In this document: positions 1 to 41,350 of the stretch, one piece after another
How the letters are laid out: each line of letters begins with the position of its first letter
Position numbering within the stretch: position 1 is the first letter of the stretch
Assembly (NCBI GenBank): GCA_031296075.1
Contig: JARLGK010000224.1
Coordinates: 1-41,350 of the forward strand
DNA from: Candidatus Acidiferrales bacterium
GTDB taxonomy: Bacteria > Acidobacteriota > Terriglobia > Acidiferrales > UBA7541
DNA: 41,350 bases
Direction of reading: 5' to 3'
Translations under genes and position numbers: made by a program
The notes under the pieces: model-generated
What the model saw: only the letters and a program-made list of their open reading frames with translations
What the model was told of the DNA's origin: nothing
Databases searched by the model: none

Positions 1-252
1 GAATATGCCGTGAAAATGTACCGCCAGCAGATCGATCAGCTGCAGGCGCAGGTCGCCGGTATCGACAAGCAGATCGCGAACCTGCACGACGCCATGAATG
101 GAAAGACGGTAGAAACCTCGCGGAAATACGATCCGTGGGGCGGCAAGCAAGGAGACTGGAACTCACAAATCGATCAGCTCCAGAAGAACCGCGAAAACGT
201 TCTTCAGCAAATCGACTCGCTCGAATCCCAGATCAAGAAGCTCAATCCATAG
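1..252 (+). CDS. C-terminal part of a coiled-coil protein (5' truncated by window edge)
   Basis: The frame is open to the left edge (codons for E-Y-A precede the GTG at 10), so this is probably the tail of a longer gene rather than a complete 80-residue protein. The visible part is hydrophilic and rich in Gln, Lys, Asp and Ile/Leu. Two heptad-like stretches (about residues 5-30 and 53-78 counted from the GTG) are separated by a Gly/Trp-containing hinge (KYDPWGGKQGDW). This pattern suggests a helical hairpin or coiled coil. No catalytic motif is visible and I do not recognise the family. The next gene downstream lies on the opposite strand and converges on it, so there is no operon partner on this side. 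Confidence 0.55.
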   Translation, partial: EYAVKMYRQQIDQLQAQVAGIDKQIANLHDAMNGKTVETSRKYDPWGGKQGDWNSQIDQLQKNRENVLQQIDSLESQIKKLNP

Positions 253-318
253 TGCTTGGCCGCTCAGGTCCGGCGTAGGCGCGGTGCAGCGCGGCTCCGC
301 ACAACGAATCGGATTCCG

Positions 319-1182
319 CTACCGCGCCGCGGCAGCCACTTCCTTTTCGATGGGCGCGCCCACCAGATTGCCCCACTCGGTCCACGAGCCGTCGTAGTTC
401 TTCACGTCGCCGTATCCGAGCAAATATTTCAGAACGAACCAGGTGTGCGAACTGCGTTCGCCGATTCGGCAGTAGGCGATCACTTCACCCGAGCCCTTCA
501 CGCCCTTGCCGTCGTACAGCTGCTTCAACTGGTCGGCGGATTTGAACGTGCCGTCTTCGTTGGCTGCCTGCGCCCAGGGAATATTGGCCGCCGTCGGAAT
601 GTGTCCGCCGCGCTGAGCGGTTTCACTCATGCCCGGCGGCGCGATGATCTTTCCGGTGAATTCATCGGCGGACCGTACGTCCACCAGCTGGCCGCCGCTG
701 GTCTTCTCGATCACCGCGAAGACGTTTTCCTTGCGGGCGCGCAGGGACTCGTCGGGCCCAGTCGCGCGATAGGCCGCGGGCGTGATCTTGGGCGCGTCCG
801 TTGTCAGCGGGCGCTTTTCCTCGAGCCACTTCTTGCGTCCGCCGTTCATCAGGCGCGCATCCTTGTGCCCGTAGTATTTCAGCTGCCACAGGGCGTACGC
901 CGCGAACCAGTTGTTGTTGTCGCCGTACAGAATGATCGTCGTATCGTTCGAGATTCCCGACTGGCCGAGCAACTGCTCGAGCGCCTGTTTGGTAATCAGA
1001 TCGCGGCGAACGTTGTCCTGCAGCTGCGTCTGCCAGTTCCATCCCGCGGCTCCCGCGACGTGGCCCTGATCGTAGGCAGTGGTATCCACGTCCACTTCCA
1101 CGAGCCGGATCTTCGGATCGCTCAGGTGGTCCGCCACCCACTGCGTCGAGACCAGCACTTCCGGATGCGCGTATTCAGCCAT
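319..1182 (-). CDS. Thiosulfate sulfurtransferase (two-domain rhodanese, SseA/TST type)
   Basis: A 287-residue tandem rhodanese, the usual length for thiosulfate or 3-mercaptopyruvate sulfurtransferases, which move sulfane sulfur from a donor to cyanide or a thiol. The N-terminal inactive domain covers about residues 1-135 (VSTQWVADHL, EVDVDTTAYDQGHVAGA). The catalytic domain covers about 160-280. The active-site loop is CRIGERSS with the persulfide-forming Cys at residue 238. The Arg after the Cys and the following ER fit thiosulfate sulfurtransferases better than mercaptopyruvate enzymes, which usually carry CGSGVTA. There is no signal peptide, so it is probably cytoplasmic. The ATG is preceded by a clear GGAGG seven bases upstream. 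A minus-strand terminator lies just upstream, so the gene is likely transcribed on its own. Family certain; exact donor inferred. Confidence 0.93.
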   Translation of the reverse strand: MAEYAHPEVLVSTQWVADHLSDPKIRLVEVDVDTTAYDQGHVAGAAGWNWQTQLQDNVRRDLITKQALEQLLGQSGISNDTTIILYGDNNNWFAAYALWQLKYYGHKDARLMNGGRKKWLEEKRPLTTDAPKITPAAYRATGPDESLRARKENVFAVIEKTSGGQLVDVRSADEFTGKIIAPPGMSETAQRGGHIPTAANIPWAQAANEDGTFKSADQLKQLYDGKGVKGSGEVIAYCRIGERSSHTWFVLKYLLGYGDVKNYDGSWTEWGNLVGAPIEKEVAAAAR

Positions 1183-1240
1183 GTCACTTCCTCCTTCAAG
1201 AATTTCGCTCGGTCTTGGGAATCTGCTTAGTCTGTCTGCA

Positions 1241-1280
1241 ACAAAAAACCCACCAGCCAGATCGTTTCTGGCGGTGGGTT
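1241..1280 (-). terminator. Intrinsic terminator behind the DUF4242-like gene
   Basis: Read on the minus strand, AACCCACC (1280-1273) plus GCCAGA pairs with TCTGGC plus GGTGGGTT (1254-1247). The 14-bp stem has one bulged base and a 5-base loop, and is followed by a run of T. It lies downstream of the minus-strand gene ending at 1445 and about 60 bases before the sulfurtransferase start, so it insulates the two genes. An attenuator for the sulfurtransferase is a less likely alternative. Confidence 0.75.
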
Positions 1281-1444
1281 GAAGGAATCTTGAGCTAGAA
1301 ACAGCTTCCTAGATGACCTATTTGCCCATGCCAGAGGACGCCCATACGCGACACGGGCGACAACATCCTTGCGCCAGCCTCTGGTGGCAGATCATCTTCG
1401 GCAGGATACACTGGCGTCCCCGGAATCGCAATGCGATGAGTCGT

Positions 1445-1711
1445 TTATGGTATGGGCTGAAGCGAGCCATCCGCAGCCGCCTCCAGCTCGATGCGCAGCA
1501 GCCAATCGAAGTGAAATTTTCCGGCGGCGAGCCATTTTTCCAGATCTTCGCGCCCCGGCGCGTCGAATTCGGCGATCATTTTCCCTTCCTGCATGTTGAA
1601 GACGACGCGACGCGCGGCCAGCTGCTCTCCGTTGAGCAGGCGCTTGGAAAGTTCCTCGGCGCCCTGGCGGGTCAAGCAGGCCAACGTGTGTTGCGAGATG
1701 TAGCGAGGCAT
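1445..1711 (-). CDS. Small DUF4242-like (SCO4226-type) protein
   Basis: An 88-residue protein starting MPRYISQHTL. The frame stays open further upstream, but ATG 1711 has a GGAG about six bases before it and the sequence only becomes protein-like from there. The pattern matches the DUF4242 / SCO4226 group of small ferredoxin-fold proteins: a MPRY beta-strand start, a helix with EELSKRL, a central strand RRVVFNMQEGKMIAEFDAP, then a helix and the final strand. Some members of that group bind nickel. No conserved metal ligand can be assigned here. It is divergent from the secreted protein gene starting at 1935 and is followed by a strong terminator. Family assignment is by resemblance only. Confidence 0.6.
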   Translation of the reverse strand: MPRYISQHTLACLTRQGAEELSKRLLNGEQLAARRVVFNMQEGKMIAEFDAPGREDLEKWLAAGKFHFDWLLRIELEAAADGSLQPIP

Positions 1712-1934
1712 GCGGTCTCCGGTTCCACTTGGTTGTTCGGCTGCGACTGCAAAGAGATGGAATACATTGCCCGCTGGAAAAAACAAATGCAAGCGGCGTT
1801 TGGCCGAGTCGGCTGCGGCGTATGCACGGTGGCGAACTGCACTATGGGACAGGTGACCGATCCTGAAAATCGGAGACTGAAAACGGAGATGGGCATCGCC
1901 GCCAGAGCTAGAATGATATTGCGAGGTGCCAGTC

Positions 1935-2306
1935 ATGAAGCGAATGCGGCGATCGACGACTTTCCTGCTGATGATTGCGGCGCTGGGAATTGCCATGACC
2001 GCGAGCGCCAGAGGACCCATCGGAGAACTCAAAGGAATGGTACTCGATTCGCAGGGCAAACCCGTGGCCGATGCCACCGTCACCATGCAGAGCTCCGACG
2101 GAAAACATCCCTACGCCACGCATACCGATGCGAGTGGACACTTCAAGTTCGCGCGTTTCGAGACGGGACAATACGACTTGCGCGCCTATTCAGGCGGCAT
2201 GTTCTCGCAGTGGACGAAACGCATCTCCATCCGCTCCAAGAAAACAACCGAAATTACCTTGCGCATGCCGCCCCCCGCGGACGTCTCCGTTACAGTGACC
2301 CAATAA
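1935..2306 (+). CDS. Small secreted protein with carboxypeptidase-regulatory-like domain
   Basis: A 123-residue protein from ATG 1935, which has GAGGTG six bases upstream; a GTG at 1926 is also in frame but has no ribosome site. The N-terminus is a classic signal peptide (MKRMRRSTTFLLMIAALGIA, cleavage likely after TASA). The rest is one transthyretin-like beta-sandwich: GEL-KGMVLDSQGKPVADATVTM, then GHFKFARFETGQYDLRAYS. This is the CarboxypepD_reg-like fold, which in exported proteins serves as a binding or spacer module. No enzyme domain is attached, so the protein is just the module. Divergent from the DUF4242-like gene. Role unknown. Confidence 0.82.
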   Translation: MKRMRRSTTFLLMIAALGIAMTASARGPIGELKGMVLDSQGKPVADATVTMQSSDGKHPYATHTDASGHFKFARFETGQYDLRAYSGGMFSQWTKRISIRSKKTTEITLRMPPPADVSVTVTQ

Positions 2307-2670
2307 CCCCCGTGTTTTGTGGGCCGTACTAATACCCCGGTACCGAAATAACGTACCCTCCGAGCCATAGTTTCACTCCGGGTCAGTCTTGCAGAATGTG
2401 GTCGCGGGTTGGGAGCTGCGTTGCGGGGACGACGGTTCCAAATGGAGCCGTAGCACGCTGACCAACCCGTCGAAACCCTCCTGCCGACGTTGACCCCCGT
2501 CTGCAGGACGGGTTTGTCTGAAGCCATTCGCAGTAGATCTTTACACCACCGACGTAGAATCGTTTGGCAGATATCTTGCGTTACAAGATGGCGGGGCCTC
2601 GGACGGCTGCCGTCAAGTCGTGCGGAATCTTCCCAGCTGGGCGAGATCAAGACTTTCGAGGGACGGCGTT
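2307..2670. other. Gene-free stretch with an operator-like inverted repeat
   Basis: No convincing gene lies in these 364 bases. The most structured element is a perfect inverted repeat, ATCTTG-cgtta-CAAGAT at 2573-2589, about 80 bases upstream of the next start codon. That position would suit an operator or a short hairpin in the leader. No good -35/-10 pair could be assigned. Confidence 0.4.
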
Positions 2671-3552
2671 TTGCGACAGGTGAAGGGAATATCGGACAGG
2701 ATCGCGCGGAAGACCGTCGCCGTAGCACTCGCGGGACTGTGCGCGCTTGCCGCGCCCGTTCGCGCCGAAGACCTCAAACCGGAGACCGTTGAAGCGTTCG
2801 ATCACTACGTGCAGCTCACGGAGGCCCAGATCGATGCCGAGCTGGCGCGCCACGAGCCATACTTGTGGATCGAAGGCCTGCCGGAGGATCGCCGCGCCGA
2901 AGCCGAAGCGCAATTGCGCGCGGGACAGGTGGTTATCGAGCGGCTCGACACGCTGAACGCGAGTGACCACGGAAAACCAATTTCCGTTGCGGATGGAATG
3001 ATCCACCACTGGATCGGCACCGTGTTCATTCCCAGCGCAACGCTGGCGCAGACGCTCGCGCTCGAGGAAGACTACGACCATCATCAGGACTTTTTTCGCC
3101 CGGACGTGATGCGCTCGAAAATCCTGCGCCACGGCGGCAACGATTTCACGATCGAGCTGCGCTTGTACAAGAAGAAGGTGATCACCACGGTTCTCGACAC
3201 GGAGCACGACGTCCACTACACGTTCGTGGACTCGACGCACGCCTGGAGCCGCTCGCGGGCGACGCGGATTCAGGAAGTGGGCAACGCCGACGAAAAGGAC
3301 GAGCGCCTGGAACCTGCGGGACACGACCGCGGATTTCTCTGGCGCATGAATACGTACTGGCGCTTCGAGGAGAAGGACGGCGGAACGTACGTCGAATGCC
3401 AGTCCGTCTCGCTCACGCGGGATATTCCCACGGGGCTCGGCTGGCTGATTGGACCCTACGTGACGAGCGTGCCGCGCGAATCCCTGACGTTCACGCTCGC
3501 GACCACGCGCAACGCGGTGTTGAAGGGGATCACGACACGCACGGCAGAATGA
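2671..3552 (+). CDS. Secreted protein of unknown function, possible SRPBCC/START-like fold
   Basis: About 293 residues. Three in-frame starts are possible: GTG 2620, TTG 2671 and GTG 2680. TTG 2671 is preferred because GAGGGA sits seven bases before it and the product then begins with a short basic segment and a signal peptide (KTVAVALAGLCALAAPVRA). The mature part is acidic and alpha/beta. Residues after about 150 contain repeated amphipathic strands (FTIELRLYKKKVITTVLDTEH, YWRFEEKDGGTYVECQSV) and a C-terminal amphipathic helix. This resembles proteins with a START-like lipid-binding barrel that are common in Acidobacteria; the resemblance is an inference. It converges with the large lipoprotein gene, 21 bases apart. 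Confidence 0.72.
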   Translation: MRQVKGISDRIARKTVAVALAGLCALAAPVRAEDLKPETVEAFDHYVQLTEAQIDAELARHEPYLWIEGLPEDRRAEAEAQLRAGQVVIERLDTLNASDHGKPISVADGMIHHWIGTVFIPSATLAQTLALEEDYDHHQDFFRPDVMRSKILRHGGNDFTIELRLYKKKVITTVLDTEHDVHYTFVDSTHAWSRSRATRIQEVGNADEKDERLEPAGHDRGFLWRMNTYWRFEEKDGGTYVECQSVSLTRDIPTGLGWLIGPYVTSVPRESLTFTLATTRNAVLKGITTRTAE

Positions 3553-3573
3553 AAGAGCGCTCCGGCCTGAAAT

Positions 3574-6354
3574 TTATTTGAAGGTTGCGGTGGCCGTGTT
3601 GTTTTGAATCGCCGCGAACGAACATGAGGTGGGGACAGTTGGCGGAGTGGTCGCGACGCAACTCGCGCCGAGGACGCTTCCCCCCCAAGTAATAAATGTG
3701 GACCCCGCGGTCGCCGTGGCCGTAAGCGTGACGGAACTTCCGCTGAGGTAGCGCGCCGAGCAGGTTCCCGACACCACGCCGGGCGCTCCATTGACTCCCG
3801 CTGTTTCGACGCAACGAATTTGCCCGGTACCGTCCGACACCGTCCCGGAACCCGTGGCGCCGGTTCCCTGCACCGTGACATTCAAATTAAAAGTAAGGGC
3901 CGAACTTGCCAGAAAGATGTCCTCCAGCGCGTTCGCATCGTTCGAGACGAGGTTGTCCGCGAAGGAAATGAAGCCGACCGTATTTCCGTCGCCGCTGATG
4001 GACGGCGCGACGCTTTTGCCGTCGGCTGGGGGAGGCAGCGTACCCGCGGGTCTGCTCGCAAGAAGGGTATAGGTCACGCAACCCGTGGTGGTCGTCGTGG
4101 TAACGACAGGAGGGTTCAGGCAGGGGTTACGGACGAAGATATTTTCGACGCCATTCTGAACAACTCCGTTCAGATTCGATGCCTGGGAAGCAAAGGCAAT
4201 AGCCTGACCCGTGGTGCAGGTGGAAGAGATCGTGGTCGTGCCGCACTGACTGATACTTGGGTTTTCGCTCAAGCCGTTTGCCGGCGTCGTGCCGTCCGGC
4301 GTGGAGGCGAGCAGCGTCGCTGCCGTGCAGGTCGGAGGCGTGACGACCGCAACGCCGGTGCAGGTGTCGCGCACGTACACTTCCTGGGTCGGACCTACAC
4401 TCGGGATCAGGTTCGTGGCGGTGGAAGCGAAAGCGATGAAGCGGCCGTCCTGCGAAATCGAGGATTCCGCGCTCGCTCCATCGGCCGGCGTGACACCATC
4501 CGGCGACGATACCAGGCCGGTAATGGGAGCGCAGGTGTTGCCCGCCACGCCGATCGTCGTCACGCAAGTCGAGCGCTCAAAGACTTCGCTCAATCCACTC
4601 GGGTTTGCTCCGGTAACGAGATTTGTCGCCATCGAAGTAAAGGAAACGAAAAGGCCCTGGTTCGCGATGGCGGGATGGGAACTCGGGCGGTCGCCCGCAG
4701 CCGTTCCGTCCGGCGACGACGAAACGAGGTACGTCGTGGGCACGCAGGAGCCCGGCGCCGTAGGCGGAACCAGAGTGCAAGTATCGCGAACAAAAACCTG
4801 CGGCGTGACGCCGTCAAACCCGCCGGAGGGCGGAGTGGTGAGAAGGTTTGTGGCGAGCGAAACGAAGGCAACGTAGCGCCCATCCGAGCTGATCACCGGA
4901 TTGAAGCTTTCGCCGTTGCCGGGCGTCAATCCATCCGGTGCGATCGAAACAAGCGCCGTGGTGGCGTTCCCGACCGTGCACGTCGCCGCCGTGGTGCACG
5001 GTGTCTGCCAATAGACCTGGCGCGTCCCTCCCGACACGACGGCATAGTTCACCAGATTGCTGGCTGTCGAAGTGTAGGCCACGTGCGTGCCGCCACTATC
5101 CAGAGTCGGCTCGGAACTCGCGCCGTCGGCTACGGCGCCGCTGGGGGCGAGGCTGACGAGCGTGGTCTTGGGAGAGCACGTAGAGGTACCGCCGCTTGTG
5201 ACGGTGTTACTGAAGCACGTATCGCGCAGAAAAATGGCGCTCGAGGTGTTCACCGGACTGGTCACAAGATTGGTGGAAGTGGAGGCGAATGCCACGAACT
5301 CGCCCGTCTGGCTTACGGACGGTCCGGCAGTCGCGAGAGTGGGAGTGCCACCGACGCAAGTGGCGCCGCAGATTCCGGTGTTGGCCTGCGTGGCATCCGG
5401 CGCGAGATCGACGATCAAAGGCAAACCGCCCAATTCATTGCCGTTCACGGCAAAGGTAAGTGGGTTGGAAGTGCCGCCACCGGAACCCCCGTCCGCGGGA
5501 TTGGTGACCTTTACCTGAACAACTCCGGCAGCCGCCAGGTCGCCGGCGTTGAGCGTTGCCAGGAGTTGAGTCGTACTCGAAAACGTCGTCGTGCGCGGCG
5601 CGCCATTGAGGGTCACCACAGAATCGGGCACGAAGCCCGTTCCGGTCAGCCCTAGCGCTTCGCCCGCGCTGCCGGCCAGGATGGACGTGGGAGTCAGAGC
5701 CGAAACGCCGGGCAACGGGTTCTTAACTTTCAGGGCAAAGGAATTGGAGCTGCCGCCGCCGGGGGGGGGATTCACGACGGCTATCTCAAGTGTGCCCGCG
5801 GTCGACACGTCGGTTGAAAGAACCGTCGCCTGCAGCTGCGTTGTACCCGTGAAACTGGTCGGTCGAATGTTGCCGTTGACCGTGACCGTGGACTGCGAGA
5901 CAAAATTGTTCCCCGTGACCATCAGGAGAAACGAAGCGCTGCCCGTGGAAGCGCCCGTAGGCGATAGCGACGTGATCTGCGGCACGCCGCTGGTGACGGG
6001 GTCAATCGTAAATGTGAGGGACTGGGTAATTCCCCCGCCTGGCGCGGCTGTCTGAACGGCGACGGTTGCCGAGCCGGCATTCTGTATGTCGCTCGCGAAG
6101 ATTTGCGCGGTCAGCTCCGAGGTAGTGACGAAGAGCGTGCTGCGCTGCGACCCGTTCCAAAATACAGCTGAGGCGGGCGTAAAGTTCGCGCCATCCACCT
6201 CCAGAGTGAAAGCCGGCTGGCCCGCCGGCATGTCCGCGGGAACAATTTTCCTGAGGCTCGGCGTGGGAGACTTGACCTGCTGCTGGCAGCAGGCGAGCAA
6301 TACAGCCAGCACAAAAACCAACGAACCGAAAATGAGACGAGTTATGCCCCGCAA
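3574..6354 (-). CDS. Lipoprotein with three TIG/IPT repeats, a probable seven-bladed propeller and a C-terminal InlB-like repeat
   Basis: About 926 residues. The longest frame begins at GTG 6363, but AGGAG directly abuts that codon. TTG 6354 lies eight bases after AGGAG and gives a compact lipoprotein signal (FGSLVFVLAVLLACC), so it is preferred. Order: lipobox L-A-C near residue 22; three TIG/IPT immunoglobulin-like units (about 35-300), each with a G-x-x-F-x-x-x-S/A core; then seven units with the consensus G-x-F-V-A-F-x-S-x-A-T-N-L-V (about 330-820), as in PD40/TolB-like propellers. Blades 1-6 each carry a Cys pair, typified by VRDTC followed by a second Cys about 10-15 residues on. A divergent InlB/Big-type repeat (GSSVTLTATATAGSTFITW) ends the protein. 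Likely surface or periplasmic binding role. A run of nine C in the coding strand (5761-5769) could slip. Confidence 0.85.
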   Translation of the reverse strand: MRGITRLIFGSLVFVLAVLLACCQQQVKSPTPSLRKIVPADMPAGQPAFTLEVDGANFTPASAVFWNGSQRSTLFVTTSELTAQIFASDIQNAGSATVAVQTAAPGGGITQSLTFTIDPVTSGVPQITSLSPTGASTGSASFLLMVTGNNFVSQSTVTVNGNIRPTSFTGTTQLQATVLSTDVSTAGTLEIAVVNPPPGGGSSNSFALKVKNPLPGVSALTPTSILAGSAGEALGLTGTGFVPDSVVTLNGAPRTTTFSSTTQLLATLNAGDLAAAGVVQVKVTNPADGGSGGGTSNPLTFAVNGNELGGLPLIVDLAPDATQANTGICGATCVGGTPTLATAGPSVSQTGEFVAFASTSTNLVTSPVNTSSAIFLRDTCFSNTVTSGGTSTCSPKTTLVSLAPSGAVADGASSEPTLDSGGTHVAYTSTASNLVNYAVVSGGTRQVYWQTPCTTAATCTVGNATTALVSIAPDGLTPGNGESFNPVISSDGRYVAFVSLATNLLTTPPSGGFDGVTPQVFVRDTCTLVPPTAPGSCVPTTYLVSSSPDGTAAGDRPSSHPAIANQGLFVSFTSMATNLVTGANPSGLSEVFERSTCVTTIGVAGNTCAPITGLVSSPDGVTPADGASAESSISQDGRFIAFASTATNLIPSVGPTQEVYVRDTCTGVAVVTPPTCTAATLLASTPDGTTPANGLSENPSISQCGTTTISSTCTTGQAIAFASQASNLNGVVQNGVENIFVRNPCLNPPVVTTTTTTGCVTYTLLASRPAGTLPPPADGKSVAPSISGDGNTVGFISFADNLVSNDANALEDIFLASSALTFNLNVTVQGTGATGSGTVSDGTGQIRCVETAGVNGAPGVVSGTCSARYLSGSSVTLTATATAGSTFITWGGSVLGASCVATTPPTVPTSCSFAAIQNNTATATFK

Positions 6355-6363
6355 GTTTCCCAC

Positions 6364-6642
6364 TCCTGAGTCCGCAGGTTGGAGCCAGCGGCTAAGCGCA
6401 ATCGTAGAGACTACTAGAGATGACCCTAACGGGCAATCGGGATGCCTCGGGCCGATCAGCGGCCAAGGGAGGGGGGTGAAGACCCGAGGACTGACGCGCG
6501 GGTGCCTCGTGGCGAGGCCGGGTGGAACCGGGCAAGGCCCCAGGAAGCGCGCCGAAAGTGGACCTTGGGTCCATGGGGGGATCCTAGGGGAATAACGACG
6601 TCAAGTGTGTGGTGCGCGCCTGTGGACTTTTTTCTGGTCGGC
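6364..6642 (-). other. Hairpin-rich leader between the DUF3237 and lipoprotein genes
   Basis: No gene is seen. The stretch lies upstream of the lipoprotein gene and holds three short perfect hairpins: GGCC-gatcagc-GGCC near 6451-6465, GCCTCG-tgg-CGAGGC at 6504-6518, and TGGACC-ttg-GGTCCA at 6559-6573. It could be a structured 5' leader of the lipoprotein mRNA. It matches no riboswitch class I can recall. Confidence 0.35.
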
Positions 6643-7266
6643 TCAGAGAACGGCGTAGTAGGTGAAAATCGTGTAGTCCGGGTTCGCGTGGCGCTTGGCG
6701 GTGCCGACGATTATCGTGCGCGTGAGCCAGTCGTGCGGGCCGACGGGCGTGTCGAAGTACGGAGTGGTGCGGAAATAAAATTCGCGATCGCCGCCCCAGC
6801 TGGGATCGTTGCGGTCGAGCGGCTTGCCGTCAAGCGGGTAAAGGTATCCCATGTTGTTGATGTAGATCATGGTGCCGTCGGAGGCTTGCAGCATGTAGTG
6901 CGCGTCCAGGCGGCCGTTGCCTCCGTAATCGGCGCCGCTGTGCGGCACCACCTTCCCTTGTAGCCGCGGCCCTTCGACGACTCCCGAAACGGCCGGGACG
7001 TAGGAACGGCGGCCGTTCGGAGTGGCGAATGAAACGCGCTCGCTGAAGTCGATGCGGATCTGGAATACGTACTCAAGCTTGATCTGGACGACCTCGCCGA
7101 GTGTTTTCGCGCCCGACTCCGGCCCGCCGGCCGCCGGGGCGGCATTTTGTGTTTCGGCGTGAGCGGGATTGGGAAGTAAGCCAAAGAGGCTCTCTGCGAG
7201 AACGGCTCCGCCGACGACGGAAGCCTTAAGAATGGAACGGCGGTCGATGGGATTTTGGATTTTCAT
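6643..7266 (-). CDS. Tat-exported DUF3237 family protein
   Basis: A 207-residue protein with GGGAGG nine bases before its ATG. The N-terminus has a twin-arginine signal (DRRSILKASVVGGAV, then PAHA as cleavage site), so it should be exported folded. The mature part matches DUF3237: KLEYVFQIRIDFSE near residue 63, then GRRSYVPAVSGVVEGPRLQG, GADYGGNGRLDAHYML, a DGTMIYINNMGY strand, and FYFRTTPYFDTP near the end. DUF3237 proteins form a beta-barrel; their activity is not established, though they are often found near aromatic or terpenoid catabolism genes. Here the upstream-encoded neighbour on the same strand is a tannase-family esterase, with a hairpin between them. Confidence 0.88.
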   Translation of the reverse strand: MKIQNPIDRRSILKASVVGGAVLAESLFGLLPNPAHAETQNAAPAAGGPESGAKTLGEVVQIKLEYVFQIRIDFSERVSFATPNGRRSYVPAVSGVVEGPRLQGKVVPHSGADYGGNGRLDAHYMLQASDGTMIYINNMGYLYPLDGKPLDRNDPSWGGDREFYFRTTPYFDTPVGPHDWLTRTIIVGTAKRHANPDYTIFTYYAVL

Positions 7267-7319
7267 GTCAGCGAACCTCCCTTAATCCTGAGACGCGCGA
7301 TGCCAAGCATCCGCACGAA

Positions 7320-7343
7320 AGCGCCAATCGGGAGATTGGCGCT
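7320..7343 (-). terminator. Perfect 10-bp hairpin behind the tannase gene
   Basis: AGCGCCAATC (7320-7329), loop GGGA, and GATTGGCGCT (7334-7343) form a perfect stem seven bases after the tannase stop codon. Only three T follow it on the minus strand, so it is a weak intrinsic terminator or a REP-like hairpin that stabilises the mRNA end and separates tannase from DUF3237. Confidence 0.6.
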
Positions 7344-7349
7344 CCCAGG

Positions 7350-8963
7350 TTACTTCACGCATTCGAAGCTGGTCGCGTCTTCGGAATTGCCCTGTCCTTT
7401 GTACTGCGCGTGCTTTGGATATGCGCACAACGGACGGCTGCGGCCGGGAAAAGCCTTACCCGTGGCGACGATAGAATCAGGCGCAGTTCCCTTCTCGACC
7501 CAGTCGACCACGGCACCGAGCAGATCAAATTTGTCGAGCGCCGCTGGACCACCCGCGCAATGGTTCATCCCCGGGACAAAGTAGAATCGGCTCGAACCCA
7601 TCACCTGATCCGCGCCGCCATTCGCGGCAGCCATTTTTTCGTAGTAGGCCAGCGTGTCGAACGGAGAAAACACCGGATCGCTCGTGCCGTGGTAGAAGGC
7701 GAGCTTGCCGCCGCGCCCAAAGAACGTGCTGAGGTTCCTCCAGGTCGTATCCGTGAGGGTCTGGTTCTCGTTAGCCTCGACGCCGGCGACGAGTGTGTCA
7801 ATATCCATGTCGGAGGGCGGCATCACGGAAGCGAGTGGATTCGGTCCGACGCTGGGCAAGAAGCTCGAGAACGCGCCCCCGGCGCCCACGATGTAGCCCG
7901 TATCGTATGGGAACGAGGAATAGACCTGGTTCCCGTGCGAATCTTTCGGCCCGGCGAATGCCTTCTGCAACGCGCCCGCTTGCTGCGAGGTGAGGCACGC
8001 ATCGGTCTTTGCGCCCTTGCATGTGAGAGCGGCGGGATCGAAACGGCATGCCTGCACGTTGAAGATCATCCCGTCCTTCAGGCCATCCCTGTCGTCGCAG
8101 GTCTTCATGATCGCATCGGCGAGAAGTTTCTTGTCGCCGTCGGAAAAGTCCTTCGTGGGATCGGGCTTGCCGGAAGCGTCCTTGGGCGCGATCTGCGCGA
8201 AAGCGACTCTCGCCCAGGTAAGCCCGATATTCGAATAGCCCGTGCGCATGGCCGGATCGCCGGCGATGATTCCGTCGAAGTAAGTGGGATAGCGCTGCGA
8301 CATCAGCATGCCTTCGCGCCCGCCGGTCGAGCAGCCGTCATAATAGGAGTGCTTCGCGGGCTGGCCGTAATACTGCGCGATGATCTGCTTCGCAAGCACC
8401 GTTACTCTGCCAACGGCGATGTAGGCGAAATTCAGACTCGCCAGTTGGTCTTTCATGAACGACGCGTCGAACACCGCGCCTTTGTGTCCCGTGTCGGTCG
8501 AGACGACCGCAAATCCTCGCGCCAGCGCCGGAGCGTCCCCGGCAGCTTGCACGCCAAGAGGCGGATTCACCGAACCGTTTAGACCACCGCCGCCCTGAAA
8601 CAAAAACCGCCCATTCCAATTGTCCGGCAACGCGATGGCGAAGCCGATCGCATATGGTTTGCCATCGACACCGGTGCGCTGGTCGACCACGCCGTCCGCG
8701 CGGCAGTACGACGGGATCGCGACCGCAATCATATCGGGGGATAGGCCCGAGGCCCGAACCGTTCCCGCCGGCGCAGTGGGAATCGCTTCCGCCTTGGTGA
8801 TCACCATCGTTGACCCCGGAACTTTGAGGTTCACAAGGTCCGCGCACTTCTGCGCGGGCGGGATTCCCGCGCCGCTCGCCGCCTGACCGTAAACTCCCGA
8901 TGAGGTCGCCAGGACCAGAAAGAGCAAACACCCCAAGATTGCCGCGTTCTTGACCTGCCCCAT
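7350..8963 (-). CDS. Tannase/feruloyl esterase family protein, secreted
   Basis: 537 residues from ATG 8963, which has GAGGGGTG just upstream; an upstream in-frame extension lacks protein character. The signal peptide is about residues 1-26 (ILGCLLFLVLATSSGVYGQ). The protein is an alpha/beta hydrolase with the full CS-D-HC arrangement typical of the tannase family: nucleophile Ser212 in GCSTGGREG with adjacent Cys211, acid Asp429 in GTSDPVF, and base His468 with adjacent Cys469 in GMNHCAGG. Cys211 and Cys469 should form the family's disulfide next to the triad. The stretch around residues 281-300 (MKTCDDRDGLKDG) matches the family's calcium-binding loop. It should cleave ester bonds of phenolic acids such as gallates or ferulates outside the cytoplasm; the exact substrate cannot be read from sequence. 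Confidence 0.93.
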   Translation of the reverse strand: MGQVKNAAILGCLLFLVLATSSGVYGQAASGAGIPPAQKCADLVNLKVPGSTMVITKAEAIPTAPAGTVRASGLSPDMIAVAIPSYCRADGVVDQRTGVDGKPYAIGFAIALPDNWNGRFLFQGGGGLNGSVNPPLGVQAAGDAPALARGFAVVSTDTGHKGAVFDASFMKDQLASLNFAYIAVGRVTVLAKQIIAQYYGQPAKHSYYDGCSTGGREGMLMSQRYPTYFDGIIAGDPAMRTGYSNIGLTWARVAFAQIAPKDASGKPDPTKDFSDGDKKLLADAIMKTCDDRDGLKDGMIFNVQACRFDPAALTCKGAKTDACLTSQQAGALQKAFAGPKDSHGNQVYSSFPYDTGYIVGAGGAFSSFLPSVGPNPLASVMPPSDMDIDTLVAGVEANENQTLTDTTWRNLSTFFGRGGKLAFYHGTSDPVFSPFDTLAYYEKMAAANGGADQVMGSSRFYFVPGMNHCAGGPAALDKFDLLGAVVDWVEKGTAPDSIVATGKAFPGRSRPLCAYPKHAQYKGQGNSEDATSFECVK

Positions 8964-9065
8964 GATCACCCCTCGCTTCCGCGCCGCATTAGCTGGCGAG
9001 CGCATGTCCTTACTACGATGCGCGGAGCGAAAATACATCAGAGACGGGCAGACAGCAAATGGAAA

Positions 9066-9098
9066 GAGGCCGGACTCTGCCAGAGAAAGTCCAGCCTC
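9066..9098 (-). terminator. Terminator behind the DUF4139 gene
   Basis: GAGGCCGGACT (9066-9076) and AGTCCAGCCTC (9088-9098) form an 11-bp stem with one mismatch. On the minus strand the stem is followed by TTTCCATTT. It starts 12 bases after the stop codon of the DUF4139 gene, upstream of the tannase gene. Confidence 0.6.
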
Positions 9099-9109
9099 CT
9101 CCCGACCGC

Positions 9110-11632
9110 TTAGATCACCGTATCGAGCGAAAGGGTTTCGATCATTTTGTCGAGCTCGGCTTGCGCCTGATCCTGCTTCGACTTTAGATCGGCGGACTCT
9201 CGCTGCAGTGCTTCCAGCCGGTTCTCCTGGTCGGCGAGTTGCTGCGTGTAGCGCTGGGTGAGAGCGCGCTCCTCGGGGCTTCCCTTGAGAGCCTTGAGAT
9301 TTTCACGCAGGCGCTGTTGATCATCGTAAATCTTCTGCGTTTCATCGTCGCGGCTGGAGACTTCTGCGTCGAGGGCCGCGATGCGGTTCTTTTGTTCGAC
9401 GATTTTGCGAAACGCCGCTTCAACTTCCGGAGTGATCGATTCCTGCTTCAGAAATAGCTTGATCTGATCGTCGGTCAGATTCGTGAGCGAGAAACTGGCT
9501 TCCAGTGGCTTGGATTCCCCGACCGCGAGTGTGGCCGTGGCTTTCGGTTCGACCTTGATCCGGAAACGATAAACATCAGACGTCGTTTCGTCGGGCTTCG
9601 GGCCGTCTTCGGCAACTCGCCAGCCGCCGCGCAGCGGATGCTCGATCAGCACCGTGCGCGGCGACGTATCGTCGTCGCGGACCGTATACACGGTTTCCTC
9701 GCGCAGCTCGCTGGTCTGAACCATCACGCCGTGCGCAATCCTCACATGTGTAACACGCTGTGGATTGCTTTCGCCCTTAGCATCCACGCGGACGCCGAGA
9801 TCGGAAGCGTAGGAGAGCAGCCGCTTCTCGCCCGGTTTGATCGAATCGGTGAGACCCTCGCCGGCGAACGCTTCGCTTTCAAGTATGCTGAAACTGCCGC
9901 CGTCAAGCGTGAGCGGGCTGGAATTGGTAAGCCACAATGCCCGCAAGGGCCGCGGCGAACCGAGAGACAAATTCCAAAGCGAGATCTTTTCTGCCTGGAC
10001 GTGAGCTTGCACGATCGGAACGAGAGAGGACTCATTCTTGTGGATCGTCACGCGGTCTTTGAGCTTGTACTCGAAAAGATCGCCGAGATCAGTGCCGTGC
10101 GCGGCAGCAACCATCGCTCCGCGCACCTCGTTCAGCGTAACGGCGTTGGGAACGCCCCCTCCTATTCCAAAATTTGCCACGCCTCCTGCGGTGCTAAAGT
10201 TTCTCCCACTCAAGCCCAGAGCCCTGCCGTCACCTGAGCCAAGCCCTCTGCCGGAGCCCACATTTCTCGAGCCCGCGGTCCCTCCTATTTCAGATGTCTC
10301 GGTGTTCACGGTCGACGCCGCCGCGCTTACGGTTACCGTCTGGGTCATACTTCCAACCTGGAGATTCGCATTCTGAGTGAGTTCGCGTCCGCCGCCGAGC
10401 GACAGTCCCTGAACTTGGTAGCTCTTGAAACCGGTGCTCGAAAAATTCACTCGGTAATTTGCGGCCGGGAGATCTCCAACCTGATACTTCCCTTCACGGT
10501 CGGTGGTTGTCGTCGCGACCAGATCGTTGGAATCCGAGTAAACTTTCACCTGCGCCCCGGCCACCACGGCACCTGAAGCATCGGTGACGACGCCAGATAA
10601 TCCACTGAGGCCGCCCATCATGGAGCCCTCGTGGGTTTGGGGAGTGAGTTGCGCGGCTTCAGGAAGCGGTACGACTAGGCGCCGGGCATAGTAGGGTTGC
10701 GAGAGCGGTTCGATGAAGGATTGCGGGGCGCCTGCCACGAGCGAAAGCTCCACATTGTTCCAGTCTTCCCCGACTGTGTTGTCCACGATGGCCCAACCCT
10801 GAAGCAGAGGCTCTTCGCCGGGCTTCGAAGGCAGAACGATACGATAAGTGGTCTTCCAGACGGGAACCTCGCTGATATAGCTGACGTAGAGCTGCCGGTC
10901 TCCCGAGCCGGCCGTGGCGATGGTCATGCGGCGAATGTCCTGTTGGCGCACCGAAGACAGAAGGCCCAGATAGCGGCCCACCTCGTCGCTCACGCCGCGC
11001 TCGGCCAGGCGCACGCTCACTGCGGGGGTAATTTCGAAGCTGCGGACTTCGCCCGTGTCGCTTACTAGCGTGGCGAGATCCACCTCAAGAGTAGTACCGC
11101 CGCTCACGCGCGTCTTCCGCTCGACGCTGAGAAGGCGGCCGGTGACTGCAGCCGTTCCGCTCCGGACCTCGAGCCGCGTGCCGCGGAGCGCCCCGTAGAA
11201 ACTCGATAGATCGGTCTTCTCTTCCAGCGGCAGGCGCAACGTACCGAGCCGCTGGCTGAGCGGAGCTTCTGCGTTGTAGTTCACTCCGGCAATGCGTCCG
11301 CCATTCAGGTCGAGAACCGTGAGCGACTGGAGAACGTCGTTGAGCTGGCCGCTCGTAAAATCTATCCGCACGGCCTGGTCACCCTGCACCCGGCCAATAT
11401 GTTCGAAATAGCCGACGCCCGTTTTGTAAAGGATCACGCGGCGGACCGGAAGATTGCCGGTCGAAGATTCGCTGCTTGTGGTCGACTCCTCCCGAGCCGC
11501 CGGCGCCGGACGGGTGCTGGGATTGGTGGTTGGTTCTACGCCCTTCGGTCGAACCGATTGGGGCATGGCTTCGATGCAGACTGCAAACGTAGCTGCTGCC
11601 AAGGCACACACGCACACCTCAAGCATTCGCAT
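9110..11632 (-). CDS. DUF4139 protein with an inserted TonB-receptor-like N-terminal module
   Basis: 840 residues; ATG 11632 follows AGGAGG by five bases. The signal peptide (about 1-22) is followed by a Ser/Thr/Pro linker. The DUF4139/MuiA-like core starts with VRRVILYKTGVGYFEH (about 63) and continues to about residue 330 (YVSYISEVPVWKTTYRIVLP, WNNVELSLVAGAPQSF). A carboxypeptidase-regulatory domain then interrupts it (about 345-425: LSGVVTDASGAVVAGAQVKV), followed by GSMTQTVTVSAAASTVNTET and a Gly-rich stretch with LSGRNF. The second half of DUF4139 resumes near 500 (GDLFEYKLKDRVTIHKNES) and runs to about 740. The last 85 residues are a coiled coil. The insert looks like the start of an Oar-type TonB receptor. 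Function unknown; probably periplasmic or envelope-attached. Confidence 0.87.
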   Translation of the reverse strand: MRMLEVCVCALAAATFAVCIEAMPQSVRPKGVEPTTNPSTRPAPAAREESTTSSESSTGNLPVRRVILYKTGVGYFEHIGRVQGDQAVRIDFTSGQLNDVLQSLTVLDLNGGRIAGVNYNAEAPLSQRLGTLRLPLEEKTDLSSFYGALRGTRLEVRSGTAAVTGRLLSVERKTRVSGGTTLEVDLATLVSDTGEVRSFEITPAVSVRLAERGVSDEVGRYLGLLSSVRQQDIRRMTIATAGSGDRQLYVSYISEVPVWKTTYRIVLPSKPGEEPLLQGWAIVDNTVGEDWNNVELSLVAGAPQSFIEPLSQPYYARRLVVPLPEAAQLTPQTHEGSMMGGLSGLSGVVTDASGAVVAGAQVKVYSDSNDLVATTTTDREGKYQVGDLPAANYRVNFSSTGFKSYQVQGLSLGGGRELTQNANLQVGSMTQTVTVSAAASTVNTETSEIGGTAGSRNVGSGRGLGSGDGRALGLSGRNFSTAGGVANFGIGGGVPNAVTLNEVRGAMVAAAHGTDLGDLFEYKLKDRVTIHKNESSLVPIVQAHVQAEKISLWNLSLGSPRPLRALWLTNSSPLTLDGGSFSILESEAFAGEGLTDSIKPGEKRLLSYASDLGVRVDAKGESNPQRVTHVRIAHGVMVQTSELREETVYTVRDDDTSPRTVLIEHPLRGGWRVAEDGPKPDETTSDVYRFRIKVEPKATATLAVGESKPLEASFSLTNLTDDQIKLFLKQESITPEVEAAFRKIVEQKNRIAALDAEVSSRDDETQKIYDDQQRLRENLKALKGSPEERALTQRYTQQLADQENRLEALQRESADLKSKQDQAQAELDKMIETLSLDTVI

Positions 11633-11862
11633 TTTCGCCTCCTAAGATTCGGTGACTTCTCCCTCAGGGGCCTACGTTCGAGTTTCGTGTTGGATCAACC
11701 GAACCGGCAGAGTCGCCCTTCGCGCCGGGTGCACGAGCCGCAGATCGGTGAATATTTAGAGGCTAGTTACTTTGTGGATGTTGCATCGGGTTGCACAAAA
11801 ATCGGGTTCGGCCAGAAGAGGGGACGCGAATTCCGGAGTCCTAAACGGTTCGGGAGTACTAG

Positions 11863-12225
11863 CTAGTTCGAAGGGGCCGACGGGGAGTGCGAGGCCCAGT
11901 CTTTTTGCGCGAATTCGACGCCCCAAAAATGCGGGCTCGGGCTGAGAAACTCAACGCCGATGCGCGTGCCCTTGTCGGAAGTGTCGCCCAGGTAAACGAT
12001 GCGGCATTCCTGCTCTTCCTCGGTCGCGGGATTGATGAGGACGATATCCGCTCCGAGCTCCAGCTCCTCATTCAGATAGAGCAGGCCGCCGTGCGCGTTG
12101 ATCACGATGGTCTGGCTCTTCGCGCGGAATTTCTTGCCCTGTATGTTCTTGCCCTGCGCCTGCACGGGGATTCGCGTAAAGACGCGGGAACTGCGGCGCT
12201 CGCTGCTCGTTTGCGTTTCAGTCAT
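11863..12225 (-). CDS. PilZ domain protein with degenerate c-di-GMP motif
   Basis: A 120-residue single-domain protein; AAGGGA lies close upstream of its ATG. The PilZ pattern is visible: R10-R-S-S-R14 gives the N-terminal RxxxR, and the second motif appears as INAHGGLLYL, where the classic (D/N)xSxxG has His in place of Ser and loses the final Gly position. Strands ELGADIVLIN, ECRIVYLGD and TRIGVEFLSP complete the beta-barrel. PilZ domains bind cyclic di-GMP and pass the signal to motility or envelope partners; the altered second motif makes binding here uncertain. It is divergent from the dipeptidase gene and 230 bases upstream of the DUF4139 gene on the same strand, with no visible link. 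Confidence 0.85.
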   Translation of the reverse strand: MTETQTSSERRSSRVFTRIPVQAQGKNIQGKKFRAKSQTIVINAHGGLLYLNEELELGADIVLINPATEEEQECRIVYLGDTSDKGTRIGVEFLSPSPHFWGVEFAQKDWASHSPSAPSN

Positions 12226-12310
12226 TGTCCCTTACATCGTGCAACGCGGCTGGAGGCGAGTCAATCGGGTGGCGATGGAACGTGCCCAAAGAAGCAGTCG
12301 CAAAAGTGTG

Positions 12311-12337
12311 TTGAAAATGCTCGCGCTTGGGTACTAT
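12311..12337 (+). promoter_or_regulatory. Possible promoter of the M20 dipeptidase gene
   Basis: TTGAAA (12311-12316) and TACTAT (12332-12337) are separated by 15 bases, slightly short for a sigma-70 promoter. They lie about 90 bases upstream of the dipeptidase ATG in an otherwise gene-free gap. Confidence 0.3.
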
Positions 12338-12427
12338 GGCACGACTGCCTTGGGGCGCGGATTTACGCGCTCTTTTGGCAGGGCCGGGCGGCGCTGGCAA
12401 TCTCATCCCCGGGGCCAGGAGCGGTGC

Positions 12428-13792
12428 ATGGATTTAATCGGGTATATCGATTCGAAGCGCGAAGAGCACTTGAACGAACTGAAAGAACTTCTGCGGATTC
12501 CGAGCGTCAGCACCAAGAGCGAGCATAAACCTGATATCGAGCGCGCCGCGCACTGGGTGGCGGAAAAACTCCGCGCTGCGGGCCTGGAAAACGTCGAAAT
12601 CGCCCCCACCAAGATGCACCCGCTGGTGTACGGCGAATCGTTGCGCGCGCCCGGCAAACCGACCGTCCTTTTTTACGGCCACTACGACGTGCAGCCCGCC
12701 GAGCCGCTCGAACTCTGGACCAGCCCGGCGTTCGAGCCCACCGTGCGCGACGGCAATCTCTACGGCCGCGGCACGGCTGATGACAAGGGGCAGGTGCACA
12801 TCCATATCAAGGCGCTCGAAGCGCTGCGCAACACGTACGGCAAATTGCCGATCAACGTGAAGGTAATGATCGAGGGCGAAGAGGAAGTAGGCAGTGTGAA
12901 TCTTTGGGAGTACGTGCAGGCGCACCGGGAACAACTGAAGGCCGACGCGCTGGTTGTTTCCGACACGGCGATGCTCGCCAAGGGAGTGCCTTCGATCACG
13001 TACGGGCTGCGCGGCTTGAACTACTACCAGATTGAGATCACGGGGCCGGTGCAGGACTTGCACTCGGGAGTTTTTGGTGGCGCTGTTCCGAATCCGATCA
13101 CGATATTGGCCGAGATGATTGCGAAGCTCCACGATTCGAGTTTTCGCGTGGCCATTCCTGGTTTCTACGACGATGTCGCCGCGGTGTCGCGCCAGGAGCG
13201 CAAAGCGCTGAACGCCCTGCCCTGGAAGGAAAAGGAATTCCGCAAGACGGTGGGCGCGCCGGCGCTGGCTGGCGAGAAAGGCTTCACGATCGTCGAGCAG
13301 CTCTGGGTGCGCCCGACGCTGGAGCTGAACGGCATCTGGGGCGGATATAGTGGCGAGGGCGCAAAGACGGTGATTCCGTCGAAGGTTCACGCGAAGATCT
13401 CCACGCGGCTGGTGCCGAATCAGGACCCAGCGAAGATTGCCAAGTTGGTCGAACGGCAGATCCGCAAGCTGCTGCCGAAATCGGTTCATTGCAAATTCAA
13501 CGTTCTCAGCATGGGCAAGCCATGGGTGGCGCCCTACACGCATCCGATTTTCCAGAAGGCGATTCACTCGCTCGAAACGGGATTCGGCAAACGCGCGGTG
13601 TTTATCCGCGAAGGCGGCTCGATTCCCTTCGTCACGGAGATGCACGACACGTTCAAGGTTCCTTGCGTGCTGCTCGGATTCGGACTGCCGGATGAGAACG
13701 CGCACGCGCCGGACGAGCACATCGCGCTGGAAAATTATTTCGGCGGCATCAAAGCCATCGCGCTCTTTTACGAGCAGCTCGCCACGCCGTAG
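12428..13792 (+). CDS. M20 family metallopeptidase (dipeptidase)
   Basis: 454 residues from ATG 12428; the frame is open further upstream but that part is not protein-like. It is a di-zinc exopeptidase of the carnosinase/CPG2-like M20 group, cytoplasmic (no signal peptide). Ligands and catalytic residues are all present: His85 and Asp87 in GHYDVQP, bridging Asp118 in GRGTADDKG, the Glu pair 152/153 in EGEEEVGS, Asp179 in VVSDTAML, and His426 near the C-terminus in NAHAPDE. The dimerisation (lid) domain covers about residues 195-350, with DLHSGVFGG at its start. Length fits the family. It should cleave dipeptides or other short amides; the substrate is not predictable. Followed by its own terminator. 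Confidence 0.93.
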   Translation: MDLIGYIDSKREEHLNELKELLRIPSVSTKSEHKPDIERAAHWVAEKLRAAGLENVEIAPTKMHPLVYGESLRAPGKPTVLFYGHYDVQPAEPLELWTSPAFEPTVRDGNLYGRGTADDKGQVHIHIKALEALRNTYGKLPINVKVMIEGEEEVGSVNLWEYVQAHREQLKADALVVSDTAMLAKGVPSITYGLRGLNYYQIEITGPVQDLHSGVFGGAVPNPITILAEMIAKLHDSSFRVAIPGFYDDVAAVSRQERKALNALPWKEKEFRKTVGAPALAGEKGFTIVEQLWVRPTLELNGIWGGYSGEGAKTVIPSKVHAKISTRLVPNQDPAKIAKLVERQIRKLLPKSVHCKFNVLSMGKPWVAPYTHPIFQKAIHSLETGFGKRAVFIREGGSIPFVTEMHDTFKVPCVLLGFGLPDENAHAPDEHIALENYFGGIKAIALFYEQLATP

Positions 13793-13820
13793 AAACCGGC
13801 GGCGATTCGCCGCGCGATGC

Positions 13821-13847
13821 AAAAGGGCCGATTTTGCGGCCTTTTTT
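13821..13847 (+). terminator. Terminator after the M20 dipeptidase gene
   Basis: AAAAGGGCCG (13821-13830), a short loop, then CGGCC followed by six T (13837-13847). The stem pairs with one bulged G and ends in a clear U tract, 28 bases after the dipeptidase stop. Confidence 0.8.
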
Positions 13848-13859
13848 AAACGTTTGTAC

Positions 13860-13888
13860 TTGCGTTCGCCGGGAAGGACGGCTATAGT
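13860..13888 (+). promoter_or_regulatory. Promoter of the HU gene
   Basis: TTGCGT (13860-13865) and TATAGT (13883-13888) are spaced 17 bases apart, just after the upstream terminator. The -10 matches five of six consensus bases; the -35 is weaker. The expected start of transcription is near 13895, giving a leader of about 58 bases that ends in a strong AGGAGG. Confidence 0.5.
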
Positions 13889-13952
13889 TCGCGGCGGCAT
13901 CCCGGAAGCCGGGGCCAAACCGCAATTACACCTGAGGAGGAAAGAGAATTCG

Positions 13953-14255
13953 ATGGCCACCCCGTTGAGCAAGTCAAAGATTATTGCCCACATTGCTGAC
14001 AAGGTCAGCACCCCCGAGAAGCCGATCTCGAAGAAACAAGCGGCGTCCTTTTTCGACGAGCTGTTCAAGCTCGCGGTGAAGGAAGCCAAGGGCGCAGGCA
14101 AGTTTGTCATCCCCGGCATCGGACGAGCGGTAAAGGCGCATCGCAAGGCGCGCATGGGCCGCAACCCCGCCACCGGCGAAGCGATCAAGATCAAGGCCAA
14201 GACTGTGGTCCGCCTGCGCGCGGCCAAGGCGTTCAAAGACGCCATTTTGAAATAG
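13953..14255 (+). CDS. HU-family DNA-binding protein
   Basis: 100 residues; GAGGAGG lies upstream of ATG 13953. It is a histone-like HU/IHF family protein that binds and bends DNA as a dimer. Features: N-terminal helices with SKSKIIAHIADKV and ISKKQAASFFDELFKLAVKEA; the conserved FVIPGIGRAVKAHRKARMGRNPATGE segment, which holds the beta-arm and the GRNPxTGE signature (conserved arm Pro in RNPATG); and the C-terminal strand and helix (IKAKTVVRLRAAKAFKDAIL). It is slightly longer than canonical HU (90 residues), with an Ala/Ser/Lys-rich N-terminus and PEKP insertion between helices. It stands alone between its own promoter and terminator, which fits high constitutive expression. Confidence 0.94.
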   Translation: MATPLSKSKIIAHIADKVSTPEKPISKKQAASFFDELFKLAVKEAKGAGKFVIPGIGRAVKAHRKARMGRNPATGEAIKIKAKTVVRLRAAKAFKDAILK

Positions 14256-14293
14256 TTCAGCCCGGCGCGAATTGGGCCCATGGTTTCGCGGCG

Positions 14294-14350
14294 AAACCCC
14301 CACGCTCTACCTGCCCTCTAAGGCAGGTGGGGCGCTTGGGGGTTTTGTCT
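14294..14350 (+). terminator. Strong terminator after the HU gene
   Basis: An outer stem AAACCCCCACGC (14294-14304 region) pairs with GCGCTTGGGGGTTT, with an inner perfect stem ACCTGCC (14309-14315) / GGCAGGT (14322-14328). It ends in TTTTGTCTTTT. The downstream pncB ATG lies only about 40 bases further on. Confidence 0.8.
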
Positions 14351-14390
14351 TTTGCCCTCACCGCTAAATGTCATCCCTAAAGCCAATCGC

Positions 14391-15743
14391 ATGAATGAAC
14401 ATTCGGGACTTCTCACCGATCTCTACGAACTCACGATGGCCGCGGGCTATCTGCAGACCGGCTTCGATGGGAAGGCCACGTTTGAGCTTTTTGTGCGTCA
14501 TCTCCCGCAGCGACGGAACTATCTGGTCGCGGCCGGCCTCGAGCAGGCGCTCGAATTCCTCGAAAACGTCCACTTCACGCCGGCGGAGATCGACTATCTG
14601 CGCCGGCATCGCGTCTTCAGCCACGTTCGCGAGGATTTTTTCGCCTACCTCGCGAAGTTCCGCTTCACCGGAGATGTCTGGGCGATGCCCGAAGGCACGC
14701 TGGTATTTCCGGGCGAGCCAATGCTGCGCGTGACGGCGCCGATTATCGAAGGACAGATTCTGGAGACCTATCTTCTCGCCACGCTCAGTTACCAGACGAT
14801 GGTCGCGAGCAAGGCGGCGCGCGTAGTGACGGCGGCGAAGGGCCGCCAGATTGTGGACTTCGGAGCGCGCCGCGCTCATGGCAGCCAGGCCAGCTTGCTG
14901 GCCGCGCGCGCTGCGGCGATTGGCGGCTGTGAAGGAACTTCCAACGTTTTGGCCGGCCAGCAGTTTGGGATGAACACGTACGGGACGCAGGCGCATTCGT
15001 GGGTGATGGCGCACGAAGGCGAGGCCGAAGCTTTCCGCAATTTCCTGGACGCATTTCCCGACGATGCCGTATTGCTGCTCGACACATATAACGTGCACCA
15101 TGCGCTGGCCAAGATCGTTGTCATGGGCCGCAAGCCAGCCGGGGTGAGACTCGATAGCGGCGATCTCGCCAAGGACAGCCGCTGGGTACGCCGCGAACTC
15201 GACCGAGCCGGATGGAAGGACGTGAAGGTGTTCGCCTCCGGCGATCTGGACGAATCGAAGATCGCGGCGCTGCTGGCCAAGGGCGCGGCGATTGACGCGT
15301 TCGGCGTGGGCACGGCGCTCGCCACGCCCGGCGACGCCCCGCATCTGAATCTGATCTACAAGCTCGTCGAAGTGGAGCGCGGCGGAAAAATCCGTGAGGC
15401 CGCGAAATTGACGCGCGCCAAGGCCACCTACCCCGGACGCAAACAGGTATACCGCTATTCCGCCGCGAATGGCGAATTCAAGAGTGACCGGATCGCCCTC
15501 GAAAGCGAGCCGGGCAACGGTGGCGCGCCTCTGCTCGTCGAAGTGATGCGTGCTGGCCGCCGCACCGCGCCCGCCGAACCTGTCAACATCCTGCGCGAGA
15601 GATGCATCGCGGGACTGGCGCGGCTCCCGGTGCGCTACCGCCAGATCAACCGCGCCGCCGCGTATCCCGTGCGCTACAGCAAGCAGCTGAAAGCCTCGCT
15701 TGAAAAGGTACGCCGGCGCATTCGCCGCTCTGCGGTAAAATAG
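14391..15743 (+). CDS. pncB: Nicotinate phosphoribosyltransferase
   Basis: 450 residues from ATG 14391 (no strong ribosome site; the gene starts just behind the HU terminator). It joins nicotinate to PRPP, with ATP, to make nicotinate mononucleotide in the Preiss-Handler branch of NAD synthesis. The family pattern is clear: LLTDLYELTMAAGYL at the N-terminus, FELFVRHLPQRRNYLVAAGLEQ, the catalytic-region DFGARRAHG near residue 160 (conserved His in RRAHG), GTQAHSWVMAH, LLLDTYN, and the phosphate-binding GVRLDSGDL and FGVGTALATPGD near 250-310. The C-terminus has an Arg-rich tail. It is followed 28 bases later by pncA, so the two probably share an mRNA and together recycle nicotinamide. Confidence 0.95.
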   Translation: MNEHSGLLTDLYELTMAAGYLQTGFDGKATFELFVRHLPQRRNYLVAAGLEQALEFLENVHFTPAEIDYLRRHRVFSHVREDFFAYLAKFRFTGDVWAMPEGTLVFPGEPMLRVTAPIIEGQILETYLLATLSYQTMVASKAARVVTAAKGRQIVDFGARRAHGSQASLLAARAAAIGGCEGTSNVLAGQQFGMNTYGTQAHSWVMAHEGEAEAFRNFLDAFPDDAVLLLDTYNVHHALAKIVVMGRKPAGVRLDSGDLAKDSRWVRRELDRAGWKDVKVFASGDLDESKIAALLAKGAAIDAFGVGTALATPGDAPHLNLIYKLVEVERGGKIREAAKLTRAKATYPGRKQVYRYSAANGEFKSDRIALESEPGNGGAPLLVEVMRAGRRTAPAEPVNILRERCIAGLARLPVRYRQINRAAAYPVRYSKQLKASLEKVRRRIRRSAVK

Positions 15744-15771
15744 GTCGGGAAGCCCGGGGGGCTCCGAACCG

Positions 15772-16413
15772 ATGCCACCGCCGAAAACGGTCTTCTGGGA
15801 AGTGGACGCGCAGGCCGATTTCATGCTGCCGGTGGGAAAACTGTACGTTCCCGGCGCCGAGAAGATCATTCCCAACATCGAGCGCCTGGTCGCCGCGGCC
15901 ATCGAAGCGGGCGCGCTGCTGGTGTCCAGCGGCGATTCCCATCCGGAAGGCGATCCGGAATTTGAACGATTTCCGCCACACTGCCTTCGCGGAACCTCCG
16001 GCGCCCGGATCGTGCCAGAGGGACTGGCTGCGAATTTCTGCACGATTCCGAACGATGCGTCTCGCGCCATGCCGAGCCATGTATTGAGTTTCCCCCAGGT
16101 GGTTTTCGAAAAGCAGACGCTCGACGTCTTCGACAATCCGCACGCAAGCGAGCTGGTCGAACGATTGCCGTCCGATGCGGAATACGTGATCTTTGGCGTG
16201 GTGACGGAATATTGCGTGAAATGCGCGGCGAAGGGATTGCTCGAACGCCATCGCAAGGTTGCGATCGTGAAGGACGCGATCGAAGCGCTTGATCTAGAGG
16301 CCGGCCGCCTCGCGCTGGAAGAATTGCAAGCCCTCGGCGCGCGGCTGATTTCGACCGATGAAGCGCTCGCGGCGTTGGGCGCTCGCGCGTCGGCCGCTCA
16401 TTCGCCCCGATAA
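15772..16413 (+). CDS. pncA: Nicotinamidase (isochorismatase-like hydrolase)
   Basis: 213 residues. It should deamidate nicotinamide to nicotinate, the substrate of the preceding pncB product. The catalytic triad is visible: Asp12 in EVDAQADFM, Lys114 in VVFEKQTLDVF, and Cys148 in GVVTEYCVKCAA. Metal ligands Asp55 and His57 (SSGDSHPEGD) and His70 (FPPHCLRGTSGA) are what separates nicotinamidases from other isochorismatase-fold enzymes. The fold and length fit PncA. No signal peptide, so cytoplasmic. The gene lies 28 bases after pncB and eight bases before a TPR gene, as the middle gene of a three-gene operon. The function is supported both by residues and by context. Confidence 0.92.
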   Translation: MPPPKTVFWEVDAQADFMLPVGKLYVPGAEKIIPNIERLVAAAIEAGALLVSSGDSHPEGDPEFERFPPHCLRGTSGARIVPEGLAANFCTIPNDASRAMPSHVLSFPQVVFEKQTLDVFDNPHASELVERLPSDAEYVIFGVVTEYCVKCAAKGLLERHRKVAIVKDAIEALDLEAGRLALEELQALGARLISTDEALAALGARASAAHSPR

Positions 16414-16420
16414 AGGAAAC

Positions 16421-16903
16421 GTGCCAGCCGATAAACGAGAACTCGCCTGGGAGATTTTTCAGCAGGCGTACCAAACTCAAATGAATGGCGAGCTCGACCG
16501 CGCCGCCGAGCTCTACCGGACTTCCGTCGAGATTTTCCCGACGGCGGAGGCGCACACGTTCTTGGGCTGGACCTACCACTTTCAGGGAAAGGTGGAAGAC
16601 GCGATTGCGGAGTGCAAACGTGCGATCGAAGTGGATCCGGATTTCGGCAATCCCTACAACGACATCGGAGCGTATCTAATCTCGCTCGGGCGCCACGATG
16701 AAGCAATCTCATGGCTCGAGCAGGCCATCAAGGCGCCGCGCTACGATCCGCGGCATTTCCCTCACTTCAACCTGGGCCGCGTGTATTACGCGAAAGGCAT
16801 GTTCAACCGCGCCCGCCAGTGCTTTCAGGACGCACTGCGCATCGAGCCGCGCTATACGCTCGCCCGGCAGGCGGTCGAAAATCTCCGCCGCATGGTGAAT
16901 TAG
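16421..16903 (+). CDS. Tetratricopeptide repeat protein
   Basis: 160 residues from GTG 16421, chosen because AAAGGA lies just upstream and it starts eight bases after the pncA stop; an ATG at 16358 would overlap pncA by 56 bases. It contains three to four TPR units, for example ELDRAAELYRTSVEIFPTAEAHTFLGW, KVEDAIAECKRAIEVDPDFGNPYNDIG, RHDEAISWLEQAIKA and MFNRARQCFQDALRIEPRYT. TPRs mediate protein-protein contacts. There is no signal peptide, so it is probably cytoplasmic. The third gene of the pncB-pncA unit; whether it has any role in NAD metabolism is unknown. It converges with the anti-sigma gene, only seven bases apart. Confidence 0.9.
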   Translation: MPADKRELAWEIFQQAYQTQMNGELDRAAELYRTSVEIFPTAEAHTFLGWTYHFQGKVEDAIAECKRAIEVDPDFGNPYNDIGAYLISLGRHDEAISWLEQAIKAPRYDPRHFPHFNLGRVYYAKGMFNRARQCFQDALRIEPRYTLARQAVENLRRMVN

Positions 16904-16910
16904 CGAGCGC

Positions 16911-18521
16911 TCAGGCTGCCACGGCGGACGGCGGGCTGATTTTCCTGTGAAGGGCGAGAACCAGCGCACCCATCCCCCACATCGCCACCAGCAACCCAAC
17001 CACCGGCCCTAGATAGGGCAGCATGCCGAGACCGCGCAGAATCAAGAGACCGAGCGCCAATCGCGCGATCGCGGGGCCGACTCCTACTCCTGCCCCGATC
17101 AGTTTCTCTCCCAGCCACGCAGCGATGAAAATGTGCGCGGCGTAGACACTGATCGCATAAAGCAAAAGCAAGGGTATGCCGACGCTCAAGCCCACGATTG
17201 TGGCGCAGATGATGATCGCCGCAATGGGTGTGGCGAACAGGAACAGCGCGCCGAAGCCGACAGCGGGGCCCATTTTCTTGCACGCCTGCTCGATGTCAAA
17301 AAAGAATCCCGGCGCAACGAGGAGGATCGCGAGACCCAGCAAAAAGCTCGCGCCCCAGAACATCACCTGGTGCCAATAATAGGCTCCCTGGCTGTAGTCG
17401 GGCCCTCGCTTGACCGTACTGACTATGGGCGGACTCGCCAGCTTCGCGCCGGAGGAAATCTCCGGTGCTTTCCCGCCGACATACTTCGTTTGACCTTTGA
17501 TTTCGGCGGTCGGTCCGATATTCAGCCGGTCTGCCCGGATCGTGACATCGTGGCCCATCGTGCCATCGATGCCCACGACTTGTCCTCCGCCAAGGACATC
17601 GCCCTCGATCTGGCCGTTCAATTGAGCTACTTGCGTGCCGATCGTCGCCGTGCCGCCAACCGTGGCTTTCGTATCCAACTCGACGACTTGGGACCAGACC
17701 ATCACGTTTTTCGCCACCGCCGAATTCAGCGTAATCGTCTGGCACCAGGCGCGCACGTTGCCGTCCACCGGACCATTCACGCGAATTTCCTGCCCGAAGC
17801 CGAGGATGTCTCCTTTGACATGCCCGTTCACCGTCACGTATTGGGACATTACGATCAGGTCGCCATCCACATCGCCGTCAATCTGCGCGCGATTGGCCAC
17901 CACTATCAGGTCCGTCTTCACCTCCTGCCCGGCCGGCAGCGTGTAGGCCGGATCGCCGCGCTCCATGTCCGCGGCCGCCACCGGCTGAGGAATCATCAGC
18001 GCAGAGGCGAGCGCTCCCGCCACGAACGCAATCGCCGTGAAACGCTGCAGCTGCTTTCTCAGCAGCCAGATTGCAACCGTCCCAAGCGTGGCCATCGCCA
18101 TGAATTCCATTAAGCTTCGCATCGCATCCCATCCTTTCCAGAAAGCGCCGGTAAAAAAGAGCGTGGTCAGAAGATTTCCCTGCGTGAAACCAGCGCTCGA
18201 AGCCTGCGCCAGCGACGGCTCGACAAAGCCGCTCCAGAGTGTGTAGGCGCCGCCGAGCCCCAACCCGAACGCGGCGATCCATCCCCAATGGGCCGCGCCG
18301 CGCTCCGGTGCTGCGACCACGCTAGCGGGAATCGACTCGTCGTCCACGGTCAGAGCCTCTCGCAGCCAGACGCCTTCCGTCTCCAGCGCGTGCAGAAGTT
18401 CGCTGCAGGCAGCGCACGACCCGAGGTGCGCGGAGACTTCGCTTGCGTGCCCGGCGTCGAGCTGGCCCTCCAGATAGAGCAGACCGGTCATCTCATCGAA
18501 ATGACCATCGGAACGGTTCAT
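16911..18521 (-). CDS. Anti-sigma factor fused to a bactofilin-like beta-helix membrane protein
   Basis: 536 residues; its ATG overlaps the sigma factor stop by four bases (ATGA), so the two are translationally coupled. Residues 1-50 form a zinc-binding anti-sigma domain (H32-L-G-S-C36-A-A-C39, the HX3CX2C motif). Three hydrophobic segments follow (about 79-100, 137-156, 161-182); the last reads like an internal signal peptide ending PQPVAAAD. Residues about 195-350 are a right-handed beta-helix of short repeats (IDGDVDGDLIVMSQYVTVNG, VNGPVDGNVRAW) of the bactofilin / polymer-forming type. About four to five further membrane segments fill 385-530. It probably holds the ECF sigma factor inactive at the membrane, with the beta-helix as sensor or scaffold; the side on which the beta-helix sits is inferred. 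Confidence 0.87.
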   Translation of the reverse strand: MNRSDGHFDEMTGLLYLEGQLDAGHASEVSAHLGSCAACSELLHALETEGVWLREALTVDDESIPASVVAAPERGAAHWGWIAAFGLGLGGAYTLWSGFVEPSLAQASSAGFTQGNLLTTLFFTGAFWKGWDAMRSLMEFMAMATLGTVAIWLLRKQLQRFTAIAFVAGALASALMIPQPVAAADMERGDPAYTLPAGQEVKTDLIVVANRAQIDGDVDGDLIVMSQYVTVNGHVKGDILGFGQEIRVNGPVDGNVRAWCQTITLNSAVAKNVMVWSQVVELDTKATVGGTATIGTQVAQLNGQIEGDVLGGGQVVGIDGTMGHDVTIRADRLNIGPTAEIKGQTKYVGGKAPEISSGAKLASPPIVSTVKRGPDYSQGAYYWHQVMFWGASFLLGLAILLVAPGFFFDIEQACKKMGPAVGFGALFLFATPIAAIIICATIVGLSVGIPLLLLYAISVYAAHIFIAAWLGEKLIGAGVGVGPAIARLALGLLILRGLGMLPYLGPVVGLLVAMWGMGALVLALHRKISPPSAVAA

Positions 18522-19135
18522 CGCGCACCCCCTGCATTAGCTTTCTGAAAGTTTTCATTTCCGCTCCCGCTCAGCGCGTCGCGCAACTGATGCCGCGCGC
18601 GCAGCAGCAACACTCCCACAAACGCGCGGCGCACGCCCAGGGTGTCGGCAATTTCGTCGTAACTCATTTCCGCGTAGTAGCGCAGTACGAGCGCCATCCG
18701 TGCGCGGTCGGGCAGCCGGGCAAGCCCGGTGCGCACCTCTTTGCTGGTGTGCTCGGCCTGCAGGCGTTCCAGCTGGCTGGGATCGGGATGCTCGAGTGGA
18801 AGCGTGTCCAGGTCACCGGTCTCGAGGTCCTGGCGGATGCGCCTGCGTCGCAAAGTGTCCCAGCAATGATTGCTCGCGACTTTGTACAGCCAGGCGGTAA
18901 ACGGCCGCGAGGAATCGTAGGTGCCGAGTTTCTGGCGCACTTTCATGAAAATTTCCGTCGTCGCGTCTTCCGCATCCTCGCGTGCCGGCAACAGCCGGCG
19001 GCAAAACCGGAAAATCGCCGGAGCGTACTGCCGATAGAGCTCGCCCCAGGCGTCGTTGTCGCCCGCCCGGACCTGGGACAGCACTTGTGCCAAATCCGCG
19101 TCGCTCATCGTCCCGATCGTCTTCTGTCTGTCCAT
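18518..19135 (-). CDS. ECF RNA polymerase sigma factor
   Basis: 205 residues. Sigma region 2 lies at about 35-100 (WGELYRQYAPAIFRFCRRLL, DAEDATTEIFMKV, FTAWLYKVASNHCWDTLRRR) and region 4 at about 135-190 (LARLPDRARMALVLRYYAEM, then SYDEIADTLGVRRAFVGVLL as the helix-turn-helix). Region 3 is missing, as in the ECF group. ATG 19135 has no clear ribosome site; an in-frame ATG at 19108 (MSDADLAQVL) is an alternative. It directs RNA polymerase to a specific promoter set, under control of the overlapping downstream anti-sigma gene. It is divergent from polA across a 200-base gap. Confidence 0.92.
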   Translation of the reverse strand: MDRQKTIGTMSDADLAQVLSQVRAGDNDAWGELYRQYAPAIFRFCRRLLPAREDAEDATTEIFMKVRQKLGTYDSSRPFTAWLYKVASNHCWDTLRRRRIRQDLETGDLDTLPLEHPDPSQLERLQAEHTSKEVRTGLARLPDRARMALVLRYYAEMSYDEIADTLGVRRAFVGVLLLRARHQLRDALSGSGNENFQKANAGGAR

Positions 19136-19335
19136 TGGTTAATACGCTGGGCGGCCTTCGAATATTTCACAACTATCACAAATCAACCCACTTGTCTGCG
19201 AAACAATATGCTCCGTCGCGGTGCCGGGCGTTTCGTCGGAAGGGCTTCCCCGGTCTGATATACTCGCGTCCCTGCCCGCCCTTCGCGATTCACGAGCGCG
19301 ACGCGCGCGGCGGTGAATACAGATAAGCGATTCGC

Positions 19336-22002
19336 ATGGCCCCCAAAACCACAAAACGCCTGTTCCTGGTTGACGCCATGGGTTATATCTTCCGTGCTTT
19401 CTTCGCGCCGATGGACCGCCTGCAGACCTCCACGGGCATTCCGACCAAGGTGCCCTATCTCTTCGCCACAATGATGCGGCGGCTGCTCCAGAGCAAAGAC
19501 CTGCGCCCGGACTACGTGGCGGTGGTGTTCGACGTCGCGGCCCCCACCTTTCGCGACAAGCTTTTCGCCGCCTACAAAGCGCAGCGCCCGCCGATGCCGG
19601 AAGACCTCGCGGTGCAAATCCCGTTCGTCCGGCGCTATTGCGAGGCCATGCGGCTATCCATTCTCGAATATCCCGGTTATGAAGCCGACGACGTGATCGG
19701 CACGCTGGCGCAGCAGGCGACGAAAGAGGATCTCGATGTAGTGATCGTCACCAGCGACAAGGACCTGATGCAACTTGTCGGCGGGCGCGTGCGGGTCCTG
19801 AATCCGGCGAAGAGCGACCTCCTCATCGACGAGAAAAAGGTCGAGGAGATCATGGGCGTTCCGCCGTCAAAAGTGGCGGATGTAATGGCGCTGATGGGCG
19901 ATTCGATCGACAACATTCCGGGCGCGCGCGACCCGAATGAAAAGCCCGCCCCCGGCGAGCGGCGGAAACCCGGCATCGGCGAAGTGGGTGCGCGCCAGCT
20001 GATTCAACAGTTTGGCAGCGCCGAAGAGGCCATCGCGCGCGCCGCCGAAGTGAAACGATCGAGCTACCGCGAGGCGCTCGAAAAGAACGCTGAATTCGTG
20101 CGGCTCAGCAAGCAGCTCGCCACGATCCCCACCGACGCTCCCGTGCCGCTTTCGCTCGACACACTCCAGATACAGGAGCCGGATGCCGCCGCGCTTCGCG
20201 CGCTGTACGCCGAGCTCGGGTTTACATCGCTGTTGAAGGAACTCGCCGCCGCCTCGCCAATGCCTGCGGATGACCGCACGACCGACTACGCGGCGCTCGA
20301 TTCGCCCGCCGCGCTTCGGAAATTCCTCGACGCTGTTCCGCGCGGCCAGGAAACTGGCGTCTGGCTCGCGCTCGAATCCCAGGACCCCGATGAGGAGGGT
20401 TTCGGAATGCGCGTGCTCGGCGTCGAAGTTTCCACGAAACCGGAGTCGGGCCGCACCGCCGCGAACGACGCGGAGAACCATGCACTCCTGGCGATGAAGG
20501 ACTGGCTCTCCGATCCAAAGTGGCCGAAAGTCGTGCACGATCCGAAGCTCTTCCATCTGCTGGCCGCGCCCGATTCCGCCGATGGCGCCAAAGCTGTTGC
20601 TGGAATCCGCCACGCCACGATTCTTTATTCCTATCTCCTGCGGCCCACGACCTCTAATCACGCGTTTGCCGAGGCCGTGCTCCGCCAGCTGAATCGCACG
20701 CTTTCGGGCGCGCCGGGCGAGCGGGCGGATTTTCTGCTGCGTCTCGCGCCGGTCTTGCGCGCGGAAGTCGAAAAACAGGGCCTGGCGGAGCTCTACGAAA
20801 GAATCGACTTGCCGCTTTCGCCGGTTCTGGCCCGCATGGAAGCGGCGGGCATCGGAGTGGACTCGCGGGAGCTGGAAAAAATCTCGGCCAGGGCGCAGGA
20901 AGAAATCGGGGCTCTCGAGAAGCGCATCTACGAGCTGGCGGGATTCGAGTTCAACATAAAATCCACGCAACAGCTTGCGGAGGTGCTTTTCGACAAGCTG
21001 AGCCTGCAGCCTCCGCGCCGCAGCCGCACCAAGGTGCGCTCGACGGCCGCCGAGGTGCTGGAAGAACTGGCGCTGGTGCACGAGCTGCCGAAAAAAATTC
21101 TCGAGCATCGCGAGTTGGCGAAACTGAAGTCCACGTACGCCGACGCCTTGCCCCGGCTGATTCATCCAGCGACGGGCCGCCTTCACACGCGACTCAGCCA
21201 GACCGGCACCGCGACGGGGCGATTGAGCTCGTCGAACCCGAACTTGCAGAACATTCCGGTGCGCACCGCGCTTGGCCGTGAAATCCGCGCCGCGTTCGTG
21301 GCCCCGCCGGGGCGACTGCTGCTTTCCGCGGACTATTCGCAAATCGAGCTGCGTATTTTGGCGCATCTTTCCGAGGACGCCGTGCTGGTCGAGGCTTTCC
21401 GCCACGGCGAAGATATCCACTCGCGCACGGCACAGGAAGTTTTTGGCGTAGGGCCCATGGCGCAAACGCCCGACCACCGCCGCGTCGCCAAGGTGATCAA
21501 TTTCGGCGTGATCTATGGCCTTTCCGCGTTCGGCCTGGCCCAGCAGCTTGGAATTGATACGAAAGAAGCCTCCAAATTCATCACCGCGTATTTCGAGCGC
21601 TACAGCGGCGTGAAAAAGTTTCTCGACGCGCAGATCGCGGAAACGCGCAAGGCCGGATTCACGAAGACGCTTTTCGGGCGCACCCGGCAGATTCCCGAAA
21701 TCAATTCGCCGCAGCCCAATCTGCGCAGCTTTGCCGAACGCACCGCGATGAATACGCCCATGCAGGGCGCCGCAGCCGATCTCATCAAGCTTGCAATGAT
21801 CGAGCTCGACCGCCGCTTAGCCGGCGACTTCGAATCGCGGATGATTCTCCAGGTCCACGACGAATTGCTGTTCGAAGCCCCCGAGCAGGAACTGCCGCGT
21901 CTCACGAAGCTCGTGAAAGAAGTGATGGAGGGCGTGCACAAACTCCGCGTCCCGCTGGTCGTGGACACCAAGGCCGGCCCCAACTGGCGCGATATGAAAT
22001 GA
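19336..22002 (+). CDS. polA: DNA polymerase I
   Basis: 888 residues. It fills gaps and removes RNA primers during repair and replication. Domain order: 5' nuclease (about 1-300: LFLVDAMGYIFRAFFAP, YEADDVIGTLAQQ, VTSDKDLMQLV), a 3'-5' exonuclease-like domain (about 315-480), and the A-family polymerase domain (about 500-888). Polymerase motif A is SADYSQIELRILAHLS, motif B is HRRVAKVINFGVIYGLSAF and motif C is LQVHDELL, all intact. In the exonuclease-like part the usual first motif with paired Asp and Glu is replaced by VWLALESQDP, so proofreading is probably lost, as in Thermus and Bacillus enzymes. Length is normal. No obvious ribosome site precedes ATG 19336. Confidence 0.95.
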   Translation: MAPKTTKRLFLVDAMGYIFRAFFAPMDRLQTSTGIPTKVPYLFATMMRRLLQSKDLRPDYVAVVFDVAAPTFRDKLFAAYKAQRPPMPEDLAVQIPFVRRYCEAMRLSILEYPGYEADDVIGTLAQQATKEDLDVVIVTSDKDLMQLVGGRVRVLNPAKSDLLIDEKKVEEIMGVPPSKVADVMALMGDSIDNIPGARDPNEKPAPGERRKPGIGEVGARQLIQQFGSAEEAIARAAEVKRSSYREALEKNAEFVRLSKQLATIPTDAPVPLSLDTLQIQEPDAAALRALYAELGFTSLLKELAAASPMPADDRTTDYAALDSPAALRKFLDAVPRGQETGVWLALESQDPDEEGFGMRVLGVEVSTKPESGRTAANDAENHALLAMKDWLSDPKWPKVVHDPKLFHLLAAPDSADGAKAVAGIRHATILYSYLLRPTTSNHAFAEAVLRQLNRTLSGAPGERADFLLRLAPVLRAEVEKQGLAELYERIDLPLSPVLARMEAAGIGVDSRELEKISARAQEEIGALEKRIYELAGFEFNIKSTQQLAEVLFDKLSLQPPRRSRTKVRSTAAEVLEELALVHELPKKILEHRELAKLKSTYADALPRLIHPATGRLHTRLSQTGTATGRLSSSNPNLQNIPVRTALGREIRAAFVAPPGRLLLSADYSQIELRILAHLSEDAVLVEAFRHGEDIHSRTAQEVFGVGPMAQTPDHRRVAKVINFGVIYGLSAFGLAQQLGIDTKEASKFITAYFERYSGVKKFLDAQIAETRKAGFTKTLFGRTRQIPEINSPQPNLRSFAERTAMNTPMQGAAADLIKLAMIELDRRLAGDFESRMILQVHDELLFEAPEQELPRLTKLVKEVMEGVHKLRVPLVVDTKAGPNWRDMK

Positions 22003-22016
22003 AGCGGAGAGATGAA

Positions 22017-22068
22017 TCTCGTCTTCTCCGTGAACTCTGTGCCTTCTCGGTGTTCTCTGTGGTAATGT
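22017..22068. repeat. Degenerate 9-nt tandem repeat of the ACCACAGAGAACAC type
   Basis: Read on the minus strand, the sequence is made of near-9-base units with the consensus CACAGAGAA (ACCACAGAGAA, CACCGAGAAGG, CACAGAGTT, CACGGAGAA, GACGAGA). It lies between polA and the rhodanese gene. Similar short purine-rich tracts recur between genes in many environmental bacterial genomes. It is too short and degenerate to be a CRISPR array. Confidence 0.55.
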
Positions 22069-22102
22069 TTTTTCCTTCTTGTGAAAACAGCGAGGTGAAG
22101 CG

Positions 22103-22480
22103 ATGGCTCCGGATCATCCCGAAGGATTCCTGAAGCTGGTGAGAGACGCGAAGTCGCGCATCAAGGAAGAAAATTATCGCGAGACGAGAAAACGGCTCGA
22201 CGCCGGCGAGAAGATCGTTCTCGTGGATACGCGCGAGGATTCCGAATGGGCGCGCGGCCATATTCCCGGCGCGATTCATCTCAGCCGAGGCGTCATCGAA
22301 CGCGACATCGAAAAAACGATTCCGGACAAGGAAACGACCGTCGTCTTATATTGCGGCGGCGGCTTTCGTTCCGCGCTGGCCGCGGACAATCTTCAGAAGA
22401 TGGGCTACCGCAACGTGATTTCCATGGATGGCGGCTGGCGCGGCTGGACCGAAGCCGGATTCCCCATCATCAAGGACTAG
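22103..22480 (+). CDS. Single-domain rhodanese
   Basis: 125 residues; GAGGTG lies upstream of ATG 22103. One rhodanese domain covers almost the whole protein: KIVLVDTREDSEWARGHIPGA gives the typical first strand and the DxRE and GHIPGA motifs; the active-site loop is C84-G-G-G-F-R-S; the end is GYRNVISMDGGWRGWTEAGF. The six-residue loop and size fit sulfurtransferases that carry a persulfide on the Cys and pass sulfur to an acceptor. No signal peptide, so cytoplasmic. Partner and substrate unknown. It lies 100 bases after polA, separated by a short repeat tract, and converges with the tRNA-Asn gene. Confidence 0.92.
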   Translation: MAPDHPEGFLKLVRDAKSRIKEENYRETRKRLDAGEKIVLVDTREDSEWARGHIPGAIHLSRGVIERDIEKTIPDKETTVVLYCGGGFRSALAADNLQKMGYRNVISMDGGWRGWTEAGFPIIKD

Positions 22481-22502
22481 CGGATCGCTCGCAAGGAAGA
22501 GT

Positions 22503-22578
22503 TGGCTGGGGCGGTTGGACTCGAACCAACACCGTCCTCATTAACAGTGAGGTGCCCTACCGATTGGACCACGCCCCA
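22503..22578 (-). tRNA. tRNA-Asn (GTT), with encoded CCA
   Basis: On the minus strand the cloverleaf is complete: acceptor TGGGGCG / CGCCCCA, D arm with GGTAGGGC, anticodon stem CCTCA/TGAGG around loop CTGTTAA (anticodon GTT), T arm GTTGG-TTCGAGT-CCAAC, discriminator G, and encoded CCA (22505-22503). The anticodon reads Asn codons AAC/AAU. The acceptor starts with a U1-A72 pair, as in tRNAs amidated by GatCAB, and the body resembles tRNA-Gln. Confidence 0.95.
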
Positions 22579-22593
22579 ACTCTGTAGTGGATG

Positions 22594-22599
22594 ATTCTA
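22594..22599 (-). promoter_or_regulatory. Possible -10 box of the tRNA-Asn promoter
   Basis: On the minus strand TAGAAT lies 15 bases before the tRNA 5' end, with only a weak -35 (TGCAAG) 17 bases further upstream. The distance suits a tRNA transcription start close to the mature end. Confidence 0.4.
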
Positions 22600-23021
22600 T
22601 CTGAATTTACACGAATCTTGCACGGACGGGAATGCGCATCGGAAAATTTTCGCCGGTATTCGTGTGAGGGGCGTCCAGGCGAACAAGAAGTGAAGCTGCG
22701 CACCCCGCCGCGCATTGGAAGGGGTAGGCAGAAGTAACGAGCGGCGGAAGTGGCCGGGGGAAGGAAGCCGGCCCAGCCCTCAATCCCCTATAGGGATCCT
22801 CGGCTTTCCTCCCCCTGACGCAGATATGTAAGGCACGCCAAAAACCAAAGCTAAGCTACTGAAACCAAACATGCTGTTTGCGGAGTCCCCGGTAAAAAAT
22901 CCTAGGTGCCAGTAAAAATTCCGGCTGCTCGCTCGCAAAGCCAGGTCCAGGTTCGACCGCCACTGCACGTCCGAGATCATTCCTTCAAAGGAAAAGCGAA
23001 GAAGTGAGAAACGTGCCGTCC

Positions 23022-23050
23022 TTGACCGCGCCCCGCCGCCTTGCTATGTT
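23022..23050 (+). promoter_or_regulatory. Probable uvrA promoter
   Basis: TTGACC (23022-23027) and TATGTT (23045-23050) are separated by exactly 17 bases, matching sigma-70 consensus at five and four to five positions. The predicted start near 23057 gives a leader of about 60 bases before the uvrA ATG. No LexA-like operator was recognised over it. Confidence 0.5.
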
Positions 23051-23117
23051 GATGAATTACGCTGGGCGCATTCTACCCAGTGTGTAGCGGGCCTCTCAGT
23101 ACGAGGCACTTCATCCA

Positions 23118-25907
23118 ATGGGTCTGAAGAAAATCGTCATCCGGGGCGCCCGGCAGCACAACCTCAAGAACATCAGCCTGGAAATCCCGCGCAACACCCT
23201 GACGGTCATCACCGGGCTGTCCGGCTCCGGCAAATCCTCGCTCGCATTCGACACGCTCTATGCCGAGGGCCAGCGCCGCTACGTCGAATCGCTTTCGGCC
23301 TACGCGCGGCAGTTCCTCGATCAGATGGAGCGCCCCGATGTCGATTCCGTCGAGGGGCTCTCGCCTTCGATCGCCATCGAGCAGAAGACCACCACGCGTT
23401 CGCCGCGCTCGACCGTCGGCACGATCACGGAAATCTACGATTACCTGCGCGTGGTTTATAGCGCCATCGGCACGCCGCACTGCCCAAAATGCGGCAAAGC
23501 CATCGCGCGGCAGTCCACCGAACAGATCGTGCAGGCCGTGACGGCGCTCAAGCCCGAAGATCGCATCATGGTCCTCGCGCCGGTTGTTCGCGGGCGCAAG
23601 GGCGAGTACCGAAAAGAGCTCGAAAAATACGCGAAGGAAGGCTACGTCCGTGCGCGCGTGGATGGCGACCTCGTGAATATCGACGAGCCGGTTGCGCTCG
23701 ACCGCCGGAAGAACCACACCATCGAAATCGTCGTGGACCGGCTGCTGTTGAAAGGTGGCATCGCGCAGCGCCTCGAGCAATCCATCGAAACCGCGCTGAA
23801 GCTCACCGGAGGCCTCGTCACCATCGCCGTGGTCGGCGGCGAGGAGCACGTCTATTCCGAGAAGCTCGCTTGCCCGGATTGCGGCATCTCCGTCCCGCAG
23901 CTCGAGCCGCGCTCGTTCAGCTTCAACTCGCCCTACGGTGCGTGCACCGAATGCCACGGGCTCGGGTCGAAATACGACTTCGACCCCGCGAAGGTGATCG
24001 TGGATTGGACCAAGCCGCTCTTCGAGGGCGGACTCGGTCCGGGCTCCGGATCGGGTTCGCTGCAGCGCACGCTGCGCATCGCGGCGGCGGCCCACGGCTT
24101 CGATCTCGATGCGCCGTTCGATAAGCTGCCGCGCAAGGTGCAGAACCTGATCTTGCAGGGCAATCCTTCCGATGGGGCTTCAAACAAGGGCCTGAATTTT
24201 CAGGGAGTCTTTGGCCATCTCGAAAGCAGCCTCGGCGACTCGAATTCCGATAATTACCGGGAATGGCTCACGCAATACATGTCTCCCGCGCCCTGCGCCG
24301 CGTGCGGGGAGCAGCGCCTGCGGCCTGAAAGCCTCGCGGTGAAAATCGCCGGGCTTTCGATTGCCGATTTCACAGCGCTCGCGCTCACCGACGCCCGCCC
24401 CGCCGTGGACAAAATTCGCGGCAAGCTCACGCTGCGCCAGCGGAAAATTGCCGGACGCCCGCTCACGGAGATTGCCGAGCGGATTGAGTTCCTGCTGAAC
24501 GTCGGCCTGGGCTATCTGACTCTGGCGCGTTCGGCGGCTACACTTTCCGGTGGCGAAGCGCAGCGGATTCGCTTGGCCACGCAGATTGGCTCGCGCCTGC
24601 GCGGCGTGCTTTACGTCCTCGACGAGCCCTCGATCGGCCTGCACGCCCGCGACAACGGACGCCTGCTCTCCACGCTTGAAACCTTGCGCGATCTGGGCAA
24701 CACGGTCCTGGTCGTCGAACACGACGAGGAAACGATTCGCCGCGCCAATTACGTGGTGGACCTCGGCCCCGGCGCGGGAAAAACCGGCGGGTATTTGGTC
24801 GCATGCGGCGCGCCCGAGGAGATCGCCGCGAATCCGGCCTCGCTCACCGGGCAATACCTCTCCGGGCTGATGAAAATTCCCGTGCCCACCGAGCGCCGCA
24901 GCCCCAACGGCAAATCGCTCGCCATTCTCGGAGCACATGGAAACAACCTAAAGAATATTGATGTAACGATTCCACTCGGACTTTTGTCGGTGGTCACGGG
25001 CGTTTCCGGCTCCGGAAAATCCACGCTCGTGAACGACATTCTGTATCGCGCGCTCGCCGCGAAACTCTATCGCTCGATGGAGAAGCCTGCGGCGCATCGC
25101 GCCCTCGCCGGCGCCGAGCACATTGATAAGGTCGTCCAAATCGATCAGGCACCGATTGGGCGCACGCCGCGCTCCAATCCCGCCACTTATACGGGCGTGT
25201 TCGCGCCCATCCGCGAGTTATACGCCATGCTGCCGGAATCGCGCGAGCGCGGCTACAAACCCGGCCGGTTCAGCTTCAACGTGAAGGGCGGCCGCTGCGA
25301 GGCGTGCCAGGGCGATGGCCAGCGGCGCATCGAAATGAATTTTCTGCCCGATGTTTACGTCACGTGCGACGTTTGCCGCGGCAAGCGCTACAACGCGGAG
25401 ACGCTGGCGGTGCGCTATAAAGGCTGCTCGATTTCCGACCTGCTCGATCTGCCGATTGAGGAAGCGCTCAAGGTGCTCGAAAATATTCCCGCCATCCTGC
25501 AGAAGCTGCAGACGCTCGTGGACGTCGGCCTCGGCTACGTCCAGCTTGGCCAGTCGGCGACCACGCTATCCGGCGGAGAGGCGCAGCGCACGAAACTCGC
25601 GCGCGAGCTTTCGCGCCGGCAGACCGGCCGTACGCTGTACATCCTCGACGAGCCCACGACCGGCCTGCACTTCGATGACGTGAAAAAGCTGCTCGACGTC
25701 CTCAATCGCCTGGTCACGCTCGGCAATACCGTGCTGATCATCGAGCACAATCTCGACGTCATCAAGCAGGCGGACTGGATCATTGACCTCGGTCCCGAAG
25801 GCGGCGAGGCCGGCGGGCGCGTGGTCGCGCAGGGCACGCCCGAGCAGGTCGCGCGCAACAAGAAATCCTACACCGGCCAGATTCTCGCCCGCGCGCTCCG
25901 GAATTGA
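23118..25907 (+). CDS. uvrA: Excinuclease ABC subunit A
   Basis: 929 residues, normal for UvrA, the damage-recognition ATPase of nucleotide excision repair that loads UvrB. Both ABC ATPase modules are complete: first Walker [17 protein letters not shown] (about 34-50), a first zinc module with CPDCG and CTECHG (about 253-282), signature [12 protein letters not shown] with Walker [11 protein letters not shown]; second Walker [17 protein letters not shown] (about 630), second zinc module CEACQGDG and [10 protein letters not shown], signature [12 protein letters not shown] and [10 protein letters not shown]. The UvrB-binding region around 130-240 is present. Preceded by a likely promoter and followed 15 bases later by the CPBP protease gene, so the two may be co-transcribed. 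Confidence 0.97.
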
Positions 25908-25922
25908 CGGCCGCCAACGACG

Positions 25923-26786
25923 ATGAGCCTCTTCGACGAAAACTCGCTTCCTCCGGAGCCGCCGGAAGCTGCCGGACCAGAGCCGATTGCACCGCAACCC
26001 GCCGCCGCGGCCATGCGCGATCTTGCTCAAGATCTCCGCGCGCCCTGGGGTTGGCTCGATCTGCTGCTGCTGGCCGTGTTCGCGCTGGCTGCAAGCGTTC
26101 TCCTGAGCCTCTTGCTCGGCCGGGCATTTGGCGCGTTCGGCGTGAAGCTCGCCCAACTTCGCGCGTCCCCGAGTAAGACCGGCCTTTTCACCATCCTGCA
26201 TCAAGTGCTTCTATTTCTTGTTTTGCTCGGTTACCTGGCCGCGCAAATTCGCGTGACCTTCAGAGCGCCCTTCTGGCGCACGATCGGCTGGCGTGCGCTG
26301 GATCCGGGTCGGGCGCCCCGCGCCCTGCGGTATATCGCCTTCATCGCGGGCGGGTTCTTGCTTGCGGCGAGCATTCAGATTGCGTCGGTGGCGTTCGGCA
26401 ACAGGGCCAAGGTGCCGATGCAGACGCTGTTCCAGGATCGCCGCACCGCGCTGCTGCTGATAATGACGGCCGTGTTTTTCGCGCCGGTGATTGAGGAAAC
26501 TATTTTTCGCGGCTACATTTACCCAGTCGTCGCGCGCCGTTTCGGCGTGGTTGCGGGCGTCATCGGCACCGGAGTTATTTTCGGGCTGCTTCACGCGCCG
26601 CAGTTGTGGGGCGGCTGGGTGCAGATCGCGCTGCTCGTCGTAGTCGGCATCGTCCTCACCTCTGCGCGTGCCGCGACGCGCACCGTCCTCGCCAGTTATC
26701 TCTTCCACGTAAGCTACAACTTCTTCACTTCGTTCGCGTTCCTGCTGGGATCTCACTGGCTACGCCTCATTCCGCCAGGCCATTAG
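25923..26786 (+). CDS. CPBP family intramembrane glutamic protease (CAAX protease-like)
   Basis: 287 residues with a Pro/Ala-rich cytoplasmic N-terminus and about seven to eight membrane segments (first near 42-65, DLLLLAVFALAASVLLSLLL). The CPBP/Abi motifs are visible: motif 1 EETIFRG (about residue 190) with the paired Glu, motif 2 GVIFGLLHAPQLWG with a His, and motif 3 FHVSYNF with His and Asn. The family includes Rce1-type proteases and proteins linked to bacteriocin immunity. Substrate unknown. It starts 15 bases after uvrA without a clear ribosome site, which suggests coupling to the uvrA transcript, although the roles do not look related. Confidence 0.9.
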   Translation: MSLFDENSLPPEPPEAAGPEPIAPQPAAAAMRDLAQDLRAPWGWLDLLLLAVFALAASVLLSLLLGRAFGAFGVKLAQLRASPSKTGLFTILHQVLLFLVLLGYLAAQIRVTFRAPFWRTIGWRALDPGRAPRALRYIAFIAGGFLLAASIQIASVAFGNRAKVPMQTLFQDRRTALLLIMTAVFFAPVIEETIFRGYIYPVVARRFGVVAGVIGTGVIFGLLHAPQLWGGWVQIALLVVVGIVLTSARAATRTVLASYLFHVSYNFFTSFAFLLGSHWLRLIPPGH

Positions 26787-26788
26787 GC

Positions 26789-26816
26789 CTTAACCCCTCG
26801 CGGAATCGGTTAGAAT
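26789..26816 (+). promoter_or_regulatory. Possible mtnA promoter
   Basis: CTTAAC (26789-26794) and TAGAAT (26811-26816) are spaced 16 bases apart, directly after the CPBP protease stop. The leader would be about 60 bases. I see no SAM riboswitch consensus in it. Confidence 0.35.
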
Positions 26817-26883
26817 GAGTCGTCGATAAGGCGCGCGAGAAGACTGCTGTGTCTGCGGCGCACGGCGGGAACGGAGAAGATCG

Positions 26884-27957
26884 TTGCGAAGCGTTGAACC
26901 GATCCGATGGACGCCCGAGGGCGTGGTCATGCTCGACCAGCGGCGACTGCCCGGCGAAGTGATCTACCACTCTTACGCCGACTACCGGGACGTGGCCAAG
27001 GCCATCAAGGATATGGTCATCCGAGGCGCGCCCGCGATCGGCGTCGCGGCGGCCATGGGCGTCGCTCTCGGCGTCGAACGCTCCAAGGCCAAGACGCTCG
27101 AGGAACTGCGCGTCGAGTTCGCGACGATCTGCGATACGCTCGGGCGCACCCGCCCGACGGCCGTCGATCTTTTCTGGGCCATCGATCGGTTCAAGCGCCG
27201 GTTCGCGGAACTCGCGCTGGCAGCCGCGGATCAAGGCGCCGCGGGTCTGGCTGGCATCCGGACCTCGCTCGTCGAGGAAGCGCAAAAACTCCATCAGGAA
27301 CGCCGCGACGCCGACGTGCGCATCGGCCGGTTCGGCGCCGAGTTGATGCCAAAAAGCGGCCGCGTGATGACCCAGTGCAACGCCGGCGCGCTGGCTACTG
27401 GCGGAATTGGCACGGCGCTCGGCGTGATTCGCATGGCCGTCGAGGGCGGCTACCGCATCGAAGTCCTGGTTCCCGAGACGCGGCCTTACCTGCAGGGCGC
27501 GCGGTTGACCGCATGGGAACTTCATCAGGACCACATTCCCCTGACGCTTATCACCGACAACATGGTCGGACACTTTTTGAAGACAGGGGGCGTCGGGGCG
27601 GTCGTTGTCGGCGCCGACCGAATCGCGAGCAATGGCGACACGGCCAATAAAATCGGCACGTATGGAATCGCCGTTCTCGCGCGGGAGAACAAAGTCCCCT
27701 TCTACGTGGCAGCGCCGATTTCGACGCTCGACCTTTCCATTGCCTCAGGAGACCAGATTCCCATCGAAGAACGTTCGCAGGAAGAGGTCACGCATCTCGC
27801 CGGCGTGCGCATTTCGCCCGACGTCCGCGCCGCGCATCCCGCCTTCGACGTCACGCCCGCGCGGTTCATCGACGCTATCATCACCGAACGCGGCGTCGCC
27901 CGCGCGCCATTTGAAACATCGCTTGCGGCATTAGCAGGGGCGAGGGACGAGGGTTGA
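26884..27957 (+). CDS. mtnA: S-methyl-5-thioribose-1-phosphate isomerase
   Basis: 357 residues from TTG 26884, which has GGAGA six bases upstream and gives the canonical start MRSVEPIRW. It converts methylthioribose-1-phosphate to methylthioribulose-1-phosphate in methionine salvage. Family motifs: [14 protein letters not shown] (about residue 50), [20 protein letters not shown] with the catalytic Cys (about 162), [19 protein letters not shown] with the catalytic Asp (about 243), and [12 protein letters not shown]. The last residues, AGARDEG, are encoded by the first units of a GAGGGRY repeat array, so the natural C-terminus has probably been altered. No other methionine-salvage gene is nearby. 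An eIF2B-like or ribose-1,5-bisphosphate isomerase role is less likely given the motifs. Confidence 0.94.
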
Positions 27958-27966
27958 GGGACGAGA
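27937..27966 (+). repeat. Left arm of an inverted heptanucleotide repeat array
   Basis: Tandem seven-base units of consensus GAGGGRY (GAGGGAC, GAGGGTT, GAGGGAC, GAGAAAT). The array covers the mtnA stop codon and supplies the ribosome site of the next gene. It is matched at 23 of 30 positions by the reverse complement of 28364-28395. Confidence 0.8.
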
Positions 27967-27967
27967 A

Positions 27968-28342
27968 ATGCCTGGCGACATCAAAAGTTATCGTGATCTG
28001 CTCGTCTGGCAAAGATCGATGGACCTTGTCGTGGTCAGTTATGAAGTTGCAAAGCTACTGCCCCATCATGAGAACTTTGGCTTGATTTCGCAGATTCGGC
28101 GGGCAGCCGTCTCGATACCGGCAAACATTGCGGAAGGACATGGCCGGAGACACCGGGGAGATTATCTGCACCAGCTGTCGATAGCACGGGGCTCTTTGCT
28201 CGAACTCGAAACACATCTTCTAATTTCGGTGCGTCTCGGCTATCTGCAATCCAAAGACATTCAACCCAGTCTTGGGCTAGCAGACGAAGTCGGAAGGATG
28301 ATTTCTGGCTTATTCCAAAGACTTCGGAGCAAGACAGACTAA
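27968..28342 (+). CDS. Four-helix-bundle protein (23S rRNA intervening-sequence protein family)
   Basis: 124 residues. The family pattern is clear: the start KSYRDLLVWQRSMDLVVVSYEV, then ISQIRRAAVSIPANIAEGHGRR (the most conserved helix), then a YLHQLSIARGSLLELETHLLIS helix and a final amphipathic helix. Such proteins are about 115-130 residues, form pentameric four-helix bundles, and are related to proteins encoded inside 23S rRNA intervening sequences and to the Avd accessory protein of diversity-generating retroelements. Their job is not established. No reverse transcriptase or rRNA is present here. The ribosome site (GAGG) comes from the flanking repeat. The gene sits between inverted repeat arrays, which suggests it arrived as a small cassette between mtnA and the permease genes. 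Confidence 0.92.
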   Translation: MPGDIKSYRDLLVWQRSMDLVVVSYEVAKLLPHHENFGLISQIRRAAVSIPANIAEGHGRRHRGDYLHQLSIARGSLLELETHLLISVRLGYLQSKDIQPSLGLADEVGRMISGLFQRLRSKTD

Positions 28343-28363
28343 CGGCCGCTAGGCGACGGGTTT

Positions 28364-28395
28364 CCCTCACCCCTCATCCCCCGCCCCTCACCCCT
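28364..28395 (-). repeat. Right arm of the inverted heptanucleotide repeat array
   Basis: On the minus strand the units are GAGGGGC, GGGGGAT, GAGGGGT and GAGGGAA, again GAGGGRY-like. It abuts the stop codon of the converging permease gene and lies 21 bases after the four-helix-bundle stop codon. Confidence 0.8.
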
Positions 28396-29668
28396 ATTCG
28401 TAGCGAAGCGCCTCAACCGGATTCAGCCGCGCGGCCTTCCACGCCGGATACACCCCGAAGAAGACGCCGATCAGGCTCGCTACGGTCACTCCGATGACCA
28501 CCAGGGAGATCGAAATCGAGGCAGGAAACGACGAAAAAGCCAACCGGATGGCAAGAACGATGGCGCAGCCAAACAGGACGCCCACCGTCCCTCCAAGCCC
28601 CGCGAGCGTCACAGCCTCCAGCAGAAACTGCGTGAGGATATTGGACTGGCGCGCGCCAATGGCCTTGCGTACGCCGATTTCGCGCGTACGTTCCGTCACG
28701 CTCACGAGCATGATGTTCATCACTCCGATGCCTCCCACCAGCAGCGCCACGGAGCCCACGGCAAGCATCACGATGAAAATTCCGCTCGAAATTTGATTCC
28801 ACAGCTCGAGAAAAGTGTCCGTCGTCAACACCGCAAAATCGTCGTCTTTCCTGGACGGCAGCTTCCGCACCCTGCGCATGTACTCGCGTATCTCGTCCAC
28901 AACCAGCGGAAGATTTTCCGTGGTATCCGCCTTGGCCAGAAAAATCACGTTCTTGAACTCCGGATGCAGCTTGCGTATCACCGAGAAAGGAACAAGCGCT
29001 TTGTTGTCCTCGGGATTTTCGCCGTTTCCAAGCGCTTGCTTCTGCTCCTCCAGTACGCCGACCACCGTGAAATCGTGGCCCTCCAGCAGCACTTCCTGTC
29101 CCACCGGATCCTCGCCATTGGGGAAAAGAGTGTCCGCGGTGATGTGCCCCAGCACGGTGACAGAAGAGTGATGATCCTCGTCCGTCTCGTTGAAGAAACG
29201 GCCGCGCGCCATCCCGAAATCGCTGATCTTCGAAATATCGGGGCCATCGCCTTCGAGAATTACGTTCTTCGCGCGAAGATTGCCGCGCCGCACCTCGCTC
29301 GCTCCCGCTCCGATGGCGTAATTCTCAATCTGCGCCGCGGGCGCGGCAGCCACCACGTGCGGCAAATCCCTCAGGCCATCGACCCATTCCGGCTGTAGAT
29401 CCTTGCGTTGAAGCACCTCGGCCGAAAGGCGCCCGAGCGTCGCCCACGAAAATTTGGAAACGATCACCGTGCTCGAACCCAGCTGCTGGATGTTGCCAAG
29501 CACGTTGGAATTCAGCCCGTTGATCACCGCGCCGATCACGATGATCGTGGTCACGCCGATCATGATGCCTAGAACGGTGAGAAACGATCGCAGCGGGTTG
29601 CGTAGCAACACGTCGAACGCCAGCCCGATCGCTTCCTTTACTTCGCTGAACTTTCCCGCCCTCGCCAT
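28394..29668 (-). CDS. ABC transporter permease, MacB type (second of pair)
   Basis: 424 residues; GAGG lies eight bases before the ATG. Topology is one N-terminal membrane helix (about 24-50, PLRSFLTVLGIMIGVTTIIV), a large periplasmic MacB_PCD domain (about 55-290), then three helices forming the FtsX domain (about 300-415), with the conserved LVGGIGVMNIMLVSVTERTREIGVRKAIGA. MacB-type proteins transmit ATP hydrolysis mechanically across the membrane for efflux or lipoprotein-related work. No ATPase domain is attached and none is encoded nearby, nor is a membrane-fusion protein, so partners must lie elsewhere. It lies 19 bases after the upstream permease. The stop codon is at the edge of the repeat array. 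Confidence 0.92.
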   Translation of the reverse strand: MARAGKFSEVKEAIGLAFDVLLRNPLRSFLTVLGIMIGVTTIIVIGAVINGLNSNVLGNIQQLGSSTVIVSKFSWATLGRLSAEVLQRKDLQPEWVDGLRDLPHVVAAAPAAQIENYAIGAGASEVRRGNLRAKNVILEGDGPDISKISDFGMARGRFFNETDEDHHSSVTVLGHITADTLFPNGEDPVGQEVLLEGHDFTVVGVLEEQKQALGNGENPEDNKALVPFSVIRKLHPEFKNVIFLAKADTTENLPLVVDEIREYMRRVRKLPSRKDDDFAVLTTDTFLELWNQISSGIFIVMLAVGSVALLVGGIGVMNIMLVSVTERTREIGVRKAIGARQSNILTQFLLEAVTLAGLGGTVGVLFGCAIVLAIRLAFSSFPASISISLVVIGVTVASLIGVFFGVYPAWKAARLNPVEALRYE

Positions 29669-29687
29669 CGCGCTTGCCTCGTTTCGG

Positions 29688-30944
29688 CTATTCCGACCTC
29701 AAAGCCACAACCGGATCGAGCCGCGCCGCTTTCGTCGCCGGATACACGCCGAAAAACAGCCCCACGCTCGTGGCCACGATCAGCCCCATCAGCACCGACC
29801 AAATCTGCACGGAGCTGGGCAGCGCGGTCGTCAGGCTCACGATCTTCGCCAGCAGAATGCCCAAAATCACGCCGCACACCCCGCCGACCGCCGCAATCGT
29901 GGACGATTCAATCAGGAATTGAGTCCGGATATCGCTCTGCCGCGCGCCGAGCGACTTCCGCAGGCCGATCTCCCGGGTCCGTTCCGTCACCGAGACGAGC
30001 ATGATATTCATGATCACGATCCCGCCCACGATCAGCGAAATCGACGCGATCCCGATCGTCACTCCGAAAAATGTGCCGCTAATGCTGCTCCAAATCGAAA
30101 GGAACGACGCGTTCGTCTCCATCGCGAAATCGTCCGGGTCCGCGTACTTCAAATGACGGCGCCCGCGCAAAATCATCCGTACCTCGTCCATGGTCGGATC
30201 GAGCGCCGTCGTGCCGGCCGCCTTCACCCACAAGCGGACGGAATCGTCCCTTGCGTACATTGCCTGGTAGGTGCTCAGCGGCATGATCACCCAGTTGTCC
30301 TGCGACTGCCCCATCACCGATCCCCGCTTGGTCGCCACGCCGATGATTTCGCAGGTGCCCGTGTCCACGCGGATTTGCTTGCCCAGCGGATTCGACCCGG
30401 GCAGCAGCTTATCGGCGATGTCGAATCCCACCACGCACACGGGCGCGGCGCGTTCGTCGTCCACCTGCGTGAAGTAGCGCCCGTAGGCAAGTTCGCGGCT
30501 CATCACTTCCGGCATCTCGTGCGTGAAGCCCAGAATCGCCGAATCGGAGAGATAGTTGGTGCCGTACTTCACCTGCCCGCCCTTTTGCAGGTTGGCCGCG
30601 ACGGCCGTGCAGTTGCGGCAGTCGTCGCGCAGGGCCTCGTAGTCGTCGTAATGGAATTTCCGGCGTTTCTGGGCGTCGGCCCACTGGTCCACGCTGGTGA
30701 TGATCGAGGGCGAGCGATTGATCAGGAAGACGTCCGCGCCGAGGCCCACAACCTTGTCCGCCACGTATTGATTCAACCCGCTCACCAGGCTCACCACCGC
30801 GATCACGGACATCACGCCGATCACCACGCCTAGCAGCGTCAGCACGCTGCGCATCTTGTGCATCCAGAGGTTCGACGTAGCGATGCGCACGGCCTCCCCC
30901 ATCGACATGGAGGCTTTGTTGGACAGGGGGGTTCTGACAGCCAT
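29688..30944 (-). CDS. ABC transporter permease, MacB type (first of pair)
   Basis: 418 residues; AAGGA lies five bases before the ATG. It has the same architecture as its downstream neighbour: helix at about 35-60 (SVLTLLGVVIGVMSVIAVVS), periplasmic MacB_PCD domain, and C-terminal FtsX domain with IVGGIVIMNIMLVSVTERTR and EIGLRKSLGARQSDIRTQFL. The two proteins are clearly paralogous and may form a heterodimer. The periplasmic domain includes a Cys pair, DCRNC at about residue 110, and CVVG and CEIIG further on, which could form disulfides. Expressed from a promoter with a perfect TATAAT about 40 bases upstream. No ATPase gene lies in the unit. Confidence 0.92.
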   Translation of the reverse strand: MAVRTPLSNKASMSMGEAVRIATSNLWMHKMRSVLTLLGVVIGVMSVIAVVSLVSGLNQYVADKVVGLGADVFLINRSPSIITSVDQWADAQKRRKFHYDDYEALRDDCRNCTAVAANLQKGGQVKYGTNYLSDSAILGFTHEMPEVMSRELAYGRYFTQVDDERAAPVCVVGFDIADKLLPGSNPLGKQIRVDTGTCEIIGVATKRGSVMGQSQDNWVIMPLSTYQAMYARDDSVRLWVKAAGTTALDPTMDEVRMILRGRRHLKYADPDDFAMETNASFLSIWSSISGTFFGVTIGIASISLIVGGIVIMNIMLVSVTERTREIGLRKSLGARQSDIRTQFLIESSTIAAVGGVCGVILGILLAKIVSLTTALPSSVQIWSVLMGLIVATSVGLFFGVYPATKAARLDPVVALRSE

Positions 30945-30985
30945 AAGTGTCCTTCGGGACGCACTACGCAGTCGGGTGCTCGCCT

Positions 30986-30991
30986 ATTATA
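30986..30991 (-). promoter_or_regulatory. -10 box of the permease operon
   Basis: On the minus strand a perfect TATAAT lies 41 bases before the first permease ATG. The matching -35 is poor (CAACTT at 17 bases), so the promoter may need an activator. Confidence 0.5.
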
Positions 30992-31162
30992 CGCGCCGAG
31001 GATGCCCGAAGTTGCACCTTGGGAGGGTTGGAAGCAGCGGCCTTGACGCCACGCGGCAGCCTGAGCTTTGGTGCTGCCCGGCGTGAGCCGAAAGAATCGG
31101 CGATCCGTTCCGCTGCCTCATGCGGTTCCGGGAGCCGCGGCTACGCTCGTCCATCGTGCGGC

Positions 31163-31192
31163 AAAAAAACGGGCCTCGCAGCACGAAGCCCG
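31163..31192 (-). terminator. Intrinsic terminator of the TonB-dependent receptor gene
   Basis: On the minus strand CGGGCTTCG (31192-31184), loop TGCTG, and CGAGGCCCG (31178-31170) form a nine-pair stem with one G-T pair, followed by seven T. It lies 26 bases after the receptor stop codon. Confidence 0.88.
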
Positions 31193-31217
31193 CCTGTCCA
31201 GCTGTTCTCTTGTGCGA

Positions 31218-34200
31218 TTAGAACTCGAACCGCAGCGCGAACTGCATCACGCGCGACGGTTCCTGTCCCGACAAACCGACGATCTGGCCAAAATTGCTGT
31301 CAATTGCGCCCGTGTCCGGCAGGCCAAAGTTGGTGTGGTTGAAGACGTTGTAGGCCTCCGACACGAATCTGAGCCTATACCTTTCGTTCGCGATCGGGAA
31401 GTTCTTAGAGACCTCCAAATCCAGGTTCGAAAAGTGCGGGCCGTGCAGGGTATCCCGGCTGCCGCTTTGCAGGCCGGTAACGGGAGAGAATGCTCCGCTG
31501 GCCGTCGCCTGATTCGCAAAGAACTGGACCTCGGGACCCGTCCCCGGGACTTGAACGACATGGATACTGGATTTGACCTCGGATTTCGTCCCGGTAAAAA
31601 GCATCCCCGTATCCGCAGCTAGACTTACCGTATCGAAGAACGCGACGGACGTATTGTTGACGGTGAACGCCAACCCCGTGCGATAGGTCTCGATTCCGGA
31701 AATCGTCCAGCCCCCGATCACCTCGTTCAGTAACCACCCTGCATTCCTGCCGAACGCTTGGCCGCGGCCGAAAGGTAGGCCATAGACAAAATCGCCAGTG
31801 ATCGAGTGCCGAACGTCGAACTCGGAATTGCCTCTGCATGCACGGAGGTTGGTAACGTCGCACATAACCGACGTAACGCCCGACTGGAAGTTGCCATTCT
31901 CATTCGCCACGGTCGAGCCGTTATCAATCGAATGGGCAAATGTATAGTTGACGTCGAACTGCAGGTTGTTGGAAAGCCGCTTGCGCAGCGTCAAGAACAG
32001 CGAGTTGTAGTCAGAGTATCCCTTGTTTGCCATCAAGGCATCCACGAAAAACTGAGGGGTGAGGCCGACGTTTTGTGGAAATGGCAGAGAGGCCACGATT
32101 TCTCCGGTGGCTCCCTGTTGCAGCGCCCCGAATTGACTGGTATAGACGAAGTGCGTGCAGCTTGTAAGGATCTGCGGATTGGACTGGCAACTTCCGCCGA
32201 GTGCAGCGCTGATTTGATTCTCGAAGAAGGGCTGGTTGGGCACGGAAGCGGCAGGCAGACCCGCGCCGCCGTTTGCTCGAGAATCCACTTCCAACGTCGA
32301 GAAGGCATTGACCAATGTTTGCTTCGACGCCGGGTCCGTGAAATCCATGGCCTGCGAGACATCGCCCAACTGCATGAGCAGCCGGCCGAACCGTCCGTAA
32401 TAGTCGGCCTCCAACTGGAAGCCGTGGGGTAGTTCCCGCTGCACTCCAAAGCTGGCTGTTATCGAATACGGGGTCTTCAACGCGGGATCGATGCCGTCGT
32501 TGAAGATAGCTGCCGGCGTTAGGGGTGTCTGGAATGGGGGAGGCACTATCGGGAAAGGCGCCACGCTCAGCGAGTTCATACGCGGGTCGTTTTTGATCGC
32601 AAAGGTCGTCGTGGTACCCGTATTGAATTGCTGAGCGACCGTGTTCCCGAACAAATAGTTCGATTGATCCTCAAAGTTTGTGATGGCGTATATAACGGAC
32701 TCATCGTAAATGAGGCCACCGCCCGCCCGGACCACGGTCTTCCCGTCGCCGAAAAGATCGCCGAGGAGACCTCCCCTGAACGAAGGATTCCACGCCAAGC
32801 CAATTCTCGGAGAAAAGTCATGATATTCGGGTTTGTACAACGACTGCGCTCCCCCTTTGACTCCATTCCCTGCCAGTTGATAGGTGAGCAGCGGAGTCGC
32901 ATTGGGTCCGGAAATGCCGGCTAGACCATTGGCCTCGCGCGCCTTGACGATGGCGTCGAGATTCGTATTGAAGAACTGCGCCTCCGTGCCATGCACTTCG
33001 TAGGGCGGCTGCTGGAATTGCCAACGCACTCCCAGGAGAAGCGACAGATCGTGGCGAATCCTCCAAGTGTCCTGCGCATAACCCGCGACTTCGTTGATGC
33101 GCCAGTCTCGCGCTGCGGGTGATCCCAAAGCAAGTGCAGTACCGGCGCCGGTGTAGTTGATCGCGGTTTGCTGGTTCCAGATAATACCCAAATCGCCCAT
33201 GAAAAAATTGTCCCACTTGCTCTGGGCCGTAGCATCCGGGAGGATATTGCCGGGCTCGTATGGAGTACCCGCAAGGCCGGTGACCGCTCCGCCAAGCCCT
33301 TCCTGAACAAACGTAAAGTCATTGATGAGCCCGCTGCGAACCTTCGAGGCATTCCATTGTCCGCCAAATTGGAGGGTGTGACTGCCGTGGATCCACGTGA
33401 AATCGTCACGGACCGTGGGATCCGGGACGACATCTCCCGACGCAGTCTGCCGCTCGAAAGGTGTTGCAAACGATGCGCCTTGAAAACTGCCGAAGAAGCT
33501 CAACTCATAGAAGCTGCCCGCTCCGTTGAACGCGATCGGGAACTGCACATTCGCACGAGTTTCTCCGTAGGTAAATTGATTGATCATGTTGGAATTGATC
33601 GTCCAGGTGTCGCCAATCACCCATGCGCGGTCCCGCTCCGTCTCGAGCGATGTTAGCGGATCACGAGGAAACTGCACCGGAACATTGCCGTTGCTGAGGT
33701 TGATGCCGCTCCGGTTGATAATGTTGAAGCGACCGAAGAGCTTGTTGTTGCCAGTCAGGTTGTAGTCCACGCGGCTAAAATAGCTGTTCTCGGTAACTGG
33801 ATTCGGCGCGTTGAATCGGAGCCCGGCAGTGTTGAGGCCGTCTCCCACCGTATAGTCGTTGGGGGCCGGATACCGATTTGCAAAAGCAGTCAACAAAACG
33901 GGAGCAGGTCCGGCCTGCGCGAACCCTGGGCTTGTGCAGGTAGCCGTCGAACAGGGATCGAACGCCGCCACCTGTGCAGCCGAAAGAATGGTAACGCAGG
34001 TCGTGCTGACGTCCGCGGACGATAGGCGCGCGGTCTTGTCGCAGCCGGGGGTGTCATTGATATACGCGATCTCGCCCTTCTGTGCGTGAGGAAACGGCAC
34101 GAACTGAAGCTCGGAGAGTGCCGATTTGTCGCGCCTGCCGTCATATTCGAAGAAGAAAAAAAGCTTGTCTTTCAGTACCGGGCCGCCGACATTTCCGCCG

Positions 34201-35099
34201 AACTGGTTCCGGTCGAGACCCAACCGCGGGAGGTCTGATTGAACATTGAAATACGTGTTGGCTTCGGTGGCTGCCGTCCGATTGTACTCGTAGGCGGCGC
34301 CATGCCACGCGTTCGCGCCGCTCTTGGTGGTGATGATAGTCTGCGCTCCGCCGCGACCGCCGTATTCAGCCGTAGGCTGGGCCACTTGTGTAGTGAATTC
34401 CTGGATTGCGTCCACGGGAACGGAGGCTATGGTGGTGAAGGACTCGCCGGTTCTAAAATCCGTGGCATCAATGCCGTCCACGACGATATTGTTCTGGTCC
34501 GCGCGCGCGCCCGCCACTGAGCCGTCCCTTGTAAAGTTTGGATCGAGATTGGAGAGCTTTGCCTGACCCTGGTTCATCTGCGCGCTGACCACGCCAGTCT
34601 CAAGCCGCAATAGATTGCCTGGGTTATCTCGGAACTCATCGGGCAAGTTGGCGATCGCGTTGTTGTCCAAAGTGTGGCCAATCGTGGAGTTCGTTGTATC
34701 GAGCGTAACCGAACCCTCGGCCGTAACCTCGACCTTTTGTGAAAGCGTGCCCAGCGCCAGCTTGATATCCTGCGTCGTCGCCGTGGCGACCGGCAGATAT
34801 ACGCTATTGATAACGAAGACCTGGAAACCCTCCTTGCTTACCGTCAGCGCGTATCCGGGGCCCGGAGGGAGGTCTACAAATCGGTAGGTGCCGTCGCCGC
34901 CGGTTTTCGCGTCATGCTCGGTTGCCGTGCGCGTATCGGTGAGCTTTACATCCGCGCCCGCAACCGCCGCGCCGGTTGTGTCCGTTACCGTGCCCGTGAG
35001 CGACGCGGTGCTTTGCGCTTGAGTCCGGCCCGAAATAAAAAAGAGAACCACCAACAGCGCGAAAATCACGATGACACTACGCCCTAGTTTTGTAATCAT
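31218..35099 (-). CDS. TonB-dependent receptor, Oar-like, with N-terminal carboxypeptidase-regulatory domain
   Basis: 1293 residues from ATG 35099 (GGGGAG four bases upstream; the upstream in-frame extension is not signal-like). The signal peptide is about 1-29 (VIVIFALLVVLFFISGRTQAQ). Next comes a carboxypeptidase-regulatory domain (about 32-110, LTGTVTDTTGAAVAGADVKL), the linker LGTLSQKVEVTAEGSVTLDT, a plug domain (about 140-280, with GGRGGAQTIITTKSGANAWHG) and a long 22-strand beta-barrel ending in the typical terminal Phe (MQFALRFEF). Oar-type receptors are abundant in Acidobacteria and are thought to import or export large substrates, using energy from TonB. Substrate unknown. A TonB gene lies 1.4 kb away. 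Followed by a strong terminator. Confidence 0.94.
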   Translation of the reverse strand: MITKLGRSVIVIFALLVVLFFISGRTQAQSTASLTGTVTDTTGAAVAGADVKLTDTRTATEHDAKTGGDGTYRFVDLPPGPGYALTVSKEGFQVFVINSVYLPVATATTQDIKLALGTLSQKVEVTAEGSVTLDTTNSTIGHTLDNNAIANLPDEFRDNPGNLLRLETGVVSAQMNQGQAKLSNLDPNFTRDGSVAGARADQNNIVVDGIDATDFRTGESFTTIASVPVDAIQEFTTQVAQPTAEYGGRGGAQTIITTKSGANAWHGAAYEYNRTAATEANTYFNVQSDLPRLGLDRNQFGGNVGGPVLKDKLFFFFEYDGRRDKSALSELQFVPFPHAQKGEIAYINDTPGCDKTARLSSADVSTTCVTILSAAQVAAFDPCSTATCTSPGFAQAGPAPVLLTAFANRYPAPNDYTVGDGLNTAGLRFNAPNPVTENSYFSRVDYNLTGNNKLFGRFNIINRSGINLSNGNVPVQFPRDPLTSLETERDRAWVIGDTWTINSNMINQFTYGETRANVQFPIAFNGAGSFYELSFFGSFQGASFATPFERQTASGDVVPDPTVRDDFTWIHGSHTLQFGGQWNASKVRSGLINDFTFVQEGLGGAVTGLAGTPYEPGNILPDATAQSKWDNFFMGDLGIIWNQQTAINYTGAGTALALGSPAARDWRINEVAGYAQDTWRIRHDLSLLLGVRWQFQQPPYEVHGTEAQFFNTNLDAIVKAREANGLAGISGPNATPLLTYQLAGNGVKGGAQSLYKPEYHDFSPRIGLAWNPSFRGGLLGDLFGDGKTVVRAGGGLIYDESVIYAITNFEDQSNYLFGNTVAQQFNTGTTTTFAIKNDPRMNSLSVAPFPIVPPPFQTPLTPAAIFNDGIDPALKTPYSITASFGVQRELPHGFQLEADYYGRFGRLLMQLGDVSQAMDFTDPASKQTLVNAFSTLEVDSRANGGAGLPAASVPNQPFFENQISAALGGSCQSNPQILTSCTHFVYTSQFGALQQGATGEIVASLPFPQNVGLTPQFFVDALMANKGYSDYNSLFLTLRKRLSNNLQFDVNYTFAHSIDNGSTVANENGNFQSGVTSVMCDVTNLRACRGNSEFDVRHSITGDFVYGLPFGRGQAFGRNAGWLLNEVIGGWTISGIETYRTGLAFTVNNTSVAFFDTVSLAADTGMLFTGTKSEVKSSIHVVQVPGTGPEVQFFANQATASGAFSPVTGLQSGSRDTLHGPHFSNLDLEVSKNFPIANERYRLRFVSEAYNVFNHTNFGLPDTGAIDSNFGQIVGLSGQEPSRVMQFALRFEF

Positions 35100-35896
35100 T
35101 TTCTCCCCTGTTCTCAGTGGCTCACGGTCCAAAATGCGCCAACATACTGCGAACCCCCACGGCAAGTTTGTACCCATTTCCATCTGGCTATAAAGTATCT
35201 ATTATCATATTGATAGGCCATCTAAACTTGCAGGTAATTGTCTCTCTACTGATTTACGTATATGAAAAACAGAAAAAGAAGGCTCGCTGTCCTGCTGGCC
35301 CGGCTTGTTTCTAGCGGACGACATCGAAATGCTTTCGGCAGGCCGCTTCTACTCGACGAGAAGCTTGTACCGTCGAGCATTGCGACCTCAACTCATGTGC
35401 CGCTCAATTGCGCTGGCCGATAGCGCCACTACCGCATCGCCGTGGGCGCACCCTGCGCGCTCTTTTGGCCTACTGTAGATAAGTTACTTAAAATCAAAGC
35501 GATGCAGATTTATGCAAAACCGGAGCAGCCGATGAATACAATTTAACATAGGAACTGATACCGCTAATCGCTCGATAGGGCCTTTCGACCGGCGTGGACC
35601 AGTTTTCTAGCTCGGACATTCCCATCGTTCTTGGTCCCGTGAATCTGGGCGCAAACGTTCCCGGGCGCCGATCCCTCGCCAGGCAGTCGAGCGACTCCAG
35701 CGAAGTCCAGGGCGTCGCCGTCCGGGTAACCGAGGGCGGGCGGTTGGCATCAAAATAGTGACCAGCCTAGAGCGGCACCCGACAAGCCCGTTCGGGAGTT
35801 CGCCCAGTGCCCTGCCGCGGCGCGGGGAGTCAAACCAAGCCCGGGCGATTGCGGCAAGCTTCGAGAACCCGAATCTCTCCCAAGGAGGATGTTCTT
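35100..35896. other. Gene-free divergent control region
   Basis: These 797 bases separate the receptor gene (minus) from the small barrel gene (plus). The part at 35180-35290 is strikingly AT-rich compared with the surroundings and includes an imperfect palindrome around CTATTATCATATTGATAG (35199-35216), a good place for the receptor promoter and an operator. On the minus strand GATAAT there could be a -10. From 35300 to 35880 I see no gene, clear promoter or RNA. A 54-codon frame at 35594-35758 is not convincing. Confidence 0.45.
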
Positions 35897-36403
35897 ATGG
35901 TCCGCAGACTGTCATGGTTGCTTGGCTTGGTTCTTCTGGTTTCGCTCTCGGCGAACGCGCAGGGACTCGGCGACAAGGCCGAGATCTTCGGCGGCTATTC
36001 GTATCTGCGCGTCGACGGTCCCCCTTCGGCTAATCTGAATGGGTGGGAATTTGCGGGCCAATACAAGGTGACCGATTGGCTGGGCGGCGTTGCGGACTTC
36101 GACGGCCACTACGGCTCGCCCGGTGGATTCAGCTCCTCCCTGCACACGTTCCTGTTTGGGCCGCAGATTTCCTGGCCGTCCCGCGTTTCGCCCTTCGCAC
36201 ACGTGTTGATCGGCGGTGCCCACATCAGCTCGGGTGGTTTCGGCGAATCGGCGTTTGCTATGGCCATCGGCGGAGGAATTGACACCAGGCTCGTGCACGG
36301 AATTTACTGGCGCGTCATTCAGGGCGATTACCTCCCCACGCACTTCGGCAACGCCTGGGAAAATAACGCGCGCCTCTCGACCGGGATCGTCTTCCGGTTC
36401 TAG
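35897..36403 (+). CDS. Small outer-membrane beta-barrel protein
   Basis: 168 residues; AAGGAGG lies eight bases before ATG 35897. The signal peptide is about 1-22 (LSWLLGLVLLVSLSANAQG). The mature protein has alternating amphipathic strands (AEIFGGYSYLRVDG, WEFAGQYKVTDWLGGVADFDG, LHTFLFGPQISW, VSPFAHVLIGGAHI, FAMAIGGGIDTRL) and ends with the aromatic C-terminal signature GIVFRF, as expected for an eight-stranded OmpA/OmpX-like barrel. No peptidoglycan-binding domain. Function unknown; such proteins often contribute to adhesion or envelope stability. It converges with the TonB gene, with a hairpin between them. Confidence 0.88.
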   Translation: MVRRLSWLLGLVLLVSLSANAQGLGDKAEIFGGYSYLRVDGPPSANLNGWEFAGQYKVTDWLGGVADFDGHYGSPGGFSSSLHTFLFGPQISWPSRVSPFAHVLIGGAHISSGGFGESAFAMAIGGGIDTRLVHGIYWRVIQGDYLPTHFGNAWENNARLSTGIVFRF

Positions 36404-36425
36404 GCGCTGGTTTGGTCGAGTCGTT

Positions 36426-36474
36426 CAGGAGCGGTTCGTGCCGCGCTGGTCGCGAGCGCGCGAAGCCGCTCCTG
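36426..36474. repeat. REP-like hairpin between converging genes (bidirectional terminator)
   Basis: CAGGAGCGG (36426-36434) and CCGCTCCTG (36466-36474) are perfect inverted copies; inside them TTCG/CGAA and GCGC/GCGC can also pair. The 49-base structure lies between the barrel gene (ends 36403) and the TonB gene (ends 36488). It has no T run, so it may act as a REP-type mRNA stabiliser or roadblock for both. Confidence 0.65.
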
Positions 36475-36487
36475 GTATCGCTTCACT

Positions 36488-37234
36488 CTAGTAATTTCCT
36501 AAAACAAAGTTGACTGTGATTTCCGTCTCGACCTCGACCGCCTCGCCATCCAGCAGCGTTGGCCGGTAGCGCCATTGTTGCACCGCGCTCAGCGCGGACT
36601 CCGCGAGGATCGGATTTCCGCTCACGATTTCGATCTCGTGCACTTCGCCATCGGTTCCGATCGTGGCGCGCAACAGCACCGTGCCGGAGAGACGAATTGT
36701 CCTGGCCATCCATGGATAGTCGGGTTGCACGCAATGAATGAGCATGGCGTTCATCACGCCTGCGCTCATCTTCAGAGGCTTGCTCGGCGGCTTCAGGCGC
36801 GCAATTTCCACCGCGCGGCCGCTCTCACCCCCGCCGGGAATCAACGGCGATGAACCCGGCTCGTGCGAGTCGCCATGCGGCTCAATTCCCGGCGGTTCCG
36901 GGTCCGCGCCCTCGACGATATGAGGTGGAATTATCGGCGGTTGGTAGAGTGGCGGAGCGACCACGTGCCGCCGGCTCGATGTCTGCCGGACGCCGTGGTT
37001 ATGTGGCAGCGGTCGGGACTCCCGCTCGCCGTGATAAGGCGGCACGGGTGTTAGAGCGAGTTGAGGCGACAGCACGCCCAGCGTGGCGAGCGGCCACAGC
37101 AGCACGGCGGCCACAACCGCGACCTCGAGAAACATGGAAGCTGCCAACGCTTTTCCGCGAAGCAGTTTCGCGCGCCCGTTTGCCGCGGCATCGCTATCCA
37201 CCATGCACTGCGAAAGGTTTCCGAGGTCGCTCAT
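36488..37234 (-). CDS. TonB family energy transducer
   Basis: 248 residues from ATG 37234, which has GGAGG seven bases upstream; an in-frame upstream start at 37285 lacks one. Order: short cytoplasmic part, one membrane helix (about 32-58, SMFLEVAVVAAVLLWPLATLGVL), a Pro/His-rich periplasmic spacer (PPLYQPPIIPPHIVE, DPEPPGIEPHGDSHEP), and a C-terminal TonB domain (about 165-248: PDYPWMARTIRLSGTVLLRA, SALSAVQQWRYRPTLLDGEA). It would link the ExbB/ExbD proton channel to outer-membrane receptors such as the one 1.4 kb away. No exbB or exbD is in the window. The spacer is shorter than in classic TonB. Exact partner inferred. Confidence 0.91.
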   Translation of the reverse strand: MSDLGNLSQCMVDSDAAANGRAKLLRGKALAASMFLEVAVVAAVLLWPLATLGVLSPQLALTPVPPYHGERESRPLPHNHGVRQTSSRRHVVAPPLYQPPIIPPHIVEGADPEPPGIEPHGDSHEPGSSPLIPGGGESGRAVEIARLKPPSKPLKMSAGVMNAMLIHCVQPDYPWMARTIRLSGTVLLRATIGTDGEVHEIEIVSGNPILAESALSAVQQWRYRPTLLDGEAVEVETEITVNFVLGNY

Positions 37235-37503
37235 GGACACACCTCCACGGTTCGATTGGACGCACTCGAACTGCGTTCGCGGCACCCCCCGTCCGCTCTC
37301 GGTGAAGCGCGGCCGCGTTTGGTTAGCCTATGGAGTCCGCGCGATCTCTACATGGCATAGACACCATAGCCGCGAGCAGGTTCCCAAGCGTGGTGGATTA
37401 CTACTCCCGGAACTTCGTAAGGCCCTGTCTATAAATGGGTTATCTGGTGTTCGAAAACTGTGCATCATTCCGCGGGGTTTGTGCGTCTAAGCCTTTGCAA
37501 GCG

Positions 37504-37515
37504 CCCCAATTGGGG
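37504..37515. promoter_or_regulatory. Perfect 12-bp palindrome upstream of the CxxC protein gene
   Basis: CCCCAATTGGGG lies 18 bases before the start codon and is followed by a direct repeat GGGGTCAT-aaa-GGGGTCAT. The second GGGG also serves as ribosome site. The palindrome has the form of an operator, so the downstream gene may be repressed or autoregulated. Confidence 0.4.
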
Positions 37516-37532
37516 GTCATAAAGGGGTCATT

Positions 37533-37847
37533 ATGAGAGGTTCTTCTACTGAGACAGTGGGCGTTCGCTTCACGGGCTGGGCCGCGCTGCACCGCGACCC
37601 GCTCGAAGACCGCGTCGAGTATACGTGTCCGCACTGCGGGACGCACGGCGCAAAGGATGCCCGCCGGCCGCGGTCCGAGTATCACTTCACCGACGGGTTC
37701 GTCCAGGATCTACAAGGTGAGATGAGTCGGTGCGCTGGTTGCAAGCGTTCGCTGCGGGTTTCGCCCGTGGTCCTGCTTCACGACCGGGACGAACAGCGCC
37801 GCTTCAACGCCGTGTTTCTAGCGGACGCGGAAATCTCGAAGAACTAA
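37533..37847 (+). CDS. Small zinc-ribbon-like protein (two CxxC pairs)
   Basis: 104 residues from ATG 37533 with GGGG seven bases upstream. Two Cys pairs, C32-P-H-C35 and C67-A-G-C70, are spaced as in a zinc ribbon or treble-clef knuckle. The rest is hydrophilic with basic and acidic stretches (DARRPRSEYHF) and ends with two amphipathic strands (LRVSPVVLLHDRD and RFNAVFLADAEI). I do not recognise the family; a zinc-binding nucleic-acid or ribosome-associated role is possible but unproven. It is not a shadow, since no gene overlaps it on the other strand. It converges with the LOG-family gene, 56 bases apart. Confidence 0.65.
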   Translation: MRGSSTETVGVRFTGWAALHRDPLEDRVEYTCPHCGTHGAKDARRPRSEYHFTDGFVQDLQGEMSRCAGCKRSLRVSPVVLLHDRDEQRRFNAVFLADAEISKN

Positions 37848-37903
37848 GCGCGCTCGGCGAGGATTTCCGGAAGCTGGAGTGTTTCCTGTGGGGTGTGTCT
37901 GCG

Positions 37904-38785
37904 CTACACAGTTCGCTTGGCTCCGCCGGACGAGCCGCCAATCGAATCCACGTCGAGGTCCAGATGGTGTTCCTCCATCTGGCTGCGGACGCGCTCGAAG
38001 GCTTCCTCCACCGTATCGGCAAACTGCAGCATCTTGTACTCGCGCTCGCTGACGGTTCCGGTGTGGATCATGTGCCGCCAATCGATCACCTTGTGCCAGT
38101 ATTTTCGCCCGTAGATGAGAATCAAATGGTGCGACGACATTTTTTTCGTCTGCATCAGCGTGAGCACTTCCCAGAGTTCGTCCATCGTCCCGAAGCCTCC
38201 GGGGAAAACGATCAGCGCCTTGGCCATCTGCGCGAACCATAGCTTGCGCATGAAGAAATAGTGGAAACAGAAATTCAGTTCCGGCGTGATATACGGATTC
38301 GGCCGCTGCTCGTGCGGCAATTGAATGCTCAGTCCCACGGAGGACCCTCCCGCTTCCGCCGCTCCCCGGTTCGCCGCTTCCATGATTCCGGGTCCTCCGC
38401 CGGAGCATACGACGAAGCGCTTCGGCTGCGACCCAAGCGTCATGCTCCAGGAGGTGATCCGGCGCGAAAGCTCGCGCGCCTCTTCGTAATAGCGCGACAT
38501 CCCCACGATGGATTTCGCGGCGCTGAGTTTTATGCGCCACGCGCCCGACCGGCGGCCGCGCGCGGCGTGCCGAAGTTTCTTCAGTTGCGCGAGCGCGCGT
38601 TCGCGCGGCTGAATGCGCGCCGAACCGAACATCACGATCGTGTCGCCGACGTTCGCCCGCCGGAGCCGGTTGATCGGGTCAATGTACTCTGCCAGAATCC
38701 GCAGCGGCCTCGCCGGAAGGCTCTCCATAAAACCTGGATCCTGATACGCCAGTTTTGACATCGGCAGGTGACCAAAACGCTTCAT
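37904..38785 (-). CDS. LOG/TIGR00730 family Rossmann-fold protein
   Basis: 293 residues from ATG 38785 with GAGGGGG upstream. The family signatures are present: FVVCSGGGPGIMEAANRGA (about 133-151) and VFPGGFGTMDELWEVLTLMQ (about 203-222), the PGGxGTxxE motif that binds the nucleotide phosphate. Family members labelled LOG are cytokinin-nucleoside-5'-monophosphate phosphoribohydrolases; many bacterial members are of unknown use and are wrongly called lysine decarboxylases. This one has a long N-terminal extension of about 70 residues (IDPINRLRRANVGDTIVMFG starts the fold) and an acidic C-terminus (EEHHLDLDVDSIGG). It converges with the CxxC gene and is 215 bases downstream of pyrE on the same strand. 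Confidence 0.9.
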   Translation of the reverse strand: MKRFGHLPMSKLAYQDPGFMESLPARPLRILAEYIDPINRLRRANVGDTIVMFGSARIQPRERALAQLKKLRHAARGRRSGAWRIKLSAAKSIVGMSRYYEEARELSRRITSWSMTLGSQPKRFVVCSGGGPGIMEAANRGAAEAGGSSVGLSIQLPHEQRPNPYITPELNFCFHYFFMRKLWFAQMAKALIVFPGGFGTMDELWEVLTLMQTKKMSSHHLILIYGRKYWHKVIDWRHMIHTGTVSEREYKMLQFADTVEEAFERVRSQMEEHHLDLDVDSIGGSSGGAKRTV

Positions 38786-39000
38786 GATTCCCCCTCGCAA
38801 GTCGTGCAGCAAGCATTCTAGCCCGGCGCTCCGGCGGCGACGCGCCGAGATCGCGTGCCCGCGTTCGATCGTGCAATGGTCCTGGTTCGCTGGGACATCA
38901 AAAATTCAATGAGGTACAGGGTAAAGGACTGTGTCCGGAGTCGAGGTATAGGACTGGACCCCAGTACAGTTCGCGCGACCGAAGGATCGTGCGCGAAAGG

Positions 39001-39585
39001 TTACGAAGCGGTGCGAGCGGTTCCGGCGGGCTTTGTGTTGTCGGCGAGGAGTTCTCTCGCGGTGAAGATCGAGCGGTAGTTGTATTTCGCGCGCAGCATT
39101 TCCGAGCCGCCCTCTTCGCGATCCACCAGGCTGATCACGGCGACCACTTCGCAGCCCTCGCGCTCGGCGGCTTCGATGGCTTCCTGCGTGGAGCCGCCGG
39201 TGGTGCAGACGTCATCGACAATCGCGACACGCTTGCCGCGGGTTTCTTCCATTCCTTCGATCTGCTTCTTGCGGCCGTGGCCCTTCGCTTCCTTGCGAAC
39301 TAGAAAACCTTGCACGGGCCGCTTCTCGATCGCGCTCACCACGATTGCCGCGGACACCACGGGATCGGCGCCCATGCTGAGTCCACCAATCGCGTCCGGC
39401 TTCACGCCCATTTCGTCGAGCAATTCGAGGACGCTGTAGCCCGTGAGCCGCGCGCCCTCCGGATCGAGCGTCGTCAGCCGGCAATCGAGGTAGTAGTTGC
39501 TTTTCTTGCCGGAGGCCAGCGTGAAGTCGCCGCGCACGAGCGATTTCGCGCGCAGCAGATTCGCAAGCTGTTCTCGGTGGCTCAT
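39001..39585 (-). CDS. pyrE: Orotate phosphoribosyltransferase
   Basis: 194 residues from ATG 39585. It joins orotate to PRPP to make OMP in pyrimidine synthesis. The PRPP-binding motif VAIVDDVCTTGGST is complete (about 122-135). The N-terminal FTLASGKKSNYYLDCR and the AIGGLSMGADPVVSA segment fit the family, as does the flexible loop VRKEAKGHGRKKQIEG. The start overlaps the gyrA stop by one base (TGATG), so the two are translationally coupled. A GTG directly before it could add one residue. The end (KPAGTARTAS) is unusual in composition but short. Confidence 0.95.
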   Translation of the reverse strand: MSHREQLANLLRAKSLVRGDFTLASGKKSNYYLDCRLTTLDPEGARLTGYSVLELLDEMGVKPDAIGGLSMGADPVVSAAIVVSAIEKRPVQGFLVRKEAKGHGRKKQIEGMEETRGKRVAIVDDVCTTGGSTQEAIEAAEREGCEVVAVISLVDREEGGSEMLRAKYNYRSIFTARELLADNTKPAGTARTAS

Positions 39586-41350
39586 CACTTCTTCTCTGGC
39601 TCCGCTTCGGGTTCTTCTTCGAGGATGGCGGCGGCAGCGGCGATGCGGTCGCCTTCGTCGAGGCGTAGCAGGCGGACGCCCTGGGTCGAGCGGCCGGCTT
39701 CGCGGATTTCGCCCGAGTGCACGCGAATCACTTTCCCGTGGCCGGTGATGATCATGACGTCGGAATCCTCGCGGACTTGCAGGGCCGCGACGACCGGGCC
39801 ATTGCGGTCCGTGGATTTCAGGTTGATGACGCCTTTGCCGCCGCGCGAGGTGACGCGATATTCGGCGAGCGGCGTGCGCTTGCCGTAGCCCTTTTCGGCG
39901 ACGGTGAGCATCAGCGACGTAAGCGATTCGCGGATCTGGTCGCTTTCGAGCTCGTCGAGGTCCTGCGACTCGGTTTTGTATTCCTTCTGGATGATTCCGA
40001 AGTCCACCTGCGCGACGTCCATGGAGACGACGAAATCGCCCTTGGCGAGATCCATGCCGTTGACGCCGCCGGCGGCGCGCCCCATGGCGCGTACTTCGGT
40101 CTCGCGGAACAGGATGGCCTGACCATCGTGGCTGGCGAGGAAAACCATCTGCTTGCCGTCGGTGAGCTTCGCTCCAATCAGCTCGTTGCTCGCATCGAGA
40201 TTGATGGCGATGATTCCGGACGGACGCGGATTCGAGAATTCGGCAAGCTCGGTCTTCTTCACCGTGCCGTCTTTGGTGGCGAGCAGGACGTAGCGACCGG
40301 TCTCCTCCAAATTGCGCGTGGGGACCACGGCCGTAAGGGTCTCGCCCTCCTGGAAGCGCACGAGATTCGCGAGCGCCTTCCCGCGGGTGGCCGCGGCGGC
40401 TTCGGGGATTTCGTAAACCTTTAGCCAGTAGACGCGGCCCTTCGACGTGAACAGCAGGATATAGCTGTGCGCCGATGCGGTGAAGAAGTGCTCGACGAAA
40501 TCGTCCTCGCGGGTTTTGGCGCCGATGCGGCCCTTGCCGCCACGCGACTGATGGCGGTAGGTGACGACCGACGTGCGCTTCACGTAGCCCGCGTGGCTGA
40601 CCGTGATGGCCATCTCTTCGTCCTTGATCAGGTCCTCGAGCTTGATCTCCTCGACGCGGTCCACGATCTGCGTGCGGCGCTCGTCGCCATAGGATTTCAG
40701 GACTTCACGCAACTCGGCGATGATGACGGCTTTCAGTTTTTTCTCGCTCGCGAGGATGGATTGCAGCTCTGCGATGCGCTCGCGGATCTGGGCGAGTTCC
40801 TTGAGGATTTCGTCCACGGAAAGCTGCGTCAGGCGGTGCAATTGCAGTTCGAGGATGGCGTCAATCTGGATGTAGCTGAGGCCGAGCCCTTCACCGGAGC
40901 TGATGGCCGTGATCCCGTATTTCTTGGCGTCGAGCTTCATGCCCTTCATCGTGGTTTCGCGGCTGCCCACCATGACGCGCACGGATTTGTTCTCGAAAAA
41001 CTCGTGCAAATTCTCCCGGGCGTTGGCGCGGCTGGCCGATCCGCGAATGATTTTGATCACGTCGTCAATGTTGTCGAGGGCGATGTGGTAGCCGAGCAGG
41101 ATGTGCTCGCGCTCCTGGGCCTTGCGCAGCTCATACTCTGTGCGCCGGCGGACCACGTCCACGCGGTGCTCGATGAACAGGCGCAGCAATGCGAGCAGGC
41201 CCAGCTCGCGCGGCTGCCCCGCGACGATCGCGAGCAGGATCATGCCGAACGATTCCTGCATCTGCGTCTGCTTGAAGAGGTGCGCGAGGATGATCTGCGG
41301 CTCTTCGTCGCGCTTGATTTCGATCACGATGCGCATGCCGTCGCGGTCGC
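39585..41350 (-). CDS. gyrA: DNA gyrase subunit A, 3' part (5' end beyond window)
   Basis: About 588 residues are visible; the frame continues past the right edge through codons for D-R-D-G before MRIVIEIKRDE. The visible part holds the end of the breakage-rejoining domain (ILAHLFKQTQMQESFGMILL, the coiled-coil arm with LRKAQEREHILLGYHIALDN) and the whole C-terminal beta-pinwheel with six GyrA repeats. The GyrA-box appears as QSRGGKG (near VTYRHQSRGGKGRIG), a variant of Q(R/K)RGG(R/K)G, and a second VTSRGGKGVINLK is near the end. A short acidic tail (EEEPEAEPEKK) follows. The GyrA-box favours gyrase over ParC. Coupled to pyrE by a TGATG overlap. Confidence 0.95.
   Translation of the reverse strand, partial: DRDGMRIVIEIKRDEEPQIILAHLFKQTQMQESFGMILLAIVAGQPRELGLLALLRLFIEHRVDVVRRRTEYELRKAQEREHILLGYHIALDNIDDVIKIIRGSASRANARENLHEFFENKSVRVMVGSRETTMKGMKLDAKKYGITAISSGEGLGLSYIQIDAILELQLHRLTQLSVDEILKELAQIRERIAELQSILASEKKLKAVIIAELREVLKSYGDERRTQIVDRVEEIKLEDLIKDEEMAITVSHAGYVKRTSVVTYRHQSRGGKGRIGAKTREDDFVEHFFTASAHSYILLFTSKGRVYWLKVYEIPEAAAATRGKALANLVRFQEGETLTAVVPTRNLEETGRYVLLATKDGTVKKTELAEFSNPRPSGIIAINLDASNELIGAKLTDGKQMVFLASHDGQAILFRETEVRAMGRAAGGVNGMDLAKGDFVVSMDVAQVDFGIIQKEYKTESQDLDELESDQIRESLTSLMLTVAEKGYGKRTPLAEYRVTSRGGKGVINLKSTDRNGPVVAALQVREDSDVMIITGHGKVIRVHSGEIREAGRSTQGVRLLRLDEGDRIAAAAAILEEEPEAEPEKK

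What the first reader, a model, noticed from the sequence alone, without database searches (positions are those of the whole stretch)
27937..28395. Four-helix-bundle gene packed between inverted GAGGGRY heptad arrays
The gene at 27968-28342 is bracketed by tandem seven-base arrays in opposite orientation (27937-27966 and 28364-28395; 23 of 30 positions identical when one is reverse-complemented). The neighbours mtnA and permease converge on it and both stop inside or at the edge of the arrays; the left array also provides the gene's ribosome site. This looks like a 0.46-kb cassette with its own terminal repeats that landed in a convergent gap. The protein family is known from 23S rRNA intervening sequences and Avd, but a link to heptad arrays is not something I know to be described. 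It could be a minimal mobile or retro-mobilised element moved in trans.
Basis: partly seen in the sequence, partly recalled or inferred. Interest (0 to 1): 0.72.

Follow-up and report, generated by a model that had tools for sequence, protein, structure and literature searches.

The report
Mobile gene cassette with heptad ends
A tiny gene, relatives of which are known from insertions in bacterial ribosomal RNA, appears to travel as a half-kilobase DNA cassette whose two ends are mirror-image runs of a seven-letter repeat, and in relatives from many bacterial phyla the repeat changes together with the protein, as if the protein reads it.

Summary
It is general. Of 164 sampled PF05635 (S23) loci, 124 have a tandem 7-9-mer array upstream, 121 downstream, 148 on at least one side; 105 of 1840 single control windows do. 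Arms of one locus are reverse complements in 141 of 165, mismatched pairs in 79 of 1980. In one assembly two copies are 90% identical over 526 bp, from array to array, with unrelated flanks. At the window's site ten congeners have neither gene nor array; one has the cassette inverted. Repeat sequence and length follow the S23 protein. S23-less arrays with matching units lie scattered in S23-bearing genomes, though four of eleven sampled showed none of period 7.

Best reading: a DNA-level mobile element whose S23 protein recognises cognate repeats, analogous to RAYT/REPIN; rRNA intervening sequences would be members that landed in rRNA. Recognition and the moving enzyme are inferred. Reverse transcriptase is not associated; an RNA-pairing test was negative.

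The parts
27936..27966 (+). Left tandem heptad array (GAGGGRY), outer end of the cassette; holds the mtnA stop codon and precedes the S23 start
27968..28342 (+). S23 / 23S_rRNA_IVP four-helix-bundle gene, 124 aa
   Evidence: PF05635 125 bits, TIGR02436 119 bits; PDB relatives 2gsc, 2rld; purifying selection in 8 of 9 relative pairs tested
28364..28395 (-). Right tandem heptad array, reverse complement of the left one, other end of the cassette
27935..28396 (.). Whole cassette (ends approximate to one repeat), absent as a unit from ten congeneric mtnA-permease junctions and inverted in G018 (L033)
26884..27957 (+). mtnA, left neighbour; its last codons read into the left array
   Evidence: TIGR00512
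28394..29668 (-). MacB_PCD/FtsX permease, right neighbour, converging on the cassette

Best explanation
The feature is one copy of a widespread small DNA-level mobile element. It consists of a single PF05635 (S23) gene of about 120 codons between two mirror-image arrays of about four tandem repeats of 7 nt (sometimes 8 or 9). Shown here: the architecture, its generality in the sample, that in one assembly the unit from array to array is what was copied, that the cassette occurs in both orientations at one site, and that repeat sequence and length track the S23 protein. Inferred: the S23 protein, a pentamer in the one structure described, binds its cognate repeat array, perhaps one repeat per subunit, on DNA or single-stranded DNA. 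It brings the two inverted arms together and, with a host or trans nuclease/replication machinery, copies or excises the element and, without the gene, arrays alone. Solo arrays and short inverted pairs would be non-autonomous derivatives, as REPINs are to RAYTs. Movement is slow; many copies are shared in place between related species while both arms drift together.
For: Arrays upstream in 124, downstream in 121, on at least one side in 148 and on both in 97 of 164 loci, against 105 of 1840 single control windows; also 18 of 20 divergent, low-scoring family members on at least one side. Arms of one locus complementary in 141 of 165, mismatched pairs 79 of 1980, regions 900-1100 bp away 1 of 144. 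Same unit length on both sides: 107 of 112 with arrays on both. Two copies in one assembly: homology of 526 bp, 90%, beginning and ending with the arrays. Empty sites without array in 10 congeners, inverted copy in G018; S23 of window and G018 are sisters in a 36-row tree, support 98/91. Unit distance falls with S23 identity at sites without flank homology (Mantel r -0.29, null sd 0.026, 9099 pairs). Unit length clusters on the S23 tree (7 changes, 1000 shuffles at least 10, n = 95). Array density high in most S23-rich and low in S23-free genomes sampled. In G057 13 of 21 S23-less arrays are within one mismatch of that genome's own S23 units, against 0-29% for unit sets of six genomes of other genera (the sets differ in size, 2 to 9 units). 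dN/dS 0.05-0.13 in 8 of 9 pairs.
Against: No catalytic motif is known to me in S23 and none was shown here. No target-site duplication was seen by eye. Residue-to-unit coupling in the protein was not significant (best r -0.100, null 5th percentile -0.103). Host lineage was not used as a covariate in the unit-protein tests. Solo GAGGGRY arrays exist in congeners G001 and G009 that have no S23 match, so arrays can outlive or precede the gene. Four of eleven S23-bearing genomes sampled for solo arrays showed none of period 7 (G183, G190, G181, G020). The nearest relatives of the window genome (G009, G007, and less firmly G001) lack the cassette while the more distant G018 has it, which needs losses or two insertions; the G018 gene has an internal stop. 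The prediction that Xcc0516 should carry a GGGAATC-like unit failed or was uninformative. The Xanthomonas/Nostoc heptad paper reports no association of its repeats with insertion sequences or transposable elements and unusually stable loci (PMC4692102 passages). S23 copies at different sites of one genome are mostly divergent (120 pairs in 8 genomes, median 41%, maximum 77%), so recent jumps are rare. 16 of 164 loci show no array by the detector.
Confidence: 0.66

Rival explanations
1. Heptad arrays are host simple-sequence repeats made by replication slippage; S23 genes are passengers that insert into, or are tolerated in, such arrays.
For: Arrays outnumber S23 genes (23 arrays, two of them at the one full S23 locus, in 400 kb of G057), occur in two S23-less congeners, inside prmC, and differ in copy number and unit between species at one place. 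Published work explains heptad excess by polymerase slippage (PMC4679880 introduction; PMC4692102 passages).
Against: Ten empty sites have no array; the copied unit includes both arrays; units follow the protein at sites without flank homology and unit length follows the protein clade, with 7-mers and 8-mers in one genome (G020); S23-free genomes sampled have few arrays.
Confidence: 0.15
2. RNA-level intervening sequence: the two arms pair in the transcript, RNase III cuts the stem, and the element is neutral in operons as it is in 23S rRNA.
For: Published rRNA intervening sequences with S23 have complementary ends cut by RNase III, and the one of Coxiella has a 28-bp stem and heptameric repeats (PMC4990558 passages). 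Many loci sit between operon-like neighbours, e.g. nuoC-nuoD and argF-argG.
Against: No bias to G-U-compatible mismatches in the sense strand: 164 compatible, 160 incompatible, p 0.87. The window copy lies between convergent genes. RNA pairing does not require tandem 7-mers.
Confidence: 0.1
3. Movement is catalysed in trans by a Y1 (RAYT-type) transposase, S23 being an accessory.
For: S23 and Y1_Tnp co-occur over 201 genomes (95 of 108 against 59 of 93, p 5e-5; Spearman 0.41), unlike S23 and reverse transcriptase (p 0.20). The array-bearing but S23-less G001 and G009 have 7 and 4 Y1 matches.
Against: Flanks of 21 Y1 genes: 19 have an inverted repeat of score 14 or more, but only 2 reach the array criterion (L363 on both sides; L356 with two copies of a 9-mer). 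13 of 108 S23 genomes have no Y1 match. The correlation is not corrected for kinship, genome size or completeness.
Confidence: 0.09
4. Retro-element: S23, as a relative of Avd, works with a reverse transcriptase in trans.
For: Remote likeness to Avd (30 bits against a cut-off of 80). Counts of S23 and RVT_1 have a weak positive rank correlation (0.16, p 0.02).
Against: No RVT_1 match in the window's genome (89% complete) and in 12 of 27 genomes with five or more S23 genes; presence not associated (p 0.20); no sense-RNA signature.
Confidence: 0.04

Closest known systems
23S rRNA intervening sequences (IVS) with S23 ORF, e.g. Coxiella burnetii (PMC4990558, passages seen)
   Same: Same protein family; inverted complementary ends; the Coxiella IVS has 2-3 tandem heptamers upstream of the ORF, variable between strains, and a 28-bp terminal stem
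   Different: The present element lies between protein-coding genes; both ends are tandem arrays; units differ from locus to locus and track the protein; no rRNA context or shown RNase III step
RAYT / REPIN (PMC3116915, start of abstract in a listing and passages seen)
   Same: One protein gene with related inverted short repeats, and dispersed gene-less copies of those repeats
   Different: No Y1 transposase; ends are tandem 7-9-mers, which 19 of 21 Y1 genes sampled here lack; the gene itself moves with its ends
Diversity-generating retroelement Avd (PMC10053308, passages seen)
   Same: Four-helix-bundle fold family, remote sequence likeness
   Different: Avd models below cut-off; no reverse transcriptase match in the genome
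Heptameric repeats of bacteria: GGGAATC in Xanthomonas and GGGGA(C/T)T in Nostoc (PMC4692102, abstract and passages seen), TAACTGA in Beggiatoaceae (PMC4679880, abstract, introduction and passages seen)
   Same: Tandem 7-mers, four units preferred in the Xanthomonas/Nostoc set, often next to start or stop codons, in Xanthomonas 70-75 close inverted pairs per genome
   Different: No mention of 23S, S23 or four-helix in the TAACTGA paper nor of 23S or XCC0516 in the other; the link is made here and not yet tested in those genomes
23S_rRNA_IVP genes reported in cas loci (PMC3936711, passage seen)
   Same: Same family, found between operon genes (cmr3 and cmr2)
   Different: Reported there among functions associated with CRISPR-Cas; insertion at an operon junction is the simpler reading offered here, not tested

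Membership tests
23S rRNA intervening sequence (IVS) | located in a 23S rRNA gene | tested here: not met
   between mtnA and a permease
23S rRNA intervening sequence (IVS) | encodes a PF05635 protein | tested here: met
   125 bits, cut-off 33.8
23S rRNA intervening sequence (IVS) | complementary ends | tested here: met
   23 of 30, 0 of 2000 shuffles
23S rRNA intervening sequence (IVS) | excised from RNA by RNase III | not testable with these tools
   needs transcripts; indirect wobble test negative
Diversity-generating retroelement | Avd protein | tested here: not met
   30.1 of 80 and 25.5 of 40 bits
Diversity-generating retroelement | reverse transcriptase | tested here: not met
   no RVT_1 match in G000, genome 89% complete
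Diversity-generating retroelement | template and variable repeats | not tested
   not searched for
RAYT/REPIN | Y1 tyrosine transposase in the element | tested here: not met
   the only gene of the cassette is PF05635
RAYT/REPIN | gene-less copies of the terminal repeats in the genome | tested here: met
   solo arrays and close inverted pairs
classical IS or MITE | terminal inverted repeats | tested here: met
classical IS or MITE | end sequence conserved across the family | tested here: not met
   units differ between loci; what is kept is a period of mostly 7 and mirror symmetry
classical IS or MITE | target-site duplication | tested here: inconclusive
   none seen by eye at L077/L094 or the mtnA site; array ends blur it

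The most novel reading that the evidence does not exclude
S23 elements are a pan-bacterial class of transposable element whose ends have no fixed sequence: each protein lineage reads its own 7-, 8- or 9-nt unit, with unit length set by the protein. The arms are rewritten in concert, and much of the unexplained heptanucleotide repeat content of bacterial genomes (and the rRNA intervening sequences) is made of living or dead parts of this class.
Probability: 0.5. Interest if true: 0.94.

Novelty: new variant of a known kind. Interest (0 to 1): 0.86.

Why it matters
Two long-standing orphans would be explained together: why many bacteria carry abundant tandem heptanucleotides, and what the S23 proteins of rRNA intervening sequences do. 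A mobile element with free end sequence and protein-matched unit length would be a new way to mark an element's ends, and the protein-unit pairs found here make recognition directly testable with two purified proteins and two oligonucleotides. It also warns that S23 genes in operons, including cas loci, need not have operon functions.

Tried and rejected
RNA-pairing model: sense-strand G-U-compatible mismatches are not enriched (164 to 160). Reverse-transcriptase link: presence not associated. Y1 transposase as partner: genome-level correlation, but 19 of 21 Y1 genes have no array in their flanks by the same criterion; kept as a rival. Predicting the Xcc0516 repeat unit from its nearest sampled relatives: the nearest is only 62% identical and its unit is 3 mismatches from GGGAATC; the top five are no closer than random sets. 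Specificity residues: no column beyond the null, though 7 of the best 8 lie at window residues 63-82. Empty sites at nuoC-nuoD could not be tested: genome contigs had one scan and the genome search centres only on G handles. One-pentamer-one-array stoichiometry (modal 4 copies) fits only loosely.

Selection limits: L033-L112 are the best 80 of 262 relatives. L143-L172 are the loci handed out for the best HMM scores; 25 of the 30 were used, and L149, L153, L163, L167, L171 were left out because the regions hold the same genes. Of about 146 matches in ten genomes I fetched 60 high-scoring regions (L191 and L232 not used because they repeat L034 and L036) and 20 low-scoring ones. L161 repeats L035 and is inside the 165 (3 of the 141 same-site pairs); it was dropped for the 164 and. 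No other pair of the 164 is above 97% identical. Same-site pairs that rest on MacB-type permeases may be paralogous sites. For one search main-set loci were pruned by flank homology; the 17 low-scoring loci in it were not, and three of the twenty (L374 with unequal unit lengths, L385 and L386 without a clear array) were left out, giving 95 in all. rest on the 137 loci with a clear 7-mer. For one search ten S23-rich regions were asked for and one did not exist. The Y1 flanks were scanned over longer stretches (320 and 400 bp) than the S23 flanks.

Full report
Observation. The window holds two period-7 arrays, 27936-27965 and 28364-28395, in inverted orientation with 23 of 30 identical positions; the flank-to-flank inverted repeat was not matched in 2000 shuffles or in 1580 placements of the same geometry elsewhere in the window. 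Between them lies a 124-codon gene of PF05635, 23S_rRNA_IVP. mtnA ends inside the left array and a MacB/FtsX permease ends at the edge of the right one.

Empty sites. Seventeen same-genus genomes besides the window's own have an mtnA match. I looked downstream of mtnA in 16; G003 was not among the loci handed out. The permease follows mtnA in 11 of the 16. Ten of these (G001, G005, G006, G007, G008, G009, G010, G012, G014, G015) have no S23 there, and their junctions have no period-7 array: the detector scores 3 to 5, against 9 in the window and 18 in G018. The score of 5 is in G007, which could be a relic. That copy has an internal stop codon. The two S23 proteins, 71% identical, are sisters in a 36-row tree (98/91), yet mtnA places G009 and G007 (97/94), and less firmly G001 (85/86), which are empty, closer to the window's genome than G018. 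So either the cassette was lost more than once and inverted once, or it entered twice at one spot.

Generality. In 200-bp flanks the strongest period is 7 in 73 of 81 upstream and 71 of 81 downstream flanks, against 145 of 1556 control windows. With multi-copy Acidobacteriota genomes added, an array of period 7-9 is found upstream in 124, downstream in 121, on at least one side in 148 and on both in 97 of 164 loci; 105 of 1840 single control windows reach the same score. The 16 without are listed; some of them (L036, L060, L068) show short arrays to the eye. Twenty deliberately chosen low-scoring family members gave 18 of 20 on at least one side and 17 of 20 for arm complementarity, so the arrays are not confined to one subfamily.

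Mirror symmetry. The left flank matches the reverse complement of the right flank of the same locus in 141 of 165 loci, that of another locus in 79 of 1980 draws, and regions a kilobase away in 1 of 144. The inverted repeat is 31 nt at the median of those 141, and in 68 of them one register beats all other tested registers by more than 3, which suggests that unit variants are mirrored in order. Both sides have the same unit length in 107 of 112 cases with arrays on both. The commonest copy number is four. The arm upstream of S23 has positive GC skew in 87% of 125.

Unit of movement. L077 and L094, two loci of one Gemmatimonadaceae metagenome assembly, carry S23 genes 97% identical. Their DNA is homologous over 526 bp at 90%, starting and ending with the arrays, and the flanks are unrelated. 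Synonymous divergence is 0.40, so this jump is not very recent. Shared sites are common: 141 same-site pairs in the same orientation (138 without the duplicate L161) and 3 inverted pairs at two sites. At the second inverted site (L156 with L207 and L170) the S23 proteins are not sisters, which fits separate insertions better. Fourteen alphaproteobacterial loci share the flanks of L052, between nuoC and nuoD, in one orientation; the naming of the two genes was checked in L052, and that of argF-argG in L040; the other junction names in my notes are recalled from sequence. In this series the units drift together on both sides. Concerted change is also seen in a solo array inside prmC: in 18 genomes of the genus the same codon position has GAGGGGC, GAGTGGC or GTGACTC type repeats, degenerate ones or none, by eye (prmC by TIGR03534).

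Protein and repeat. Among 137 loci with a clear 7-mer, unit distance falls from 3.5 at 30-40% S23 identity, the value of random units (3.46), to 0.7 above 80%. Leaving out every pair with any flank homology, 9099 pairs remain and the relation holds: Mantel r -0.29 against a null sd of 0.026; at 70-80% identity 69% of 26 pairs differ by at most one position. Examples cross phyla (L097, Chloroflexales, with L100 and L110, Cyanobacteria). Unit length goes with the protein: on a tree of 95 loci non-7 units need 7 changes, while 1000 shuffles need at least 10; genome G020 holds both 7- and 8-mer loci. The divergent subfamily has ATT-containing units in 9 of 14 loci with a 7-mer, the main one in 12 of 137 (a count by eye had given 8 of 11). 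Host lineage was not used as a covariate, which is the main weakness of this part.

Arrays without the gene. In 400 kb of G057 there are 23 period-7 arrays, two of which belong to an S23 locus; periods 5, 6, 8, 10, 11 and 12 give 0 or 1, period 9 gives 6, and shuffled sequence none. Two further inverted pairs with 94- and 142-bp gaps contain no S23, a third was seen by eye. Of 21 such arrays 62% are within one mismatch of G057's own S23 units and 67% of those of its congener G116, against 0-29% for six genomes of other genera. G161 (10 S23) has 18 arrays in 200 kb, G183 (3 S23) none of period 7 but three each of 8 and 9, and the S23-free G028 and G034 none. In 20-kb samples, nine S23-rich genomes had 16 arrays, three of them (G190, G181, G020) none, and ten S23-free ones had 2, both in G048 (p 0.007). 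Against a strict rule, G001 and G009 hold 7 and 6 exact GAGGGRY double units, overlaps counted (control 0), without any S23 match.

What it is not. No RVT_1 match exists in the window's genome, and presence of S23 and RVT_1 is not associated over 201 genomes (p 0.20; rank correlation of counts 0.16). Mismatches between arms show no preference for G-U pairs of the sense RNA. Y1 transposases co-occur with S23 but only 2 of 21 Y1 genes reach the array criterion in their flanks, while 19 of 21 have other inverted repeats, REP-like to the eye in several; this also serves as a control for the array detector.

Mechanism offered. S23 is under purifying selection (dN/dS 0.05-0.13 in 8 of 9 pairs; the ninth, 0.57, has few silent changes) and has a conserved polar set, R45, S49, N53, E56, R60, S76 and E79 in window numbering. 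The structure 2gsc is described as five four-helix bundles in one assembly (title in the reference list of PMC10053308; five chains). I propose that this ring binds its cognate repeats in each arm and synapses them; the strand-cutting activity is unknown. Binding is inferred from co-variation only.

Literature. Ten searches: heptameric repeats with four helix bundle protein (0 papers), IVS with tandem repeats, STRR, PF05635 and its names (4 papers), small dispersed repeats, heptamers with mobile elements, simple sequence repeats, Xcc0516 and Avd, short tandem and inverted repeats, IVS with heptamer. None of the listings or passages seen links S23 genes to heptad arrays in general; the Coxiella IVS paper notes heptamers next to its S23 ORF and a 28-bp terminal stem, and cites older ideas that IVSs are transposition remnants or mobile elements. 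The Xanthomonas/Nostoc heptad paper says its repeats are generally not associated with mobile elements. The library holds open-licence papers only, so a subscription paper could exist. Cyanobacterial heptad and small-repeat work by others is recalled, not read.

Verdict. The finding stands and grows: a general architecture of a known orphan protein family that I did not find described. Because published rRNA intervening sequences share protein, inverted ends and, in one case, heptamers, I rate it a new variant of a known kind; if recognition of free-sequence repeats is shown, it would deserve a class of its own.

Noticed in passing
L002 (G000 C10:22456-22770): Second S23 gene of the window's genome, with a different mirrored unit (CGAAACT type), between genes that read like an Smr-domain gene and dnaG (names recalled, not searched).
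   Followed up: partly
L004 887-1834; L273-L290: A solo heptad array is translated in frame inside prmC, with different units in different congeners at the same codon position.
   Followed up: yes
L147: An S23 locus with units of TCAGTTA type, the reverse complement of the TAACTGA repeats reported in giant sulfur bacteria.
   Followed up: no
L064, L087 (CALQCM020000084, CALQCM020000011): Contigs of a MAG named Chitinophaga pinensis share S23 sites with contigs titled Betaproteobacteria (L112 and L082); the bin may be mislabelled or mixed.
   Followed up: no
L353, L357, L358, L365, L368, L371: Y1 transposase genes of these genomes are flanked by long inverted repeats (score 40 to 81), REP-like to the eye, so RAYT/REPIN-like systems occur beside S23 systems.
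   Followed up: partly
L181/L189 (G057 C5, G116 C9): S23 domains inside longer open frames (296 and 444 codons, two adjacent matches in G116) at one shared site without arrays: possibly a domesticated S23 protein.
   Followed up: no
G183 C2:1-200000: No 7-mer arrays but three 8-mer and three 9-mer arrays, as if this genome's elements use longer units.
   Followed up: no
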